From NCBI GenBank assembly GCA_031267575.1, contig JAIRYN010000045.1, positions 1 through 64,000 of the forward strand: a stretch of DNA of 64,000 bases. Direction: 5' to 3'. Positions 1 through 64,000 of the stretch are shown one piece after another. Origin of the DNA: Synergistaceae bacterium. Lineage in GTDB: Bacteria > Synergistota > Synergistia > Synergistales > Aminobacteriaceae. The notes under the pieces are model-generated. The model made no database searches and had not been told where the DNA came from. It saw only the letters and a list, made by a program, of their open reading frames with translations. Positions within the stretch are counted from its first letter, which is position 1. The number at the start of each line of letters is the position of its first letter. Made by a program: the position numbers and the translations under genes.

Positions 1-140
1 TCGCGTTGCTTCGCGTTGCTTCGCGTTGCTTCGCGTTGCTTCGCGTTGCTTCGCGTTGCTTCGCGTTGCTTCGCGTTGCTTCGCGTTGCTTCGCGTTGCT
101 TCGCGTTGCTTCGCGTTGCTTCGTTCTGCTTCGTGAGTGC
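1..140. repeat. Decamer tandem array
   Basis: Twelve perfect head-to-tail copies of TCGCGTTGCT fill positions 1-120. Two degenerate copies follow (121-140), where the array decays. It runs off the left edge, so the true copy number is unknown. It lies just downstream of the stop of the UDP-glucuronate decarboxylase gene. The 10-bp period is close to one helical turn. There are no spacers, so it is not a CRISPR. The open frame through it (LRVASRCFAL repeated) is a by-product of the period. Confidence 0.95.
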
Positions 141-190
141 TACGATCATCACGCTGCCGATGTAATCCGCGCCTCCAGTGATAAGCGTAT

Positions 191-1132
191 TCATTGTTTT
201 CTCAATCTCGCGCGAAAATCCGCAATAGTACGAGAGAGTCCCTCATCAAGAGGAGTAACGGCCCGCCAATCCAGTTTTTGTAGTGCTAGAGTCGTGTTTG
301 GGCGACGTTGGCGCGGATCATCCTGAGGGAGAGGGTCAAAAACAAGTTCTGATTTGCTGACCGTCTGTTCCAAGACTTTACGCGCCAGTTCTAGGATAGT
401 GAATTCTCCTGGGTTGCCAAGGTTCACGGGTCCAGTAAAGTCGTCGTCGGAATCCATCAAACGCACCAATCCATCAACAAGGTCGTCAACGTAACAGAAA
501 GAACGCGTCTGGTTTCCATCGCCGTAAATGGTGATAGGTTCTCCCTTTAGGGCTTGAACGATGAAGTTACTGACTACTCGTCCATCATTGAGATCCATAC
601 GTGGTCCGTAAGTGTTAAAAATACGTGCCACTTTAATATGGAGCCCGTGCTGACGATGGTAGTCGAAAAAAAGCGTTTCCGCGCAACGTTTGCCTTCATC
701 ATAACAAGCCCGTGTCCCAATAGGATTCACGTTACCCCAGTAGGCCTCCGTTTGAGGATGCTCCACAGGATCACCGTAAACTTCAGACGTGGAAGCCTGA
801 AGAATTTTCGCTCTCGTACGCTTCGCCAAACCCAACATATTGATTGCCCCATGCACAGATGTCTTTGTTGTTTGTACCGGATCTCGCTGATAATGGACAG
901 GTGAAGCCGGGCATGCCAAATTATAAATTGCGTCTACTTCCACGTAGAGCGGAAACGTCACGTCGTGGCGAATAAACTCGAAATGAGGATGTCGCGAAAG
1001 AGACGCGACATTAGCTTTAGAGCCTGTATAACAGTTATCGACACAAAGTACTTCGTTCCCCCGCTCTAGTAATTTTTCACAAAGATGTGACCCAATGAAC
1101 CCAGCTCCACCGGTAACGAGAAGACGAGACAC
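191..1132 (-). CDS. UDP-glucuronate decarboxylase (UDP-xylose synthase-like SDR epimerase)
   Basis: NAD-dependent extended SDR, about 313 aa, predicted to convert UDP-glucuronate to UDP-xylose for surface polysaccharide. The N-terminal Rossmann motif GGAGFIGSH is followed by the catalytic Ser in STSEVYG and the YDEGKR form of the YxxxK pair. The phrase [19 protein letters not shown] is characteristic of the UXS branch rather than of GalE. The frame is open to a TTG at 1153, but the GTG at 1132 follows GGGAGGT at a 6-nt gap and places the start directly before the Rossmann strand, so that start is used. It is the last gene of the minus-strand polysaccharide cluster, 62 nt after the sugar transferase. 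The decarboxylase call is strong; use in this cluster is inferred from position. Confidence 0.88.
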
Positions 1133-1194
1133 ATTCGAACCTCCCACAAACAAGAATTTTCAGAGTAACTCAAAGTCAGTTATAGCAGAAAACT

Positions 1195-2634
1195 TTAATA
1201 TGCCCCATCCGCATTGATTATAATCTGAATCGTGCGAAACAAAATAACAATATCTAACCACAGTGACCAGTTACGAGTGTAATATAAATCCAAATCTTTG
1301 CTTTGTTGATAATCTAAAATATCATTCCGACCACTAACCTGCCATAACCCTGTCAAACCTGGTTTAACACTATAAATTTGGCGTGCCATCTCTCCGTAGC
1401 GGGTCTCAATTTCCCACGGGACAAAAGGACGCGGTCCCACAAGACTCATTTCACCTTTAAGGACGTTAAAAAGTTGAGGCAATTCATCTAAACTACTTTT
1501 TCTCAAAAAGTGACCAATTTTTGTAACCCTAGGGTCGTTTTTAAGTTTAAAAGAAATTTCGTATTCTTGCCTCAGCGTTTCATCTTTCAACATTTCTTTT
1601 AACTTTTGCTCTGCGTTTGGAACCATAGTTCTAAATTTATACATGGTGAAAGGCACCATATTGTGCCCCATACGTGTTTGTGTAAAAAAAACACTTCCTC
1701 CATCATCTTTTTTGATTCTATAGGCCACGTACAAAAAAATCGGCGAAAAAAGAAATAACGCTATTAAAGCTCCTCCCCAATCCATCATAGTCTTAATTAG
1801 ATTTACCGGGTTTCGTGAGGAAGATATCACCGGAACACCATCCACATCACGCATAGAAGCAGTGAAAGTGGTAAGCATGTACATATCGGGAATATAAGAG
1901 ACCCGCTTCACGCGCATCCCCGCAATATCTAAGATGTGAGCTCGTAGATCTCGCGCACTCGAGGGGATTGCCACAACGACTTCCCCCACGTTCAGATTCT
2001 GCTGAATCTCCGCGAAATCTTCCACCCCACCTAGAACAGGAACATCGACCACGGTGGTTCCCCATTTCGCAGCATCATCGTCCAGAAAACCCACAACCTC
2101 ACAACTCATAAAGGAATGTTCTTTTATCTTTTTGGCGTATAACTCTCCTGTTTTTCCCGCTCCAATAATCAGAATACGCGTTTTAAGGAGTCCTAACCCG
2201 AAAAGCAATCGACGAAAAAAGTAACGCCCCACTAAGCACGATGGAGCAAAGAGAGCCGCGCTAACAAAGATAGCAACCCGAGAAAAAGGCAACCTCAGCG
2301 TAAAAAGAGCGACAATGACAATCACCGTCGCCGTCACTGAGGCCTTCAAAACTGCCCGCATTTCGTCCCAGAACATCCAACTCTTGAATTCGTAGAGAGA
2401 ATTGAAAGCGAAACATACCAAGAAAACGCCACTCAAAAAAAGCTTTCTCTCTACCTGTAAAACGCCAGGTATAGAAGTCCACAGGGACAACACGAGTCCC
2501 AAACAGACCCAGTAAACACCAAAATCCAGCGCCACCTGGGTCAATTGCACCGTCAAGCGTTTAGCGACATAGAAAGCTGATTGAACAGGAAGAGAATTCA
2601 AAGCGGCATCCTCGGTAAAAACATTATCCTTCAT
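1195..2634 (-). CDS. Polyprenyl-phosphate sugar-1-phosphate transferase (initiating glycosyltransferase)
   Basis: 479 aa membrane protein of the WbaP/CpsE class (exopolysaccharide polyprenyl glycosylphosphotransferase), which loads the first sugar onto undecaprenyl phosphate. The N-terminal third holds about four to five hydrophobic segments. A CoA-binding-like Rossmann region (LIIGAGKTGELYAKK) sits in the middle. One more membrane helix precedes the C-terminal bacterial sugar transferase domain with KFRTM, LRKSSLDELPQLFNVLKGEMS and VGPRP. ATG 2634 follows AGGAGC. It overlaps the stop of the DUF4177 gene by 4 nt (ATGA), implying translational coupling. The sugar specificity (Gal, Glc or GlcNAc) cannot be told from sequence. 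Confidence 0.92.
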   Translation of the reverse strand: MKDNVFTEDAALNSLPVQSAFYVAKRLTVQLTQVALDFGVYWVCLGLVLSLWTSIPGVLQVERKLFLSGVFLVCFAFNSLYEFKSWMFWDEMRAVLKASVTATVIVIVALFTLRLPFSRVAIFVSAALFAPSCLVGRYFFRRLLFGLGLLKTRILIIGAGKTGELYAKKIKEHSFMSCEVVGFLDDDAAKWGTTVVDVPVLGGVEDFAEIQQNLNVGEVVVAIPSSARDLRAHILDIAGMRVKRVSYIPDMYMLTTFTASMRDVDGVPVISSSRNPVNLIKTMMDWGGALIALFLFSPIFLYVAYRIKKDDGGSVFFTQTRMGHNMVPFTMYKFRTMVPNAEQKLKEMLKDETLRQEYEISFKLKNDPRVTKIGHFLRKSSLDELPQLFNVLKGEMSLVGPRPFVPWEIETRYGEMARQIYSVKPGLTGLWQVSGRNDILDYQQSKDLDLYYTRNWSLWLDIVILFRTIQIIINADGAY

Positions 2635-2963
2635 GGCTCCTGCGTCCCTTTTGTTTGAGAATTAGTTTGAGAATTAGAAAGAGGTCTCTTCATCGCCACA
2701 AAAAATACATTGGGATCAAACGTAGTCCGCACGGCAAAAATGCTGACCATATCCCAACCTTGAAGCCCTTCTTTGTTAAGGATCCCTTCGATTTCGTTCA
2801 ACTTTTCCACTGTCTCCGCTTTCTTCTGCAGGGGAGTCAAGGAATTCAAAGGCACAATTTTATACTCGTAACGCACAATCTCCTGAGCGTACACAACGGG
2901 CAAGCCCATGAAGCCCACAAAAAACACCCCACAAGCCAACACTAAAAAAAACTTTCTCCTCAT
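2631..2963 (-). CDS. Secreted DUF4177-like small protein
   Basis: About 110 aa. A signal peptide (MRRKFFLVLACGVFFVGF, cleavage probably after VYAQ) precedes a short domain with YEYKIVPLNSL and LNKEGLQGWDMVSIF, the pattern of DUF4177: a Tyr/Lys strand, then a helix ending in GWxxVS. Function unknown. The frame is open upstream to 3116, but that part lies inside the SLBB gene. ATG 2963 overlaps the SLBB stop as ATGA and gives a clean signal sequence. The C-terminus carries a 12-bp tandem duplication (2654-2677) encoding NSQT twice. It is coupled to genes on both sides, so it probably serves polysaccharide export in the periplasm. Confidence 0.75.
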   Translation of the reverse strand: MRRKFFLVLACGVFFVGFMGLPVVYAQEIVRYEYKIVPLNSLTPLQKKAETVEKLNEIEGILNKEGLQGWDMVSIFAVRTTFDPNVFFVAMKRPLSNSQTNSQTKGTQEP

Positions 2964-5173
2964 CGAATAATGACCCCCACTGCCACCGCCACTTTGTAGA
3001 TAATGTCTATCGTGTCTCGGAGCGACTCGAAAGATTGCCGGTCGGAGTACTTCACAGGAGCGACAATCGTGTCCCCCGGCTCCACCATAGCGGAAAGTCC
3101 TTTGGGCGGCATCCATTTTTTACTCGACAAAACACCCGCTCCCCGAGTAAGACGAACGATTGTGCCGTCGGCTTTCATCAGATATAACATTCGCTTGTGA
3201 GCAGTACGCAGATACCCGCCCGCCGCGTTGATATAGTCGTTAATTCCCATGCGTGAATTATACACCTGAGACGAAGCAGCATACACCGCTCCCATAATCT
3301 CCACAGTGGAAGGCACTTGAGGAATCTGAAGTTGGTCCCCATCCTCCAGTTCTAAGTCCCAAGGCGTCCCTTTAATCGCTTCGGAAACGTCCAGCTTGAT
3401 CACCACCCGCCCCAGCGCAGGCACGTTTCGAAGACTCTCGATCAGCTCGCGACGGCGTTGGTATTCTTCAGCGCGAGCGGCCGACGCGGAATTGGTCGTC
3501 TGTTGTCCCGATACCTCCAGTAAATCTCGTTCCATCTGATCGGCTGTGCGGTTCAATTCCTTACGTTGTTCCTCCGCTACACGGCGACGGGTAAAAACTC
3601 CCCCTCTTAAATAAGCCCGAGAGGTAAACCCTCCACTCCGAAGAAGAAGGTCAGAAAGCCGTTCTCCCTTGATCACCGCGTAAGTTCCAGGATGAAGAAC
3701 TTCCCCTCTGATATTGACCATCCGTTGAGATTCCCAATCGGGGATAATATGCACCAATAAGTAATCGTCTACTTCCAACGTGAGGTTGTGAGCTGGATCC
3801 TCGCTCAAAGCGGCGGAGACATCAATCTCGAAACGACTCGTCACAGGCCCAGAGGGGGTGGGAGTAATGCGTGTCAGCTCCGCTCTGTTGGAGGCCGTTA
3901 TCAACAAACCACCCGCATAGGAAATAAGTTCGCTGATTTTCGTCACACCGGGCACAACCCCATAAGTGCCGGGACGTCCTACAGGTCCTCCAATTTTCAC
4001 TATGGTGGAAAGATTGATCACAGGGAACAGACGCAGAATATCCCCGTCCGACAAAAGAGTTCCTGACAACTCTTGTACTCCGCCTTCGAAAACGGTACGG
4101 TAAGATTGATCTCCAATTTTATAATATTGAATGCGTCCTTTAAAAGTTTGGGCGGAAATGCCCCCTGCCAGATAGAGCAAGTCTTGGACGCGAGTTTTCG
4201 TCTTCAATTCATAGACGCCGGGACGCCGAATTTCCCCTGTCAGACCGACCAAAGGCCCTGTGGGAGGAACGAAGATCACATCCTCTGGCAAAAGGCGAAC
4301 GTCTTTCGTTTTATCCCCTTTCAACAACAAGTCGTACATGTCGAAAGTCGTAATCGTTTTACCTCCGCGTTTCAGCTCGATGCAACGCAAAGTACCGGAA
4401 TTAGAAGGTCCCCCTGAGGCTAGAAGAGCGTTGACCAGCGTGGCGAAGGAGGAAATCGTGTAAGCCCCTGGGCGTCGAACATCCCCCGTTACATAAACAG
4501 TGACAGAGCGCAAGCCCCCCATGGAAACATTCATCTGGTAATCCGTGAAGTAGCGGTCGAAAGCCGCTTTTAAAACCCTTTTCGCCTCTTCCAGGGTATA
4601 CCCCAACAGGCGAACCGACCCGATATTGGGTACATTAGCAAAACCATCCCGATTAATAGTAACGTTAAAATTCCCCTCTACCATTCCCCAGAGGGTAATC
4701 ACCAACTCGTCCTCTGGACCTAGGAGATAACCTGCCGTCACCGGCACGGAGTCCACAGGCGCGTAAGTCGAGGGTGACTGACGGAAAAACGACATACCAT
4801 AGCGAGGAAGTCGTCGTAGCAAAGTACCCACAGGATTTGGCGTAAAATCTGACGCTCCTAAGATTTCGGCGAAATACTGGTTGATCTCCATCTCGCTAGG
4901 CCCCTCAGCAGGATCTGAAGCGTTCGTGTCTCCCACATCCAAAGCCGAAGAAGAAGTTTCTCCCTGAACAAAGGTTCCTTCCAAAGGCGCCGCCGCCTCT
5001 CCTACGAGTGCTGATGTGGATCTCGCAGAAGTCGTCGATACAACGCCACTCGTCCGTTCTCCAGTCGCCAACGCCGCCGCGTCGGCATGGGGCAAAAAGA
5101 ACAACAGCGCTCCTATAAATAAAACGCAAAATAAAGCATACTTTTCTTTTATGTTTGGATTGTTCATGAACAT
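2960..5173 (-). CDS. SLBB-repeat polysaccharide export protein (Wza-like)
   Basis: About 737 aa, much longer than E. coli Wza (~380 aa). A signal peptide/membrane segment (KYALFCVLFIGALLFF) is followed by a Ser/Thr/Ala-rich linker. A Poly_export domain begins near VTAGYLLGPEDELVITLWG, and about five SLBB beta-grasp repeats follow, each with a G-xx-RPGxYE/T signature (DVRRPGAY, EIRRPGVYE, PVGRPGTYG, EVLHPGTYA). ATG 5173 follows AAGGAG; the longer frame to 5221 would run into yjbH. It is expected to form or cap the outer-membrane channel for the polymer made by this cluster. There is no nearby tyrosine autokinase, so the partner copolymerase must lie elsewhere or left of the window. Confidence 0.9.
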   Translation of the reverse strand: MFMNNPNIKEKYALFCVLFIGALLFFLPHADAAALATGERTSGVVSTTSARSTSALVGEAAAPLEGTFVQGETSSSALDVGDTNASDPAEGPSEMEINQYFAEILGASDFTPNPVGTLLRRLPRYGMSFFRQSPSTYAPVDSVPVTAGYLLGPEDELVITLWGMVEGNFNVTINRDGFANVPNIGSVRLLGYTLEEAKRVLKAAFDRYFTDYQMNVSMGGLRSVTVYVTGDVRRPGAYTISSFATLVNALLASGGPSNSGTLRCIELKRGGKTITTFDMYDLLLKGDKTKDVRLLPEDVIFVPPTGPLVGLTGEIRRPGVYELKTKTRVQDLLYLAGGISAQTFKGRIQYYKIGDQSYRTVFEGGVQELSGTLLSDGDILRLFPVINLSTIVKIGGPVGRPGTYGVVPGVTKISELISYAGGLLITASNRAELTRITPTPSGPVTSRFEIDVSAALSEDPAHNLTLEVDDYLLVHIIPDWESQRMVNIRGEVLHPGTYAVIKGERLSDLLLRSGGFTSRAYLRGGVFTRRRVAEEQRKELNRTADQMERDLLEVSGQQTTNSASAARAEEYQRRRELIESLRNVPALGRVVIKLDVSEAIKGTPWDLELEDGDQLQIPQVPSTVEIMGAVYAASSQVYNSRMGINDYINAAGGYLRTAHKRMLYLMKADGTIVRLTRGAGVLSSKKWMPPKGLSAMVEPGDTIVAPVKYSDRQSFESLRDTIDIIYKVAVAVGVIIR

Positions 5174-5204
5174 AAGCCTCAACTCCTTGCCCTTTGTCGA
5201 AAGC

Positions 5205-7382
5205 CTAGCGGAAAAAATCAAATAAACTCTGAATCTGAGGTTTTGCCGTTTCGGCCGCCTCGAAAGAACAATATTCCTCCAAAAGTTTCCCTACGTTCTT
5301 CTTGAGTTCCATCGGTCGTAACTGGGACAACAATCTCTCCGGATCGCGCCAGCTTCCCGGCTCCCTACCTGCGTCAATACGCCATATGGACAACAGCGAC
5401 ACATCCTGGTTCCACACGTGCGAGCTGGATCTATCACCCAACCAGCTCCCCAGCCATTTTTCAGCCGGAATTTCCAAATGAATGCCCGTATTGGTAAAAT
5501 CCTTGCCAGGACTCAACCGATCCGTTCGAGATATCCAGAACCCCACAGTCGTGTCGTCCCAATGGCGCATTACCGAAACCTTACCTCCCACATCCGTGTC
5601 GATGAAACGTCCATAGTCCACCTGCAAATCCAAATCTATATCGGGAAAACTGTATCCCCCTTGAAGCCAGGCTATCGTCCTCCAGGGATCGGCGTTTGGA
5701 TTGTCGCGCCCCCCCCAATCATAATCAATTTGACCTTCAGCCAAACTGGCAAAAGCAAAAGGATCTCGATCACGAACTACACCCAGACGTACACCGCTCC
5801 ACCAGCGACCGTTTCGCCCGTAAATCCTCCCCCACAGATTAAGGCCAAACCAATTTTCGTCCAGCCAACCGACCTCGCCTAACGCCCATAAACTGAGGCC
5901 GTCTTCATTTTTCGAGTCACTCTTCTTCAAGTTACTCAAGTAGCTGACAACCGCCTGATGAACGCGTGGATCTTCGTTCATATCCGGTTCCCACCAAATG
6001 TCCACGTCGCTGAAAAAGGGAACCCTTACATCAGCCACACCACCCCAACCTTTCGAAGAGCGGTTTTCATAGATAAAATCAACACTCCAGCGGTTCTGAT
6101 AATCATCATCCAGGGTCTGGTCGATACGGGGTTCGTATACAATCATTGCCTTTAGGTCATGTTGAGCCCGCTCTTGCAAAAACCGTTCACTGCGAAAAAG
6201 CCATTTTTCCTGATTTTCACCCTTTTTTATATCGAAAAAATCCCTATCCGCCCAGGTGAAAATGGCGGATTCTAGAAGATTTTCCCCTCCCAGATCTCGA
6301 ACTCGGAGTCCAAAAAGGAGATCGCCTGGAAACTCGGCGCAAATCACCGGCACGCCCCGGACCCGAGGAATCATGAAGACCGCCTCCAAATGTGGAGACA
6401 GAGCCGCCGTCACCACCAATACCCGCACCATAGCCTCCGCTTGAGAAGCATGGCCGTAATTTTCATAGGCCACAAAAACCTTCCTGTCGGCCACAGCCAC
6501 CTCTACATCCCGAACCCGGACAAAGTCCGCCAGGCCCTCGATAATATCCTGGCCCAGTTTCGCGGGGTCCACGTCCTTCCACTGAGGGATGCGTCCGATA
6601 CCTGGCGCGTCGTAGGCTTTCCCTTTGTCTCGATTTCCAAACAACAGAGGGCCCCTTAGATCGAAACGCTGAGAAAGAGAAATCGCGAATTCTTCGCCCC
6701 TCTGCCAACTGAACGCGCCTTCCATACCCCAGGGTGCACTCAAAACAAGCCCCACATTGTATTTTGCGTCAGCCTGTTCAGGATGGGTTTTGTGCCCGCT
6801 CGCCTGATCCAACGTGTAATCCATAGGGCTATATTCCGCTTTCAGGGTCAACCAATTCGCAATATCCCAAGAAAACCCACCGAAAAAACCATTCATTCTA
6901 TCCGTGCCATACCCCATGGACACGGCCCAAGAACCGAAACGCCACGTGGCTACCCCGTACCAGGCTTTCATCAGTTCCGTCCCCATAACATCGGTAACCC
7001 CAAAAGCCAGAGAGGGCAGGTAGCCCTCGCGAGAACGATACAACATCGCCTTCAGGTCCAGAGCCTTGTCCATGTAATGCCGTCCTTGACCTTGCACGTT
7101 GATCGCGCCACTCGGCGCGACGTATACGTTCTCGAAGGTGGTCAAGCGCGCGTTGATCTCCAGCCAGGGCAACCAGGATAAATCGACGTAGTAAAAATCG
7201 TAGGGAAAAGCGTGGGTGTAACCAAAACGACCGGCGCCATCCGTGGACATCTCCGCCGTGGGGTATTCCCACAAGCCCACAAAGCCGGGATTGGCCGCCG
7301 TCTCTCCTCCTTCACAGACCCCTTGTAAAAAGATCAAAAAAACTGCTATGCAACAAAAAAGGATCTTGCGCACTTTTCCCAC
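5205..7382 (-). CDS. YjbH-like exopolysaccharide beta-barrel protein
   Basis: 725 aa with a signal peptide (KILFCCIAVFLIFLQGV) and the YjbH opening NPGFVGLWEYPTAEM, then long aromatic-rich alternating strands typical of outer-membrane barrels (WLPWLEINARLTTFENVYV, GVTDVMGTELMKAWYG). YjbH proteins accompany exopolysaccharide export operons in Gram-negatives and are thought to guide or anchor polymer at the outer membrane. The start is a GTG at 7382 after AAGGGTG; an internal GTG at 7373 is possible. The SLBB gene starts 31 nt after its stop, consistent with one transcript. The family assignment is good; the biochemical role is known only by association. Confidence 0.85.
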   Translation of the reverse strand: MGKVRKILFCCIAVFLIFLQGVCEGGETAANPGFVGLWEYPTAEMSTDGAGRFGYTHAFPYDFYYVDLSWLPWLEINARLTTFENVYVAPSGAINVQGQGRHYMDKALDLKAMLYRSREGYLPSLAFGVTDVMGTELMKAWYGVATWRFGSWAVSMGYGTDRMNGFFGGFSWDIANWLTLKAEYSPMDYTLDQASGHKTHPEQADAKYNVGLVLSAPWGMEGAFSWQRGEEFAISLSQRFDLRGPLLFGNRDKGKAYDAPGIGRIPQWKDVDPAKLGQDIIEGLADFVRVRDVEVAVADRKVFVAYENYGHASQAEAMVRVLVVTAALSPHLEAVFMIPRVRGVPVICAEFPGDLLFGLRVRDLGGENLLESAIFTWADRDFFDIKKGENQEKWLFRSERFLQERAQHDLKAMIVYEPRIDQTLDDDYQNRWSVDFIYENRSSKGWGGVADVRVPFFSDVDIWWEPDMNEDPRVHQAVVSYLSNLKKSDSKNEDGLSLWALGEVGWLDENWFGLNLWGRIYGRNGRWWSGVRLGVVRDRDPFAFASLAEGQIDYDWGGRDNPNADPWRTIAWLQGGYSFPDIDLDLQVDYGRFIDTDVGGKVSVMRHWDDTTVGFWISRTDRLSPGKDFTNTGIHLEIPAEKWLGSWLGDRSSSHVWNQDVSLLSIWRIDAGREPGSWRDPERLLSQLRPMELKKNVGKLLEEYCSFEAAETAKPQIQSLFDFFR

Positions 7383-7401
7383 CTATTTCACCCTTGGCGT
7401 T

Positions 7402-7429
7402 TGACAAAATGAAACGGACCTCCATTTCA
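7402..7429 (-). terminator. Candidate intrinsic terminator after the Synerg-CTERM gene
   Basis: On the minus strand TGAAATGG-AGGT-CCGTTTCA forms an 8-bp stem (one G-U) with a 4-nt loop, followed by TTTTGTC. It lies between the Synerg-CTERM gene and yjbH. The T-tract is short, so it may only attenuate read-through into the polysaccharide genes. Confidence 0.4.
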
Positions 7430-7511
7430 CCTTGACAGCTACATTTTGGTCCGTCTTCAACATCTCTGCTATAGGAATCCCTCAGTGGGACGCCAATGGC
7501 TTAACTGGTAA

Positions 7512-8390
7512 CTATACTCCCTGCTTTCTCAGAAGGAGGCCACCGGCTACCGCGAACAACGCGAACAAACCCAAACCTGCGTCGCAACCGCCACCGCTGC
7601 TGGCCCTCGTATTAACCGGATCCGTCGGCTCCTCCACTACCTCTTCTGCCCTTGCCAGTATCGGCTCTATCTGGACGCTACCATTCTTCTCACCATCCAG
7701 ATCATAGAGGCCACCGTCCTCCACGTGCACTACGAGATTGGCGTCATCCGCACCACTGAGGGCTGGAAGTACGTCGCCACTGTTGCTGAGAAAGGTGAAT
7801 TGTTTCTCTCCCACATCTGTCGAGGCCACATATGTAAATTCCGTTACCGCCGATTCGTCGTCAAGCGCTTTAATGGCTTTGATGGCTGTAGCGTCCCCCG
7901 AAGTAACAGCAACATAGTTTCTCAAAATAAGAACAATGCTCTGGTCGATAGTGACCGTCGTCGCAGGCGTAGTAGACGTGGTGTTAGTTTTGGTCAAACC
8001 AGACACAAGCGAGCTCTGAGTCATGCTAGTAACAGCATTCACGCTACCACCTACAGTAGTAGTTTGAGTAGTCAGAGACGAAAGAATGACCGTACTGACG
8101 ACAGACGTAGAAGTAGTCACCGAGCTATAAACAGTATAAACTAGTTCTTGCGCCGTCGTTGTCGTTATCGTCGTCGAGCTCACCGTCGCGGCAACGCTGT
8201 TTTGTACCACTGTCGATATATTCGTCATCACTTGTGTCGAAGTTTCCACCGACGTCACCACAGTAGGAGTAGGAATCACCAGATCGACATCGTCCGAAAT
8301 CGGAACCGTATGCCCACCCGTAGCCGCGTAAGCAGCGCTGCTCACTCCCACCAACGCAACAACCAACAAGAGCCACAATACTTTCTTCAT
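7512..8390 (-). CDS. Thr/Ser-rich secreted protein with Synerg-CTERM sorting tail
   Basis: 292 aa. ATG 8390 follows GGAGG at good spacing and opens a classic signal peptide (MKKVLWLLLVVALVGVSSAAYA). The mature part is strikingly Thr/Ser/Val-rich and mucin-like to about residue 150, then a more ordinary folded region (VTEFTYVASTDVGEKQFTFL) and an acidic stretch. The C-terminus has GGGCDAG, a hydrophobic helix and Arg/Lys (LLLRKQGV), the tripartite pattern of the Synerg-CTERM signal described in Synergistetes, presumably processed near the Cys. The Thr-rich region suggests heavy O-glycosylation. It heads the polysaccharide cluster, as PEP-CTERM proteins often sit beside EPS genes. No homologous function is recognised; the ligand or structural role is inference. 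Confidence 0.85.
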   Translation of the reverse strand: MKKVLWLLLVVALVGVSSAAYAATGGHTVPISDDVDLVIPTPTVVTSVETSTQVMTNISTVVQNSVAATVSSTTITTTTAQELVYTVYSSVTTSTSVVSTVILSSLTTQTTTVGGSVNAVTSMTQSSLVSGLTKTNTTSTTPATTVTIDQSIVLILRNYVAVTSGDATAIKAIKALDDESAVTEFTYVASTDVGEKQFTFLSNSGDVLPALSGADDANLVVHVEDGGLYDLDGEKNGSVQIEPILARAEEVVEEPTDPVNTRASSGGGCDAGLGLFALFAVAGGLLLRKQGV

Positions 8391-8475
8391 TATGCTGCCT
8401 CCTTCTATCCCTCGATCTACGCTATTTTCTGAATTCTTTTCAGCCAGCAAAATCACAAAAATCCCCCCGTCACGC

Positions 8476-8562
8476 CTAATTCTTCCCCTTGATTTCGTTT
8501 CCACTCTTCAACTCCGACCCTGGCATCACATCCTCGACTTGATTACACCTTGCAGACAACAT
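8476..8562 (-). CDS. Possible 28-aa leader ORF in the long 5' UTR
   Basis: An ATG at 8562 follows GGAGGAG by about 12 nt and reads 28 codons (MLSARCNQVEDVM...) to TAG. It lies between the predicted promoter (8631-8659) and the Synerg-CTERM start. No homology is recognised. It could be a regulatory leader peptide or chance. The good ribosome site is the only argument for it. Confidence 0.25.
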   Translation of the reverse strand: MLSARCNQVEDVMPGSELKSGNEIKGKN

Positions 8563-8630
8563 ACGCTTCGAATCTCCTCCACTACGCTTTTTCTAGAAAA
8601 CAGAAAATATATATCTCAGACATATAAGCA

Positions 8631-8659
8631 AAAATACCCTATTGAACTCTTAATGTCAA
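8631..8659 (-). promoter_or_regulatory. Sigma70-type promoter for the Synerg-CTERM/polysaccharide cluster
   Basis: On the minus strand a perfect -35 TTGACA (8654-8659) is separated by 17 bp from TATTTT (8631-8636). The predicted transcript would start near 8624 and give a leader of about 230 nt before the ATG at 8390, unusually long for this compact genome. Confidence 0.6.
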
Positions 8660-8775
8660 TACCTGGCTAGCTCAGTACAAACATCTCACTCATTCCAACA
8701 TCGCTTTATCGGCTATTTTTAATAGAAAAAAACATAGAAAAAACGTTGGTGACAATACTTTCTTATAAATATAAC

Positions 8776-9700
8776 CTAACCGCCAATGCAGAGTTTTTCG
8801 ACTTGTTCACGAGATAAATCAGCGAATCAAGCAACCTCGTCGATAGTCAGCCCGCCGTTTAACAGATTCTTCGCAACCTTGATTTTGCCTTAGAGTATCC
8901 CTTCGAGTTTTCCTTTAAGCTTTCCTTCTTCAGAAGGAAACGATCTGGTTGTGTTCCAGATCCATCTGAAATTTTCGCCTCGCGCGGAAGCTCGCTCGCT
9001 CGTCCGCGTCCCGGCTAATGCTTGTCAGAAGGTCGTATGCCATCTTGATCTCCCCCTTCGCGCCTATCACTTTATCCAACAATTCCCTATACCGCGGTTT
9101 ATTCGCGTAGGCCAGAAAGAACGCCCACATCTCAGCGCTTGTCATTTCATTGACAGGTTTTTCCAACACACGCTTTAGTTTCGACAGCTCCACAAACAGG
9201 ATATTCACCGCGTCTAGCAGTTCTTCGCCCTCCGCGTTTCGGAAACTAAAACAGTTGAAACAACTTTCGCGTTCCGCAAAAACCGTGTAACCACAGAACG
9301 TGATTTGATACGTTCGCGCTAATTTTCCATACGGGACACCGGATCCCTTTTGGGTGGAGTGCAGGTTGCACGCGTTAAAAATCACCCGGTTTCTGATGTT
9401 CTTGTGCGCGTTTGCCAGTTTATCGCCCTCCATGGGGTCTGCCTGCATTTCGACCTCGACTTGATCCCCGCCGTCAATCTCGCAACTCACATCGAATCGT
9501 TCCCGCTTTTCCCAGACGGCGCTAATGGGAAGTTCGGTGTTCCTCACCGTCACTTCTGTCACGGGCAAACCAATGTTGGAGGCAATAACATCCAGAAGAC
9601 AGGCCTTGGCGTCTGGATGGGTCAACAGGGTTTTAAACACTCCATCGTCCGACGGAGGAAGAATTTCAGGAACTTCAACGTCAATAAGTTCTTTACGCAT
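8776..9700 (-). pseudogene. PD-(D/E)XK nuclease family transposase (Rpn/PDDEXK_2), 3' end decayed
   Basis: The intact part (9700 to the TGA at 8930) encodes 256 aa from an ATG after GGGAGGGG. It shows family marks: DDGVFKTLLTHPDAKACLLD, FDVSCEIDGGDQVEVEMQ (the D...ExE nuclease core), and the FNCFSF and EMWAFFLAYA regions. These genes are thought to promote DNA cleavage or recombination. After IVSF the natural tail continues in another frame: one extra base near 8933, then SEEGKLKGKLEGIL, TAA, GKIKVAKNLLNGG...IDEVA, TGA, FADLSREQVEKLCIGG, TAG at 8776-8778. The C-terminus therefore holds a frameshift and two nonsense codons. The N-terminal nuclease domain is undamaged and might still be made. 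Confidence 0.85.
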
Positions 9701-9736
9701 GGTATTTTCCCCTCCCTCACAGCTATTATACAGGAT

Positions 9737-9881
9737 TTGACATACTCCCACGACTCAAGTCGTGTGGTTCTAAGATCGACAAAGACAGCCAACCGAAGTG
9801 GGTCTTACGTCTTCTCCCTTAAGAATCGATGCCCCGACTCTGCGGATATTCAGCGCCGCATTAATATCGCAATCATGAAAG
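9737..9881 (-). mobile_element. TnpB tail module A (IS200/IS605-type right end)
   Basis: On the minus strand the last ~40 codons of a TnpB are open: HDCDINAALNIRRVGAS, then ILKGEDVRPTSVGCLCRS and TAG at 9770-9772. DxDxNAALNI is the final RuvC/zinc-ribbon motif of TnpB. The right-end subterminal hairpin ACGACT-TG-AGTCGT and GGGAGTATGTCAA follow. No left end or TnpB body is present. An internal hairpin (9822-9841) is conserved with modules B and C. Confidence 0.8.
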
Positions 9882-10054
9882 AAGTCTAACATGAATTTAG
9901 AGACACGACAAGAAACAAAAACGAACACCGCTCGTTGGCGGCGTTGTGATTCTCATCCAACGGCTCAACGGCTCAACGGCTAAAGCCCTTGGCTTTCTCA
10001 TCGCTTTATCGTAAAATGACAATCACGTCCCCGCGCTCTCGTTTCGCGTCAACG
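9882..10054. other. Spacer downstream of polA with an 8-bp triplicate
   Basis: No gene is seen. AACGGCTC is repeated three times at 9959-9982, directly followed by AAAGCC-CTT-GGCTTT (9982-9996). That palindrome has no T-tract on either strand, so it is not called a terminator. Confidence 0.6.
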
Positions 10055-12718
10055 TCAAACGTCCGCTAAGGAACGCCCCGTTTTCAGCTCTACCTCCAGA
10101 GGGACGTTTAAGGAAACCACCGATGTCATGACCTGGGCCAAAGCCTCCCCTACCTCGCCCGCGCGGCCTGCTGGACATTCGCAGACCAGGGAGTCGTGAA
10201 TCTGCAAAAAGAGTCGAACCTCCTTGTCTCCCGCGAAACGTTGGTCGAAATCAATCATCGCCTTGCGCGCGATATCCGCGGCCGTTCCTTGGATAGGCGT
10301 GTTAACAGCGACACGTTTCAATCCGTTCTTGTCCCCGTTTTTGTCCCGAACCCCCTCCATCGCCTCGTTGATAGGGCGGATACGGCCGAAGAGCGTTTGA
10401 GTGTGTCCCCGGACCTGGGCTGCGGCGGCGCTCTCCTCCAGGTATCGCGCGACGCCGGGCAGCGCGGCGAAATAACGAGCAATGATGCCCTTGGCCTCGC
10501 CCCGGGCAATACCCAATCGATCCGCGAGGCCGAAAGCGCTCATGCCATAGAGCAGACCGAAGTTAATCATTTTCGCCACGCGCCGAAGTTCAGGCGTAAC
10601 GTCCTCTGGAGGGGTAGCGAACACCCAGGACGCCGTCTCCCGATGAATGTCGCGGCCTCCTTTGCGAAAGACCTCCTGTAGTCGCTCTTCTCCCGAAAAA
10701 TGGGCCAATACACGCAATTCAACCTGGGAGTAATCCGCGGCCACAAAAACTCGGTCTGGAGACTCCGGAATCAATCCCTCTTTGAGCCGGCGTGACCAGT
10801 TCCCGAACGCCGGCAGGTTTTGCAGGTTGGGGTCCCGGCTGCTCAAACGCCCCGTCCCCGTAAAAGCTGCCTCGAAGGTGGTACGCACCACACCGCCCCC
10901 CAGGTTCGCCGCCTTTTGCAGGGGCACGACGAACCCGCTCAACATTTTGGACAACTCCCGATGCTCCAGCATCAGACGAGGAACCTGGGAATAAGGCAGC
11001 CCCAGTTCCGCCAGGTCTTCTAACACTGAGGCGCTGGTGGAAAAACCCGTTTTCCCCTTGGTCTTCGCGCCACGAGGAAGCTCCAATCGCTCGAACAAAA
11101 GCCACGCCACCTGTTTGGGCGAGTTGAGATTGATCTCCTCCCCCGCCGCCGCGCCGATTTCATTCTCGATGGCAGCGCGACGCCCCTCTAACTCTCGTTG
11201 AAGCTCCATAAAAATCTTGGGGAAAAGCCGTATTCCCCCCCGCTCCATCTCTACCAACACGGGGATGAGAGGCAGGTCAATCCGCTCCATCAACTCGAAA
11301 AGACCTTCATGGCGTCGGATCTCCCTGTTCAAATCTCGAGCCGCGCGCCAGAGAAGGGGCGCTTTCGGGATTTCTGGAGATTCCGGGAATACTTGGGGAT
11401 AGAGATCTTTCAGCGCGTGGGAGGGCTTATCGGGGTGAAGCAGGTAGTGGGCGGTCTTCAAATCCCAAATCTCACACGACTCGAACTGCCGCGGCCCCAG
11501 GCAGGCGGCCAATTCTTTGTAGTCGTTCACAAAAAGTTTCTTGCCCGCGAGTCGCGCCCCAAAATCGCTCCCCAGTTCGAGCCCCTGAACCAGAGCATAA
11601 TGGCCCTGGGCATCGGCCAGCTGCAGTTCCACAGCTCCTGGGTCAGGAGGATATTTCCCCGAATGTGACAACAGAACCGCCAGCTCCACCGCGTTGAGCA
11701 GACTTTTAAAATCTACTTTCTCTAAAGGCATTTCCTCGACACTTTCGACTCTCGTCTTTTCGATCCCTCTGGCTTCCCCAAACTCCTTCTTGTTAGGTTC
11801 CGTTTTTTCAGACGCCTCCTCGGAAAAGCCTAGAGTCCGTTCGGAGAGTTTCTGCAGTTTATCCAATAACTTTGCCAGCCCCAGGCGCTTGCAAAGGACC
11901 AATGCGTCCTCCAGGTTAGGCGGGCTTTTTGGCGCAACGCGGGACATGGGAAGATCCAGCTTCAGACGGATCAGCTCCCGGCTTTGGAAAGCGCTCTCTT
12001 TTCCCGCCGCCAGTTTTTTGTCCACAGCCGACTTGGGCGCGACTTCCAAAGACTCGAAAAGCCTTTCAAGGGTATGGGACTCCCCTATCAACCGAAGGGC
12101 GCTCTTCTCCCCAATGCCCGGAACGCCCGGTACGTTGTCCGAGGCATCGCCCCGCAGAGCTAGATACTCAGGCATTGAAGAGGGCGGAAACCCGAACTCT
12201 TCCGTAAAGACCATCTCATCGTAGGTCTTCAGCGTCGTGATGCTCTTTTGGGGACGCAGGATTCTGACACCAGGGCCCAGTACCTGAAACAAATCCTTGT
12301 CCGAAGTGACGATGACCGCCTCCTGACCGTCCCGAGCGACAGCTAGAGCCATAGACGCAATGACGTCATCGGCCTCTACACCGGACTCCATGACGACAGA
12401 GTAGCCCAGTAAGGTCAGCAGTTTCTTCAGCAGGGGAACCTGGGGCTTGAACTCCTCAGGGGTTGGTTTGCGCTGGGCTTTGTAATCTTTATAAAGCTCA
12501 TGGCGAAAGGTAGGCCCCGGCGCGTCGAAAACCACAACACAGGCGTAAGGGGTCACGTCATTTTCCACCTTTGTCAGCATATTGATGAAGCCCAGGATCG
12601 CGTTTGTCGGCGTTCCATCCGGTGCGTTTAAGATAGGTACAGCATAAAAGGCACGAAAAGCAAGACCGTGCCCATCGACGATCAGTATTTTATTGTTCAT
12701 TTTCAATTCTTCTCTCAT
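10055..12718 (-). CDS. polA: DNA polymerase I
   Basis: 887 aa, close to the usual length. The N-terminal 5'-nuclease domain shows VDGHGLAFRAFYAVP, YKAQRKPTPEEFKPQ, VEADDVIAS, TSDKDLFQ and RGDASDNVPGVPGIGEKSA. The central 3'-5' exonuclease-like domain is degenerate: the acidic DEDD residues are not evident, so proofreading is probably absent. The polymerase domain carries DPNLQNLP, DYSQVELRVLAH, the O-helix RRVAKMINFGLLYGMSAFGL, NTPIQGTAADI and QIHDSLVCE. It serves Okazaki maturation and excision repair. ATG 12718 has GGAG 9 nt upstream; ATG 12700 (MNNKILIVDGHG) is a plausible alternative. The start lies inside the 3' end of a small upstream frame. Confidence 0.97.
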   Translation of the reverse strand: MREELKMNNKILIVDGHGLAFRAFYAVPILNAPDGTPTNAILGFINMLTKVENDVTPYACVVVFDAPGPTFRHELYKDYKAQRKPTPEEFKPQVPLLKKLLTLLGYSVVMESGVEADDVIASMALAVARDGQEAVIVTSDKDLFQVLGPGVRILRPQKSITTLKTYDEMVFTEEFGFPPSSMPEYLALRGDASDNVPGVPGIGEKSALRLIGESHTLERLFESLEVAPKSAVDKKLAAGKESAFQSRELIRLKLDLPMSRVAPKSPPNLEDALVLCKRLGLAKLLDKLQKLSERTLGFSEEASEKTEPNKKEFGEARGIEKTRVESVEEMPLEKVDFKSLLNAVELAVLLSHSGKYPPDPGAVELQLADAQGHYALVQGLELGSDFGARLAGKKLFVNDYKELAACLGPRQFESCEIWDLKTAHYLLHPDKPSHALKDLYPQVFPESPEIPKAPLLWRAARDLNREIRRHEGLFELMERIDLPLIPVLVEMERGGIRLFPKIFMELQRELEGRRAAIENEIGAAAGEEINLNSPKQVAWLLFERLELPRGAKTKGKTGFSTSASVLEDLAELGLPYSQVPRLMLEHRELSKMLSGFVVPLQKAANLGGGVVRTTFEAAFTGTGRLSSRDPNLQNLPAFGNWSRRLKEGLIPESPDRVFVAADYSQVELRVLAHFSGEERLQEVFRKGGRDIHRETASWVFATPPEDVTPELRRVAKMINFGLLYGMSAFGLADRLGIARGEAKGIIARYFAALPGVARYLEESAAAAQVRGHTQTLFGRIRPINEAMEGVRDKNGDKNGLKRVAVNTPIQGTAADIARKAMIDFDQRFAGDKEVRLFLQIHDSLVCECPAGRAGEVGEALAQVMTSVVSLNVPLEVELKTGRSLADV

Positions 12719-12872
12719 TCTCCCATTCTCCGCATTCGTAATGATAATACTCCCCGTCGGGAAAGCTCAACGTCAGCGTTACCTCATCTGGCGTCTTTTT
12801 TGTCGTTTCCCAGTAAATGATCCTCGCGTTCGGGAATTTTATCGATATCGCACTTCCAAATTGCACTTCCAT
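12690..12872 (-). CDS. Small hypothetical protein upstream of polA
   Basis: 60 aa from ATG 12872, overlapping the polA start by 29 nt. The body (SIKFPNARIIYWETTKKTP, DEVTLTLSFPDGEYYHYECGEW) reads like a real compact domain, with alternating strands and no low-complexity bias; no family is recognised. The frame stays open upstream of the ATG through two in-frame 21-nt repeats encoding IESWKCN back to TAA, but no better start codon is seen there. The 5' end was probably reshaped by tandem duplication. GGAAGTG before the ATG is a modest ribosome site. Confidence 0.4.
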   Translation of the reverse strand: MEVQFGSAISIKFPNARIIYWETTKKTPDEVTLTLSFPDGEYYHYECGEWENERRIENEQ

Positions 12873-12912
12873 ATTGCACTTCCAACTCTCGATATTGCAC
12901 TTCCAACTCTCG
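12850..12912. repeat. 21-bp and 11-bp nested tandem duplications
   Basis: Two perfect 21-bp units (12871-12891 and 12892-12912; ATATTGCACTTCC then AACTCTCG) are followed on the left by further copies of the TTGCACTTCCA core. The period is a multiple of three and is in frame with the small ORF read on the minus strand. Confidence 0.9.
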
Positions 12913-12954
12913 ATAACAAGTTCTGTTTCTCTGAGCTTAAACGTTTCGTTAGGT

Positions 12955-12960
12955 TATAAT
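12955..12960 (+). promoter_or_regulatory. -10 box of the gltX promoter in a divergent spacer
   Basis: A perfect TATAAT on the plus strand lies 126 nt before gltX. No strong -35 box is seen. On the opposite strand the same bases give TTATAA with TTGCCG about 18 bp upstream, a possible promoter for polA. The divergent promoters would overlap. Confidence 0.45.
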
Positions 12961-12991
12961 AACGCATTATCGCGACTCGGCAAACCGGCGG

Positions 12992-13070
12992 AAGCATGCC
13001 ACGCAATAAGCATGCCACGCAATTAAAGAAGAGCGACAGAAGAGCGATAGAAAAGCGATAGAAGAGCGGC
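12992..13070. repeat. 16-bp duplicate and 11-bp quadruplicate before gltX
   Basis: AAGCATGCCACGCAAT occurs twice without gap (12992-13007, 13008-13023). It is followed by four 11-bp units of AGAAGAGCGAY type (13027-13070). Both lie in the presumed gltX 5' leader, just before the GGGAGG ribosome site. Confidence 0.92.
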
Positions 13071-13085
13071 AAGGGAGGACAAAAA

Positions 13086-14432
13086 ATGGAGACACGTGTA
13101 CGCTTTGCCCCGAGCCCCACGGGCGCGTTGCATATCGGGGGTGGGCACACCGCGCTTTTTAACTGGCTGTGGGCGCGGCACACGAAGGGCAAGTTCGTCC
13201 TTCGCATAGAGGACACGGACAGAGAGCGCTCCACCCAAGAATACGAAGAAACCATCATGTCCGGTATGAAATGGTTGGGGTTGGATTGGGACGAAGGGCC
13301 GGACCGCGGCGGCTCTTATGGTCCCTATCGTCAATCCCAAAGGATGGAGCTTTACCGAGAAAACGCGGAGAAGCTGGTAGAAGAAGGGCAGGCTTATGGG
13401 GAAAACGGCGCGATCCTCTTCAAAGTCATGCCCAACGTGGAACTTTCCTTTGACGACGTGGTCTACGGGCGCATCGAGACCTTTAGCGACGGCTTGCGGG
13501 AAAGGGAGTCAGAAAAACTCAAGGATATCGTCTTGATCAAGGGAGATGGTATGCCTACCTATAATTACGCCGTCGTTATCGATGATCATTTCATGAAAAT
13601 AACCCACGTCATCCGCGGTGAGGACCACATCTCGAACACGCCAAAACAACTTTTGCTCTACAAGGCTTTCGGGTGGGAACCTCCTCTTTTTGCGCACCTG
13701 CCGATGATTCTGGGCAAGGACAAAAAGAAACTGAGCAAACGACATGGAGCCACCAGCGTCTACGAATATCGGGATATGGGCTACATGCCGGATTCCGTTT
13801 TCAACTTCTTGGCCAACCTGGGTTGGTCCGCCGGCGACGACGCCAACGGCGTCGCAAGAGAAATTTTTGACCGTAAGGAGGCGGCGGAGCTCTTCGAGCT
13901 TTCCCGCGTGACGCGCAAGCCCGCCGTCTTCGACCCCGACAAGCTGAATTACATCAACCAAGAACATTTGAAACGTATGAACCCTACAGCGAGACTCGAA
14001 TTGATAAAGCCTTTCTGGAAAGAGAGGGGTTTGCCCGTCGAAAGCCACGACGACACCTACTTGGCCGAGGCCCTCACCTCAATGGGAGGACGCGGACAAA
14101 CCGCCAAAGAACTGGCTGGGTTCTCAGACTATTACGTATCCTTCGAGCCTGTAAAGGAACGTTGGAAGCCCGACGAGATTTCGGATGAACTGCGCGAAAG
14201 ACTGAGGGAGTTTTTCGCCGCCCTTCTGGGCGAGCCCGACTGGACTTCGGAGCGCCTGGAAGCTCGCGCTAGGACCTGGGTGGAGGAGAAGGGCGTCAAA
14301 ATGAAGGACTACGCCATGACCTTGAGACTCGCTTTGACGGGAATGAAGGTCAGTCCCGGCGTCTTCGAGGTAGCGCTTCTACTGGGCCGTGACGAAGTCG
14401 AACGCAGGCTATCGTTTTACGGGTTGGCGTGA
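13086..14432 (+). CDS. gltX: Glutamyl-tRNA synthetase
   Basis: 448 aa class I synthetase charging tRNA-Glu. RFAPSPTGALHIGG contains the HIGH-type signature, FVLRIEDTD the conserved Asp-Thr-Asp, HLPMILGKDKKKLSKRHG the KMSKS loop, and PKQLLLYKAFGWEPP the acceptor-binding region. It is slightly shorter than the usual 465-490 aa, mainly in the C-terminal anticodon domain. ATG 13086 follows GGGAGG. Because gatCAB is also present (48420-51808), it may be non-discriminating and also charge tRNA-Gln; this is inference, as a glnS elsewhere cannot be excluded. Confidence 0.95.
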   Translation: METRVRFAPSPTGALHIGGGHTALFNWLWARHTKGKFVLRIEDTDRERSTQEYEETIMSGMKWLGLDWDEGPDRGGSYGPYRQSQRMELYRENAEKLVEEGQAYGENGAILFKVMPNVELSFDDVVYGRIETFSDGLRERESEKLKDIVLIKGDGMPTYNYAVVIDDHFMKITHVIRGEDHISNTPKQLLLYKAFGWEPPLFAHLPMILGKDKKKLSKRHGATSVYEYRDMGYMPDSVFNFLANLGWSAGDDANGVAREIFDRKEAAELFELSRVTRKPAVFDPDKLNYINQEHLKRMNPTARLELIKPFWKERGLPVESHDDTYLAEALTSMGGRGQTAKELAGFSDYYVSFEPVKERWKPDEISDELRERLREFFAALLGEPDWTSERLEARARTWVEEKGVKMKDYAMTLRLALTGMKVSPGVFEVALLLGRDEVERRLSFYGLA

Positions 14433-14461
14433 TTAATACTTATTAATACTTATTAATAGTT
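14432..14461. repeat. 10-bp AT-rich triplicate after gltX
   Basis: Three copies of ATTAATACTT/ATTAATAGTT begin at the gltX stop. Nothing else is seen in the short gltX-glgB spacer. Confidence 0.85.
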
Positions 14462-14517
14462 ATTGATCGTTGGCGTGATAATTGGTGTGATTGATAAACG
14501 TATATCGGGAGGTCGCG

Positions 14518-16467
14518 ATGTCTAAAGAAAACGCGGGCGTTGGTAACAAAGTGCGGTACGACGAATCTATTCTGACCGATTATGACGTTTTTCTCTTCAA
14601 ACAAGGGACGCACTATACCCTGTACGAGAAACTAGGAGCCCACAAGATTACCTCTAAAGACGGGGTAGAGGGCGTTTGTTTCGCGGTCTGGGCCCCCAAC
14701 GCGCAATCAGTGAGCGTCGTCGGCGACTTCAACGGGTGGAACCCCACCGCTCACCCCTTGACCATTCGCGGGGATGGAAGCGGGATATGGGAGGGTTTCA
14801 TCCCCGGCCTTGAAAAATGGAATCTCTACAAGTTTCATATCAAGAACAGCCTGAGCAGTCACAAGGAAAAGTTGGACCCCTTTTCGACACTGTTTGAGGT
14901 GGCGCCTCGTACTTCATCCATCCTCCACTGGCCCGACTATCAATGGAATGACGGGGAATGGATGGCTGCCCGCGGAAAATACACCTCCCTTTCCGCGCCT
15001 TGGTCCGTGTATGAGGTGCACCTGGGTTCCTGGAAACACAATCCAGACGACGAGCTCTCCCTTTCCTACCGGGATCTGGCGGAGGAACTTCCCCGCTACT
15101 GCTTGGAGATGGGGTTCACCGCTGTGGAGATGCTGCCGATCATGGAGCACCCCTTTTACGCTTCCTGGGGCTACCAAACCCTGGGGTACTTCGCGCCCTC
15201 CAGCCGGTTCGGAACCCCGGAGGACTTTATGTATCTGGTGGACAAGTTGCACCAGAGCGGCTTGGCCGTGATCCTGGACTGGGTCCCCAGCCACTTCCCC
15301 ACCGACGATTTCGGACTGGCCCGCTACGACGGAACGGCTCTCTATGAACACGAGAGCCCCCAGAAGGGCTTTCACCCCGACTGGGGCAGTTATATTTTCA
15401 ATTACGGCCGAAACGAGGTCCGAAGCTACTTAATATCCAGCGCTGTCTACTGGCTCGACCGTTATCATGTGGACGGGCTGCGTATCGACGCCGTGGCCTC
15501 GATGCTATACCTCGACTACTCCCGTAAAGATGGGGAATGGGAGCCCAACATCTATGGTGGTCACGAAAACCTGGAGGCCATCGCCTTTTTGCGTGACCTG
15601 AACAAAGAGGTGTACGGACGTTTCCCCGAAGTCCAAACCATTGCGGAAGAATCCACGGATTGGCCTATGGTGTCTCGTCCGGTGTTTCTAGGTGGCCTGG
15701 GGTTCGGCATGAAGTGGAACATGGGCTGGATGCACGACATGCTCGCCTACATGAGCCACGAATCTATTCACCGCAGTTATCACCACAACCAGCTCACATT
15801 CAGCATCTGGTACGCCTTCAGCGAAAACTTCATGCTCTCGATCTCCCACGACGAGGTGGTTCATGGTAAATTGTCGCTGATCAACAAAATGCCGGGTGAC
15901 TGGTGGCAGAAACGCGCTAACCTGCGTCTTTTGTTGGGGTATATGTGGACCCATCCTGGGAAAAAACTGCTCTTCATGGGGAGCGAATTTGCCCAAGGAC
16001 TGGAGTGGAACCACGACACTGAACTGGAGTGGCACCTGTTGGACAAACCGGATTTTCAGGGTATACAACAATGGGTGAAGGACCTCAATTCTGTGCTGCG
16101 TCGATATCCGGCTCTCTACGAGCGGGATTTCTCCCGGAATGGCTTCCGCTGGGTCGATTGCTCCGACTGGCAGAAGAGCGTCGTAGCGTTCCTACGTAAG
16201 GGAGAAAAAGAAGGAGACGAGATTCTGGCCGTGGCGAACTTCACGCCCCAACCCCGCGATCATTATCGCATCGGGGTTCCCTGGGGCGGTTTCTGGACGG
16301 AGATCCTGAACAGCGACTCTACAATCTACGGAGGCAGCGGAATAGGCAACGCGGGAGGAATGGAGGCCGACCCCGTTCCCTGTCACGGACAAGGTTGGTC
16401 TCTTCCCTTGACCTTGCCTCCCTTGGCTATCGTCGTTTTTGCCGCGTCTCGAAAGAAGGAGGATTAA
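14518..16467 (+). CDS. glgB: 1,4-alpha-glucan branching enzyme
   Basis: About 649 aa, GH13 family. It transfers alpha-1,4 chains to 6-OH to make glycogen branches. An N-terminal CBM48 (FAVWAPNAQSVSVVGDFNGWNP) precedes the (beta/alpha)8 barrel with HLGSW, VEMLPIMEHP, the nucleophile region VDGLRIDAVASMLYLDYSR, the acid/base Glu in IAEESTDWP, and SHDEVVHGK. The ATG at 14518 with GGGAGGT upstream is preferred over the frame opening at 14491. The next gene begins 3 nt after its stop with its ribosome site inside the glgB end, so they are co-translated; both act on alpha-glucans. Confidence 0.96.
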   Translation: MSKENAGVGNKVRYDESILTDYDVFLFKQGTHYTLYEKLGAHKITSKDGVEGVCFAVWAPNAQSVSVVGDFNGWNPTAHPLTIRGDGSGIWEGFIPGLEKWNLYKFHIKNSLSSHKEKLDPFSTLFEVAPRTSSILHWPDYQWNDGEWMAARGKYTSLSAPWSVYEVHLGSWKHNPDDELSLSYRDLAEELPRYCLEMGFTAVEMLPIMEHPFYASWGYQTLGYFAPSSRFGTPEDFMYLVDKLHQSGLAVILDWVPSHFPTDDFGLARYDGTALYEHESPQKGFHPDWGSYIFNYGRNEVRSYLISSAVYWLDRYHVDGLRIDAVASMLYLDYSRKDGEWEPNIYGGHENLEAIAFLRDLNKEVYGRFPEVQTIAEESTDWPMVSRPVFLGGLGFGMKWNMGWMHDMLAYMSHESIHRSYHHNQLTFSIWYAFSENFMLSISHDEVVHGKLSLINKMPGDWWQKRANLRLLLGYMWTHPGKKLLFMGSEFAQGLEWNHDTELEWHLLDKPDFQGIQQWVKDLNSVLRRYPALYERDFSRNGFRWVDCSDWQKSVVAFLRKGEKEGDEILAVANFTPQPRDHYRIGVPWGGFWTEILNSDSTIYGGSGIGNAGGMEADPVPCHGQGWSLPLTLPPLAIVVFAASRKKED

Positions 16468-16470
16468 TCC

Positions 16471-18942
16471 ATGCCGCGTTATATCTGCGTGCACGGCCAT
16501 TTTTACCAGCCGCCTCGTGAAAACCCCTGGTTGGAGTTCGTGGAAGCCCAGGAATCGGCCTCGCCTTGGCATGACTGGAACGACCGTGTCACAGCGGAAT
16601 GTTACCGGCGTAACACCGCGTCCCGCATTCTAGATCATCAGGGAAATATACGAAAAATCTGCAATAACTATTCTCGCATGAGTTTCAACATAGGACCCAC
16701 CCTTTTGTCCTGGCTGAAGGAGAACGCTCCTTTTTCTTATCAGGGCATTCTTGACGCAGACGTTAAGGGAATGGAGCGTTTTTCGGGCCACGGTCCGGCT
16801 CTGGCCCAGGTCTACAGCCACATGATCATGCCTTTGGCTAACCGGCGGGATAAAACCACTCAAGTCAAGTGGGGCATCCGGGATTTTGAAAGTCACTTTG
16901 GCCGCGCACCGGAGGGTATGTGGCTGGCCGAGACGGCCGTAGACACGGAGACCCTCGACGTGTTGGCTGAGAATGGAATCCGTTTCACCATTTTGGCCCC
17001 TAAGCAGGCCAGCGCGGTGCGCCCTTTGGGAAAAGGAATAGACAAAGGGATGGACAAAGCGTGGCTCGACGTCAAATGGGAAAAAATAGACACCGGAATG
17101 CCCTATCTCTGCCGCCTTCCCTCCGGGCGGAATATCACCCTTTTCTTCTATGATGGACACCTATCTCAGGCCATTGCTTTTGGAGGGCTTCTGTACGACG
17201 GGGGCAACTACGCCAGACATTTGATCGAGGCCCAACCCGATGGCACCTCCGCCACACTCTCACACGTGGCCACGGACGGCGAATCCTACGGTCATCACCA
17301 TCGCAACGGAGATATGGCCCTCGCCTACTGCCTGAATACCATCGACGAGGCACACGAGGCCGAATTGACGATTTATGGCGAATTTCTGGAGAACAACCCG
17401 CCCACTTACGAGGTGCGCATCGTGGAAAACTCCTCCTGGAGCTGCACCCACGGGGTGGAACGGTGGCGCAACGACTGCGGCTGCTCAAACGGAACCCCAG
17501 GCTATCATCAAAAATGGCGGAAGCCCTTGCGAGACGCTCTGGATTGGCTGAGGGATAAACTCGCCGTGCTGTTCGAGTACGAGGGCGCCAAATACCTGAA
17601 AGACCCCTGGGAAGCCCGCGAGGACTACATCCAATTGATCTTGAACCGCTCCCCTGAAACGGTGGACCAGTGGATCGCCGCTCACGCCTCGCATCCCCTG
17701 ACGGAGGAAGAAACGGTCTGTGTTCTGAAGCTCATGGAGAGCCAGAGATCTGCTATTTTGATGTACACAAGCTGCGGTTGGTTTTTCGATGATATATCGG
17801 GCCTGGAGTCCACTCAAATTCTGCGTTATGCGGCGCGCGCCATAGGTCTGACACATAGCCTGACCGGTCTGGACTTCAACTTGAAGTTTGAGCGCCTGCT
17901 AGAAAAAGCGCCCAGCAACATCCCGGAGCTCATGAATGGCAAGCGGATCTATGAACTGTTGGTGAAGCCGTCACAGATTTCTTTTGAAAGGATGGCCGCC
18001 CATTACGGTATGCTCGCGTTGTTTCCTGACTTGATCTCTGGCTTGGAGTCTGACCGAGAGGGGGGAATCTCTGTTGGCTGTTGGAACATGACGGGGCGCG
18101 TGACGCGGGAGCCGGTTTCCTCCCCCAACTCCCAGGCTTTCGCTGCCGGAGAAGTGGAGATCGTCTCCAGTGTCACGAGGGAGAGAAAATCCTTCATTCT
18201 CGCCGCCAACCACCGGCAAAAAACCTCAGTGATCTGCGGCGTCGCCCCCAACTCGGAAGAGACACGAAAAGAGTTGTTGGAAGACACGAAGGCGCTGAGA
18301 GAGATTTTCGCCGCGTCCAATAACGAGAAGATGGTGAAAAACTTCGACCACAAACTTTTTTCGCTGCGCCATATCCTACATGACGCTCGAAGGGCTTTAC
18401 TCGCTCAACTGTTGCGGCGCGACGTCGCGCTCATCGAAGAGAGCCTCCACACCGTGGTGCACGATTACGACAATCTCTTCGAGTTTCTGGCGACTCTGGG
18501 AGTCAATGCGCCTGACGTGATTCGCTCCGCCGCGGGCATCGCCTTGACCGCCGATATTGTTCATGGATTGGAGACGAACATTCCGGACATCCAGGGACTG
18601 CGCCGCAATATATCCCTCACCAAGCAGCGGAACGTTCCCCTGGACAACGCTCAGATCACCGTGGTCCTCCAAAAATGGACTGTGGAAAGGATGACGGAAC
18701 TTCATGAATCGCCGTCGAATCCCGCCGCCATCGAACGGCTCAACGACATCCTCGCGTTTTTTTTGGGCGAACTTGCGTGGAACATAGACCTGTACGAGAT
18801 TCAGAATCTCTACTTTGCTGCCCAGAATAAACTGCGGATACAGACCTCTCTTCAGTCACCTTCCCTTTCGCCCGACGTTCGTGCTTCTTTTCAGAAACTG
18901 GGCAAAACCCTCCGGTTCTCCGACTATTTCACCCGGATATAG
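16471..18942 (+). CDS. GH57-family glucan enzyme with DUF3536 domain
   Basis: 823 aa. The N-terminal GH57 catalytic domain shows CVHGHFYQPPRENPW, the SFNIGPTLLSWL strand and GMWLAETAVDTETLDVLAENG with the nucleophile Glu. A general-acid candidate sits in LFFYDG, and TDGESYGHHH lines the substrate site. The C-terminal half is the helical DUF3536 region. Relatives are alpha-amylase/4-alpha-glucanotransferase-like, but the activity of DUF3536 members is not established. It starts right after glgB (GGAGG at 7 nt), supporting a glycogen or maltodextrin role. Its last 19 bp overlap the convergent WG-repeat gene tail to tail. Confidence 0.88.
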   Translation: MPRYICVHGHFYQPPRENPWLEFVEAQESASPWHDWNDRVTAECYRRNTASRILDHQGNIRKICNNYSRMSFNIGPTLLSWLKENAPFSYQGILDADVKGMERFSGHGPALAQVYSHMIMPLANRRDKTTQVKWGIRDFESHFGRAPEGMWLAETAVDTETLDVLAENGIRFTILAPKQASAVRPLGKGIDKGMDKAWLDVKWEKIDTGMPYLCRLPSGRNITLFFYDGHLSQAIAFGGLLYDGGNYARHLIEAQPDGTSATLSHVATDGESYGHHHRNGDMALAYCLNTIDEAHEAELTIYGEFLENNPPTYEVRIVENSSWSCTHGVERWRNDCGCSNGTPGYHQKWRKPLRDALDWLRDKLAVLFEYEGAKYLKDPWEAREDYIQLILNRSPETVDQWIAAHASHPLTEEETVCVLKLMESQRSAILMYTSCGWFFDDISGLESTQILRYAARAIGLTHSLTGLDFNLKFERLLEKAPSNIPELMNGKRIYELLVKPSQISFERMAAHYGMLALFPDLISGLESDREGGISVGCWNMTGRVTREPVSSPNSQAFAAGEVEIVSSVTRERKSFILAANHRQKTSVICGVAPNSEETRKELLEDTKALREIFAASNNEKMVKNFDHKLFSLRHILHDARRALLAQLLRRDVALIEESLHTVVHDYDNLFEFLATLGVNAPDVIRSAAGIALTADIVHGLETNIPDIQGLRRNISLTKQRNVPLDNAQITVVLQKWTVERMTELHESPSNPAAIERLNDILAFFLGELAWNIDLYEIQNLYFAAQNKLRIQTSLQSPSLSPDVRASFQKLGKTLRFSDYFTRI

Positions 18943-19868
18943 CCCCATTTCCCGTCGCGCTCTACGGCGGCCGCTCCCTCGCTGAAGGGTCGCGCGTTGT
19001 CGTAGAGCGCCGCAATCTCCAACTTTCCTGTCAGATCGATGTAGCCCCACCGGGCATTCGTGGCAACGGGAGCGAGGCCGTCATTAAAGAAGCCCGCCCC
19101 ATGAAACCGCCTCGGAATGATTTCCTTGCCGGCGGCGTTGATGTAGCCCCAATCGTTTCTGTTCCAGGAACCACAAACGGGGGCCAGGGCGTTGCTAAAC
19201 CTCCCTCCCTCGTCGTAGGTGGGCCGCACCACGAAACGGCCAGATCGATCAATGTACCCGATCTTTCCCTCCAGTTCCACCGGAGCTAAGTAATTCTCTG
19301 CCTTGCCCGCCCGACTGAAAGCTCCGGCTCGGACAAAACGCGGCTCAATCAGCATACGGCCCCGGATGTCAATGTAGCCCCACAACCCGTCCTTTTTGAC
19401 GGGAGCCATACCGCCGGAAAAATCTCCCGCGCCCTCATAGCTGGAGGGAATGGCGAATCTCCCATTGGGGTCGATGAACCCCCACTGTCCGTTGGTTTGG
19501 ACAGCGGACAGTCCCTCAGAAAAAGAAGACGCCTGCTCGAAAGTTTTCCCATCGAAAACGGGGTTCCCTCGAACATCGATAAAACGGTCGCCCACGAAAG
19601 CGACTCCTTCGGAAAAAGGCCCCACGTCGGGAACACGATACTCGAAGGAAACGGCAACTCGCCCCGTGAGATCAATGTAGCCCCACTGGTCATTTGACTT
19701 CACGGCGGCTAGTCCTTCGCTGAATTCCCTGGCGTCGGCGTATTCAAAATCAACAAAAATACGGACCTCTCGCGCCTCCGCGCCTCCCAAGAAGTCACTT
19801 GCCAAAAACACCAAAAACGCCAACGCGGCCACACCTACTATACGGTACCTCGATTTTTCTCGACCCAT
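18924..19868 (-). CDS. Secreted WG-repeat protein
   Basis: 314 aa. A signal peptide (VGVAALAFLVFLASDFLGG) precedes about seven to eight WG (KWG) repeats with the consensus FSEGLAxVxxxxxWGYIDxxGRxxIxxxY, such as DQWGYIDLTGRVAV, GQWGFIDPNGRFAI, GLWGYIDIRGRML, GKIGYIDRSGRFVV and ARWGYIDLTGK. Such proteins form extracytoplasmic beta-repeat solenoids; no enzymatic residues are known. ATG 19868 follows AGGAGA. The repeats are diverged, unlike the recent DNA-level tandem duplications elsewhere in the window, so they are old. It converges with the GH57 gene; no functional link is evident. Confidence 0.88.
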   Translation of the reverse strand: MGREKSRYRIVGVAALAFLVFLASDFLGGAEAREVRIFVDFEYADAREFSEGLAAVKSNDQWGYIDLTGRVAVSFEYRVPDVGPFSEGVAFVGDRFIDVRGNPVFDGKTFEQASSFSEGLSAVQTNGQWGFIDPNGRFAIPSSYEGAGDFSGGMAPVKKDGLWGYIDIRGRMLIEPRFVRAGAFSRAGKAENYLAPVELEGKIGYIDRSGRFVVRPTYDEGGRFSNALAPVCGSWNRNDWGYINAAGKEIIPRRFHGAGFFNDGLAPVATNARWGYIDLTGKLEIAALYDNARPFSEGAAAVERDGKWGYIRVK

Positions 19869-19900
19869 CGCCTTCTCTCCTTTCTATAATAATATAGGCT

Positions 19901-20740
19901 CTATATATAGGCGACGCCGCGAGCGACGAGCCGCACTGTGCCTGTGATCGACAGAAGCGAAAAGGTCTCGTCTTTCCACCGCGCCTCCACCTCTAGAATC
20001 CCACCCGGCTGCGATACCTGAGAGATAAGGTTGCCCCGGCCCTTCGCCGCTAGATACGCCCCTACGGCAGCCGAGCCACTACCGCAACCTCGCTCCCACA
20101 CCAGGCTTACTCCCGCTCCTGAGAGCGGTTTGACACTGACCAGCGGATCGATGCGACAGGCTTCCTCATCAAATAAAATAATCCCAAAGGCATCCGCGCA
20201 GATTCGCATTCCCCACTCCTGAACGACACTCTCAGCCATTGTTCGCGGGTCGAGTCCAAATCTGGCGACGGGCACGATAACATGAGTGATGCCAGGCAGG
20301 ACGACGGCGGTGAAGTTTTCCTCAGCGCCATTGACCGGCAGGACGATGTCAACAATCTTCTCCGGCGTTGGCATTCGCAGGGTACAAAAAAACGCGCCGC
20401 CGTCGGGACAAACGGAACACTCGACCAACTCGTTCGCGCCGGAGACCTCCAGAGGGACGAGGACGCGCGTTCCGTCTGGGGTGTTTTTCAGCCACGCCAA
20501 ATACGTCGCGAGTCCCATCGTAGCGTTACCGCAAAACTCTCCACCCGCCATCTGGAGCCGTGCCCAGGCCGCGCTGTCCTGCGGTGCGGGGCGTTCGATA
20601 AAGCCTGTTTGTTCGGCGTGCAGGCTTTCGTAGCGCATAAGATAGCCCGCAATCTCAGGGTACCGTTCGCGCTCAATGGGGCTCTCCACCAAAATGGTCA
20701 TGTTTTGGGTGGGATTTAGCTTGACAAACTGTACTTCCAA
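19901..20740 (-). CDS. DapF-fold amino-acid epimerase/racemase
   Basis: About 279 aa in the diaminopimelate-epimerase fold, with both Cys bases present: Cys70 in GGEFCGNATMG and Cys219 in ERGCGSGSAAVGA. The surrounding phrases differ from true DapF (which has NGDGS/GNGxR and ERGxGxTxACGTG), so it belongs to the racemase/epimerase side branch that includes histidine racemase-like proteins. The substrate is unknown. The start is a TTG at 20740 with AAGGAGG 9 nt upstream and gives EVQFVKLNP; the longer frame to 20791 has no ribosome site. Upstream lies a duplicated AT-rich promoter-like region. It is not operonic with its neighbours. Confidence 0.75.
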   Translation of the reverse strand: MEVQFVKLNPTQNMTILVESPIERERYPEIAGYLMRYESLHAEQTGFIERPAPQDSAAWARLQMAGGEFCGNATMGLATYLAWLKNTPDGTRVLVPLEVSGANELVECSVCPDGGAFFCTLRMPTPEKIVDIVLPVNGAEENFTAVVLPGITHVIVPVARFGLDPRTMAESVVQEWGMRICADAFGIILFDEEACRIDPLVSVKPLSGAGVSLVWERGCGSGSAAVGAYLAAKGRGNLISQVSQPGGILEVEARWKDETFSLLSITGTVRLVARGVAYI

Positions 20741-20783
20741 GTTTAAACGCCTCCTTTTCGGTTTCGCGCTTACGCGGTTCCAT

Positions 20784-20809
20784 TTTATCAATATTTATCA
20801 ATATTTATC
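20784..20809 (-). promoter_or_regulatory. Tandemly duplicated -10 region upstream of the racemase
   Basis: The 10-bp unit TTTATCAATA is repeated 2.6 times. On the minus strand this places several GATAAAT/TAAATA -10-like hexamers downstream of a TTGCTC -35-like element. Duplication would create alternative start sites at a 10-bp offset. Confidence 0.35.
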
Positions 20810-20880
20810 CATTCGAGCAAAAGAACTACGTATCTAACACCTTTCCCATTGCCGATTTCACGGTAAACGGGTAAAATACC

Positions 20881-21024
20881 TTTCAGTATTGGGATATCAA
20901 TGCGGCGCTGAATATCCGCAGAGTCGGGGCATCGACTCTTAAGGGAGAAGACGTAAGACCTACTTCGGTTGGCTGTCTTTGTCGATCTTAGAATCACACG
21001 ACTTTAGTCGTGGGAGTATGTCAA
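20881..21024 (+). mobile_element. TnpB tail module B (IS200/IS605-type right end)
   Basis: Plus-strand copy of module A. DINAALNIRRVGASTLK, then GEDVRPTSVGCLCRS and TAG at 20989-20991, then the right-end hairpin ACGACT-TT-AGTCGT and GGGAGTATGTCAA. It starts at almost the same internal point as module A. The internal hairpin at 20920-20939 is a perfect 7-bp stem. The element's right tip lies directly against the ribosome site of the next gene. Confidence 0.8.
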
Positions 21025-21038
21025 GAGGTGACAGCATC

Positions 21039-21437
21039 ATGCCGATGACGAAACGCAACATCACTTGGGAAGGTTCAATCTTGTCGTTTGGGGTTCTATT
21101 TTTGGTTTTATTTATAAGCACGGTTTGGGCTGCCTCCGTGGACGTTGTTCAGCAAGATATTTTGGCTTTGGAGTACCGGTTGAGCATCGATCGAACCTCT
21201 GTGAGCGACGCCGCCGAGCGAGAAAGGCTCTTTCTCCGCCTCATTGAGGAGTGTCCAAAAACGGAGGCCGCGGAGGAGTCCTATTGGGCTTTGTCAAACC
21301 TCTACCTAGATGACTTTGACGAACCTCAGGAGGGCAAAGCGCGAGAGATTCTAGAGAGCTTTTTGAAACGCTATCCGGCGTCCCAGTGGGTTTCACATGT
21401 GGAAAGCCGCCTCTCCTGGCTTCAAGGTAAGGAATAG
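21039..21437 (+). CDS. Small membrane-anchored TPR-like protein
   Basis: 132 aa. An N-terminal signal anchor (ILSFGVLFLVLFISTVWA) precedes an all-helical domain, with ERERLFLRLIEECPKTEAAEESYWALSNLYLDD and the next helix AREILESFLKRYPAS. This spacing of Ala, Tyr and Pro matches TPR-like tol-pal/BamD-type repeats; only about two repeats fit. It probably scaffolds envelope proteins. ATG 21039 follows AGAGGTGA, which begins immediately after the right end of TnpB module B. The frame opening at 20979 lies inside that IS remnant and is rejected. Confidence 0.6.
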   Translation: MPMTKRNITWEGSILSFGVLFLVLFISTVWAASVDVVQQDILALEYRLSIDRTSVSDAAERERLFLRLIEECPKTEAAEESYWALSNLYLDDFDEPQEGKAREILESFLKRYPASQWVSHVESRLSWLQGKE

Positions 21438-21531
21438 AAGCGGGGAAGAAAAATCAGGAATCAGTTTCGCCCTTCTTTTCCGTTGGGGAGAGGAAGGGCG
21501 AAATGTTTGCAGATCGGGAGTGTAAATAAAT

Positions 21532-22554
21532 ATGAGCCAAATAGGAACGAACACTGTCATACGAGCTCTGTCGGTTTATCTGCCAGAGAAGGTCTTGGAC
21601 AACGCGGAGCTGGTCCGCCAGTTTGGGAATTGGACCGAGGAGAAGATCTTCAACAAGACAGGCGTCATCCGGCGTCACGTCGTGGATGGGGAATTGGTTT
21701 CCGACCTTGCGACGAAGGCAGGGGAGAAGTTGCTGACGGAGCACGACGTCCATCAGGAGGAGGTGGATTTTCTCCTACTCTGCACCGAATGCCCCGACTA
21801 TTTTTTGCCCGCCACGGCCTGCGTTGTCCAGAATCGTCTCGGTTTGCGAAAAAACGTGGGCGCGCTGGACTATAATCTAGGCTGTTCGGGGTACATCTAT
21901 GGGTTGGCGCTGGCGAAGGGCTTGATTGCCGCCCGCGTGGCTCGGAAGATCTTGCTGATTACGGCGGATACCATTACCCGAGTGATACACCCCAAGGACA
22001 AAAGCACCCGCGCTATTTTTGGGGACGCCGCTGCGGCTACGCTGCTGGAGGCATCTCAGGAGGAAGGAGTGGGGCTTTTCGAGCTGGGCACCGATGGAAG
22101 CGGAGCAAACAAGTTGATAATTCCCGCAGGAGCTTGGGCTTGCCCCTCCTCATCCGAGACGCGCCAGGAGACGGCCAACCGCTGGGGTAATGTCCGCACT
22201 CCGGAAAACCTCTACATGAACGGGCCGGAGGTCCTGAGCTTCACCCTCGAAGTAGCGCCTCCTTGTTTCGACTCGATCATGAGGCTGAACGGCACGAGTC
22301 TTTCCGAAATCAAGTTCGTGGTTCTACACCAGGCTAGTCGCATGTTGCTCGAAAAAGTGCGCGACGCTCTGGAGATCCCCCAAGAAAAATTCGTCTTCGA
22401 CATCGAGAACCATGGCAACACAACTAGTTGTACCATACCCATTGCTCTGCGTGACATTGAACTCACGGGGCGATTGAAGAAAGGCGACAAGGTGTTGATC
22501 ATGGGCTTCGGGGTGGGGCTGTCCTGGGGAGGCACAGTGTTGACGTGGCAGTGA
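21532..22554 (+). CDS. 3-oxoacyl-ACP synthase III (FabH-like KAS III)
   Basis: 340 aa thiolase-fold condensing enzyme. The Cys-His-Asn triad is complete: Cys118 in YNLGCSGYIYG, His266 in VVLHQASRML and Asn296 in ENHGNTTS. FabH proper starts fatty-acid synthesis from acetyl-CoA and malonyl-ACP. This protein lacks the usual fab neighbours and deviates around the substrate loop (WACPSSSETR), so it may be a KAS III paralogue priming a special acyl chain. ATG 21532 has a modest GGGAGTG upstream. The nitroreductase gene follows in the same direction with a 45-nt gap. Confidence 0.85.
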   Translation: MSQIGTNTVIRALSVYLPEKVLDNAELVRQFGNWTEEKIFNKTGVIRRHVVDGELVSDLATKAGEKLLTEHDVHQEEVDFLLLCTECPDYFLPATACVVQNRLGLRKNVGALDYNLGCSGYIYGLALAKGLIAARVARKILLITADTITRVIHPKDKSTRAIFGDAAAATLLEASQEEGVGLFELGTDGSGANKLIIPAGAWACPSSSETRQETANRWGNVRTPENLYMNGPEVLSFTLEVAPPCFDSIMRLNGTSLSEIKFVVLHQASRMLLEKVRDALEIPQEKFVFDIENHGNTTSCTIPIALRDIELTGRLKKGDKVLIMGFGVGLSWGGTVLTWQ

Positions 22555-22599
22555 TTTCGCGGTGATTTTGAGAAGTCTTTATATTAAGAAAGTAGGTGT

Positions 22600-23130
22600 A
22601 TGTCTATGGAAAACGAGGCGATCAAGACGATATTGGCGCGGCGGAGTGTGCGCCGCTACGAAAACAAACCAGTGGACCGGGAGAAAATCGATAAGATTTT
22701 GGAGTGCGCCTCAGCAGCCCCTAGCGCAAACAACTTCCGTCCTTGGCATTTTGTCGAGGTGACAAAGCGTGAGGCCCTCGACGTTCTGGCGGATATTCAT
22801 CCTTACGGGAAGATGCTGGCTCAGGCACCTTTAGCGATCATTGTCTGCGCGGAAAAAGAAAGGCAGGGCAGCCCCGACGTCTGGTGGGAGCAGGATTGCA
22901 GCGCTGCTATGGAGAACATTCTGGTATCGGCCACGGCTTTAGGTTTGGGCAGCGTTTGGCTTGGCGTTTATCACCACGAGGCGAGCGGTTTTCCGAACAA
23001 GATCCGCGGCCTTTTGGGGATTCCCTCTCATATTCAAGTTATGGGCATTGCCGCCATCGGTTACGGCGCAGAGGAGAAACCCTCTCATCAGGGCATCGAC
23101 CCAGCCCGCGTCCATCAAGAGCGCTGGTAG
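22600..23130 (+). CDS. Nitroreductase-family flavoprotein
   Basis: 176 aa, the short form of the FMN-dependent nitroreductase fold. The N-terminal FMN-binding ARRSVRRYENKPVDREKI is followed by ASAAPSANNFRPWHFVEV, a central DCSAAMENILVSATALGLGSVWLG and the C-terminal VMGIAAIGYGAEEK with the conserved Gly. It would reduce nitro compounds, quinones or flavins with NAD(P)H; the substrate is not predictable. ATG 22600 and ATG 22606 are both possible behind AGTAGGTG. It is probably co-transcribed with the KAS III gene. Confidence 0.88.
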   Translation: MSMENEAIKTILARRSVRRYENKPVDREKIDKILECASAAPSANNFRPWHFVEVTKREALDVLADIHPYGKMLAQAPLAIIVCAEKERQGSPDVWWEQDCSAAMENILVSATALGLGSVWLGVYHHEASGFPNKIRGLLGIPSHIQVMGIAAIGYGAEEKPSHQGIDPARVHQERW

Positions 23131-23163
23131 GAAACTCTAGGAAACTCACGGAGTCTTGACATA

Positions 23164-23301
23164 ATGTCGCTCAGTGGGATTATGCCGGGTGTAACAAAAG
23201 AACTGAGCGACAAAAAACTGGCGATGGTGTTTCACAGACTGAAACTGATTGGCTATGTTCTTCGCCGGCATTTGCCGCAGGAGGAAATCGGTCACTTATA
23301 A
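23164..23301 (+). CDS. Possible 45-aa ORF or gene fragment
   Basis: ATG 23164 to TAA at 23299-23301 encodes 45 aa (MSLSGIMPGVTKELSDKKL..., then MVFHRLKLIGYVLRRHLP). It overlaps the smc stop tail to tail by 10 bp. The composition looks coding (amphipathic Lys/Arg/Leu helix), but there is no clear ribosome site and no recognised family. It may be the 3' remnant of a transposase-like gene. Confidence 0.25.
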   Translation: MSLSGIMPGVTKELSDKKLAMVFHRLKLIGYVLRRHLPQEEIGHL

Positions 23302-26300
23302 TTTTCCACGTCAATACCCACGATCTTGGAAAGCCCTGCCTCCACCATCGTCACGCCGTAAATCAGATCCGCCCGCTCCATCGTAGTACGTCGATGGGTC
23401 ATGATCAGAAGCTGCATTCTCTTCGAATACTCCTTCGCCAGCTCGGCGAAACGGATCAGGTTATACTCGTCCAGGGCGGCGTCTACCTCGTCCAGAACGG
23501 CTAAAGGCATACGCGCCACCTCCAAAGCAGCGAAAAGATGCGCTATCGCTGTCAAAGACTGCTCCCCTCCCGAAAGCTGTGAAATATTCTGCAACCGCTT
23601 TCCTGGAGGCCGAGCGTGGATCTCGACACCCCTGTCCCAGATCGTCCCTTCCTCCTGCAAGGTCAAGTGTGCTTCCCCTCCCATGAAAAGCCGCTGAAAA
23701 AGAGAGTTGAAACGATCGTCGATGTCGCTCATCGCTTGGCTAAACAGGTTTTCCACCTGATTGTCCGTTTCGTCGATTAAATTCCTCAGTTCCTCGACCC
23801 CCGTGCTAACGTCCTCCGACTGTTCCGTCAGATAATCGATACGCTCGGTCAAGGACTCGTCCTCGGAGAGCGCTCCCAAGTTGTACGTCCCCAAAGCCCG
23901 CAATTCTCGATCAAGGCGACGTATAGTTGTGACCAGATCTCGGGAACTCCCTTCTCGCTCACTCTCGGCACGAGAGGCTTCGTGAGCGTCGTAGGGGTAC
24001 TTTTCGTCCCAGTCTTCTCTCAGTTGTTCCGCCTCTGCTCGGGTGGAGGCGACGCGCTCCTTCAGAGCCCCGATATCCGTGACATTGGTCGTCAGGTTGA
24101 CCTCTGCCTTTTGTCCGTGAGCGCGGAGTCGCTGCAAACGGTTGTGTGCCCTGCGGGCCTTGTTGCGCTCCTCCTCCAACGTGGCGTGAATGCTCAATAT
24201 CTCTTTCCAGACGGCGAACTGCTCGCGCCCCAGTTCCGAGAGCTGTTTTTTCAGACCAGCCTCCTCTGATCGACCTCCTTCGAGTTCGGCTGCAATGGAG
24301 GCCATGCGGTTTTCCAGGTCACCGTGTTCCCTCTGGATGCGAACGAGCATATTCGCTGTTCCCCGCAAACGTTCTTCGAGCACTTCGACATCGGCGTGAA
24401 TCCCCCCCAGGGAAAGTCCTCCAATCCCTATCAGTGTCTCGTCGGCTCCTCCGTCGGTTCCGGCAAATTCGGCGATTCGGGCCTCAAGTTCGACGATTTG
24501 TGCTTCGAGTTCCGAAAGCTCCCTACCGATGAGGGCAATTTCCGCTTCGGACGAACTTTTTTCTTGTCCGACGCGCTCGATCTCGGAAACCAAACCCGCA
24601 AGGGACCGCTGAGATGTCAAGAATGCGTTCTTGTTCCGCATCACCTCCGTCCCAAGAGCCTCTCGGTCCTCGGCCGCCTTCCGCTCCTGCTTTTCCGCTC
24701 GGGCGAGTTCCGATTCCAAGCTCTTGATCTTTTGCGTCAAGGCGTCGACGCGGACAGAAAGTTCTGTCACCTTTTGATTGTGGCTGATGGCTCCCCCGCT
24801 TTGCCGAGCGCGGCCGCCGCTCACCGTGCCAGCCGGAGAAAAGACTTCCCCTTCGAGGGTCACAATAGGGAACTTGGCGCCGTCCTTGAGCATGCCGCTG
24901 CCCAAGGCATAATCGCTCACCACTAAAAGGTCTCCCAGCAAATGTTGCAAGACCGGTGCCCAAGGGGAACGGGGCGTGATGATTTCGATGCCCCACCCCA
25001 CCACGCCCTTCAAGGGCAACCGAAAATGAGCGTCCGGGAAACGGGGGCGGCACCGCTCCAAGGGCAAATACGTCACACGGCCGGCCCGGCGCTGTTTTAA
25101 AAGCTCAATACCCTCCTGGGCCTCGTCGAAAGTACGCACCAAGAGCCAGAACTGCCTCCCGCCCAAGTAAGCCTCCAAGGCAGGTGCTACGTCGGGGGGA
25201 CAGGAAAAGGCCTCAGCGACGACCTCGGGTTTCGATTTCATTCTCCCCAGTCGGGCGGCGGAGAGTAAAAGGCGTGTGGGCTCCGGGTAAATGGAAGCTT
25301 CTGTATTCTCTTTGACCGCGTCCAGTTCCGCTTTTTGAGTAACCAACTCGCGTTTCAATTGTCGCAAATTGGCGGAGTATTTTTGGCAAGTGGCGTAAAT
25401 ATCGGAGTGCTCCAAAGTAAGTTGTTCATGACGTTTTTCGAGAACTTCCAACTCCTGGGCAAATTTTTCTACCGCGGCGGCTATCGCGGCGCGGTCTGCT
25501 TCGAGGCGCACAAGGTCTTTTCCGTACTCATCCTGCGACGAGGATAGAGCTTTCAGGCGCGCCTCTAATTTTGAGCGCGACACAGTCTTCTCGGCGTGTT
25601 CGTTCTGTATTGCTTGACGGCGAGCTCGCTCCCGTTCAGCAACGGCCCGGTTTTCCTCCAGGCGGCGCAGCGCGTCTTCGAAGGTGGCGCGTTTTATCTC
25701 AAGTTCCTGCTTCAGCGCCGACTCCTCGTTTTGTGTTTTCTCCATTTCCGTCCCCACAGAGGCCAATGTGGCGAAAGCGCGCTCCATCTCGGTTGCAAGG
25801 TCACGACGATCCGAGAGAATCCCCTTGACCCCGGTCGCCGCGGAAAAAGCCTGTCGCCGCAAAGTCTCTTTCCGTCCGGTCAGCTCCCGTTCCCTTGCGA
25901 GAAAAAACTGCTCGTCGAAGCCCTCGTTACGCAGTTTTTCCTCCATCCTAAAAATGGCCGCGTGCCAAAAATCTTTCCATTGGGCAACAAGGTCTCCATG
26001 CTCCATGATCAATTGAAGCTGACTTCGGTACTCCTGTTCTTTTTTTTCGAGGGTGAGACGGCGTGAGAAATAAAAATCCCGTCGGACATTTTCCAGGTTG
26101 TCTAGAATCCCCTTGGCCTCAACCGCGACCATCACCTCGGGTTCGATCTCCCCGCGGCGGGCCTCCAGCTCCGAAACCAGGGTAGAGATACGCCGCATCT
26201 CGATCAAGGCGCTTTCTAGCTTGAGGTGGGTCTCTTCTCGGCGCTTTCGGTAGCGATCAATGCCAAAAAGCAACTCCAAATGACGGCGACGCTCCATTGG

Positions 26301-26777
26301 GCGCTGATGGATCGCCTCGGAAACCTCGCCTTGTCCTATAAAAGCGAAACTATCCCCTTCGAGCATGAAACGCGCCTTGAAGTCCGTCAAATCCTGTAAT
26401 TTTATTTTTGTTCCATCGACTTGCAAAAGGGAACCGTTCTCCGCCGTGTACTGCCTACGAAGGATAGACGTGAGAGGGGAAGAAAAGGAAGAGGTGGAAG
26501 TAGCGGATTGTTTCAGTTTCAACGCAACCTTCAACGCAACATCTGCTTCTTTTGCGGGGTTCATAGAGGCGCTACCTTGGAAAATCAAGTCGCTCTGACG
26601 CGCAATGCGCAACGTTCCCGGACTACCTTCCCCCAGTACCCAGCGCAGAGCGTCCAGAATGTTGCTTTTACCGCTGCCGTTGGGGCCGACAATGGCCGTC
26701 AGCCCATCGGAAAAGGAAAACTCGCAGCTCGTGCCGAAACTTTTAAACCCCTTAAGACGAAGAGACTCGATAGACAA
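23292..26777 (-). CDS. smc: Chromosome segregation SMC ATPase
   Basis: 1161 aa, typical SMC length. The N-terminal head has LKGFKSFG and Walker [18 protein letters not shown]. Long coiled coils with heptad Glu/Leu/Lys flank the hinge ([44 protein letters not shown]). The C-terminal head has the signature [15 protein letters not shown], Walker [16 protein letters not shown] and the D-loop. With ScpA/ScpB it condenses chromosomes. The start is a TTG at 26777 (after GGGAG), inside the last 26 nt of rng, so translation is coupled. A 12-bp duplication at 26518-26541 encodes VALK twice in the N-terminal head. It ends the mre-min-rng run. Confidence 0.96.
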
Positions 26778-28371
26778 CTGTCGTGCTCTCCCGTTGCTCC
26801 ATCTGTTTCGCCCGGTGTTCGATCGCCTCGCGGGTTCCCTGAGCCTCGATGCGATAGCGGCTCCAGACGAAGTCGGGAATCCCGGCGATCAGGATCTTAC
26901 GACCCAGCTCCTCTTCCCAGAAGGCAAGGTAAGTATCGTTTACGTACTGGGCCACTGCGGAGTTGGCCTGAAGGAGAACGGCCTCGGATTTGTTGGCGTG
27001 TCCGACCTTACGCAGAAAACGTTTCATGGACATGGCCACCGTGTCCTCCCGCAAAACCCAGCCGTTGTCATTGCAAAACGGACAACCTCGTGTCAAGACA
27101 GATTTCAAGTCCGGGCGACCTCGTTTACGGGTGAGTTCGACCAATCCTAACTGTGTCATGCTGAAGACGCGAGCGCGGGAACGATCAGACTGAAAGACCT
27201 CCTCCAATCGCGTCAAAAGCATTTGACGGTCCTCTTCAAACTCCATATCGATGAAGTCGATAACGACAATACCGCCGATGGCGCGTAAACGTAATTGACG
27301 TGCTATCTCGTCCGCGGCTTCAAGGTTCGTATCAAGGACCGTGTGACGCATGTCCATGCTACCTACATATTTGCCTGTGTTGACGTCGATGACCGTCAGA
27401 GCCTCGGTGTGCTCGATCACAAGATAAGCGCCCGACCGCAACCAGACCTTTCTTTCGAGGGCCTGCTCGATCTCGCGCTCTATGCCGTAATACTCGAAGA
27501 TGGGTACCATTCCATGGTAAAGGGTGACGTCAGGACGCCCATCTTCGTAGAGCATAGACACGAAGTCGCTCACGTGCTCAAATTCGTCCTCGCCGTCCAC
27601 TAAAACCTCGTCGATGTTGCCGTGGATTTCGTCCCGCAGCACTCTACCCAGAAGCCCAATGTCTTTGTACAAAAGACATGGAGCGGACTGACGTGCAGCG
27701 TTGTGCTCGATCTCGCGCCACAAAGACAGGAGAAACTCCACATCCTGTGCCAGGACATCTTCGTCGATACCCTCGGCGGCGGTGCGGATGATGATGCCAA
27801 AGTCGTCGCCCCGCAAGTCTTTGGCAAAATGCCGCAAACGCTTCCGTTCTTCCTCACTGGCGATACGCCGAGAGACCCCTGCCTCTTCCCCGTGAGGAAT
27901 CAGAACGAGGTATCGACCCGGAAGGGAAAGGCGCGGTGTGACTCGGGCGCCCTTGTTTTTGCGGGCGGTTTTCGTCACTTGCACCACCAACTCCTGGTTG
28001 GGCGTAACATCGATTCCTTTGGCGTCGTTGAGATACAAGAAAGCATTGCGGCCGTCTCCTATGCTGACAAAAGCGGCATTGATGCCAGGGAGGACACTTT
28101 CGACCCGCGCCTTGTAGATCTCCCCTGCTTTTTGGTGATCCCACATGCGCTCTATGAAAATCTCCGACAAACGTCCGTTTTCGAGAATCGCGACCCGCGT
28201 TTCCTCGTTCTCCAACGTGTCGGCGATAATTTTCCTGTCCGAAATTTTATTCGAAGGCTTTTTCAAATTCGGATTCGAGCCGGCGGTCATCTGGTGGGCT
28301 TTCACGCCTGTATTGGCGTTTTTGCTCACGTAGACGCTTCTATTGGCGCTGATATCGAGTTCTAAAGCCAC
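26752..28371 (-). CDS. rng: Ribonuclease G/E family endoribonuclease
   Basis: About 539 aa, RNase G size without the long RNase E tail. An S1-like domain ([25 protein letters not shown]) lies near residues 65-110, preceded by the [17 protein letters not shown] strand. The RNase H-like core has the two metal-binding Asp in LTVIDVNTG and IVVIDFIDM, and the Zn-link CPFC in [11 protein letters not shown]. It processes rRNA and mRNA 5' ends. GTG 28371 follows GGAGGAGG and overlaps the upstream stop by 10 nt; the longer frame to 28443 is rejected. The order radical SAM-DUF2344-rng is widely conserved. Confidence 0.94.
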
Positions 28372-29150
28372 GCTACGTCCTCCTCCACCAAAGTTTTCAT
28401 CCGAACCCCATCCCAGCGTCCCAAGGCGGTGCGGACAATACACAAATCTTTCCAGCCGTAAATATCTCGTCCTTCAGCTCGTCCTTCAGCGGAACCCAGC
28501 GTCTTAACCCACCCGCCAATACCGTTTTTAGCCGGATTCGCCAAAACGACGGAAATCCGGGAACCGCTCGCTCCCTTATCCTTCTGATCCTCCTTATCCT
28601 CCTTATCCTCGTTCCGGGTCGCGGAAAACAGCACTTCTCCGCCGAAATGATTCCTCAAGTGATCCAAGAGGTTCTCCACGGGGCGAAGACCTCTTTCCCA
28701 TATCAGGTAATGGGCCGCGCCGCACTCCTTTCCCAAAGCAGGAGCGCCTTCCGCCGGAAAAAGACATTTCTTGATACGAAACCCATCGGGCATCTGCTCG
28801 TTTAACCTAGCATTCAATGTATTCAATGCATTCAATGCATTCAATGCGTTCAATCCGAAAGCTAGTCCGAAAGCTAGATCGTCGAAAATCCAGCCGTCCT
28901 TGTCTCGTTTTTCTTGCGACTTCACCCAAAGGTCCACGGGTTCGCAAAGGGCCACTACCCCTGCGGGCAATTCGGGCCCAAAGCTGATCTTGGCATGGGG
29001 GGAAAATCCGTCGGTCGAGTGCAACACTATTCCCGCTCGTCTGGCGGCACGTGTAAAAAGGGACGCCAACGCCACATGAGGAACGAAGCACGCTCCGCCT
29101 CTTTTTTCGTAAATCAGCCGGACGCGCGCGACCTGGCCTGTCACGTTCAC
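28362..29150 (-). CDS. TIGR03936/DUF2344 radical-SAM-linked protein
   Basis: About 262 aa, the usual partner of the preceding radical SAM protein. VRLIYEKRGGACFVPHVAL, TDGFSPHAKISFGPELPAGV and the C-terminal IVRTALGRWDG mark the family; the role is unknown but the pair always sits beside rng. GTG 29150 overlaps the upstream TGA as GTGA, though a GTG at 29144 is possible. The middle is peppered with in-frame micro-duplications: NAL/NTL units (28808-28855), FGLAFGLA (28857-28880), EDKEDK (about 28580-28612) and AEGRAEGR (28468-28492). They probably lie in loops and look recent at DNA level. Confidence 0.85.
   Translation of the reverse strand: MNVTGQVARVRLIYEKRGGACFVPHVALASLFTRAARRAGIVLHSTDGFSPHAKISFGPELPAGVVALCEPVDLWVKSQEKRDKDGWIFDDLAFGLAFGLNALNALNALNTLNARLNEQMPDGFRIKKCLFPAEGAPALGKECGAAHYLIWERGLRPVENLLDHLRNHFGGEVLFSATRNEDKEDKEDQKDKGASGSRISVVLANPAKNGIGGWVKTLGSAEGRAEGRDIYGWKDLCIVRTALGRWDGVRMKTLVEEDVAWL
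28468..28880. repeat. Four in-frame tandem duplications within the DUF2344 gene
   Basis: Units: CTCGTCCTTCAG twice (12 bp, 28468-28492); ATCCTCCTT-type 9-bp units (about 28580-28612); ATTCAATGC-type 9-bp units five times (28808-28855); GAAAGCTAGTCC-type 12 bp twice (28857-28880). All periods are multiples of three, as expected where selection keeps the frame. Confidence 0.9.
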
Positions 29151-30991
29151 AACCCCATCGCTTTCGGCGCCGCAATGTCGCAGTTCAACCCGCAAGCAGA
29201 ACAGCCTTCCCGGCAGTCAGGTGTCAACCGCTCAGCGTAGGCGGCGCAACGTTCTTTCCACAAAAAAGATTTTGTGATCCCCACGTCGACAATGTCCCAG
29301 GGCAAAGCCTCGTCTTGTTCACGTGCCCGAGTATAGTCCGCAGGATCCAACCCGCATTCCTCGAAAGCCTCGAACCAGAGCCTCAGATTGAAGGTCTCGC
29401 TCCACCCATCGAAGCGAGCGCCTTTCCTCCAGGCTGTCTCGATGACGTCGGCCAGCCTTCGGTCCCCTCGCGCCAGCGCCCCCTCTAGGAAGGATTGCTC
29501 CGGCTCGTGGTATTTCAGCGACAGGGCTTTGTCTTTGATCTGTGCTTTGAGCCTTCGACCCTTCTCCCTGAATTCCTCGACAGTATTCTGCCTCTCCCAT
29601 TGAAAAGGGGTATGAGCCTTCGGGACAAACCCCGCCACGGAAATCGAGATGGAAGCCCGTCTCCGGTTGTGCGTCCGCGCCAAGCGAATGGCGGATTGGG
29701 CCAGGTGAACGATACCATCCAAATCTTCCTCTGTTTCGGTGGGCAATCCCATCATAAAGTAAAGTTTGAGCCTATCCCATCCCTTGGAAAACGCCTCGTT
29801 CAGACAGGTGAAAATGGACTCCTCGTCGATGCCTTTGTTGATGACGTTTCTCAATCTCTGAGTCCCGGCTTCGGGAGCGAAGGTCAAACCGCCCCGTCGC
29901 ACCTTCTGGAGCCTCGCCGCCAAGGTTACGGAAAAACCGTCCATGCGCAAACTGGGGAGACTCAGGTGAATCCCTTCCTCTACCAAATGAGGGGCGAGAT
30001 CCTCGATGACCCGATCAATCGCGGAATAATCGCAAGTGGCTAAGGATAATAACCCCACCTCTTCCCAACCCGTTCGGCGGGCCAGGTCCAGAAGCGAGCT
30101 CACCACCGTCTCTGCTTTTCGCTCGCGGACGGGACGATTGGTCATTCCCGCCTGGCAGAAACGGCACCCTCGCGAGCAACCACGGAAGACCTCCAGCGCC
30201 GCCCGATCATGAACAATGCCCACCGACGGAACGATGATCGTGTCGGGTGGGGGCGTCTCGTCGAAAGAGGCGAGAAACTGTCTACGAACCGGTAGTTTCA
30301 TCGGACTCGCCGAGGCGTCGAAAACAACGCCTCCTTCTCCATAGCTTGGGCGAGCGAACCCCGGCGCGTAAACGCCTGGAAGAGACGCGCAGGCCATGAG
30401 AGCGTCCAATCGCGTTTTCGTTTTTTTTAAAGAAGCGAGTAACCGAGGCAAGACGGCCTCTCCTTCGCCCACGCAGAATAAATCGATAAAGGGAGCGATG
30501 GGTTCCGGCACGAAGGCCCCCGGTCCCCCCGCGACGACAATAGGGTGTCGGTCGTCCCGCGACTCCGCGCGCAGAGGTATTCCCCCTAGATCCAACATGG
30601 TCAACACATTGGTGTATCCTAGCTCATGCTGGAGTGTAAAACCCACCACATCAAAGGCGGAAAGGGGAAGGGAACGCTCGATCGATGTCAAGGAAAGAGA
30701 GTTCGCCCTCAGCAGCCGCTCCATGTCCACCCAAGGACAATAGACCCTGTCTACGACCACACCGGAAATCTTCCACAGAAAAGACGCAAGAAGCTGAAAT
30801 CCATAATAACTCATACCGATTTCATAGACGTCGGGAAAAGCTAAACAGATTTTCAAGGCGTCGGAATCTTCTTTTTTTTCTTCTCCGTCGTCAGGGCACG
30901 AAAAACGCCATTCGCTTCCGCTGTAGCGGGAAGGGCGAGAAACCTGCGCCCAAAGAGGCCACAGAGGGTTGTCGAACTCCGAAAATGACAT
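29147..30991 (-). CDS. TIGR03960-family radical SAM protein (B12-binding type)
   Basis: 614 aa. The N-terminal domain resembles a cobalamin-binding Rossmann fold (ICLAFPDVYEIGMSYYGFQLL, VGFTLQHELGYTNVLTMLDLGG). The radical SAM core has the CxxxCxxC cluster in EVFRGCSRGCRFCQAG, then SLPSLRMDG and LTFAPEAGTQRLR. A C-terminal region with Cys-rich CREGCSACGLNC may carry an auxiliary cluster. The family is universal beside TIGR03936 and rng, but the substrate is not known to me. ATG 30991 follows AGGAGG, which is partly enclosed by an inverted repeat (31001-31018). It overlaps the DUF2344 gene by 4 nt. Confidence 0.92.
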   Translation of the reverse strand: MSFSEFDNPLWPLWAQVSRPSRYSGSEWRFSCPDDGEEKKEDSDALKICLAFPDVYEIGMSYYGFQLLASFLWKISGVVVDRVYCPWVDMERLLRANSLSLTSIERSLPLSAFDVVGFTLQHELGYTNVLTMLDLGGIPLRAESRDDRHPIVVAGGPGAFVPEPIAPFIDLFCVGEGEAVLPRLLASLKKTKTRLDALMACASLPGVYAPGFARPSYGEGGVVFDASASPMKLPVRRQFLASFDETPPPDTIIVPSVGIVHDRAALEVFRGCSRGCRFCQAGMTNRPVRERKAETVVSSLLDLARRTGWEEVGLLSLATCDYSAIDRVIEDLAPHLVEEGIHLSLPSLRMDGFSVTLAARLQKVRRGGLTFAPEAGTQRLRNVINKGIDEESIFTCLNEAFSKGWDRLKLYFMMGLPTETEEDLDGIVHLAQSAIRLARTHNRRRASISISVAGFVPKAHTPFQWERQNTVEEFREKGRRLKAQIKDKALSLKYHEPEQSFLEGALARGDRRLADVIETAWRKGARFDGWSETFNLRLWFEAFEECGLDPADYTRAREQDEALPWDIVDVGITKSFLWKERCAAYAERLTPDCREGCSACGLNCDIAAPKAMGL

Positions 30992-31000
30992 TCAATTCCT

Positions 31001-31018
31001 CCTAAAACAACTTTTAGG
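31001..31018 (-). promoter_or_regulatory. Hairpin overlapping the ribosome site of the radical SAM gene
   Basis: On the minus strand CCTAAAA-GTTG-TTTTAGG forms a perfect 7-bp stem. Its 3' arm ends in the first bases of the AGGAGG Shine-Dalgarno of the radical SAM gene, so folding would partly hide the site. It could tune translation relative to rodA upstream. Confidence 0.45.
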
Positions 31019-31076
31019 TATAAAACGAAACCCTAAATCGTCGGGATTCATTCTTTTGCGTTCATTTTCTATATAT

Positions 31077-32189
31077 TCATTTATAGCGTTTCGCGGACCC
31101 CGCGTAAACGCTGGATACCAGTCCCAGAGCGATGGAAAGAGACAAAAGAGAACTTCCGCCGTAACTCAAAAACGGAAGAGGAAGCCCCGTGATCGGCATG
31201 AGACCAATGTTCATGCCGATGCTTTCAAACATCTGAAACCATACCCAAGCCGCTACTCCCGCCACGAGGAGTTTGCCTCGCACGTCTCGGCTTCTCATTC
31301 CCGCCTTCACGATGCGCTTAAATATGATACCAAAAAGGAATAGAAGCACAAATGACCCCCAGAAACCGAACTCTTCCGCGTATACGCTGAAAATAAAATC
31401 CGTATGGGGTTCCGGCAAAAAGCGCAGCTTGCTCTGCAATCCCTGTAGAAATCCCTTACCCCAAACACTGCCAGATCCCACGGCGATGCGGGACTGGATG
31501 GCATTATACCCCGCGCCCAGAGGATCCCGCGTAGGGTCCAGAAAAACGAGTAACCTCATTTTCTGATAGTCCTTGAGAAAAAACCACGCGAAAGGAAGAG
31601 TACCCATCCCCAACCCCAGAATGGACAAAAGATATTTCGAGGGGGTTCCCGCTACGAAGAGGGTCGTCACGATGATCACCACATAGACCAAAGCGCTGCC
31701 TGCGTCCGGTTGGGCCAGAACCAGAAACAAAAGAGGCATCCCCACCCCTAGTCCACCTAGGAAAGCCTTTAGAGAAAGAGGGGGGTATCGGCTCAAAAAT
31801 TTTGTCAGAATAAGGATTAAGGAGATCTTGGCAAACTCCGATGGCTGAAAACGAGTAAAGCCCAGAGAGAACCAACTCTGGGAACCTTTCACATTGGGAG
31901 CCAGCAACAAGGTGATAAAAAGCAAGAAAAGAGCCGCTCCATAAATGGGATAGGCCAGGTCCATAAATTTTCGGTAATCGACAGCCACCACCAAGATATA
32001 CGCCACAACAGAACATACTGTCCACCCAACCTGACGAATCGCGTATTCTTCCCTTTGCTCCACGCTTCCGAATCCCGCGCTGAAAATACAGGCAATCCCC
32101 GTCAAGATCAAAAACGCTACCACCACCAGAAGAAGTTTATCTAGCGCGGCCAGATCCTCTTTGAAAGTGGAAAAGCGAGGTGTGTCCAT
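31077..32189 (-). CDS. rodA: Rod-shape SEDS peptidoglycan glycosyltransferase RodA
   Basis: 370 aa with about ten membrane helices. It polymerises lipid II during elongation together with PBP2. SEDS marks: GSQSWFSLGFTRFQPSEFAKI, QPDAGSALVYVVI, AIQSRIAVGSGSVWGKGFLQG, PEPHTDFIFSVYAEEFGF and the C-terminal TGLPLPFLSYGGSSLLSLSIALGLV. ATG 32189 has only a weak AGG upstream. It follows minE by 49 nt and lies in the same run as its partner mrdA (34387-36156). RodA rather than FtsW is chosen because of this mre/mrdA context. Confidence 0.95.
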   Translation of the reverse strand: MDTPRFSTFKEDLAALDKLLLVVVAFLILTGIACIFSAGFGSVEQREEYAIRQVGWTVCSVVAYILVVAVDYRKFMDLAYPIYGAALFLLFITLLLAPNVKGSQSWFSLGFTRFQPSEFAKISLILILTKFLSRYPPLSLKAFLGGLGVGMPLLFLVLAQPDAGSALVYVVIIVTTLFVAGTPSKYLLSILGLGMGTLPFAWFFLKDYQKMRLLVFLDPTRDPLGAGYNAIQSRIAVGSGSVWGKGFLQGLQSKLRFLPEPHTDFIFSVYAEEFGFWGSFVLLFLFGIIFKRIVKAGMRSRDVRGKLLVAGVAAWVWFQMFESIGMNIGLMPITGLPLPFLSYGGSSLLSLSIALGLVSSVYAGSAKRYK

Positions 32190-32238
32190 TATGAACCTAT
32201 GAACGACTATTGATGCCGATAGCTTCTGAAGTCAAGAT

Positions 32239-32568
32239 TCAAGAAAACTCCAAGTGCTGAGGCATTGTATTTTCCGCCCCATTCTTTTCCAGTGACCCGG
32301 CTACCCCGCGTTTGATCCGCAAAACGGGAATATTAGCCACCAACGCCACGGTACTATTGATCTCTCCCAAATCTATCTCTATTCTAGATTCGTCGATATC
32401 CATGTATCTGGTTAAAACAGCAATTATATCCACTCGCAAGTTTTCCAACAACTGAGGTGAAATATCGGTTCGATCGTGAATCAACACCAATCTAAGGCGT
32501 TCTCTTGCTGTTTGAGCCGATGACGAAGCCATATCACTACCCCCGAACAATTTTCGCAAAAAATCCAC
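32239..32568 (-). CDS. minE: Cell-division topological specificity factor MinE
   Basis: About 109 aa. The N-terminal MinD-binding/membrane helix DFLRKLFGG is followed by ARERLRLVLIHDRTDISPQLLENLRVDI, the family hallmark. The C-terminal dimerisation domain reads RYMDIDESRIEIDLGEINSTVALVANIPV. MinE drives MinD off the membrane and sets the Min oscillation. GTG 32568 follows GGGGAGATAGAG and puts the DFLRKLF helix at the N-terminus as in all MinE; the frame opening at 32607 is rejected. Confidence 0.94.
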   Translation of the reverse strand: MDFLRKLFGGSDMASSSAQTARERLRLVLIHDRTDISPQLLENLRVDIIAVLTRYMDIDESRIEIDLGEINSTVALVANIPVLRIKRGVAGSLEKNGAENTMPQHLEFS

Positions 32569-32651
32569 CTCTATCTCCCCTTCGTCAAGTGGCACAGCTT
32601 TTTTCAATTTTTTGCCTCAACAGCACTCGAGACTTTAAAACCGAACACGCG

Positions 32652-33452
32652 TCAGAAACCGAACAGTTTTTTCAAGCTCGAAAAGAGATCGTTAGGCTTG
32701 TTGACGTCCAAGTGGAGAAGAGGAACATTTTCGCCCAAAATCCTGCCGGCGATATTCGCGTAAGCCTGGGCCGCCGGCGACTCCTGAGCAAAAGTCAACG
32801 GCTCGCCCCGGTTGGCCGCTTTGACGACGCTGTCGTCTTCGGGGACAATACCGATCAATTTAACAGATAGAACATCCAGAATATCTTCTTGTGACAACAT
32901 TTCGTTACTTTGGACCATAATAGCCCTGAAGCGATTAATGATCAGACGAATCGGAGACTTTCCCATCGACTCCAGCATCCCGATAATGCGGTCCGCGTCC
33001 CTGACGGCCGGAACCTCCGGCATCGTAACCACGATCGCCTCGTCCGCCCCCGCAGCGGCGTTTCTAAAACCGCCTTCGATTCCGGCTGGACAGTCCAGAA
33101 GGACAAAATCGAAATCAGGCCGCAATTGTCCACAGAGTTCCGTCATCTGTTCCGGAGAAACAGCGTCCTTGGTACGGGTCTGAGCCGTGGGGAGAAGGTA
33201 GAGATTTTCTATCCGCTTATCCTTTACCAACGCCTGATTGAGTCTGCAACGTTTTTCGATGACGTCGATAAAATTATAAACAACCCTGCTTTCGAGCCCC
33301 ATCACCATATCGAGGTTCCGTAATCCGATATCCGTGTCGACCGCCACCACTTTTTTCCCTGCCTTCGCCAATGCCACAGCAATATTGGCGGTAGACGTCG
33401 TCTTTCCGACGCCGCCCTTGCCGGATGTAATGACAATTACCCGTGCACTCAA
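32652..33452 (-). CDS. minD: Septum-site ATPase MinD
   Basis: 266 aa ParA/MinD-type ATPase. The deviant Walker A GKGGVGKTTSTAN comes at the start, switch I VAVDTDIGLRNLDMVMGLE, and switch II LLDCPAGIEGGFRNA. The C-terminal amphipathic membrane-targeting helix is at LFSSLKKLFGF. It recruits MinC to the membrane away from mid-cell. The start codon is TTG at 33452 with GGGGAGGG 7 nt upstream. The 177-nt spacer to minC is G-rich but holds no clear terminator. Confidence 0.96.
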   Translation of the reverse strand: MSARVIVITSGKGGVGKTTSTANIAVALAKAGKKVVAVDTDIGLRNLDMVMGLESRVVYNFIDVIEKRCRLNQALVKDKRIENLYLLPTAQTRTKDAVSPEQMTELCGQLRPDFDFVLLDCPAGIEGGFRNAAAGADEAIVVTMPEVPAVRDADRIIGMLESMGKSPIRLIINRFRAIMVQSNEMLSQEDILDVLSVKLIGIVPEDDSVVKAANRGEPLTFAQESPAAQAYANIAGRILGENVPLLHLDVNKPNDLFSSLKKLFGF

Positions 33453-33629
33453 AAGAAAGCCCTCCCCTATAAACTATCACTCTAATCCCTCGGCTCCGAT
33501 TGTCCGGCTTTGGTAACTGTTCCCCCCTCCACCCGACTTTCATCTGACAGGGTTTTCGTTAGGGGGTTTTGGGGGAGCCAGTGAGACCGTTTTGGGACAA
33601 ACGGGCTTTACCCCCCTGAGCTTGAATGT
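33453..33629 (-). other. minC-minD spacer, G-rich
   Basis: 177 nt with several runs of five or six G on the minus strand and two CAAAGCCGG phrases. No ORF, terminator or convincing promoter was seen. It is the largest gap within the mre-min run and may hold an internal promoter. Confidence 0.4.
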
Positions 33630-34397
33630 TTACCGGCTTTGTTTTAGGTTACCTTTATGAAAATATCCGATAGTCTCAGCCTCCAATTTCCAATCCCTGA
33701 CAAAAAGCCACTCCCCTTCCAAAGTAATGATAACAGGTTTTTTCCACCATTTCATATCGGCGCTGAATTGATCGCACAGTCTATCCCCTATGCGAAGTTG
33801 ACGCGCTTCAAAGGATCCGGCCACGATATAGACTCCATCCGTTCCTTTGCGTCCGGCGTGTACGAGCCCCTTCAATTTGCCGAGGACGGAAACGCTTCCT
33901 CCCGCGTAGATTTCAGCTCCACTGTTCAAGTGACCTAGAAGCACCACGTCTCCAGAATGTTCCTCGTGCCGCCCAGACCTGAGAGAATGCTCTAAAATCA
34001 GGGGAAGGGCCTTTGTCTCTTTCGCGTCTTTCGCGCTTTCCAAAACGGGCAAGGAGGTTTTGAAGCCTCCTCTTTCCAGCCGCTCCGTCGATTCCGCGTC
34101 CGCGTTCGTCCAGGCCAACACGTTGAGCTTTTTGGGCCAAATCACCTTGGACAGCATCTTCCCGATCAATTCTTCCGAACAGGAGCGCGATTGAAAATCG
34201 AAAACGATGCCCGTTCCCATAGGCAGGACAAAAGCCTGTTCGGGAATCTCCTCCAGTTTCTCAAGAAGAAGATCGTCGGGAGAATCTCTTGACAAAATAA
34301 CTTTAATGCCCAAGCTTGTTCCCTTGAGTTGCACACGCGAAAGATCGGCGTCATTGTCTATATTGTGGCGCATATTATGGTGCGTATTATTGTCCAT
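33630..34397 (-). CDS. minC: Septum-site inhibitor MinC
   Basis: About 255 aa. A diverged N-terminal FtsZ-inhibiting domain (RVQLKGTSLGIKVILS) runs to about residue 100. After a linker rich in Lys and Glu the C-terminal beta-helix has the family signature HSGDVVLLGHLNSGAEIYAGG, SVSVLGKLKGLVHAGRKG and ARQLRIGD, which bind MinD. ATG 34397 follows AGAGGG and overlaps the mrdA stop by 11 nt. The N-terminus is His/Asn-rich (NNTHHNMRHNIDNDAD), an odd lead-in before the domain. Confidence 0.92.
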   Translation of the reverse strand: MDNNTHHNMRHNIDNDADLSRVQLKGTSLGIKVILSRDSPDDLLLEKLEEIPEQAFVLPMGTGIVFDFQSRSCSEELIGKMLSKVIWPKKLNVLAWTNADAESTERLERGGFKTSLPVLESAKDAKETKALPLILEHSLRSGRHEEHSGDVVLLGHLNSGAEIYAGGSVSVLGKLKGLVHAGRKGTDGVYIVAGSFEARQLRIGDRLCDQFSADMKWWKKPVIITLEGEWLFVRDWKLEAETIGYFHKGNLKQSR

Positions 34398-36156
34398 TGT
34401 TTTCAACCCTCTTGAACGCTAAATTTTCGGTGGGATGGCTCAATACATGTGCCAGTATTTGTCCCACAATGGGAGAAGCGACACTGCTGCCATGTTCCCC
34501 CGCCTCCACCATGGCGACCGCCACGTATTGAGGGTTGTCGGCGGGGGCATATCCCGCGAAAATGGCATGGTCTAAACCGTGGGCGTTTTGCGCGGTGCCC
34601 GTCTTGCCGGCCACCGCCACGCCGAAATTGCCCGCCCTAAAACCCGTTCCGCGGCTGACCACGTAATCGAGTCCTTTCTGCACCATGGCCAGTTTATCGG
34701 GAGCTATGCCTATGTTTGTGGGCTTTTGAAAATTCTCGGAAACGACGTGGGGCGTCACCAGGCGCCCTCCGTTGGCGATGGCTGCGTAAAGACGCGCGAT
34801 CTGAAGAGGGGTGAGCAATAAAAAGCCCTGGCCGATCGAGTAATTGATCGTATCCCCCTGGTACCAGCCTTTCTTGAATCGCTCTTTTTTCCAGTCGGGC
34901 CCCGCCGTGTTCCCTGAGCTCTCCCCAGGCAGGTCAATCCCGGTGGGAACACCCAGCCCAAATTTTTTTGCCCACTTCAACAACCGATCGATGCCGAGCT
35001 TCATCCCCACCTGGTAAAAATAAACGTCACAGGAATTTTGCAGCGCTCCGAGCAAATTCACGTTGCCGTGACCGTTCCTTCGCCAACACCGAAAAGTGCG
35101 TGACGGCAACTTCAACGCCCCTGAGCAGAAAAAAGTTGTTCCTGGCGTGATAACTCCCTCCTCCAAAGCAGCCAAAGCAACCAGCGGTTTGAAAGTGGAG
35201 GCTGGAGGGTATACGCCTGAAATGGCGCGATCCAGCATCGGCTTGTCCTTGTCCTCTGTTATATCCAGCCATTCCCTTGCGGAGACGCCCCAGGCAAGGG
35301 GGTTGCTATCATAGGTTGGCAAAGAGGCCGACACGAGTACTGCCCCCGTTTTCACATCCATCACAACGATGGCACCCTTGTAGTCGCTTAACAGCTCCAC
35401 AGCTCGTTTCTGAGCACCCATATCCAGGGTCAGGTAAACGTTCTGGCCTTTCTCCGAAGAGCGCAAATCGATGGTCCTGACTTTACGACCTTTCGCGTTG
35501 ACCTCAATGGACTCTTCCCCAGCAACCCCTCTCAATTGTTCTTCATAAAATCGCTCGACACCGCCTTTACCGACCAGGTCTCCTCCCACGTAGCTTCCTG
35601 GCAGGCTTTCCTTCAGCTCACTTTCGGAGATTTCTCCCACGTAGCCTGTGATGTTGGCCGCCAGGGCTCCCGCCGGATAAATGCGGCGCCACACTGGCAT
35701 GGGGAAAAATTGATTCGGGAACTTTGGATCCGCCACCAGTTCGGCCATCTGAGCCATCGTGAGGTTGGGAACCAAGCGTATGACGCGATAGGGAGCCCCC
35801 CTCTGTTTTTTGATCGTTTTTTCCAGATCCTCCACGGACATGGGTATACCGTGATCCGAGAGAAGCCCGCTGAGGTGAGACAACATACCCGGTTCATCCA
35901 AATTCAGAGGATAGCCCATGATACTGAAGGTGGTCTCGTTCACGGCCAGAGGAACTCCGTTGCGGTCGTAGATCTCTCCTCTGGGCGCGGAAAAGCGAAT
36001 CAGTCTTAAACGATTGGCGTAAGCAAGGCGAATGTACTTGTCAGCGTGCACGACCTGAAAGAAATAAAGGCCCACAAACAAAATTATCAGAGTCACGAAG
36101 ACTCCATACAGAAGCGCTTTCAAACGGGCATCGATGACGTCTCGCGTCTCAAGCAT
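34387..36156 (-). CDS. mrdA: Penicillin-binding protein 2 (elongasome transpeptidase)
   Basis: 589 aa class B PBP. One N-terminal membrane helix (ALLYGVFVTLIILFVGLYFF), the PBP dimer domain with FSAPRGEIYDRNGVPLAVNE, then the transpeptidase domain: active-site Ser320 in PASTFKPL, the SxN-type region around NSCDVYFY, and the KTGT box in AGKTGTAQNAHG. It cross-links peptidoglycan made by RodA in elongating rods. ATG 36156 overlaps mreD by 8 nt. Gene order mreBCD-mrdA is canonical. Confidence 0.96.
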   Translation of the reverse strand: MLETRDVIDARLKALLYGVFVTLIILFVGLYFFQVVHADKYIRLAYANRLRLIRFSAPRGEIYDRNGVPLAVNETTFSIMGYPLNLDEPGMLSHLSGLLSDHGIPMSVEDLEKTIKKQRGAPYRVIRLVPNLTMAQMAELVADPKFPNQFFPMPVWRRIYPAGALAANITGYVGEISESELKESLPGSYVGGDLVGKGGVERFYEEQLRGVAGEESIEVNAKGRKVRTIDLRSSEKGQNVYLTLDMGAQKRAVELLSDYKGAIVVMDVKTGAVLVSASLPTYDSNPLAWGVSAREWLDITEDKDKPMLDRAISGVYPPASTFKPLVALAALEEGVITPGTTFFCSGALKLPSRTFRCWRRNGHGNVNLLGALQNSCDVYFYQVGMKLGIDRLLKWAKKFGLGVPTGIDLPGESSGNTAGPDWKKERFKKGWYQGDTINYSIGQGFLLLTPLQIARLYAAIANGGRLVTPHVVSENFQKPTNIGIAPDKLAMVQKGLDYVVSRGTGFRAGNFGVAVAGKTGTAQNAHGLDHAIFAGYAPADNPQYVAVAMVEAGEHGSSVASPIVGQILAHVLSHPTENLAFKRVENNGQ

Positions 36157-36613
36157 TTTGTTTCTTTCCGTGTTGAATATAAAGAAAGACGCCTAGCAGC
36201 GCGATCGGCACAGCGCACCCCTGTTGAAGCCCGAACAAGATCCAGTTCCCACCATCAGCGCCTCGTCTTAAAATCAACGTGGACAGAAACGCGGGCAATA
36301 ACTGGACTGTCCAAAACAGAAAAAAGATGATCGTGGGGGTTCTGCCTGAAGTCGGAAGCGTATTCCACACCCACAGGACCACCATCACGACGCTAACATA
36401 ACTTAGGATAAAGAAACCCGGAATACCTATCCAGCGCAAATCCCACATCAACCCCCCCAAAAACGCCGCCCAAATGACGGATACATTTTTTCCCCAATCC
36501 TGTGTCAAGAGTCGGTAGGCGAGATACAGCAAAAAAAGCTCCGGAATCCGCATTGTTCCGAAGGTCAAAACGGTCAAAAAATCCTGAAGAAGCCAGAACA
36601 TCACGTAGGTCAT
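36149..36613 (-). CDS. mreD: Rod-shape protein MreD
   Basis: 154 aa hydrophobic protein with about five membrane helices (LFLLYLAYRLLTQ, VIWAAFLGGLMWDL, FFILSYVSVVMVVLWVW, IIFFLFWTVQLLPAFLS). MreD links MreC to the elongasome. Sequence conservation is low, as usual, so the call rests on size, topology and position between mreC and mrdA. Its ATG overlaps the mreC stop as ATGA. Confidence 0.88.
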   Translation of the reverse strand: MTYVMFWLLQDFLTVLTFGTMRIPELFLLYLAYRLLTQDWGKNVSVIWAAFLGGLMWDLRWIGIPGFFILSYVSVVMVVLWVWNTLPTSGRTPTIIFFLFWTVQLLPAFLSTLILRRGADGGNWILFGLQQGCAVPIALLGVFLYIQHGKKQNA

Positions 36614-37404
36614 CGAACGATGCCCCCTGAGTGTTTTAGGACGGAAACTGTATACAACCTGGACATGAAGGCCCCTGGTTCTATTTTATAGGTCATATAA
36701 CCGTTGTCCGAGGAAGCCTTTCCTTCGTCGGCGATAGCGCCAATGGGTATTCCCGAAGGCAGAAGCTCGCCAATGAGTGCCGTGCTGACCTTCATGCCCT
36801 TTTCGATACCGCGTCCCTCCGGAATGTAAGTCAACAAGACAGCTCCATTACTATTTCCCACCACGACCCCCAGTTCGCGAGTTTCCTCTATGACCACGGG
36901 GATCATCAACGCGGACGACGTCAAAAGCTCGACCCAAGAAGAAAAGGCACTAACGGAGCTGACGCGCCCCACCAGAAACCCATTTTGGAAAACGGGTAAT
37001 CCCATAATGATGCCGTCGTTTAACCCCTTATCTATCCTGACCTCGTTCCACCAAGAGTGAGGTTCCCGCAACGTCACACGGGCGTCCTCCATGCGCATGT
37101 CCAATTCTGATTTAATCTGCTCCGCCATAATAACGGAATTCGCGATTTGCAGTTTGGCGTTCTCGTTTTTCAAAACTTCAAGCTGTCGCGTGAGGTCGCT
37201 TTTATCCCGCGACCAAAGGTAAAGCTCCTGTAAAAACTCCCGAAACCGCACCGCGGGGTGTTCGGGAACCGACAGAACGCTCCCCACGAAATCGACCACA
37301 TTTCTCAGAAAACGGACATTGGGAGATACCCCCAATAAAAAAAGTCCCAAGGTGAGAGCCACAATTCCATGGATCCATTCAAGGGTCAAACGACGATCGA
37401 CCAT
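36610..37404 (-). CDS. mreC: Rod-shape protein MreC
   Basis: 264 aa bitopic protein. An N-terminal membrane helix (IVALTLGLFLLGV) is followed by a coiled coil (SDLTRQLEVLKNENAKLQIAN) and the beta-rich MreC domain with VRIDKGLNDGIIMGLPVF, GFLVGRVSSVS and the Thr/Ser-rich core. It scaffolds PBP2-RodA in the periplasm. ATG 37404; the mreB stop is 14 nt upstream. Confidence 0.93.
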   Translation of the reverse strand: MVDRRLTLEWIHGIVALTLGLFLLGVSPNVRFLRNVVDFVGSVLSVPEHPAVRFREFLQELYLWSRDKSDLTRQLEVLKNENAKLQIANSVIMAEQIKSELDMRMEDARVTLREPHSWWNEVRIDKGLNDGIIMGLPVFQNGFLVGRVSSVSAFSSWVELLTSSALMIPVVIEETRELGVVVGNSNGAVLLTYIPEGRGIEKGMKVSTALIGELLPSGIPIGAIADEGKASSDNGYMTYKIEPGAFMSRLYTVSVLKHSGGIVR

Positions 37405-37418
37405 GAGTCAAACCTGCG

Positions 37419-38474
37419 TTAACGGGCTCCCCGCTCCACAGACATGAGGACGCGCCGCATCGCCCCGAGATTTTCTAAAATTTTGCCCACTCCCAACGCC
37501 ACTGAGAAAAGTGGATTTTCCGCCACGATGACAGGTGTGTTGATAGCCCTGGCAAGCCGTTCGGCAAAACCCTTCATGAGCGCCACACCTCCGGAAAGGA
37601 CCACCCCTTGGTCCACAATATCTTTCGCCAGCTCAGGAGGCGTCTTTTCCAAGGCCACCTTGACCATATCTTCAATACGCAAAAAAATCGGGTCCAGGGC
37701 CTCCCGGACTTCGACGGAGGAAACCATGTCGATTTTGGGCAGGCCATCCGTCAAATCCCGTCCCTTGACTGCCATCTCCAGCTCTAGAGAAAGGGGTAAG
37801 GCCGAACCGATGGTATTTTTGACCTCCTCCGCCGTGGTTTCCCCTATGAAAAGAGCATAGCGCTGGCGCAGCATGGCGATGATGGCGTTGTCCATATCTT
37901 TGCCCGCTGTGCGAAGGGAGCTGGTCACCACGATGCCCCCTAAAGAAATGACGGATACTTCGCTGGTCCCGCCGCCCACGTCGACGATCATGCAGCCTCG
38001 CGGCTCGCTGATGGGCAATCCCACCCCCAAGGCTGCCGAAATCGGTTCGTCCACCACGTATGCCTCGCTGGCTCCAGCTCCCAGAGTGGCATCGACCACG
38101 GCCTTGCGTTCCACTTCCGTGATCTCGGCAGGCACCGATATGACCACGCGCGGATGGGACATAAACGACTTCCCCCCGTTGGCTTTACGCAAACAATACC
38201 GTATCAGCTCCTCGGTCATATCGAAGTTGGCGATAACGCCGTCTTGGAGCGGACATATGGCCTGTACCCCCGTGGGAGTCTTGCCGGCCATGGATTTCGC
38301 CTCGCGCCCCACCGCGATGACTTCGATTCCTCCCCCCCGCGGCAACTTGCGCACAGCCACAGTAGAAGGTTCACTAATAACGATGCCCTCGTCTTTTACG
38401 TACACCACAATGTTGCTGGTTCCCAGATCTATTCCCACGTCAAGTCCCAAAATTCCGGAAAGGTACTTGAACAT
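37419..38474 (-). CDS. mreB: Actin-like rod-shape protein MreB
   Basis: 351 aa actin-fold ATPase: phosphate-1 VGIDLGTSNIVVYV, connect-1 region, phosphate-2 CMIVDVGGGTSEVSVISLGG and adenosine motif VVLSGGVALMKGF. The N-terminal MFKYLSGIL is an amphipathic membrane helix, as in Gram-negative MreB. It is the first gene of the shape/division run, preceded by a terminator-like hairpin. The ribosome site GGTGATGAGGTAGG precedes ATG 38474. Confidence 0.97.
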   Translation of the reverse strand: MFKYLSGILGLDVGIDLGTSNIVVYVKDEGIVISEPSTVAVRKLPRGGGIEVIAVGREAKSMAGKTPTGVQAICPLQDGVIANFDMTEELIRYCLRKANGGKSFMSHPRVVISVPAEITEVERKAVVDATLGAGASEAYVVDEPISAALGVGLPISEPRGCMIVDVGGGTSEVSVISLGGIVVTSSLRTAGKDMDNAIIAMLRQRYALFIGETTAEEVKNTIGSALPLSLELEMAVKGRDLTDGLPKIDMVSSVEVREALDPIFLRIEDMVKVALEKTPPELAKDIVDQGVVLSGGVALMKGFAERLARAINTPVIVAENPLFSVALGVGKILENLGAMRRVLMSVERGAR

Positions 38475-38499
38475 CCTACCTCATCACCTCAAAAAGCCT

Positions 38500-38530
38500 C
38501 AAAAAACTCGGCAAAAAAGCTCCTTTGCCG
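38500..38530 (-). terminator. Intrinsic terminator between the MBL gene and mreB
   Basis: On the minus strand CGGCAAA-GGAGCTTT-TTTGCCG (38509-38530) is followed by AGTTTTTTG. This isolates the mreB run from the dtd/MBL genes. Confidence 0.6.
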
Positions 38531-38588
38531 ACTCGATGCCTCGTTTTATATTCTTCAAAGCGCTTTCTCGCGCCTCGAGGCCAGCGCC

Positions 38589-39233
38589 TCAAGGCCAAAA
38601 GGGATTGCTTTCCCGCTCCTGTCCTATAGTTGTGCCCGGTCCATGCCCAGGGAGAACCACCAGGTCGTCCGGCAATGTCGCCAGTTTTCGTAGCGACGTA
38701 AAAAGCGTAGAGGAGTCTCCACCGGGTAGATCCGTTCTTCCAACACTTTGCGCGAACAGCGTATCGCCCGATATCAAAACGCTCTTTTCCCCCAAGCAAA
38801 TAAGATAACATACACTACCCCGGGTGTGCCCCGGGGTCTCCATGACTTTTATCTCGAATTGCCCCACAGAGAGAACGTCTCCCTCTGAAACCGTCTTGAA
38901 ATCCTCAATACCTTCGCACTCCAAGCCCAGAGCCCTCCGCATTTCCTCAGGAGGCGCCTTCAGGAGAGGGGCGTCCTCCAGGGCAATGTAAATAGCGTTT
39001 CCCACCAAAGGAACGAGAGCCTCGATCCCCGCGATATGGTCCAAGTGCCCGTGAGTAAGCAACACCGCCGAGAGCGTCAAATGATTACGCGTCAGGTATT
39101 CGAGAACTTCCCTCGGGTCCCCTCCAGGATCGACGAAAAAGGCTACCCCCTCCCCGTCGAAAAAAAGATAACCGTTAGTCCACAGCGACCCTAAAGGGAA
39201 ACGCTTGTAGCTTATATCGCCTTTCGTGTTCAT
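38589..39233 (-). CDS. MBL-fold metallo-hydrolase (glyoxalase II-like)
   Basis: 214 aa. The dinuclear metal motif THGHLDH is followed by the Asp/His ligands in ETPGHTRGSVCYL, LISGDTLFAQSVGRTDLPGG and VLPGHGPGTTIGQE. These phrases are typical of the small hydroxyacylglutathione hydrolase-like subgroup found in most bacteria; the physiological thioester is unknown. ATG 39233 has a weak site (GGATGAAAG) that sits in a 14-bp duplicate (39234-39260) between this gene and dtd. Confidence 0.9.
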   Translation of the reverse strand: MNTKGDISYKRFPLGSLWTNGYLFFDGEGVAFFVDPGGDPREVLEYLTRNHLTLSAVLLTHGHLDHIAGIEALVPLVGNAIYIALEDAPLLKAPPEEMRRALGLECEGIEDFKTVSEGDVLSVGQFEIKVMETPGHTRGSVCYLICLGEKSVLISGDTLFAQSVGRTDLPGGDSSTLFTSLRKLATLPDDLVVLPGHGPGTTIGQERESNPFWP

Positions 39234-39260
39234 AATTCTTTCATCCTTATTCTTTCATCC
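39234..39260. repeat. 14-bp tandem duplicate spanning the dtd 3' end
   Basis: TTATTCTTTCATCC-type unit twice. The right copy includes the dtd stop region and the left copy the ribosome site of the MBL gene, so the duplication touches both genes. Confidence 0.85.
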
Positions 39261-39711
39261 TTCCCATATCCGCGCACGTGTCTATCATCAAAGTGACGGG
39301 ACCGTCGTTGACGATTTCCACCACCATGTGAGTCTGGAACGTTCCACACGCCGCCTTTACACCCCGAAGCCTCACTCGCTCCATAAAATACTCGTACAGG
39401 CGCTTTCCCTCTTCAGAGGAGGCCGCCTCCACAAAGGATGGACGACGTCCTTTACGGCAGTTGCCATAAAGGGTAAACTGGGAGACAATCAAGGCGCTTC
39501 CTCCGATCTCCAAAAGAGAGCGATTCATCTTTCCCGCTTCATCCTCGAAGATTCTCAAGTTTACTATTTTATCAGCCAGCCATTCGGCATCACGTTCGGC
39601 ATCTCCCACTCCGACGCCCAACAGTATACATAACCCTCCACTAATCTCGCCGACGACATTTCCTTCCACAGAAACGCAAGATCGGGTGACCCTTTGCACC
39701 ACAGCACGCAT
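39247..39711 (-). CDS. dtd: D-aminoacyl-tRNA deacylase
   Basis: 154 aa, full length. It hydrolyses D-amino acids (and Gly-tRNA-Ala) from tRNA. Signature [17 protein letters not shown] at the N-terminus, the catalytic [17 protein letters not shown] loop and the cross-subunit Gly-cisPro-type motif in [10 protein letters not shown] (GPVT). Followed 13 nt later by the MBL gene. ATG 39711. Confidence 0.96.
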
Positions 39712-39766
39712 TTTATCCTCTCTGCTACTGAAAACTTATACAAATGTGTAATAGTCCAGATTTTGC

Positions 39767-39800
39767 CTTCTTCATCCTTCCTTCTTCATCCTTCCTTCTT
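39767..39800. repeat. 14-bp duplicate CTTCTTCATCCTTC upstream of dtd
   Basis: Two perfect copies (39767-39780, 39781-39794) plus a partial third lie between dtd and the ruined tnpB. Confidence 0.9.
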
Positions 39801-39876
39801 TCGACAAAGCTACTCAAGTTTGTACGGAAGTCCAAAGGCTTAAATTCCCGTGTAACTCACGGTACATCGCTTTACA

Positions 39877-40678
39877 CTATAAGTTCATAGCCGCGTTCAA
39901 ATCGCGGTCTATTTTCAACCCGCATTCTTGGCAGATATAGACACGGTCCCCGAGCTTCAAATCCTTCTTTATAGCCCCACATAGCCCCACGATCTTTATA
40001 GCCCCACAATCTTTATAGTCCCACAATTCGAGCACATCTTCGATGAGGGAAAAAAGATGAGGGAAAAAATCGGTCAGCAGCTCGAAGCTCTATGTTGTGC
40101 CTCTTGCATTTCTCAGCCAACTTTGTTTCAAAACAGTAAAAATTCTGTTCCGCTGTGGCCTTTGAGAGATGCTTGTTTTTCATCATTCCAAGAATATTAA
40201 GTCCTCGATTGTGATATAGGCAGGCTTGGTCATCACTAGTACAGAGACTATTTTGTTGATATAGTCTTTTCTTACACAATCAAGTCTGTAGTAGGTTTTC
40301 TGGACTTTAATACGCTATTTGTCTAGGTTCGCAAATTTTCCAGTAGCAGGTTTCACCTTCTTTCTATAATTAATTTTTGAAAAAATTTACGTTGTTCTCG
40401 TTTAAGACCGCGTTTTAATTTCTTATTCCATCGGATAACCCAACAGGTATATACCTATACTCTTTCAGCTTTACCCAGCCTAGGGTGAGTATCTTGATTC
40501 GATGCCGCCACGCTTCCGTGTTCTTTTCATTGTTACAAAGTCATTGTTACGAAGTCATTGTTCCGAAGAACATAAAAGCCGGTGTCGCTACTATGTTTCC
40601 TCCTAAATTTTGGAAATCCTTTCTTCGTCTTGAAAAACCGTTTGCAAGCTAAGTCAGCATTAATAATAGTCTGCTTTA
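39877..40678 (-). pseudogene. tnpB: Degenerate IS605-family tnpB
   Basis: Read on the minus strand in several frames, this is clearly a TnpB: KQTIINADLACKRFFKTKKGF and PKFRRKH; NKKLKRGLKREQRKFFQKL; VRKDYINKIVSVLVMTKP; ITIEDLNILGMMKNKHLSKA (RuvC-II Glu); ELRAADRFFPSS; then KDLKLGDRVYICQECG and IDRDLNAAMNL to TAG at 39877 (zinc ribbon and RuvC-III Asp). At least three frameshifts, several stops, internal tandem duplications (about 39968-40025 and 40528-40566) and loss of the first RuvC Asp region make it inactive. A right-end hairpin CCGTG-AGTTA-CACGG lies just beyond the stop. The 5' end is cut off by TnpB tail module C. Confidence 0.88.
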
Positions 40679-40820
40679 TTGACATACTCCCACGACTAAA
40701 GTTGTGGGATTCTAAGATCGACAAAGACAGCCAACTGAAACCGGTCTTACGTCTTTTCCTTTAAGAGTGGATGCCCCCACTCTGAGAATATTTACAGCCG
40801 CAGTAAAACTAGAAGCAATC
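40679..40820 (-). mobile_element. TnpB tail module C (IS200/IS605-type right end)
   Basis: The more diverged third copy of the 140-bp module. The minus strand reads TAVNILRVGASTLKGKDVRPVS, VGCLCRS and TAG, then the hairpin around ACTTTAGT and GGGAGTATGTCAA, which abuts the tnpB pseudogene. The internal hairpin (40764-40783) carries a C-G to G-C swap relative to modules A and B, with the amino acids unchanged at those codons. Confidence 0.78.
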
Positions 40821-40849
40821 TCCTTCTCGATCAATCGAGACTAGCGGAC

Positions 40850-43153
40850 TCATCCCCGGCTTACCTCCATCATACCCCTGACACCGTTCAGTTTGCCGGT
40901 AATCTCGTAAAGGTGCTCCAGGTTTCTTACCCTGAGCTCTATTTTGATGCGCACCAGTGTATTATCCACAATCGAGACTTTCATTCCCTGGATACTCCCG
41001 TTGGCTTGCCCGATAACTTGAGCCACGTCACGAACCAAATCTCCCCTGTCTATGGCTTCCGCCTTGATTCGCGTCGTGTAAAATTTTCCTGAGCCCGAAG
41101 AGGTATTCCAACTGACGTGGACGACTCGCCCCATCTGAGCGTTGAGAATGTTGAGGCAATCCATCCGATGGACGGTAATCCCTCTCACGCGAGTGGTATA
41201 ACCCACGATAGCGTCGCCCGGAACGGGTTCGCAGCAATTTGCCCGCACCACTTGCACACCTTCATACCCCTCTACGAGAATATCCAGATCAGGTCGTTTG
41301 GGCCGATTAGAGAGAATAGATTCGAGATCGTCGGAAGGATTGTGACGTTGCAGGTCAGCCAAAGCCAATTTTTGCGCCACGGTACTGGGCCCGGCGGAGC
41401 CCGACCCTATGGCCACCAGTAAATCTTCTTTACCCATCAGTCCCAGATCGCGGGCGACTTTATTGAGAGAAGGGGAAAACTCCTCCACGTCGTTTGTGGC
41501 AATTCCCCGTTTTTTCAGTTCTCTTTCCAGTGATTCCCAACCCCGCGTCAGCTTCTCCTCGCGGTCCGTCTTTTCGATCTGTCGAAAGTAGTTGCGTATT
41601 TTACTACGGGTTTTGGTGCTCTTGGCGATCTGCATCCAATCTCGAGAAGGGGCGCCTTGAGGAGAGGTGATGACCTTAACGATGTCTCCGTTCTTCACCT
41701 CCGTGTTCAGGGGAACGATACGATTGTTGATTCTGGCTCCGACGCAACGGTTCCCCACCTCGGTGTGCACAGCATAAGCGAAGTCGATGGTCGTGGCCCC
41801 CTTGGGCAACACCAAGGCTTTGCCCTGAGGCGTGAAAGCGTACACATCCGAAGTCAGGACGTCGCTCTTCAAAAGATCAAGAAAATCTTCCGGATCGTGT
41901 CCTTCCTGTTCCCCCTCCAGGGCCTGGCGCACCCACATTAGCTTCGCGTCCAGGTTGCTGGCCGACACTCCGCCTGACTTGTAAAGCCAGTGAGCGGCGA
42001 TGCCGTATTCCGCCAGTCGGTTCATCTCCTTAGTGCGTATCTGAACCTCCATCGGCGCTTCGAAGGCCATGACGGTCGTGTGTAACGATTGGTACATGTT
42101 GTTTTTAGGGTTTGCGATGTAATCGTCGAATTGTCCAGGAATGGGGACCCATAGGGAATGCACGATGCCCAAGACCGCGTAGCACGTCGAAATGTCGTCC
42201 ACTAAAACCCGTATAGCCAAAAGATCGTAAAGCTCGTCGAAGGAGATTTTTTTCCTTTCCATTTTTTCGTAAATACTGTAAAAATGTTTCGCGCGACCTT
42301 TGATTTTACAGGGAATGTTGTGTTCGGCAAGCCGGGCTTCCAGCTTCGCTATCCCCTCCTGAATGACCTTCTCCCGCTCAGGGAGCTTTCTGCGAACCCT
42401 GCGGCGGATGTCGTTATAGATCTCCGGTTGGAGGTATTTGAAGGCCAGGTCCTCCAAGTCCCTTTTTATTTGATAAATACCTAAACGATGAGCGAGAGGC
42501 GCGAAAATCTCCAGGGTCTCCCGGGAGATGCGCTTCTGTTTTTCCGGTCTGAAAATGGCTAGCGTTCTCATATTGTGCAACCTATCCGCCAGCTTGATCA
42601 GGACCACGCGAATGTCCCGCGCCATGACGATGAACATTTTACGCAGGTTTTCGGCTTGATATCCTTCCTGGGACATAAAAGGCAATTTCCCCAGTTTTGT
42701 GACGCCGTCCACCAAGGTCACCACTTCTTCCCCAAAAATGGCGGACAGCTCAGGGGCTGTCGTCTCAGTGTCCTCCAGGACATCATGGAGCAATGCGGCG
42801 CACAGCGCCGCTGAGTCGCTCTGCATTTCCGCCAAAATCACCGCCACGTTGAGGGTGTGTACCACATAAGGGTCTCCTGTTGATCTTTTTTGAAGGACGT
42901 GAGCCTCACCCGCGTAGAGAAACGCCTTGCCTACCTGAGTGAGCTGTGAGGAAGAAAGATAGGCGACGGTTTTTGTCCACAATTCGTGCCAAACGTTTTT
43001 AACAGACTCCGTTTTACAGTCGTCTGGCAAACGAGTAAAAAACGAGTCTCTGAGTTGAGACATTTCCTTTGACTCGTTATTCGCCGAAAGTTCGGGAACG
43101 CTGTTCAGGATGGATTTCATTTCGGCAGGTCCAAAACTGGACATGGCTGTCAC
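40850..43153 (-). CDS. relA: Bifunctional (p)ppGpp synthetase/hydrolase
   Basis: 767 aa RelA/SpoT homologue (Rel). The HD hydrolase domain is intact: STGDPYVVHTLNVA, LLHDVLEDTET and IKLADRLHNMRTL. The synthetase domain has KFYSIYEKMERK, DLLAIRVLVDD, FDDYIANPKNNMYQSLHTTV and EVQIRTKEM. TGS (VYAFTPQGKALVLPKGAT), a zinc-finger-like region with NCCEPVPGDAIVGYT, and a C-terminal ACT domain follow. It sets the stringent response. The GTG at 43153 overlaps the recJ stop as GTGA; an ATG at 43144 is the alternative start. Compare the stand-alone hydrolase at 52410-52970. Confidence 0.96.
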   Translation of the reverse strand: MTAMSSFGPAEMKSILNSVPELSANNESKEMSQLRDSFFTRLPDDCKTESVKNVWHELWTKTVAYLSSSQLTQVGKAFLYAGEAHVLQKRSTGDPYVVHTLNVAVILAEMQSDSAALCAALLHDVLEDTETTAPELSAIFGEEVVTLVDGVTKLGKLPFMSQEGYQAENLRKMFIVMARDIRVVLIKLADRLHNMRTLAIFRPEKQKRISRETLEIFAPLAHRLGIYQIKRDLEDLAFKYLQPEIYNDIRRRVRRKLPEREKVIQEGIAKLEARLAEHNIPCKIKGRAKHFYSIYEKMERKKISFDELYDLLAIRVLVDDISTCYAVLGIVHSLWVPIPGQFDDYIANPKNNMYQSLHTTVMAFEAPMEVQIRTKEMNRLAEYGIAAHWLYKSGGVSASNLDAKLMWVRQALEGEQEGHDPEDFLDLLKSDVLTSDVYAFTPQGKALVLPKGATTIDFAYAVHTEVGNRCVGARINNRIVPLNTEVKNGDIVKVITSPQGAPSRDWMQIAKSTKTRSKIRNYFRQIEKTDREEKLTRGWESLERELKKRGIATNDVEEFSPSLNKVARDLGLMGKEDLLVAIGSGSAGPSTVAQKLALADLQRHNPSDDLESILSNRPKRPDLDILVEGYEGVQVVRANCCEPVPGDAIVGYTTRVRGITVHRMDCLNILNAQMGRVVHVSWNTSSGSGKFYTTRIKAEAIDRGDLVRDVAQVIGQANGSIQGMKVSIVDNTLVRIKIELRVRNLEHLYEITGKLNGVRGMMEVSRG

Positions 43154-44817
43154 TTCTCGCCCTCAACAACGTAGTCCAACACAAATTGAACACGCTCTTC
43201 GTTGCGCCAATAGTCGACGCGCGGATGGTAAATCCAACCCGTCACGCCGGAGGCGCCCCCGAGATCGGGCGCGGCATTGAAGGCCAGTAGGCGCGTATCG
43301 TCCACAACGACGGAGCAATGTTTGCCGTCTTTGCCTAGAGGAAGAATCCGATCCGCTTCGTGCCTCGCCTTGTAAAAGTAAGGACAGGGATTGTCGTTGC
43401 CGAAGGGGCCCAAGTCTCCCACCGCCCGCCAGTCCCCGAGGCTGATTTGAGCCGGCGAAAGAGTGATGGCCTTGATGACTTCCTCCTCGACCTCGATATT
43501 AGACAAAAGCGCCTCCAGACTTTTTTCCACCTCCGCCCAACGGTCCGACGACACGGAAAAACCGGCGGCGTATCGATGCCCTCCCCAGGCTTCCAAGTTC
43601 TCCGAAATGGAACTCAAAATTCCCACGGCGTTGCCCCCCGCGGGAACGCGTAATGTACCGCGTATTTTGCCTTTTACAGGCGCAGCCAGCACTACCGGAC
43701 TGTGCCTCATGCCGCATATGCGGCTAGCGACGCCGCTCAAAACTCCCACCGGCCACTCGTGGTCGAACATCACGTGACGCTCTTCACTTTTGGATTCGCG
43801 GATCTCGTTGGCGATTCGCTCAGAAAGCATCTGCCGCCTTTTGTTGGCCTTGACCAAGTCGTTGACGTAAGCATAAAGTTCGCCAATTCCAAGAAGCGCT
43901 TTGACTGAGACATCCGCGCACCCGATCCGGCCCGGCGCGTTCAAACAAGGGATGACCCGCATGGACAGTTGCTCCTCCGACAGGGTTTGTTGGGTGACAC
44001 CCAATTTATCGAATAAGGCGGCAAGGCCCCTTCTGGGATTGTTGCGCATCAAAGCCAAGCCATTCCGCACGATGGCACGGTTCAGGACGTTGAGGGGCAT
44101 ACAGTCGGAGATAGTCGCCAAAGCCGCCAAGTCCAGTACGTAACGTAACCAGGAACGAGGAACGATTTCCTCCTTCCAAGCCCAGCTCCAGAGTACTGCT
44201 GTGGCGCAAAGTTTTTTCGCCATTTCATCGCCGTCGGCGCAGGGGTTGACCGTCATGGGGAAAAAAGAATCGCGCGCGCTCACCGAGTGATGATCGAAAA
44301 CAAACACGTCCACGCCTCGTTTTTCGAGAGAACGCAAAAGATCTGCATCGTTAGTGCCGCAATCGACGACCACCAAAGTATTACAACCACCCTCGGTCAG
44401 CCGGTCCAATACGGATGAATGGAGCCCGTAACCTTGCGTGTCGCGGCGGGGAATGAAATAACGAACACCTAGGGCCTTGTGGCGAAAGATCTCCATAGCC
44501 AACACCGTTGAGGCAACCCCGTCCACATCGTAATCTCCATAAACAACAACATTCCCCAAAGAGCACTTGGACCGCCATTTTTTCGCGGCCTCGAGGCTGG
44601 CGGTTCCCAGGTTCAAAGCGTCCATCAACTCCTCGAACCGAGGCTTCAGCCACGCTTGAGCGAAGTCCACATCCGAACGCTTGTTTTCATGGCACATCTC
44701 GAATACCATTGCCGTCAGCTCTGAACAGGACAACTTCCTCGCCAGGTCTCTTGTGAGGTCTCCAATTTCGTAAAGTTTCAGATTCGAATTCAAACATGTC
44801 GACAACAAGACGTTCAA
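43150..44817 (-). CDS. recJ: Single-strand-specific exonuclease RecJ
   Basis: 555 aa DHH-family 5'-3' exonuclease. Motifs: VVYGDYDVDGVAST, VVDCGTND, the DHH in VFDHHSV, and the DHHA1 region with VVLAAPVKGKIRGTLR and GGHRYAAGFSV. The OB-like C-terminal part is present (LSPAQISLGDWRAVGDLGPFG, NDNPCPYF). The start is TTG at 44817 with GGAG five bases upstream. It is coupled to relA downstream; the pair recJ-relA/spoT is a common arrangement. Confidence 0.93.
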   Translation of the reverse strand: MNVLLSTCLNSNLKLYEIGDLTRDLARKLSCSELTAMVFEMCHENKRSDVDFAQAWLKPRFEELMDALNLGTASLEAAKKWRSKCSLGNVVVYGDYDVDGVASTVLAMEIFRHKALGVRYFIPRRDTQGYGLHSSVLDRLTEGGCNTLVVVDCGTNDADLLRSLEKRGVDVFVFDHHSVSARDSFFPMTVNPCADGDEMAKKLCATAVLWSWAWKEEIVPRSWLRYVLDLAALATISDCMPLNVLNRAIVRNGLALMRNNPRRGLAALFDKLGVTQQTLSEEQLSMRVIPCLNAPGRIGCADVSVKALLGIGELYAYVNDLVKANKRRQMLSERIANEIRESKSEERHVMFDHEWPVGVLSGVASRICGMRHSPVVLAAPVKGKIRGTLRVPAGGNAVGILSSISENLEAWGGHRYAAGFSVSSDRWAEVEKSLEALLSNIEVEEEVIKAITLSPAQISLGDWRAVGDLGPFGNDNPCPYFYKARHEADRILPLGKDGKHCSVVVDDTRLLAFNAAPDLGGASGVTGWIYHPRVDYWRNEERVQFVLDYVVEGEK

Positions 44818-44833
44818 TCCCTCTCCGTGCCGA

Positions 44834-45337
44834 TTATAATCTATATCGCAGAACGTCTTCGTTCCGATTCAAATTTTCCGACTCAAATTTTTTCCTACGA
44901 CGTCTCGACTCGAAATATTCTCTGAGAACGGCCGCACAATGATTTTCCAGCACGCCCCCCCATACCCCGCATCGATGGTTGAGTCGAATGTCGCAAAGCA
45001 AATTATACAGAGATCCAGCCGCGCCGGCACGGGGATCTTTCGCCCCAAAAAAGACGTTGCGTATACGGGCGTTGATACAAGCTCCCGCGCACATAGGACA
45101 AGGTTCCAGCGTCACGTAAAGATCACAACCTCTCAGGTTCCAGCTCCCGATTCGTTCCGCGGCCGCGCGTATCGCTCGCATTTCCGCGTGAGCCGTCGGA
45201 TCGATAGTTTTTGTGTTCGAACTTCTCGCCAAGATCTCTTTTGATCTCACCAACACTGCACCAACAGGAACATCTCCTCGGACCAAAGCCTCTTTCGCCG
45301 CGAGAAGCGCCTGGAACATAAAATAATCTTCGTTCAT
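44834..45337 (-). CDS. tadA: tRNA-specific adenosine deaminase
   Basis: 167 aa zinc deaminase that makes inosine at the wobble base of tRNA-Arg. Zinc ligands and catalytic Glu are His50-Ala-Glu52 and Cys80-x2-Cys83 (TAHAEMRAI, LEPCPMCAGAC). ATG 45337 gives the normal N-terminus (EDYFMFQALLAAKEA); the open frame to 45628 lies inside nth and is rejected. There is no strong ribosome site, and the spacer to nth contains the duplicate TATACGCT. The C-terminus includes a 14-bp duplication (44862-44889). Confidence 0.93.
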   Translation of the reverse strand: MNEDYFMFQALLAAKEALVRGDVPVGAVLVRSKEILARSSNTKTIDPTAHAEMRAIRAAAERIGSWNLRGCDLYVTLEPCPMCAGACINARIRNVFFGAKDPRAGAAGSLYNLLCDIRLNHRCGVWGGVLENHCAAVLREYFESRRRRKKFESENLNRNEDVLRYRL

Positions 45338-45347
45338 TATTATACGC

Positions 45348-46118
45348 TTATACGCTTTCGGCATCGGGACCCGCGAAAATCTGTTTCGCGTAAAAAGAAC
45401 AGAGCCTCGCCGCGACGCACGTCCGGCAAAGTGGGTTGCGGGCCTTGCAGATGGCCCTACCGTGCTCGATAATGTTAATATGCCCGCCCAGGTAACGAGA
45501 AGGTTCGACTTGACGCTCCAGCAGCGCGCAAATAGCCTCGGCTGGCGTTTTATTGGGCACGAATCCCACACGCTGGCAAATCCTGGCGATATGCGTATCC
45601 ACGGGAAAGGCCGGGAGGCGCATGTCAAACAGGAGCACGCAGGCCGCCGTCTTCTCCCCTACTCCGGGCAAAGACAAAAGATAGCTCCGCGCCTCGTCCC
45701 GACCTTTTTCGACGAGAGGTAAAATCGAATAACGCCCGAAGTCCCTCAAAACGATTTCCAAAATCTCCAGTATGCGCTTGGTCTTGGTCGGGGCGAGCCC
45801 GGCGGGGCGCACCGCCTTTTCCACAGCCTCATACCCCGCGGCAGCGGCCACTTCCCAGGTGGGACAGCGGTCTTTCAAGCGGGAAAAAGCCACATCCCGG
45901 TTCCGGTCATTCGTGTGCTGGGAAAGCACGGTGAGAATCAGACCATCTAGAGGTTCCGAATGGGCAAAATCGCGGGGAATCGCCTCATTATGCCACTGGC
46001 TCTCCAACAGGTCCAAAACGTCGGAGACCCATTGTCCCAAGTTCTTCGGCAACACCACTCCAAGAGACGGCGAACGGTTCAACGTGCAATCATCCGCCGC
46101 CCTCTGAAGATCTCTCAT
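45348..46118 (-). CDS. nth: Endonuclease III-like HhH-GPD DNA glycosylase
   Basis: 256 aa. The helix-hairpin-helix with catalytic Lys (SLPGVGEKTAACVLL) and Asp (FPVDTHIARI) is intact. The C-terminal 4Fe-4S cluster ligands C-x6-C-x2-C-x5-C lie in AICKARNPLCRTCVAARLC. It removes oxidised pyrimidines, though the HhH-GPD Nth/UPF branch can vary in substrate. It is longer at the N-terminus than E. coli Nth (211 aa). The start ATG 46118 lies in the last copy of a 17-bp tandem triplicate (46101-46152), where each copy supplies its own ATG; only this copy is in frame. Confidence 0.9.
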   Translation of the reverse strand: MRDLQRAADDCTLNRSPSLGVVLPKNLGQWVSDVLDLLESQWHNEAIPRDFAHSEPLDGLILTVLSQHTNDRNRDVAFSRLKDRCPTWEVAAAAGYEAVEKAVRPAGLAPTKTKRILEILEIVLRDFGRYSILPLVEKGRDEARSYLLSLPGVGEKTAACVLLFDMRLPAFPVDTHIARICQRVGFVPNKTPAEAICALLERQVEPSRYLGGHINIIEHGRAICKARNPLCRTCVAARLCSFYAKQIFAGPDAESV

Positions 46119-46152
46119 ATCTGAAGATCTTTCATATCTGAAGATCTTTCAT
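46101..46152. repeat. 17-bp tandem triplicate across the nth start codon
   Basis: On the minus strand the unit ATGAAAGATCTTCAGAT occurs twice, then a third copy reads ATGAGAGATCTTCAG and continues as nth. The 17-bp period shifts frame, so the first two ATGs open 6-codon frames (MKDLQI, stop) instead of nth. Confidence 0.92.
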
Positions 46153-46153
46153 A

Positions 46154-46189
46154 ATAGAATGACTATTCCTCATAGAATGACTATTCCTC
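46154..46189. repeat. 18-bp perfect duplicate spanning the EF-G stop codon
   Basis: ATAGAATGACTATTCCTC occurs at 46154-46171 and 46172-46189. The right copy includes the stop codon of the EF-G paralogue, and the left copy duplicates the stop context downstream. Confidence 0.95.
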
Positions 46190-48277
46190 TTCTTCTTCCT
46201 GTTTGTGGGCAGCGATGACCTTCTTGGCGATGTCGCCCGGAACTTCCTCGTAATGAGAAGGCTCCATAGAGAAACTCCCCTGGCCCGAGGTCATGGAGCG
46301 CAAAATGATCGCGTAACGAAACATCTCTGCCAAAGGAACTTGGGCCTTCACCACCTGGAGCCGTCCTCGGGCCTCCATGCCCATAATGCGTCCCCTCCGG
46401 CTGTTGAAATCGCCCATCACATCCCCCATGTACTGATCGGGAACAATGACCTCCACGTTCATGATCGGCTCTAGAAGCACTGGGGACGCGTCCAGGATGC
46501 CCTTTTTAAAGGAAAGCCGGGTGGCAAGTTTGAAAGACATCTCCGAACTGTCCACGTCGTGATAAGACCCGAAGAAAAGCTCCGCCTTGAAGTCCACCAC
46601 GGGAAAACCGGCCAAGGGTCCCTTCTCCATATACTCATGAAGGCCCTTCTCCACCGCGGGGATGTAGTTCTTCGGCACGGCGCCGCCCACGATCTTGTCC
46701 ATAAACTCGAACCCAATGCCCCGTTCCTGGGGGATGTAGCGGATGCTGACGTCGCCGTATTGCCCATGGCCGCCGCTCTGTTTTTTGTGCTTCCCCTGAG
46801 CCTCGGAGGTCTTTTTGATCGTCTCCCGATAGGGAACCTGGGGTGTACGCGTATCTAAATCGACACCGTAGCGTTCTTTCATCTTCGCCAGGACGATGTC
46901 GATGTGCAGGTCTCCCATACCAGACAGAACATTGTCGTGGGTTTCCGGGTTTTTCTCGAAAGTCAGGCTGCGGTCCTCCTCCAGAGTCTTGGTGATGGCG
47001 TTACCCAGCTTGTCCTCGTCCGCTCGAGTTTTCGCGATTACGGCCACACTGTAGACCGGCAAGGGAAATTCGATGTGAGGGAACAGGTATGAGGCGCCGC
47101 CCTTCGTCGCCAGCGTGTGCCCCACCTTGGTGCTCTGAAGTTTCGGGATCGCCACGACGTCGCCGGCGATGATCTCCTTCACATCCTTGCCATCTTTGCC
47201 CGTCATGAATTTGAAGGTACTGACGCGTTCGTCCTCACCTTTCTTCACGTTGTAGATGTTGTTGCCCTCGGAGGACAGAGTGCCGGAATAGACCCGTATA
47301 AACGACAGCTTGCCCACATAGGGATCGACCATCACCTTGAAACAAAGGGCGGAGAAGGGCGCTGCGACATCGGGCACGATCTCGATCAGACTCTTGTCGG
47401 AGTCGGATTTTTCGGCTTTGACGGGACCGTGATCTATGGGCGAGGGGAAATAGTCCACGACGAAGTCTAACAACTGATGTACCCCTACGTTGGTTGCCGC
47501 CGCCCCCGCCAGAACAGGGTAAATACGGCGTTTCGCAATGGCGGCTCGAACCACCTTCACCAAGTCTTCGTCGCTTATGGGCTCCTCTTCCAAGTAGCGT
47601 TCCATCAAAGCGTCGTCCATTTCCACGGCTGCCTCCAACAAGGCTTCTTTCGCCGCTGCCACCGCATCAGCCATATCCATGGGAATGTCCTCTTCCACAA
47701 ATTTGCCGCTGCCGTCCAGGTTGTAGGTGTACGCCTTGCCCTTCAGCACGTGGACAATCCCTTTAAAGGAGGCCTCGGCTCCAATGGGTAGAAACACGGG
47801 AAGCGCGTTGTTCGAGAATTGCTCTTTTATGTCATCCAATACCTTATCGAAATCGGCGTTTTCTCGGTCCATTTTGGAGATATAGAAAATTACGGGAGAG
47901 GCGTTTTCCGTCGCGTACTCCCAGGCCCGCCCGGTCTGAACTTCGACGCCGCCCACCGCGCTGACTAGGAGCAACGACGCGTCAGCCACGCGAATGGCGG
48001 CGCTCATTTCACCTGTAAAGTCCGCGAAACCAGGGGCGTCCAGCGCGAAGAGAGTCTTGCCTCCTCGCTCCAGAGTCATGAGCGAGGTTCCTATCGAGAT
48101 CTGACGTTTCTGTTCCTCCGAGCTGAAATCGCTGACAGTGTTGCCCGATTCCGTTTTTCCCATACGGGAAATTTGTCCGTTATCAAAAAGCATGGCCTCC
48201 GCCAAGGTGGTTTTTCCGGCTCCGCCGTGGGCCACCAGCGCAAAACTTCTCGTGTTCTCAGGTTGACGTGATCCCAT
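46181..48277 (-). CDS. Elongation factor G paralogue (EF-G2-like translational GTPase)
   Basis: About 698 aa with all five EF-G domains. The G domain has AHGGAGKTTLAEAML (P-loop), LDAPGFADF (G3) and the unusual SKMD in place of NKxD (G4). Domains II-V follow with TYKxYG-like and EPIMNVEV(I)VPDQYMGDVMGDFNSRRG, a strong EF-G hallmark. Non-canonical EF-G paralogues act in ribosome recycling or translocation under special conditions; canonical fusA is expected elsewhere with the str operon. ATG 48277 is preferred over the TTG at 48286. The gene ends in a run of Glu codons. A strong terminator precedes its promoter region. Confidence 0.88.
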   Translation of the reverse strand: MGSRQPENTRSFALVAHGGAGKTTLAEAMLFDNGQISRMGKTESGNTVSDFSSEEQKRQISIGTSLMTLERGGKTLFALDAPGFADFTGEMSAAIRVADASLLLVSAVGGVEVQTGRAWEYATENASPVIFYISKMDRENADFDKVLDDIKEQFSNNALPVFLPIGAEASFKGIVHVLKGKAYTYNLDGSGKFVEEDIPMDMADAVAAAKEALLEAAVEMDDALMERYLEEEPISDEDLVKVVRAAIAKRRIYPVLAGAAATNVGVHQLLDFVVDYFPSPIDHGPVKAEKSDSDKSLIEIVPDVAAPFSALCFKVMVDPYVGKLSFIRVYSGTLSSEGNNIYNVKKGEDERVSTFKFMTGKDGKDVKEIIAGDVVAIPKLQSTKVGHTLATKGGASYLFPHIEFPLPVYSVAVIAKTRADEDKLGNAITKTLEEDRSLTFEKNPETHDNVLSGMGDLHIDIVLAKMKERYGVDLDTRTPQVPYRETIKKTSEAQGKHKKQSGGHGQYGDVSIRYIPQERGIGFEFMDKIVGGAVPKNYIPAVEKGLHEYMEKGPLAGFPVVDFKAELFFGSYHDVDSSEMSFKLATRLSFKKGILDASPVLLEPIMNVEVIVPDQYMGDVMGDFNSRRGRIMGMEARGRLQVVKAQVPLAEMFRYAIILRSMTSGQGSFSMEPSHYEEVPGDIAKKVIAAHKQEEEEE

Positions 48278-48363
48278 AATCTCCAACTACCTCCTCTTGA
48301 TTCCGGGACGCCCCCAAAGGACGCGCACCGGGGGTCGCGAATAGAAAAGCGATTACAAAAAAA

Positions 48364-48413
48364 TCACAAAAAAATATGCCCCCGGTCTCTTCGTTATAAA
48401 AGAAATCGGGGGC
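48364..48413 (-). terminator. Strong intrinsic terminator after gatB
   Basis: On the minus strand GCCCCCG (48407-48413) pairs with CGGGGGC (48378-48384) across a 22-nt loop that can pair further inside, followed by ATATTTTTTTG. It closes the gatCAB operon directly after the gatB stop. Confidence 0.85.
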
Positions 48414-48419
48414 AACACC

Positions 48420-49946
48420 TCATTTCAGAAGAACCTTGATGGCAGCCTCAATCACGGCGGCCACCTCCTCGGGTCGGGCTTGTCCTTTTGTCTCCCGCAT
48501 GACCAAACCCTGCAAAAACTTGAGCTTTTTGCCCTTGACGTCTTTACCGGCCTTGATCTCCTCGATCACGTCAGGATTAGCCGCGAGAGTCGCGCGCGCC
48601 AAATCGCTTAACACGTCAGCCTTCACGCCTCCCTCCGACGCGCCGCTCTTTGTCAGCGCCTCGTCCAAGGAAAGTCCCTCCAGCATGTTCTCGAAGACGC
48701 TTTTAGCCAGAGTCGTGGAAATCTTACCCCCATCGACGCGGATAAGCAACTCTGCCAAAGCCTCGGGTTTTACGGCGAGTTCCTCCGCCCCCATCTGCTT
48801 ATCGTTCTGTCTCTCATTCTGTCTCTGATTTTGTCTCTCATTGAGAGTCCGCAGAATTTCCGTGCGCACCCAATTACTCGCCCGAGCCGGGTTTGCCCCA
48901 GCGGTGACACAAGCCTCGAAATACTGTGCAACGTCCCGAGAGTCCGCCAATATCGCCGCGTCCACCTCGGAAAGACCCCACTCTTCCACGTAACGTCGAA
49001 GTTTTTCGTCCGGCATTTCGGGTAAGGCCGCGCGCGTGTTTTCTACCCACTCCGGAGAGACTACCAGGGGCGGCAGATCCGGCTCCACGATGAACTTGCG
49101 GTAAAATTCTTTCACCCGCGAAGCCATGGTCGTTTCCTTCGCGTCGTTCCAATGGCGGGTTTCCTGCAACACCTCTCCGCCCTCCGTCAGAATTTTTGAC
49201 TGGCGCTTTACTTCGTACTCAATGGCCCGTTCCAGGGCACGGAAGGAGTTCATGTTCTTAACCTCAACCCTACGACCCCAGCGCCCATCCGAACATTTGA
49301 CCGACACATTGGCGTCAAAACGCATCATGCCCTTTTCCAGATCCGCGTCCGACGCGCCGCAGTAACGTACCCGCCGCCGCAACGCCGTCGCGTACTCCAC
49401 GGCCTCCCGAGCCGAGGAGATATCCGGCTCCGAAACGATCTCCGCTAAGGGTAACCCCGAACGATTGTAATCCACGTAGGACGTAGCCGCTCCCTCCAGC
49501 CTTCCATCCGCGGCACTGTGGTGGAGCTTGCCCACGTCTTCCTCCAAGTGCAGGCGCGTGATGCGGATCCTTTTCGGGTTGCCCGCGTCGTCTTTGATCA
49601 TGAGATAGCCCTTTTCCGCGATGGGCAGGTCGCTCTGGGTGATCTGATGTCCCTTGGGCAAGTCGGGGTAATAATAAGATTTACGGAAAAAATACGTCGT
49701 CGGTTGTATCCCGCAATTCAACGCCATTCCCGCCAGCATCCCCTGCTGGACCACGGTCTCGTTCAATACGGGCATAGAGCCGGGCAGCCCCATACAAACA
49801 GGACAGATGTGCGAGTTGGGCGCGTCATGGGTGTAATCCGCCGAACAGGAACAAAAGATCTTGGACTTGGTCTTCAACTGTATGTGAATCTCGATGCCTA
49901 TGACTGGCGTGAAGGTGAGAGCATCACCGCTTGTTTTATCGGACAT
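48420..49946 (-). CDS. gatB: Aspartyl/glutamyl-tRNA(Asn/Gln) amidotransferase subunit B
   Basis: 508 aa. GatB binds misacylated tRNA and holds the kinase site. Marks: VIGIEIHIQLKTKSKIFC, the Cys pair in HICPVCMGLPG, YYYPDLPKGHQITQ, LHLEEDVGKLHH, DYNRSGLPLAEIVSEPD, MRFDANVSV and VEVKNMNSF. The C-terminal helical tRNA-binding tail contains an in-frame 12-bp triplicate (48801-48849) encoding NERQNQRQNERQND, which widens a loop. ATG 49946 follows GAGGAGG; the frame to 50129 lies inside gatA and is rejected. It starts 2 nt after the gatA stop. Confidence 0.95.
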   Translation of the reverse strand: MSDKTSGDALTFTPVIGIEIHIQLKTKSKIFCSCSADYTHDAPNSHICPVCMGLPGSMPVLNETVVQQGMLAGMALNCGIQPTTYFFRKSYYYPDLPKGHQITQSDLPIAEKGYLMIKDDAGNPKRIRITRLHLEEDVGKLHHSAADGRLEGAATSYVDYNRSGLPLAEIVSEPDISSAREAVEYATALRRRVRYCGASDADLEKGMMRFDANVSVKCSDGRWGRRVEVKNMNSFRALERAIEYEVKRQSKILTEGGEVLQETRHWNDAKETTMASRVKEFYRKFIVEPDLPPLVVSPEWVENTRAALPEMPDEKLRRYVEEWGLSEVDAAILADSRDVAQYFEACVTAGANPARASNWVRTEILRTLNERQNQRQNERQNDKQMGAEELAVKPEALAELLIRVDGGKISTTLAKSVFENMLEGLSLDEALTKSGASEGGVKADVLSDLARATLAANPDVIEEIKAGKDVKGKKLKFLQGLVMRETKGQARPEEVAAVIEAAIKVLLK

Positions 49947-49948
49947 GG

Positions 49949-51469
49949 TCAAATTCCTCCTCTCGCGATTTGAGGAGCGCCTAAAACTTTTTGCAACTCG
50001 AAGGCGATGTCGAGAAGATTTTTGTCGCTCCACCGAGGCCCGACAAGCTGCAATCCCACGGGAAGTCCCGACGTGGGCTCGCTGGGAAAGCCCGGCACGG
50101 GCCCGCTGTCTCGCGCGTAGCCTGTGCAAAACGAAAGTCCCGGCAACCCCGCCATATTGACAGGCAGGGTATAGAGGTCCGACTCGTAGCCCTTCATCGC
50201 GTCCTCGTCCGACTCTCCGATTTTCTCCGGTAGTGAGGGAGTTACGGGCTGAAGGATGGCGTCCACCTTCTCAAAGGCTTTTCCGAACTCGGCGGCAATC
50301 AACGTGCGTACCCGCGTGGCCGCCACGTAGTACTCCTCGCTGCGAACCGGTTCGGTCAGGCAAGTTCCCGCGATGATCCGGGACTTCACCTCACTACCAA
50401 AACCTTGAGAGCGCACTTGCTCGAACATATCCTTCAAACTCGTCGCCGTGTTCACCATGAGTCCATAACGTACCCCGTCGTAACGCGCCAAGTTTGTGTG
50501 AGCTTCCGAGGCCGCGATGGCGTAATAACACGCCACAGCATAACGAGCCACCGTCGGCAATGACACCTCGGAAATCTCAGCCCCTCCTTCCTCCATGACG
50601 CGTAAAACGCGTCTCATGGCGTCCGCGATAGGCGGATCCAGGGTGAAGTCCTGAAAATCCTTGACCAAAGCGATACGTTTGCCCTTCAAGTTCACATTGC
50701 CATTTTTGTCTCCCATAGGAAGGGAAAAATCGATGTTGCCTTTGGCGACGCTTGTGGAATCTTTGAGGTCATGGTGAGCTAAAATTTGCATCGCCAGCGC
50801 CATGTCCTCTAAATCGCGGGTGAAAGGACCGATTTGGTCCAAGGAGGAGCCATAGGCGATCAATCCGTAACGACTCACCAGACCATAAGTGGGTTTTAGT
50901 CCGTAAATGCCGCAATAAGACGCTGGCTGACGAATAGACCCTCCCGTGTCACTGCCTAGAGCGAGGGGCGTATAGGCCGCGGCCACACTGGCCGCGCTAC
51001 CGCCTGAACTACCTCCCGGCACCCGGGAAAGGTCCCACGGATTCGCCGTAGGACCGAAGGCCGAGGTGCCGGTGGTGTTTCCCATAGCGAACTCATCCAT
51101 ATTGGCTTTACCCAGAAGCACAGCCCCCTCGGAAGAAAGCAACCTCCATACTGTGGCATCATAAGGAGGGGACCAATACCCCAAAATGCGGCTTCCCGCC
51201 GTGGTGCGTATGCCATGAGTGCACATGTTGTCCTTAAGGATCACCGGGACACCGGCCAAAAGTCCCATCTCCTCGCCTCGCGCGATGCCCGCGTCCACCT
51301 CTCTGGCCTGAGCTCGTCCGGAATCGGCTGTCACGGTGATAAGAGCGGACAACTTGCTTTCACAAGCGATAGTTCGGTCTAAACACTCATTAAAAACATC
51401 GAGGGCCGTAAACTTCTTTGCTCGAACGCCCGCCGCGATTTCGTGTACTCCCAGTGCGTGAAACTCCAT
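49949..51469 (-). CDS. gatA: Aspartyl/glutamyl-tRNA(Asn/Gln) amidotransferase subunit A
   Basis: 506 aa amidase-signature glutaminase that supplies ammonia to GatB. The catalytic Lys is in GVPVILKDNMCTHG, the cis-Ser in GGSSGGSAASVAA and the nucleophile Ser in GSDTGGSIRQPASYCGIYGLKPTYG. The Gln-binding loop SRYGLIAYGSSLDQIGP is intact. ATG 51469 lies 3 nt after the gatC stop, giving gatC-gatA-gatB order. The complex allows Gln-tRNA and/or Asn-tRNA synthesis by the indirect route. Confidence 0.96.
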   Translation of the reverse strand: MEFHALGVHEIAAGVRAKKFTALDVFNECLDRTIACESKLSALITVTADSGRAQAREVDAGIARGEEMGLLAGVPVILKDNMCTHGIRTTAGSRILGYWSPPYDATVWRLLSSEGAVLLGKANMDEFAMGNTTGTSAFGPTANPWDLSRVPGGSSGGSAASVAAAYTPLALGSDTGGSIRQPASYCGIYGLKPTYGLVSRYGLIAYGSSLDQIGPFTRDLEDMALAMQILAHHDLKDSTSVAKGNIDFSLPMGDKNGNVNLKGKRIALVKDFQDFTLDPPIADAMRRVLRVMEEGGAEISEVSLPTVARYAVACYYAIAASEAHTNLARYDGVRYGLMVNTATSLKDMFEQVRSQGFGSEVKSRIIAGTCLTEPVRSEEYYVAATRVRTLIAAEFGKAFEKVDAILQPVTPSLPEKIGESDEDAMKGYESDLYTLPVNMAGLPGLSFCTGYARDSGPVPGFPSEPTSGLPVGLQLVGPRWSDKNLLDIAFELQKVLGAPQIARGGI

Positions 51470-51472
51470 AAT

Positions 51473-51808
51473 CTACGCCCCCATAGCCGGCTCGCAAGAC
51501 ACGTCACGATTCCCCACGGCGTCCTCCACAATACGCGGAACTTTGAAAAAGGAACCCATGTCTCTCGTCCGTTCAGCCAAGATATCTTTCGCGTCGGGAA
51601 ACACCGCCGGAACGTCCTTTCTCAAGGGGCACACGTTGGTTTCCGCGAAACAGAAAGGTTCAACGTCTTTCAGGTCGAGCTCCTTGAACCTGTCTACCAT
51701 CTCCAGGAAGTTGTTGATGTAGCGCACCGCTCCGACCAGCTCCGCGTCTGTCAAAGAAAGCCGCGCCTCATCCGCGATGGCGCGTACATCGTCTTCGCCT
51801 AACTTCAT
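51473..51808 (-). CDS. gatC: Aspartyl/glutamyl-tRNA(Asn/Gln) amidotransferase subunit C
   Basis: 111 aa linker that wraps around GatA/GatB. The helical N-terminus (DDVRAIADEARLSLTDAEL) and the YINNFLEMVDRFKELDLKDVEPF segment are classic. The C-terminus RTRDMGSFFKVPRIVE matches the family ending. ATG 51808 follows AAGGGAAG and a promoter-like element at 51847-51873. Confidence 0.94.
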   Translation of the reverse strand: MKLGEDDVRAIADEARLSLTDAELVGAVRYINNFLEMVDRFKELDLKDVEPFCFAETNVCPLRKDVPAVFPDAKDILAERTRDMGSFFKVPRIVEDAVGNRDVSCEPAMGA

Positions 51809-51846
51809 TTTCGCACTTCCCTTCAGTTACTTTTATAAATAGAAAG

Positions 51847-51873
51847 ATTATAACAGTCGGGGCCTTTCTCCAA
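51847..51873 (-). promoter_or_regulatory. Promoter of gatCAB
   Basis: On the minus strand TTGGAG (51868-51873) and a perfect TATAAT-type -10 (51847-51852) are 15 bp apart; TTTGGA one base upstream would give 16 bp. The leader would be about 35 nt. Confidence 0.5.
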
Positions 51874-51890
51874 AATACCCTCGCTCACTC

Positions 51891-52183
51891 TCAAAAGACA
51901 TGAACAATAACATGCGATAATTCAATATACCCAAAGCGGGAAGAGGGAAGTCCAAACGACTGGATCCGCTGTCTTTGCCGCTTCTCCTCCAAAATGCGCT
52001 TCAGGCCCTTTACGGGAATTACGAGAAAGTGTTCGGTGAGTGGGAAAAAAATCAAAATACTGTTCCGCCCCTGAGTGACTGACATAAATTCATTAAGATA
52101 AAGTGGCACATTGAACGATATTCCTGAAATACCACTTTGGATTTTTTAACCTGTACCGTTTTATAGATTCTTTTCTTCCTCAT
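51891..52183 (-). pseudogene. Unrecognised broken small gene
   Basis: ATG 52183 follows a good GGAGGAATTAGCC site and reads 43 codons (RKKRIYKTVQVKKSKVVFQ...) to a TGA beside a run of seven T. The sequence then stays open in another frame (ILIFFPLTEHFLVIPVKGL...IELSHVIVHVF) to 51891. The good start and the adjoining homopolymer suggest a frameshifted gene. No family is recognised, and neither half is convincing alone. Confidence 0.25.
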
Positions 52184-52304
52184 GGCTAATTCCTCCGCCG
52201 CGAGTGGTCAAGTAGACATGAGTCCATCCGGCTCCGCACGGGATGAGTTCTATTTCTAAGGGACAATCTCATTTTTGAAGCCGTATTTTTCGATTTTCCT
52301 TTAA
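52184..52304. other. Spacer with no recognised feature
   Basis: About 120 nt between the broken small gene and the GAGATATT array. No convincing ORF, promoter or terminator was seen. Confidence 0.4.
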
Positions 52305-52417
52305 GATATTCTAATGAGATATTTAATGAGATATTTAATGAGATATTCAATGAGATATTCTAATGAGATATTTAATGAGATATTCTAATGAGATATTCTA
52401 ATGAGATATTCAATCTA
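52305..52417. repeat. GAGATATT(C)TAAT tandem array, nine 12-13-bp units
   Basis: Nine units alternate among GAGATATTTAAT, GAGATATTCAAT and GAGATATTCTAAT. The right end enters the stop codon of the HD-domain gene (TGA read in ATTCAAT). It is extremely AT-rich, without spacers, so not CRISPR. Mixed 12- and 13-bp units suggest repeated slippage with unit conversion. Confidence 0.93.
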
Positions 52418-52970
52418 AGCAATACTTCTCGTATTCGTCTATTTTCCTTGCTAATCGTTTCGCGAGATAACGATTGCCTTTCCGCAAAGCGTCATGAATT
52501 AGTTCCGCTTCCTCGCGGTAATGGGCGATCTTATCGAGTGACCAGCTTTTCGGTGGTTTTTGGAGGTTCGTGATTCTGTCCGCCAATTTTACCGCCCAGG
52601 CTTCTTTTGGGCACTCTTTTATCCGCGCAAGAGAATCATTCATGCGTTCAGATTTCGGCAAAGACTCGTTTTTCGTCAATCCAGCGACGCAATAGGCTAC
52701 ATTCTTTCCGAAGATACTTGTCAAATCTGCATCCTTCGTTTCCGTGTCCTCCAAAACATCGTGTAATAAAGAGACTTGGATGGCAAGCTCAAGATTGAAG
52801 TTTTTCGTATGTTGTCCGGCTATCAAAATTTCCATGCAAACGTTGCTCAAATGCACGACGTAAGGAATGTCGGATTCCGGAAGCATTTGATTTCGCAAAG
52901 CGTGGCGGCCAGCGGCGTATAAAAGGGTTTTTTGATAGATAGTTTGTATTCCGACATTCCCATCGTCCAT
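52410..52970 (-). CDS. Stand-alone alarmone hydrolase (Mesh1/SpoT HD-type)
   Basis: About 186 aa, an HD domain alone. All metal and substrate residues of SpoT-type hydrolases are present: IPYVVHLSNV (His40), SLLHDVLEDTET (His70-Asp71, Glu74-Asp75), VAGLTK and VKLADRITNLQ (Asp131, Asn135). No synthetase, TGS or ACT domain. It probably degrades (p)ppGpp or related nucleotides. Start choice: ATG 52970 after GGTGA; a GTG at 52979 would overlap the upstream TGA as GTGA, and a TTG at 52991 is also open. It is tightly coupled behind the AlbA_2 gene. In toxSAS pairs such proteins act as antitoxins, but no synthetase toxin is seen here. Confidence 0.82.
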   Translation of the reverse strand: MDDGNVGIQTIYQKTLLYAAGRHALRNQMLPESDIPYVVHLSNVCMEILIAGQHTKNFNLELAIQVSLLHDVLEDTETKDADLTSIFGKNVAYCVAGLTKNESLPKSERMNDSLARIKECPKEAWAVKLADRITNLQKPPKSWSLDKIAHYREEAELIHDALRKGNRYLAKRLARKIDEYEKYCLD

Positions 52971-52971
52971 T

Positions 52972-54147
52972 TCAATCACCGCGTTTTCCAAAATAATCTT
53001 GTCCTCGTCTCAAAGTTACCTTGAACAAATTCCCTTCTCGGTCATCGACGAAGTCTATGTGAGGATATTTTGCCAAAGCCCTAATGATTCCGGATCCATA
53101 GCCGCGATAAGGCAGTACATGGTTTGCGAAAGACGCCAATGTCGGATTTCGCGCGTTAGAGTTTCCCGATTTGATGTTTTCAATGGTTAAATTATTGGGT
53201 AAGTGTCCAGGGCTGATTATTTCGACACGGTTGGAAAACACGAACACCCGTACAGGCGCTGAGATAAAATAATCACGATGGATCAAAGCATTGGAAACCA
53301 GCTCTTCAATGGATTCCACGGAAATCTCCGGTTTGCCTACGCTGTTTATACCTTGCTCGTCTTGGATATGGTGGAGATTTGAGACAATAAAAGCGACGGT
53401 CTGATAGAAAACATCGGATAATTTTCCCGTAATATCGCGGCTGTCATTGTAGTGAATTGTAGCGAGATCGTTCGCCTCAAAGGCTCCCGCTTTGACAATA
53501 AAAACAGGAAGTTTATACTGCGGTGATTTCGCAAAAAGCAATGCGCAACATATATTCAAGGAACCATTCTTCAATAAGTTCATGTTTTCCAGAATATTTG
53601 GCAACGACAAAATTTGATCGTCCAGAGTTTCGCCAAACCGTTTTTGAAAAAAATCCTTAAAATAATCCAGATCCAAATCGGCGACGGTAACTCCAGAAAC
53701 CGGAATTTCATCCGCGTGAATCCGTGCGGATTTTTGAAACATCCGTTGTATTTCATCACGGGAAGTCGCCTTTCTTTTGTCCAAACCGTTTTTCACCCAA
53801 AACACGCCGTTCTTGTCTTGATAAGGCTTGTTGATGCCGGCCGGCACTTCGACAACCATGACAAGACCGTTGCCCGTTTTGATATTTTCGGTTACCGGAT
53901 TGATAGCGGGCTGGACATTTTGACTGGCGGCATTGGAGATCATTTGGTTCAACCGCCGGATATCTTCACCGGTCAACCCCGTAACGACACCGCTATCGTC
54001 CACACCAATAAAGATTCGCCCTCCGCCGCCATTGCTGAATGCGATGAACTCGGCGGTCAGCGCGTCGGAATTGTTGAGGTTTTTTTTGAACTGATGGCGA
54101 CTGTTTTCTCCGCGCTCCAGGATAGCAAGCAGTTCTATGGCTTCCAT
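52972..54147 (-). CDS. Schlafen/AlbA_2-type ATP-binding protein
   Basis: 391 aa. The N-terminal AlbA_2 (divergent AAA_4) domain has SRHQFKKNL, AEFIAFSNGGGGRIFIGVDDSG and GVFWVKNGLDKRKATSRDEI. The C-terminal GHKL-like ATP-binding domain has SIEELVSNALIHRDY, FVFSNRVEIISPG and LPYRGYGSGIIRAL. Such proteins are annotated as RNA-binding or transcriptional regulators and are frequent in defence and mobile islands; substrate and trigger are unknown. ATG 54147 follows GGAGAT, 25 nt after the truncated TrlF-like gene. The alarmone hydrolase follows in an overlapping arrangement. Confidence 0.85.
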   Translation of the reverse strand: MEAIELLAILERGENSRHQFKKNLNNSDALTAEFIAFSNGGGGRIFIGVDDSGVVTGLTGEDIRRLNQMISNAASQNVQPAINPVTENIKTGNGLVMVVEVPAGINKPYQDKNGVFWVKNGLDKRKATSRDEIQRMFQKSARIHADEIPVSGVTVADLDLDYFKDFFQKRFGETLDDQILSLPNILENMNLLKNGSLNICCALLFAKSPQYKLPVFIVKAGAFEANDLATIHYNDSRDITGKLSDVFYQTVAFIVSNLHHIQDEQGINSVGKPEISVESIEELVSNALIHRDYFISAPVRVFVFSNRVEIISPGHLPNNLTIENIKSGNSNARNPTLASFANHVLPYRGYGSGIIRALAKYPHIDFVDDREGNLFKVTLRRGQDYFGKRGD

Positions 54148-54171
54148 ATCCGATAAATCTCCTTCCTCCGT

Positions 54172-55338
54172 TTAAACGCCTCTTGACCGCCTTCCATCTC
54201 GTTTTCGCGTTGTCCCAGCACAAACAAATTTGAAAACATCGGTGTTTTCTTTCCAAATGCGTCGGATTTGGAAAGACTGGCCATGACGGTCGGTGGCGTC
54301 GATTACAACTTTTCCGCCGCTTCCAAGCGTCCATGCCACCAGCTTTTGTTTGTATTCTCGATCATGAGCATTCGCTTCGAGCCGGATGTCTAGGGCATAG
54401 CGCAAGGCTTCGAGAACGGAGGACTTGCCGCTACCGCGAATGCCGATGAGCACGTTGAGTTCCGGTGAAAATCGGATTGTCTCGCCATCCAGCATCCCAC
54501 CCTCAAAGCGGATTTGCCGAATATGTGAATTTGTGCGTTTCGGCACGTTCTTCAAACGCAGACGGTTTTCGTGATCAATCAACGCGAATTTGACCGCTTC
54601 AAAAGTAAACGCACCAAGTTTAAGAAAACATCTTTCTCCTGCGCCGATTTCATCAATTTTTTTCGGGTCGCTGCCTTCGACTTCCGCGGGATAGGCTTTG
54701 CCAAGCCAGTCTTTTACTTTAGTTCGGCATTTGGCGTCTGGTTTGTCGTGAGTGCTGACTTTTTGAAACCCAAGCGCGCGGTGTTTGAAAAAATCGTCTT
54801 GTCCAAGTTCCCGCAATCGCCCGCCATCTAATGCGGTCCACAATCCGCTGGACTGCTCGACGTGGGCAAAAACAAGAAAAAAATCTTTATGGTAGTCTTC
54901 GAGCTTTTTGATAGTATTCATTAAGTTCAGAGAACTTCTACCATTTTTACTCTCATAATTCGCGGGAATCTTACCCTCAAACGCCACGTTTAAGAATGGG
55001 TTGATGTGATTCTGTCCGTTTTTCAGCCATTCATCGGAGAACACGATAAGCGTGTGGATACCATTCGCGCCATCATTGACAGACAACTCAATGCCGGGTA
55101 GCAGGAAGATGTTTTGTTTTTTTGCTGTACTGCTCAATGCCTTGAATTCTTCAAAGTCGAACTTGTTGTGATTTGTGATAATGCCGATGCCGATGTCGGC
55201 ATTCGCCAATGCGTCCACATAAGAAGAAAAATAAAAATTCTCTTCGCCTGTATAGACAAATTCTTTGTCTGCTTTGGTATGCAGGTGAAAATCCGCGCGA
55301 CACCACGTCGCGCCATTTTGAAAAGCATCATTTTTCAT
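54172..55338 (-). pseudogene. PHP-AAA ATPase (TrlF-like), C-terminally truncated
   Basis: 388 aa from ATG 55338 (AGGTGA upstream). An N-terminal PHP phosphoesterase-like domain has FHLHT (His18, His20), ITNHNKF, LPGIELSV and FAHVEQSSG. The start of an SMC-like AAA domain follows: IRFEGGMLDGETIRF and Walker A GIRGSGKSSVLEALRYALD (Lys305). Full-length relatives known as TrlF family are about 850-1000 aa; here the frame ends soon after the first ATPase strands (RRIWKENTDVFKF), followed by an unrelated Arg-rich tail. The signature and Walker B part is missing, so the ATPase cannot work. A deletion has probably joined it to the upstream region of the AlbA_2 gene. The PHP part may still be expressed. 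Confidence 0.75.
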
Positions 55339-55344
55339 ATGGCA

Positions 55345-55520
55345 TCACCTTTGTCTCAGTAAGATTTCCGCACTACTCATCGCGATGTCCGCGCCTTTCG
55401 CACACCTCTTGACCGCTTTGGCTGTCTTGTCGATGAATTTCGTCTTGCGCTCTCGCGCTATAATAACTGCTCAGCCGCGTTGTCGTTCGCATTCCTAAAT
55501 GTGACCGCCATTACGCTCAT
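55345..55520 (-). pseudogene. Gene debris upstream of the TrlF-like gene
   Basis: Two adjoining open stretches in different frames look coding: SVMAVTFRNANDNAAEQLL ending in TAG at 55458-55460, and IARERKTKFIDKTAKAVKRC through MSSAEILLRQR ending in TGA at 55345-55347. Together they may be the 3' end of a decayed gene of this island. No family is recognised. Confidence 0.22.
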
Positions 55521-55850
55521 GAACGCGTCGCCCGCGATGCCCTATTACGCTACTGCCGACCGTTATATCCTCAAGACGCGCCATTGTTGTGCTTCATTTT
55601 ATAGTCATGTATGCTTATTTTATGAGATATTATAATATTCCATGCATCAGACGTCCAATTTCCGGACACTTTCGCGATCATGAGATTTTCATACTCACTT
55701 ATCCAGCAATAGGGAAATCAGCTATATTAACAATTTTTGTCGAGAAGTCACTGATATTGATTTACGTTTTTTCGGGGGTTACACCATTAATAAAAACAAT
55801 TAAAGTAACTCAAAGAATACAGAATCGCAAACACGTGAGGGGGATATAAA
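55521..55850. other. Spacer before the KdnB-like gene
   Basis: About 330 nt, AT-rich on the right. No ORF is convincing. TTGATT near 55757 with downstream AT-rich hexamers could be a plus-strand promoter for the dehydrogenase, but the match is poor. Confidence 0.35.
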
Positions 55851-56978
55851 ATGCTGAAGGACATGAAAGCGTTGGACGATTTTATCCAGGCCCCCAAGTG
55901 GTGGCGAACAGAGATTCCAAGCGAAATAGTTCTGTCAAAAAACGGAGTGGGAGATTTTTTCGGTCTGTTGCGCGAGAGAAAAAGCAAGCCCTTTTTCATT
56001 TTGGACAAGGCCCTGGCCAAGCAAGAAAAGTTTGCGCCGATACTGGAACAAGACGGAAAATATCTATTTTTATTCGACGCGACAGCCTCGGAACCAAAAA
56101 CTAGAGACGTGGATTTTCTGGTGAAAACAATCCGAGATAACGATCTGGATCCCGATGTGATCGTTGGCGTGGGCGGAGGCGGCACCATGGATTTGGCCAA
56201 AGCGACCGGCATCTGCTTGAAGAACCCCAAGTCCGCCGCGGAGTATCAAGGTTGGGGTTTCGATATGTTACCGGGGGTCGACGCTTGGGTTATGCCGACT
56301 TTGAATGGAACAGGGGCGGAGCTAACGCCCATCGCCGTGCTGAGAGGGCCTGAAAAGAAGCTGGGCATCAACACGCTCCACGTCGCCCCAAAGCTCGCTG
56401 TCGTAGATCCTCAATTGTCCGAAGGAGCCAGAAAATTCAACCGATTTTTCACGATGATGGATTGCTACTTCCATCACTACGAGATCAGCCGCAGCAAGAC
56501 TAGCGAACCCGACGCCATTCAAGACGCCAAGGACGGTCTGGAGCTTTCCCGGAGCGTTCTTTCCCAAGATCTGTCCCAGTACGACCTGGACACGGCCGTC
56601 CGCTCCGCGCGAGCTTCCATCCTTGGAAGCAGCAGCACCATCGGAGGCCGGGTCGGGGCCAGTCACGCCATATCTTATGGTCTGAGCAACTCCAGCCCCA
56701 CATTGCCTCATAGCGTGGCGGTGACGATCTCCATGCTGGGGCTCGTCGATCTTTACAGGGACAGCGGATATGAAGAAACTCTTCGATATCTCCACATCAA
56801 CAAAATCCCTATTCCCAAAGCCAGAGACTATGGCATCGACACCTTGCAAATCGACAAAATGGTCAAGACGGCCCTGGGTTTGAGTAAACTCTGGTTGAGT
56901 CATTTCGGTGGTAAATGGGAGAAAACAGTCACGCAGGATTTTCTGCGCGATATTTACACCAAAATCATCGCCAGCTAG
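55851..56978 (+). CDS. Iron-type alcohol dehydrogenase, KdnB-like (Kdo 8-oxidase)
   Basis: 375 aa group III dehydrogenase. The nucleotide-binding motif VIVGVGGGGTMDLAKA is followed by YQGWGF, MPTLNGTGAELTPIAVLRGPEKKLGIN, a metal-binding Asp region TMMDCYFHHYE, and His ligands in VGASHAISYGL and LPHSVAV. The run GWxxx-PTLxGTGAE-xxVLxGPEKKLGIN matches KdnB, which oxidises C8 of Kdo before KdnA transaminates it to 8-amino-Kdo. No KdnA-like aminotransferase lies nearby, so substrate assignment is tentative. ATG 55851 follows GAGGGGG. It stands alone, closed by a large hairpin. Confidence 0.78.
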   Translation: MLKDMKALDDFIQAPKWWRTEIPSEIVLSKNGVGDFFGLLRERKSKPFFILDKALAKQEKFAPILEQDGKYLFLFDATASEPKTRDVDFLVKTIRDNDLDPDVIVGVGGGGTMDLAKATGICLKNPKSAAEYQGWGFDMLPGVDAWVMPTLNGTGAELTPIAVLRGPEKKLGINTLHVAPKLAVVDPQLSEGARKFNRFFTMMDCYFHHYEISRSKTSEPDAIQDAKDGLELSRSVLSQDLSQYDLDTAVRSARASILGSSSTIGGRVGASHAISYGLSNSSPTLPHSVAVTISMLGLVDLYRDSGYEETLRYLHINKIPIPKARDYGIDTLQIDKMVKTALGLSKLWLSHFGGKWEKTVTQDFLRDIYTKIIAS

Positions 56979-57004
56979 ATCAATTTTTCTAAAAAATCAA
57001 CGGC

Positions 57005-57049
57005 AATACACTGAAATTCCCTTCTAGACGGGACGAATTTCGGTGTATT
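57005..57049. terminator. Long hairpin between the dehydrogenase and the SLH porin
   Basis: AATACACTGAAATTC pairs with GAATTTCGGTGTATT: 15 bp with one G-U, around a 15-nt loop that can itself pair (CC/GG). No long T-tract follows, so it is either a bidirectional terminator or an RNA stability element. Confidence 0.6.
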
Positions 57050-57088
57050 CTTAATATCTAGTTGAGTTTGCGCTTACAAACTTTATGC

Positions 57089-57094
57089 TACAAT
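57089..57094 (+). promoter_or_regulatory. -10 box of the SLH porin promoter
   Basis: TACAAT with TTGCGC 15 bp upstream (or TTGAGT at 21 bp). The leader would be about 35 nt to the AAGGAGG ribosome site at 57121. Confidence 0.4.
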
Positions 57095-57132
57095 ACTCAA
57101 GAGATTGTTTACAAAACATCAAGGAGGTCTTT

Positions 57133-58689
57133 GTGGTGGGTGTAAAAGTAGTAAGCGTTGCAAAAAGAAGCGGAGTCTTTTTATTCTGTGTGTGTGTGGT
57201 GTTTTTGTGGGCGACGCCAAGTTTGGCCGCTATAAATCCCTTTATGGACGTGCCCTTGAATCACTGGTCCTACGACGCGATTGGTCAGTTGGCGGCGCGC
57301 GGTGTTTTGTCTGGCTACCCGGATGGCACGTACAAGGGCAGGCAGCCGACAACGCGCTATGAAATGGCGTCCGCTTTGGCCCGCGCCCTTGCCCTCGTCG
57401 ATCTCACGAAAGCCGAGAAGCGGGATATAGAGACGCTCAAGAGGCTGGTTGTCGAGTTCAAAGACGAGCTGGACGCGTTGGGTGTAAGAATGGACCAACT
57501 GGACAAGCGAATTTCGGTGGTGGAGGATCGTTTGGGCGGCTGGCAGATCACCGGGGAACTACGGTTGGACATCGATAGCTGGGATAGCGATCTCGCCAAC
57601 GGGACGTCTTCTCTGTCGATGGGACGTCTCGAATTTCAACGGTGGTTCGGGGAAGACGAGGGCCTTTTTCTCTTCGCGCGTGTAGACGCAACCGATGATG
57701 GAATCACCTATGACAAATTTTACGTTGATGTTCCGTTTTTCTGGGACTCGACGGTGACGGTGGGACGTTTCGACCGAGATTTCGAGGGCGACTATCGTTT
57801 CCAAACCGGCGGAGCTACGGATATCGCCAACGAGGCTTGGCTTACTGATCGCACGGTGGACGGCCTCGGCTTCTCCAAATCTTTTGCCTTGGGTTCTGTC
57901 AATGCCTACGTGGCGCGCCCGGACGACTTGCCGAGCTGGAACATGGACGAGTCCCTCAGTCTGTGGGAGCTGGCGGCTCTGGCTCAGTTGCAGTTCACGG
58001 AGCGATTTGGCTTCGACTTGGGGGTTCAGGCGCTTTTCGGTGATGGTTCCTCGATTGTGCGCCTGGATGATAACACCGAATACGCGGCCAATCACCTGTG
58101 GACGATTTTCGGCGGGTTGCGTTTCGACTTCAGCCCCAACATCGCGCTCAGGGGGATTTACTACTATCAGGACAAAGATGCGGAGCAGAGCATCGACGGC
58201 GCTGATTGGATGGACCTCGATCTGGACAGCGCCAGCGCGTGGAAGGTCATCGTCGACATCAAACAGGATCTCCTCCAGTTCACGAGTCTGTGGTTGGAAT
58301 ACGGCTACCTGGACGGGGATTTCTTCCTGACCTATAACAACACGGCGCTAACGTTGGCGGATGAGGGCGCGTGGAATACCGTCGACGGCGGCGCGGCTTT
58401 TATGGGGTACGACACGAAAATTTGGCGAGTGGGCGCTCTACAGGAGTGGAACGAAAAGTGGCATACTTGGCTCTATGTAGCGGGTCACACGCTGGACAAC
58501 GTGGGGCCTGCGGCGGCGCCCCGAGACGCCAAAATGACCCAGTGGGGGTTGGGCGTGGAGTATCTTTACAACGAAAACGTCACCTTCGCTTTAGGTTACC
58601 TCAACGTGGACTGGAACGACGACGCTGAAACAGTCGGCGGTTACACGGATGACCACATTATCCGGTTCAGGACCGCGGTGACGTTCTAG
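57133..58689 (+). CDS. SLH-domain outer-membrane porin (OmpM/Slp-like)
   Basis: About 518 aa. A signal peptide (GVFLFCVCVVFLWATPSLAA) is followed by one S-layer homology domain (NPFMDVPLNHWSYDAIGQLA, GVLSGYPDGTYKGRQPTTRYE) that binds peptidoglycan-linked polymer. A short coiled coil (VRMDQLDKRISVVEDRL) and a long Asp/Trp/Tyr-rich beta-barrel ending in IIRFRTAVTF, with a C-terminal Phe as required for BAM assembly, complete it. This architecture, tethering outer membrane to wall, is typical of Synergistota, Negativicutes and Deinococci. Two GTG codons (57133 and 57136) follow AAGGAGG; either could start. Probably a major surface protein. Confidence 0.92.
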   Translation: MVGVKVVSVAKRSGVFLFCVCVVFLWATPSLAAINPFMDVPLNHWSYDAIGQLAARGVLSGYPDGTYKGRQPTTRYEMASALARALALVDLTKAEKRDIETLKRLVVEFKDELDALGVRMDQLDKRISVVEDRLGGWQITGELRLDIDSWDSDLANGTSSLSMGRLEFQRWFGEDEGLFLFARVDATDDGITYDKFYVDVPFFWDSTVTVGRFDRDFEGDYRFQTGGATDIANEAWLTDRTVDGLGFSKSFALGSVNAYVARPDDLPSWNMDESLSLWELAALAQLQFTERFGFDLGVQALFGDGSSIVRLDDNTEYAANHLWTIFGGLRFDFSPNIALRGIYYYQDKDAEQSIDGADWMDLDLDSASAWKVIVDIKQDLLQFTSLWLEYGYLDGDFFLTYNNTALTLADEGAWNTVDGGAAFMGYDTKIWRVGALQEWNEKWHTWLYVAGHTLDNVGPAAAPRDAKMTQWGLGVEYLYNENVTFALGYLNVDWNDDAETVGGYTDDHIIRFRTAVTF

Positions 58690-58731
58690 CTCTGGACTCC
58701 ATAGCAGTACCAGCTTTTTCCCTAAGACCTA

Positions 58732-58751
58732 AGAGTGGATGTTCCCACTCT
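58732..58751. other. Hairpin resembling the TnpB-tail hairpin
   Basis: AGAGTGG-ATGTTC-CCACTCT (plus strand) matches the internal hairpin of module C, with changes only in the loop. It lies alone downstream of the SLH porin, next to an IS605 remnant. It might be a fourth decayed module or a convergent terminator. Confidence 0.4.
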
Positions 58752-58781
58752 GTGAAAAGAGCAAAAAGCTCTGATTTTTGT

Positions 58782-59006
58782 GTGGCGTTGAATATTTTAC
58801 GTTCGGGACTTCTCCGAACAACCGCGTATATCCAGTTTTCAAGATTCAATGCCGCAGGATTTTATCTTTATCCCATGTCGGCGGAAATATTGTAACGCAA
58901 GACAGAGCTAAACCGTATCTGCCTTCGTATCTGCCTTCGTATCTGCCTTCGGCGGATGTTCCTTATATCTTCGTCATATCTTCGTCCTGAAGGACGGGGT
59001 TTTATG
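58782..59006 (+). mobile_element. Degraded IS605-type right end (module D)
   Basis: VALNILRSG, the usual last TnpB motif, is readable at 58782-58810 on the plus strand. About 170 nt later comes CGTCCT-GA-AGGACG-GGG, a typical right-end subterminal hairpin. The stretch between has lost its frame and contains tandem duplications. No transposase remains. Confidence 0.5.
58917..58988. repeat. 12-bp triplicate and 11-bp duplicate within module D
   Basis: TATCTGCCTTCG occurs three times at 58917-58950. ATATCTTCGTC occurs twice at 58966-58988, directly before the right-end hairpin. Confidence 0.88.
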
Positions 59007-59021
59007 GAACAACGGATGAAA

Positions 59022-59054
59022 AAAGGCCCCTAGATGGGGCCTTTGATTATTTTA
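59022..59054. terminator. Bidirectional intrinsic terminator
   Basis: AAAGGCCCC-TAGAT-GGGGCCTTT: 9-bp stem and 5-nt loop. A T-rich tail follows on the plus strand, and a run of six T follows on the minus strand. It closes the porin and IS remnant region before murA. Confidence 0.8.
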
Positions 59055-59400
59055 TGTTGACTGCCGTCCTGTGTATGTACGGAATTCCGTATCTATCCGT
59101 TCTGTTTTTACGAATATAACATATAAATATAATATACTACTAAATATATATACTACGGTTCTGGTACATTTTGAATTTACTTTAATCCCGTAAATGCGAA
59201 ATAATCTATCTCTTTATAAATCTTTATTTTAACATGGGTTGTTGCGTTTGTCAATAGAAGATTTGAATCCCAAAAATCTTGCCGCCCGTCTCCCGATCTT
59301 CCGACGGCGTGGACAGTTATCGGATGAAAAAGAAGCAGGGTCTCATCGATAAATTACTCGGTTTTTTCGAGAAATATTTTGGGTTCAACCTGATGTGCGT
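59055..59400. other. AT-rich spacer upstream of murA
   Basis: About 345 nt, very AT-rich at 59110-59240. An ORF of 34 codons (59324-59428) has no ribosome site and covers the predicted murA promoter. No RNA gene was recognised. Confidence 0.5.
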
Positions 59401-59429
59401 TTGCATGTTCTCGACGATACTCGTATAAT
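59401..59429 (+). promoter_or_regulatory. Sigma70-type promoter of murA
   Basis: TTGCAT (59401-59406), a 17-bp spacer, and perfect TATAAT (59424-59429). Transcription would start near 59436, about 100 nt before the murA ATG. The leader holds an 11-bp duplicate (59497-59518). Confidence 0.65.
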
Positions 59430-59537
59430 TCCTACGAAAATAGATTGAGTTCTTGTTTTCATCGCTCATCACTTTACCATGGTCAGTCGGGATGAAATGA
59501 GGACGACATGAGGACGGCATCGAGGAGCATGGAGTCT

Positions 59538-60806
59538 ATGGATAAAATGAGAATGTCGGGAGGAATTCCCCTCAAGGGTAAAGTGAAAACACAGGGAGCC
59601 AAAAACGCGGCCTTGCCGGTGATGGCTTCCTGTTTACTTTTGAAAGGGCAGAAAATGGTCCTGGACAACGTCCCGAACCTGCAAGACGTAGAGACGATGA
59701 TAGAATTACTAGCCATTCTGGGCGCCTCGGTGAGTAGGGAAGGAGGTAGGGTGATTTTTGACGTGCCCGAAACCGTTTCCTGGGAAGCCCCTGAGTCTCT
59801 GGTGCGTAAGATGAGGGCCTCGTCCCTAGTGTTGGGGCCGCTTCTGGCGCGGTGTGGACGCGCCATCCTGCCCTTGCCCGGAGGTTGTTCGATAGGAAGC
59901 CGCCCCATTGACCTTCACTTGAAGGGACTCGTGCAGATGGGCGCCAGAATCGAGATCAAGAACGGGTTCGTTCACGCTCAAGCCGATCATTTGAGAGGGC
60001 GACGAATTTATCTAGACTTTCCCTCGGTGGGGGCCACAGAGAACCTGATGATGGCCGCGGTTTTCGCCAAAGGCGAGACGATCGTCGAAAATACCGCCCG
60101 CGAGCCGGAAATCGAAAACCTTGCGGCAGTTCTGAGGAGCATGGGCGTCCAGGTCGATACCGAAGGCGTGGGATGTATCCGCGTGAAAGGTGTCTCCAAC
60201 GTCCACGATTGCTGCGAGCGCGTCATTCCCGACAGGATAGAGGCCTGTACCTACCTCTTGGCCGGCATCATGACGGGAGGAGAGATCACGGTGGAAGACG
60301 TGATTCCCGATCACGTGGACGCGCTTCTGGCAAAACTGGAGGAGGCGGGAGCCTCTTTTTCGGTGGGGAAAAACTCTATCGCCGTCCACCCGGTGGGCAA
60401 ACTCAAACCGGTTTCCCTCAAAACTATGCCCTTTCCTGGGTTCCCGACAGATTTACAACCCCAGATGGTGGCGGCCTTGACGCTATCCAGCGGAGTGAGC
60501 TTGGTGGAGGAAAGTGTATTTCAAGCTCGATTTTTATACGCCGCAGAGTTGAACCGCATGGGGGCGGATATCAATATCAAGGGAGATACCGCCGTCATCA
60601 AAGGGGTGAGAAACCTGAACGGCGCATTGGTGAGAGCCACGGATCTTCGTGCTGGAGCCGCGCTAATTCTGGCTGGACTGGCGGCCGAGGGCGAGACACG
60701 GGTGGAAAACATGGAGCATGTCCTTCGAGGCTATGAAGCCATCGACTTGAAGCTACGGTCCTTGGGGGCTGACGTCACTTTTGAACCGGACGCGCAATGG
60801 CAATGA
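59538..60806 (+). CDS. murA: UDP-N-acetylglucosamine 1-carboxyvinyltransferase
   Basis: About 422 aa EPSP-synthase fold. It adds enolpyruvyl to UDP-GlcNAc, the first step of peptidoglycan synthesis. Substrate loop KTQGAKNAALPVMA; active-site Cys117 in LPLPGGCSIGSRPIDLHL, so fosfomycin-type inactivation is possible; FPSVGATENLMMAA; RIEACTYLLAG; and PFPGFPTDLQPQMVA. ATG 59538 with GAGGAG 10 nt upstream is preferred over 59508. It heads a plus-strand run murA to dxr. Confidence 0.96.
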   Translation: MDKMRMSGGIPLKGKVKTQGAKNAALPVMASCLLLKGQKMVLDNVPNLQDVETMIELLAILGASVSREGGRVIFDVPETVSWEAPESLVRKMRASSLVLGPLLARCGRAILPLPGGCSIGSRPIDLHLKGLVQMGARIEIKNGFVHAQADHLRGRRIYLDFPSVGATENLMMAAVFAKGETIVENTAREPEIENLAAVLRSMGVQVDTEGVGCIRVKGVSNVHDCCERVIPDRIEACTYLLAGIMTGGEITVEDVIPDHVDALLAKLEEAGASFSVGKNSIAVHPVGKLKPVSLKTMPFPGFPTDLQPQMVAALTLSSGVSLVEESVFQARFLYAAELNRMGADINIKGDTAVIKGVRNLNGALVRATDLRAGAALILAGLAAEGETRVENMEHVLRGYEAIDLKLRSLGADVTFEPDAQWQ

Positions 60807-61711
60807 CCCACGAAACGGCCGAGCATTCCTGGGAAGCGACAGGGGAAGAATCGCGGGACAAAACAAGAGAAAAAGAGGAAATCGCCCTGCCAGACCTTTC
60901 CAACATTGAGGTCTTGGCCTTTGTGGGCGCCGCAGGTACGGGGAAAAGCCAAAGAGCCTCTCAGGTAGCCCGTCAGTACGGGATTGATTTCGTGATTGAT
61001 GATGGTTTGCTCGTGGCTAAGGGACAGATCATGGCTGGGAAAAGCGCCAAATCAGAGAAAAACCTGGTGCGAGCCATTCGCCGGGCGCTATTCGAGTATC
61101 CACCCCACCGACTTGAAGTCGTTACTTTTTTGGCCTCCCACGCGCCCTGTAAGGTCATGGTCATCGCCACATCGAAACCCATGATGGAGAAGATTTTGAG
61201 TAAACTGGGCTTATCGTCCCCACAAAAGATCATCGATATCATGGAGGTAGCCTCCCGGGAGGAAATCGACAACGCCCTGAAAGAACGACGCGAAAAAAAA
61301 CAGCACGTGGTCCCCGTCTCCCGTACTCAGATACAGAGGAATTTCGCCGGAAAACTCGTTAGTCAGTTGAAAGACCTTTTCAAGAGCAAGGATAGGCAGG
61401 ACGAAACCCGCACAGTGGTTAAACCTCCCTTCAGTTTCGACGGTCGGGTGACGATCGAGAAAGAAGCCATCTTGGCCATGATTCGGCGTTTGTTGGTTAT
61501 GGGAGACCATGTTCATCAGGTACACGAACTCACTCTGATTTCGGAGGGAGACGTTTTGAACATCAACTTGGTAGTGGATATCAAGCTCGGAGATAAAAAC
61601 GCGCTCTATTTGGCCCGCCTTTTACAGAAAAAACTCAGCGTTGGGTTGAGTTTTTTCACGGGAATGGAGGTCAAAAAAGTCAATATACGCGTCAACGAGA
61701 TTCTTTTATAA
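60797..61711 (+). CDS. P-loop protein with Asp23/Gls24-like C-terminal domain
   Basis: 304 aa. The N-terminal P-loop VGAAGTGKSQRASQVA is followed by FVIDDGLLVAKGQIMAGKSAKS (a possible substrate loop), an RRALFEYP helix and VMVIATSKPMMEKIL. After a Lys-rich linker the last 90 aa (VTIEKEAILAMIRRLL, VVDIKLGD, FFTGMEVKKVNIRVNEI) resemble the Asp23/Gls24 envelope-stress fold. The combination is a conserved hypothetical in related bacteria as far as I can tell; no function is established. It overlaps murA by 10 nt, so it is co-translated and may be tied to envelope growth. ATG 60803 is an alternative start. Confidence 0.65.
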   Translation: MAMTHETAEHSWEATGEESRDKTREKEEIALPDLSNIEVLAFVGAAGTGKSQRASQVARQYGIDFVIDDGLLVAKGQIMAGKSAKSEKNLVRAIRRALFEYPPHRLEVVTFLASHAPCKVMVIATSKPMMEKILSKLGLSSPQKIIDIMEVASREEIDNALKERREKKQHVVPVSRTQIQRNFAGKLVSQLKDLFKSKDRQDETRTVVKPPFSFDGRVTIEKEAILAMIRRLLVMGDHVHQVHELTLISEGDVLNINLVVDIKLGDKNALYLARLLQKKLSVGLSFFTGMEVKKVNIRVNEILL

Positions 61712-61736
61712 TACCTCAAATATAATACCTCAAAAT
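61709..61736. repeat. 14-bp tandem duplicate after the P-loop gene
   Basis: ATAATACCTCAAAT occurs twice (61709-61722, and 61723-61736 with one change). The left copy begins in the stop codon of the P-loop gene. Confidence 0.9.
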
Positions 61737-61756
61737 AGAACGGACGGAGAAATTGA

Positions 61757-62416
61757 GTGAAGACAGACAAAGTAGATAAATCGGTGGAAGATAAAATCAA
61801 AAACAGGTGCTCCGCCGCGTGGGCTACATTGAGAGAGCGGGTTCAAGCCTGCGACAAGTGCGGTCTGTGTCAAACGCGCGCTAATGTCGTCTTCGGCCAG
61901 GGGTTCGTCAATACCTCTTTGGTATTCGTGGGAGAGGGGCCCGGCGAGGACGAAGACATGCAAGGCCTGGCCTTTGTGGGCAGAGCGGGGCAACTTTTGA
62001 CCCGGATCCTCTCGGCGGGTGGAATCTCCCGTGAAGACGTCTTCATCACCAACGTGGTGAAGTGCCGTCCACCCAACAACCGCACCCCCCTTCCAGAGGA
62101 AATGATGCGGTGCGGCGATTTCCTGGAGGCTCAACTTTTGCTGCTGCGCCCCAAAATTCTCGTCTGCCTTGGAGCTACGGCTACCAAGTGGATACTGAAG
62201 ACGACTGAGGGGATTAGCGCTCTCCGAGGGCGCTGGGTCAAGTGGCGGGGACTGGATGTTTTTCCCATGTTTCACCCCAGTTACCTTCTGCGCGACGACT
62301 CCCGCAGGAAAGGAAGCCCCAAAGAGCTGACGTGGCAGGATATCCAAGTCCTAAAAGAGAGATTTGATCAATGTAATTTGATCAATGTAAAGGGAGCGGA
62401 TCATGACGGGTTATAG
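61757..62416 (+). CDS. Family 4 uracil-DNA glycosylase
   Basis: 219 aa. Iron-sulfur ligands Cys32/Cys35 (ACDKCGLC) and Cys103/Cys119 (VVKCRPPNN, RCGDFLEAQ) fit the family 4 spacing. The catalytic region VFVGEGPGEDEDMQGLAFVGRAGQLL and the loop FHPSYLLRDD are intact. It removes uracil from deaminated DNA. The GTG at 61757 has GGAG upstream. A 14-bp duplicate (62363-62390) lies in frame at the C-terminus, and the stop overlaps the cdsA start by 14 nt. Confidence 0.92.
   Translation: MKTDKVDKSVEDKIKNRCSAAWATLRERVQACDKCGLCQTRANVVFGQGFVNTSLVFVGEGPGEDEDMQGLAFVGRAGQLLTRILSAGGISREDVFITNVVKCRPPNNRTPLPEEMMRCGDFLEAQLLLLRPKILVCLGATATKWILKTTEGISALRGRWVKWRGLDVFPMFHPSYLLRDDSRRKGSPKELTWQDIQVLKERFDQCNLINVKGADHDGL
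62363..62390. repeat. 14-bp perfect duplicate at the UDG 3' end
   Basis: TTTGATCAATGTAA twice without gap, adding residues near the C-terminus (DQCNLINV) just before the cdsA ribosome site. Confidence 0.92.
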
Positions 62417-63218
62417 CCGGAATCTCGTTCAGCGAATTCTCAGTGGGCTGGTGATCATGGGGGGGGTCTTGGGCGGAATCTACCAGGGCGGGTGGATGTG
62501 GATTCTGGTGGTGGCGGTGCTCGCGTTGTTGTCCTTGGTGGAATATTACCGGCTGCTGTCGACCCAAATTCGCCTTTCCCGAGGAATCGGCTACATCTCC
62601 GCGCTGGCCGTGATCCTTTCTTCGACCGAGGGGGTGCGGCCAGTGTCTATCGCTTTGATTCTCTCTCTGACAGTTTACGCGATCCTGATGGCGGAGATTG
62701 TTCGCCGCCAGATGTGGGGAACCAGTTTTGCCGTCTGGAACACCGGAGGAACGCTTTCGGGCATTTTGTTTATCGTCGTGCCGTGGACCTGCCTGATCTT
62801 ATTGCACAACATGCCCACGGGACGCCTTTTACTCGTTTCCCTCTTCGCCTGTACTTGGAGCTGTGACGTGATGGCCTACCTGGTGGGCTCCATGTGGGGA
62901 AGAAGCCACTTGTGCGAAAACATCAGCCCTCACAAAACTTGGGAGGGTTTCATCGGCGGCATTTTGGGAAGCGTCCTGATGATCGCTTTCATCATCTTCA
63001 TCCAGCAACAGCCGCCTTTTCCCCTCTTCTGGATCGGCTTTACCTGTAGCTTCGCCGGTCAGTTGGGAGATCTGGCCGAATCTTTGATCAAACGGGAAAC
63101 GGGCGTAAAGGATACCGGCAAGCTGATTCCCGGACATGGAGGCGTTCTTGATCGCTTCGATAGCATTTTGATCAATGGTCTTTTGACGTACCTCCTTTTT
63201 GGGGTCATTCTGATATGA
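62403..63218 (+). CDS. cdsA: Phosphatidate cytidylyltransferase
   Basis: 271 aa integral membrane enzyme making CDP-diacylglycerol. About seven hydrophobic segments. Signature near the C-terminus: SPHKTWEGFIGGILGS, then GDLAESLIKRETGVKDTGKL and IPGHGGVLDRFDSI. ATG 62403 lies in the UDG end; the next gene starts in its stop (ATGA). In many bacteria uppS-cdsA-dxr are adjacent; here a UDG takes the place before cdsA. Confidence 0.95.
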   Translation: MTGYSRNLVQRILSGLVIMGGVLGGIYQGGWMWILVVAVLALLSLVEYYRLLSTQIRLSRGIGYISALAVILSSTEGVRPVSIALILSLTVYAILMAEIVRRQMWGTSFAVWNTGGTLSGILFIVVPWTCLILLHNMPTGRLLLVSLFACTWSCDVMAYLVGSMWGRSHLCENISPHKTWEGFIGGILGSVLMIAFIIFIQQQPPFPLFWIGFTCSFAGQLGDLAESLIKRETGVKDTGKLIPGHGGVLDRFDSILINGLLTYLLFGVILI

Positions 63219-64000
63219 AAGCGGACGTGGAAAAACGAAAGCGCGTAGCGGTCGTCGGCGCGACCGGCAGCGTGGGATCGTCAGTCTTGGATGTCTGTCG
63301 GGGTCACAGGGATCGGCTAGAGGTCGTCGCCTTGGCCGCGGGGCAAAACGTGGAGAAATTGGCTTCCCTGGCAGCGGAGTTCGAAACCTCGAAGCTCTGC
63401 CTTGCCACGGAGGAAGCGGCTGAGAAAGTGACTACCGCTCTGTTTCCGAAAATCCCCCAAGGACAGATTCTTTCCGGAGCCCAGGGCCTGAAAGAACTGT
63501 CCCAGGACCCCGATATCGATCACGTGGTCTTCGCTTCGTCAGGAACAGCGGCCATTGAGGCCCTTCAGGTCGCGTTGAGGGAGGGCAAGGACATCTCCCT
63601 GGCGAACAAAGAAAGCGTCGTCGTGGCTGGGACGTGGGTTATGCCTTTAGTGCGCCGTCGTGATCAGCTTCGCCCCCTGGACAGTGAACACAACGCCATA
63701 TGGCAGTGTCTTCAGGGAGAAAAAGAAAAACCGTATAAAATTTACCTCACGGCTTCAGGAGGACCTTTTCGCGAGCGAAGCCTCGAAGAACTGAAAAATG
63801 TCACGCCGGAGGAGGCGCTGAAGCATCCCGTGTGGAACATGGGGGCGAAGATCACCGTCGATAGCGCCACTTTGATGAATAAAGGCATCGAGCTGATCGA
63901 GGCAATGTTTTTGTTTGCTCTTGATCCTGACCAGGTGGAGGCGTTAATCTCTCCGGGGTCTTTCGCGCACGGGCTGGTGGAGTTCGAGGACGGTTTTGTC
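63215..64000 (+). CDS. dxr: 1-deoxy-D-xylulose 5-phosphate reductoisomerase (partial, right edge)
   Basis: 262 codons are in the window and the frame is open at 64000. The NADPH motif VAVVGATGSVGSSVLDVC, LANKESVVVAG, SEHNAIWQCL, LTASGGPFRE, HPVWNMGAKITVDSATLMNKG and EAMFLFALDP are the metal and substrate regions of DXR, the second enzyme of the MEP isoprenoid pathway. ATG 63215 overlaps the cdsA stop (ATGA). The rest lies right of the window. Confidence 0.96.
   Translation, partial: MKADVEKRKRVAVVGATGSVGSSVLDVCRGHRDRLEVVALAAGQNVEKLASLAAEFETSKLCLATEEAAEKVTTALFPKIPQGQILSGAQGLKELSQDPDIDHVVFASSGTAAIEALQVALREGKDISLANKESVVVAGTWVMPLVRRRDQLRPLDSEHNAIWQCLQGEKEKPYKIYLTASGGPFRERSLEELKNVTPEEALKHPVWNMGAKITVDSATLMNKGIELIEAMFLFALDPDQVEALISPGSFAHGLVEFEDGFV

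Follow-up and report, generated by a model that had tools for sequence, protein, structure and literature searches.

The closest described counterpart of the RNA considered here is the omega-RNA of ISDra2 TnpB from Deinococcus radiodurans, for which cryo-EM structures are available (8EX9, 8EXA and 8BF8; PMC10097598). Stem 1 of that RNA ends at position -86, its loop pairs with positions -5 to -3, stem 2 joins -84 to -81 with -35 to -32, and a UUUA tetraloop occupies -20 to -17 (PMC10097598). Two other described systems are relevant: a PATE-like IS605 element of Halanaerobium hydrogeniformans, which fuses left-end bases to the final 58 nt of tnpB and the complete right end and has no tnpA (PMC7290912), and the RAGATH-18 RNA (RF03064), which is the reRNA of IS607 TnpB (PMC11061315).

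The window, a stretch of 64,000 nt from a Synergistaceae bacterium, contains a short hairpin that a sequence-only reading had reported in four places and taken to be part of an omega-RNA or reRNA scaffold overlapping the 3' end of tnpB. We find it in all four places (four matches, with 0.01 expected by chance). The hairpin reads AGAGTCG-GGGCAT-CGACTCT in module B, has the 3' arm CGATTCT in module A, and reads AGAGTGG-GGGCAT-CCACTCT in module C and AGAGTGG-GAACAT-CCACTCT in the 58.7-kb copy. The tnpB frame translates through it as R-V-G-A-S-T-L, and the two-sided swap is indeed silent in that frame (GTC to GTG, Val; TCG to TCC, Ser). The hairpins had also been placed in the tails of TnpB genes, which has to be corrected, as the window copies are tnpB-less elements or fragments and not tnpB genes. 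In our view the hairpin is very probably stem 1 of a TnpB omega-RNA scaffold, and the features of the window, with the parts of the RNA as predicted, are as follows.

20920-21024, forward strand: whole 105-nt omega-RNA scaffold of module B, an element truncated on the left (R1 model match, 115 bits)
20920-20939, forward strand: omega-RNA stem 1, seven Watson-Crick pairs and one G-U pair (sequence match, covariation)
20928-20931, forward strand: pseudoknot strand GGCA in the stem-1 loop (loop and 3'-end words co-vary)
20940-20943, forward strand: 5' strand of stem 2, TAAG, with its partner CTTA at 20987-20990 (covariation)
20948-20979, forward strand: stem 3, with 3a at 20948-20952/20975-20979 and 3b at 20959-20963/20968-20972 (covariation)
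20994-21015, forward strand: stem 4, the subterminal hairpin of the IS right end, with a TTTA tetraloop (covariation)
21019-21022, forward strand: pseudoknot partner UGUC, 3-6 bases before the guide (covariation; ISDra2 counterpart in the same place)
21025-21044, forward strand: predicted guide, the DNA directly after TCAA (inferred from TnpB biology)
9737-10010, reverse strand: module A, a complete 274-bp tnpB-less element with left end GATAAAGCGATGAGAAAGCC after TTAC (10011-10014) and right end TCAA
9737-9841, reverse strand: omega-RNA scaffold in module A (R1 match, 105.3 bits)
9822-9841, reverse strand: stem 1 in module A, with one G-U pair
40679-40802, reverse strand: module C, a 124-bp mini element made of 19 nt plus the omega-RNA scaffold, with TTAC flank at 40803-40806 and end TCAA
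40764-40783, reverse strand: stem 1 in module C
58732-58751, reverse strand: lone stem 1 from another solo-element family, with the other parts of the scaffold lost (R1, 14.5 bits, E 0.16)

The sequence-only reading had argued from paired changes to selection on RNA structure, and its evidence, three copies and one change within a single genome, is too thin for that step; the argument does stand between genera and phyla. When the genome (2.76 Mb in 76 contigs) was searched with the module as a DNA query, 41 copies were found, and the RNA model gave at least 122 matches at E <= 0.001, the weakest scoring 32-46 bits. The copies split into subfamily 1 (8 copies, with C-G) and subfamily 2 (with G-C), so that the C-G/G-C swap is a single event between the two. 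Within subfamily 2, pairing is lost in 38 of 47 changed pair cells before filtering; once rearranged copies are dropped, 55 copies remain whose hairpin is otherwise intact, and of their 28 changed cells 22 are unpaired and 6 kept, the expectation from the substitution spectrum being that about 46% would be kept by chance. The stems of individual copies in the genome thus drift, breaking about as often as chance, and we dropped in-genome covariation as proof because it amounts to one event among drifting copies. Neutral unpaired stem changes in further copies, named beforehand as the observation that would speak against an RNA structure, do occur inside this genome, where they point to the decay of single copies rather than to an unreal structure; among its relatives both arms change together many times. 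Whole-tail folding energy is no more than modestly better than that of shuffles (z -0.85 to -1.84) and was set aside as too weak a support.

Among 83 genomes of the family, the scaffold tail is found in 29 by DNA search and in 35 by the RNA model, and both arms of the hairpin are rewritten together in AAGGTTGGGGCATCAACCTT (L103), GAGGGTTGGGGCATCGACCCTT (L107), AATGGCTGGGACATCAGCCAAT (L115) and CAGGATTGGGCATCATCCTG (L124). Across 21 homologues, two-sided changes are seen in 21 of 33 pairs and 92% of cells are paired, compared with at most 46% when partners are slid as a control. Since shuffles ignore descent, we used a tree-aware null that simulates the columns separately on a FastTree tree, each with its own count of changes, a procedure that is our own approximation of R-scape and not R-scape itself. 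For stems 1, 2, 3a, 3b and 4, none of 400 simulations reaches the observed covariation in a structure-blind MAFFT alignment of 60 sequences, and none of 500 does so for any stem in an independent set of 79 sequences. The tnpB-locus set shows 96.5% pairing, with 25 of 29 pairs changed on both sides; the alignment behind this figure and the 0/500 was fitted to the nested structure (though not to the pseudoknot), which flatters the stems, whereas the one behind the 0/400 was not fitted. By parsimony, stem 1 alone has 44 branch-and-pair events where a single branch carries changes in both partners.

These comparisons bear on an alternative without selection on RNA, in which the hairpin would merely follow from codon usage and the conserved peptide R-V-G-A-S-T-L. 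In its favour, tnpB loci keep this peptide fairly well, as RVGASTL or a close variant, and the in-genome swap taken alone is one event. The in-frame peptide nevertheless changes among relatives (RVGASTL, MAGASAI, AVGASTA, QDWASSC) while the pairing stays, covariation extends to stems 2-4 and the pseudoknot, in part beyond the coding frame, and stand-alone elements of relatives keep a paired scaffold with no coding sequence upstream; we regard the by-product explanation as extremely improbable.

The pseudoknot joins the stem-1 loop to bases just before the guide. The RNA model was built without it, so that the alignment is neutral in this respect. The loop word and the pre-guide word change together, as GGGCATC with TATGTCAA, GGACGTC with TACGTCAA, GGAGTTC with TGGCTCAA, GGGTCTC with TGGATCAA, GGGTATC with TATATCAA and GGGCTTC with TAGGTCAA. 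In the 79-sequence set 99.4% of the pseudoknot cells are paired (a level reached in 0/500 simulations) and the covariation is equalled in 1/500; in the 60-sequence set the pseudoknot as a whole is not significant (47/400), and the pair A15-U117 alone gives 19/400. All five helices and the pseudoknot covary against the tree-aware nulls. The hairpin might instead act as DNA, as a recognition hairpin for the TnpA transposase, with no RNA stem at all; it is the hairpin nearest to the left TTAC (19 nt away) in six elements of 122-124 bp, a position close to that of the normal left-end hairpin of longer elements. In full-length elements, however, its place is within tnpB and distant from the left end, and covariation ties its loop to the bases directly preceding the guide, as in an omega-RNA pseudoknot. 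A purely DNA role is very unlikely, although a secondary one could exist in the mini elements.

The overlap with tnpB was approached from the protein side as well. A TnpB protein alignment was scanned against named genomes and 80 loci were kept, belonging by their record titles to Synergistota, Bacillota, Cyanobacteria, Pseudomonadota and Desulfobacterota, plus a single record from Chloroflexi; among the named genomes, Synergistaceae MAGs are the nearest relatives. The RNA model, a covariance model of the 105-nt tail that holds no protein information, matches all 80 loci, always on the coding strand and in 79 cases at the 3' end of tnpB; the exception, L229, has a partial match where the tnpB match is truncated, and L246 holds one further copy. 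The tnpB frame runs through stem 1 in nearly all 80. Relatives with an intact tnpB, such as the L100/L215 lineage and Acetomicrobium hydrogeniformans with its two copies (L218/L219), carry the scaffold, and their cognate TnpB, with its RuvC motifs, matches the NCBIfam model guided_TnpB (NF040570) above cut-off, while the window's genome has broken copies only. The nearest TnpB aligns with ISDra2 TnpB (E 1e-49) up to ISDra2 residue 372, where the ISDra2 omega-RNA scaffold begins; as ISDra2 TnpB does not need its disordered residues 376-408 for cleavage (PMC10097598), the C-terminal peptide would be free to follow the RNA. The scaffold that had been proposed to overlap the tnpB 3' end is therefore borne out by the matches at 80/80 loci, by the covarying helices and pseudoknot, and by a fold like that of ISDra2. 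A transcription terminator or attenuator at the end of tnpB would also account for a stable 8-bp hairpin near the 3' end of the gene, yet the hairpin is followed by TTAAGG rather than a T run, it precedes the tnpB stop, and its long-range partners covary with it; on these grounds we rejected the terminator, which has next to no probability.

Comparison with known omega-RNA structures, which had been suggested as a check, shows that fold and spacing match the ISDra2 cryo-EM structure. The two RNAs share the overlap with the 3' end of tnpB, the order of stem 1, stem 2, stem 3, stem 4 (UUUA) and guide, the pseudoknot, and a near-equal spacing: here stem 1 also ends at -86 (its 3' arm covering -92 to -86, against -91 to -86 in ISDra2), its loop pairs with -6 to -3, stem 2 joins -85 to -82 with -38 to -35, and the UUUA tetraloop lies at -22 to -19. 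They differ in scaffold length (105 nt here, 116 nt in ISDra2), in the stem-1 loop (6 nt and 19), in the stem sequences, in the pseudoknot words (GGCA/UGUC and GAA/UUC), and in the element ends, TTAC/TCAA here and TTGAT in ISDra2. The left flank TTAC is instead that of IS200/IS605 elements of the type of IS608 from Helicobacter pylori, which also share the right end TCAA and the subterminal hairpins. Unlike the IS608 type, most copies here have neither tnpA nor tnpB.

No Rfam family was found for the RNA of the hairpin at gathering or relaxed thresholds; it is a further example of the known class of TnpB omega-RNAs, absent from Rfam. Two families were weighed as its identity and rejected. RAGATH-18 is likewise a TnpB guide-RNA scaffold, but it has another fold, lacks the overlap with coding sequence and belongs to the IS607 family, and the hairpin RNA has no RF03064 match. 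A RAGATH-18 RNA does lie at a separate locus on the reverse strand of the window (39778-39838; RF03064, 50.4 bits), following a broken tnpB (about 40680-39880, reverse strand) 0.9 kb from module C, so that remnants of two TnpB guide-RNA families stand within 1 kb. A relative matches the HgcC RNA (RF00062) at full length (22.6 bits, E 0.0014 across 181 nt) and shares its terminal hairpin and GGUCA-like end, but this score is far below the gathering score of 50 and the window copy gives no match. Sub-threshold HgcC matches fall exactly on the omega-RNA at L107:1519-1637 and L119:62-176, and HgcC itself may be an archaeal TnpB guide RNA.

Module A is arranged as TTAC, GATAAAGCGATGAGAAAGCC, left-end hairpin, last tnpB codons and right end TCAA, a layout common to siblings with different flanks. 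Module B is a fragment with its left part cut off, and so is the 58.7-kb copy, whose intact sibling is L161/L315; the core of a further repeat, TTGAAAACTG.ATATA...GAACGTAAAATATTCAACGAA, present at seven places in the genome (L317-L323; 58784-58804 in the window), is common to the solo family of that copy. Module C is one of six elements of 122-124 bp (with L155, L158, L165, L170 and L040) that are made of 19 nt plus the omega-RNA scaffold; they begin with TGYGGYTGTAAATATTCTC after TTAC, 19 nt ahead of the hairpin, and end at TCAA, and both flanks differ in all six. One of them has TATGG at this start and one ends in TTAA rather than TCAA, and L309 is a seventh start of the same kind with the right part lost. 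At the mini-element start site longer copies usually read TTAA or TCAA ahead of TGCGG, so that the internal TTAC cleavage site could have arisen by a single A-to-C change. Module A with its siblings and the six mini elements have what defines a PATE, ends without tnpA or tnpB at several sites with different flanks, and the Halanaerobium element is of the same tnpB-less kind; that element is a single copy which was not read as a guide RNA, whereas here there are more than 100 scaffold copies with a demonstrated fold and a minimum of 124 bp without the usual left-end hairpin.

An intact cognate tnpB of the clade was not found in the assembly, where the best fragment has 275 aa with two stops, an absence that is not certain because the assembly often breaks at such elements. 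Uninterrupted tnpA-like ORFs of 135-145 aa are present, some near scaffold matches (C54:22064-22935, C41:7806-8399 and C47:45957-46940), and in C54 the tnpB between the tnpA-like ORF and the scaffold has shrunk to a fragment. In another genome of the family, G055 (1.6 Mb), scaffold copies likewise outnumber tnpB, with 16 copies and no tnpB of the clade, only a paralogue of 34% identity. The copies in the window's genome are tnpB-less elements, mostly decaying. It is rather probable that they are dead relics without present function, which is compatible with a guide-RNA origin in active lineages: 122 model matches stand beside no intact cognate tnpB in the assembly, and their stems drift in a neutral-looking way. 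Against this, an intact tnpB could be missing at the breaks between the 76 contigs, the tnpA-like ORFs are of intact length, and the distinct insertion sites and different flanks of the six mini elements suggest that these were mobile in the past. A present-day function of module B and the 58.7-kb copy is unlikely. We suggest, as a tentative and somewhat doubtful possibility, that the TTAC...TCAA elements of 122-124 bp are mobile guide-RNA cassettes made almost only of omega-RNA, with a single hairpin in two roles, that of RNA stem 1 and that of the left-end DNA hairpin for a TnpA working in trans; a genome could then gain many TnpB guides without a tnpB in each element.

The mechanism we propose is that the hairpin forms stem 1, at the 5' end of the guide RNA (omega-RNA or reRNA) of an IS608-type TnpB element (IS200/IS605), with TTAC as left flank and TCAA as right end. 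Where an element is intact, its right end and the ~20 final tnpB codons would be read twice, as the disordered C-terminus of TnpB and as a 105-nt RNA scaffold. In this RNA the stem-1 loop would pair with UGUC shortly ahead of the guide, the fold would be completed by stems 2 and 3 and by the right-end hairpin as stem 4, and the DNA flanking the element would supply the guide; the predicted target motif is TTAC, 5' of the guide. By analogy with described TnpB systems the scaffold would be transcribed, processed, bound by TnpB and used as a guide, and elements reduced to their ends may be mobilised by TnpA in trans. In active lineages selection would keep the stem by compensatory changes, silent where possible and otherwise at the cost of amino-acid changes.

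For this IS608-type TnpB clade, found in at least five phyla and absent from Rfam, the analysis provides a complete secondary structure of the omega-RNA, pseudoknot included and backed by covariation, that is ready for use as a covariance model. Pairing is kept inside a protein-coding region even where the amino acids change, which refines what was stated for ISDra2, namely that tnpB and omega-RNA hardly overlap in their functional parts. Elements that lack tnpB and carry a whole guide-RNA scaffold, down to 124 bp, can greatly outnumber tnpB, so that the use of guides in trans becomes a testable question.
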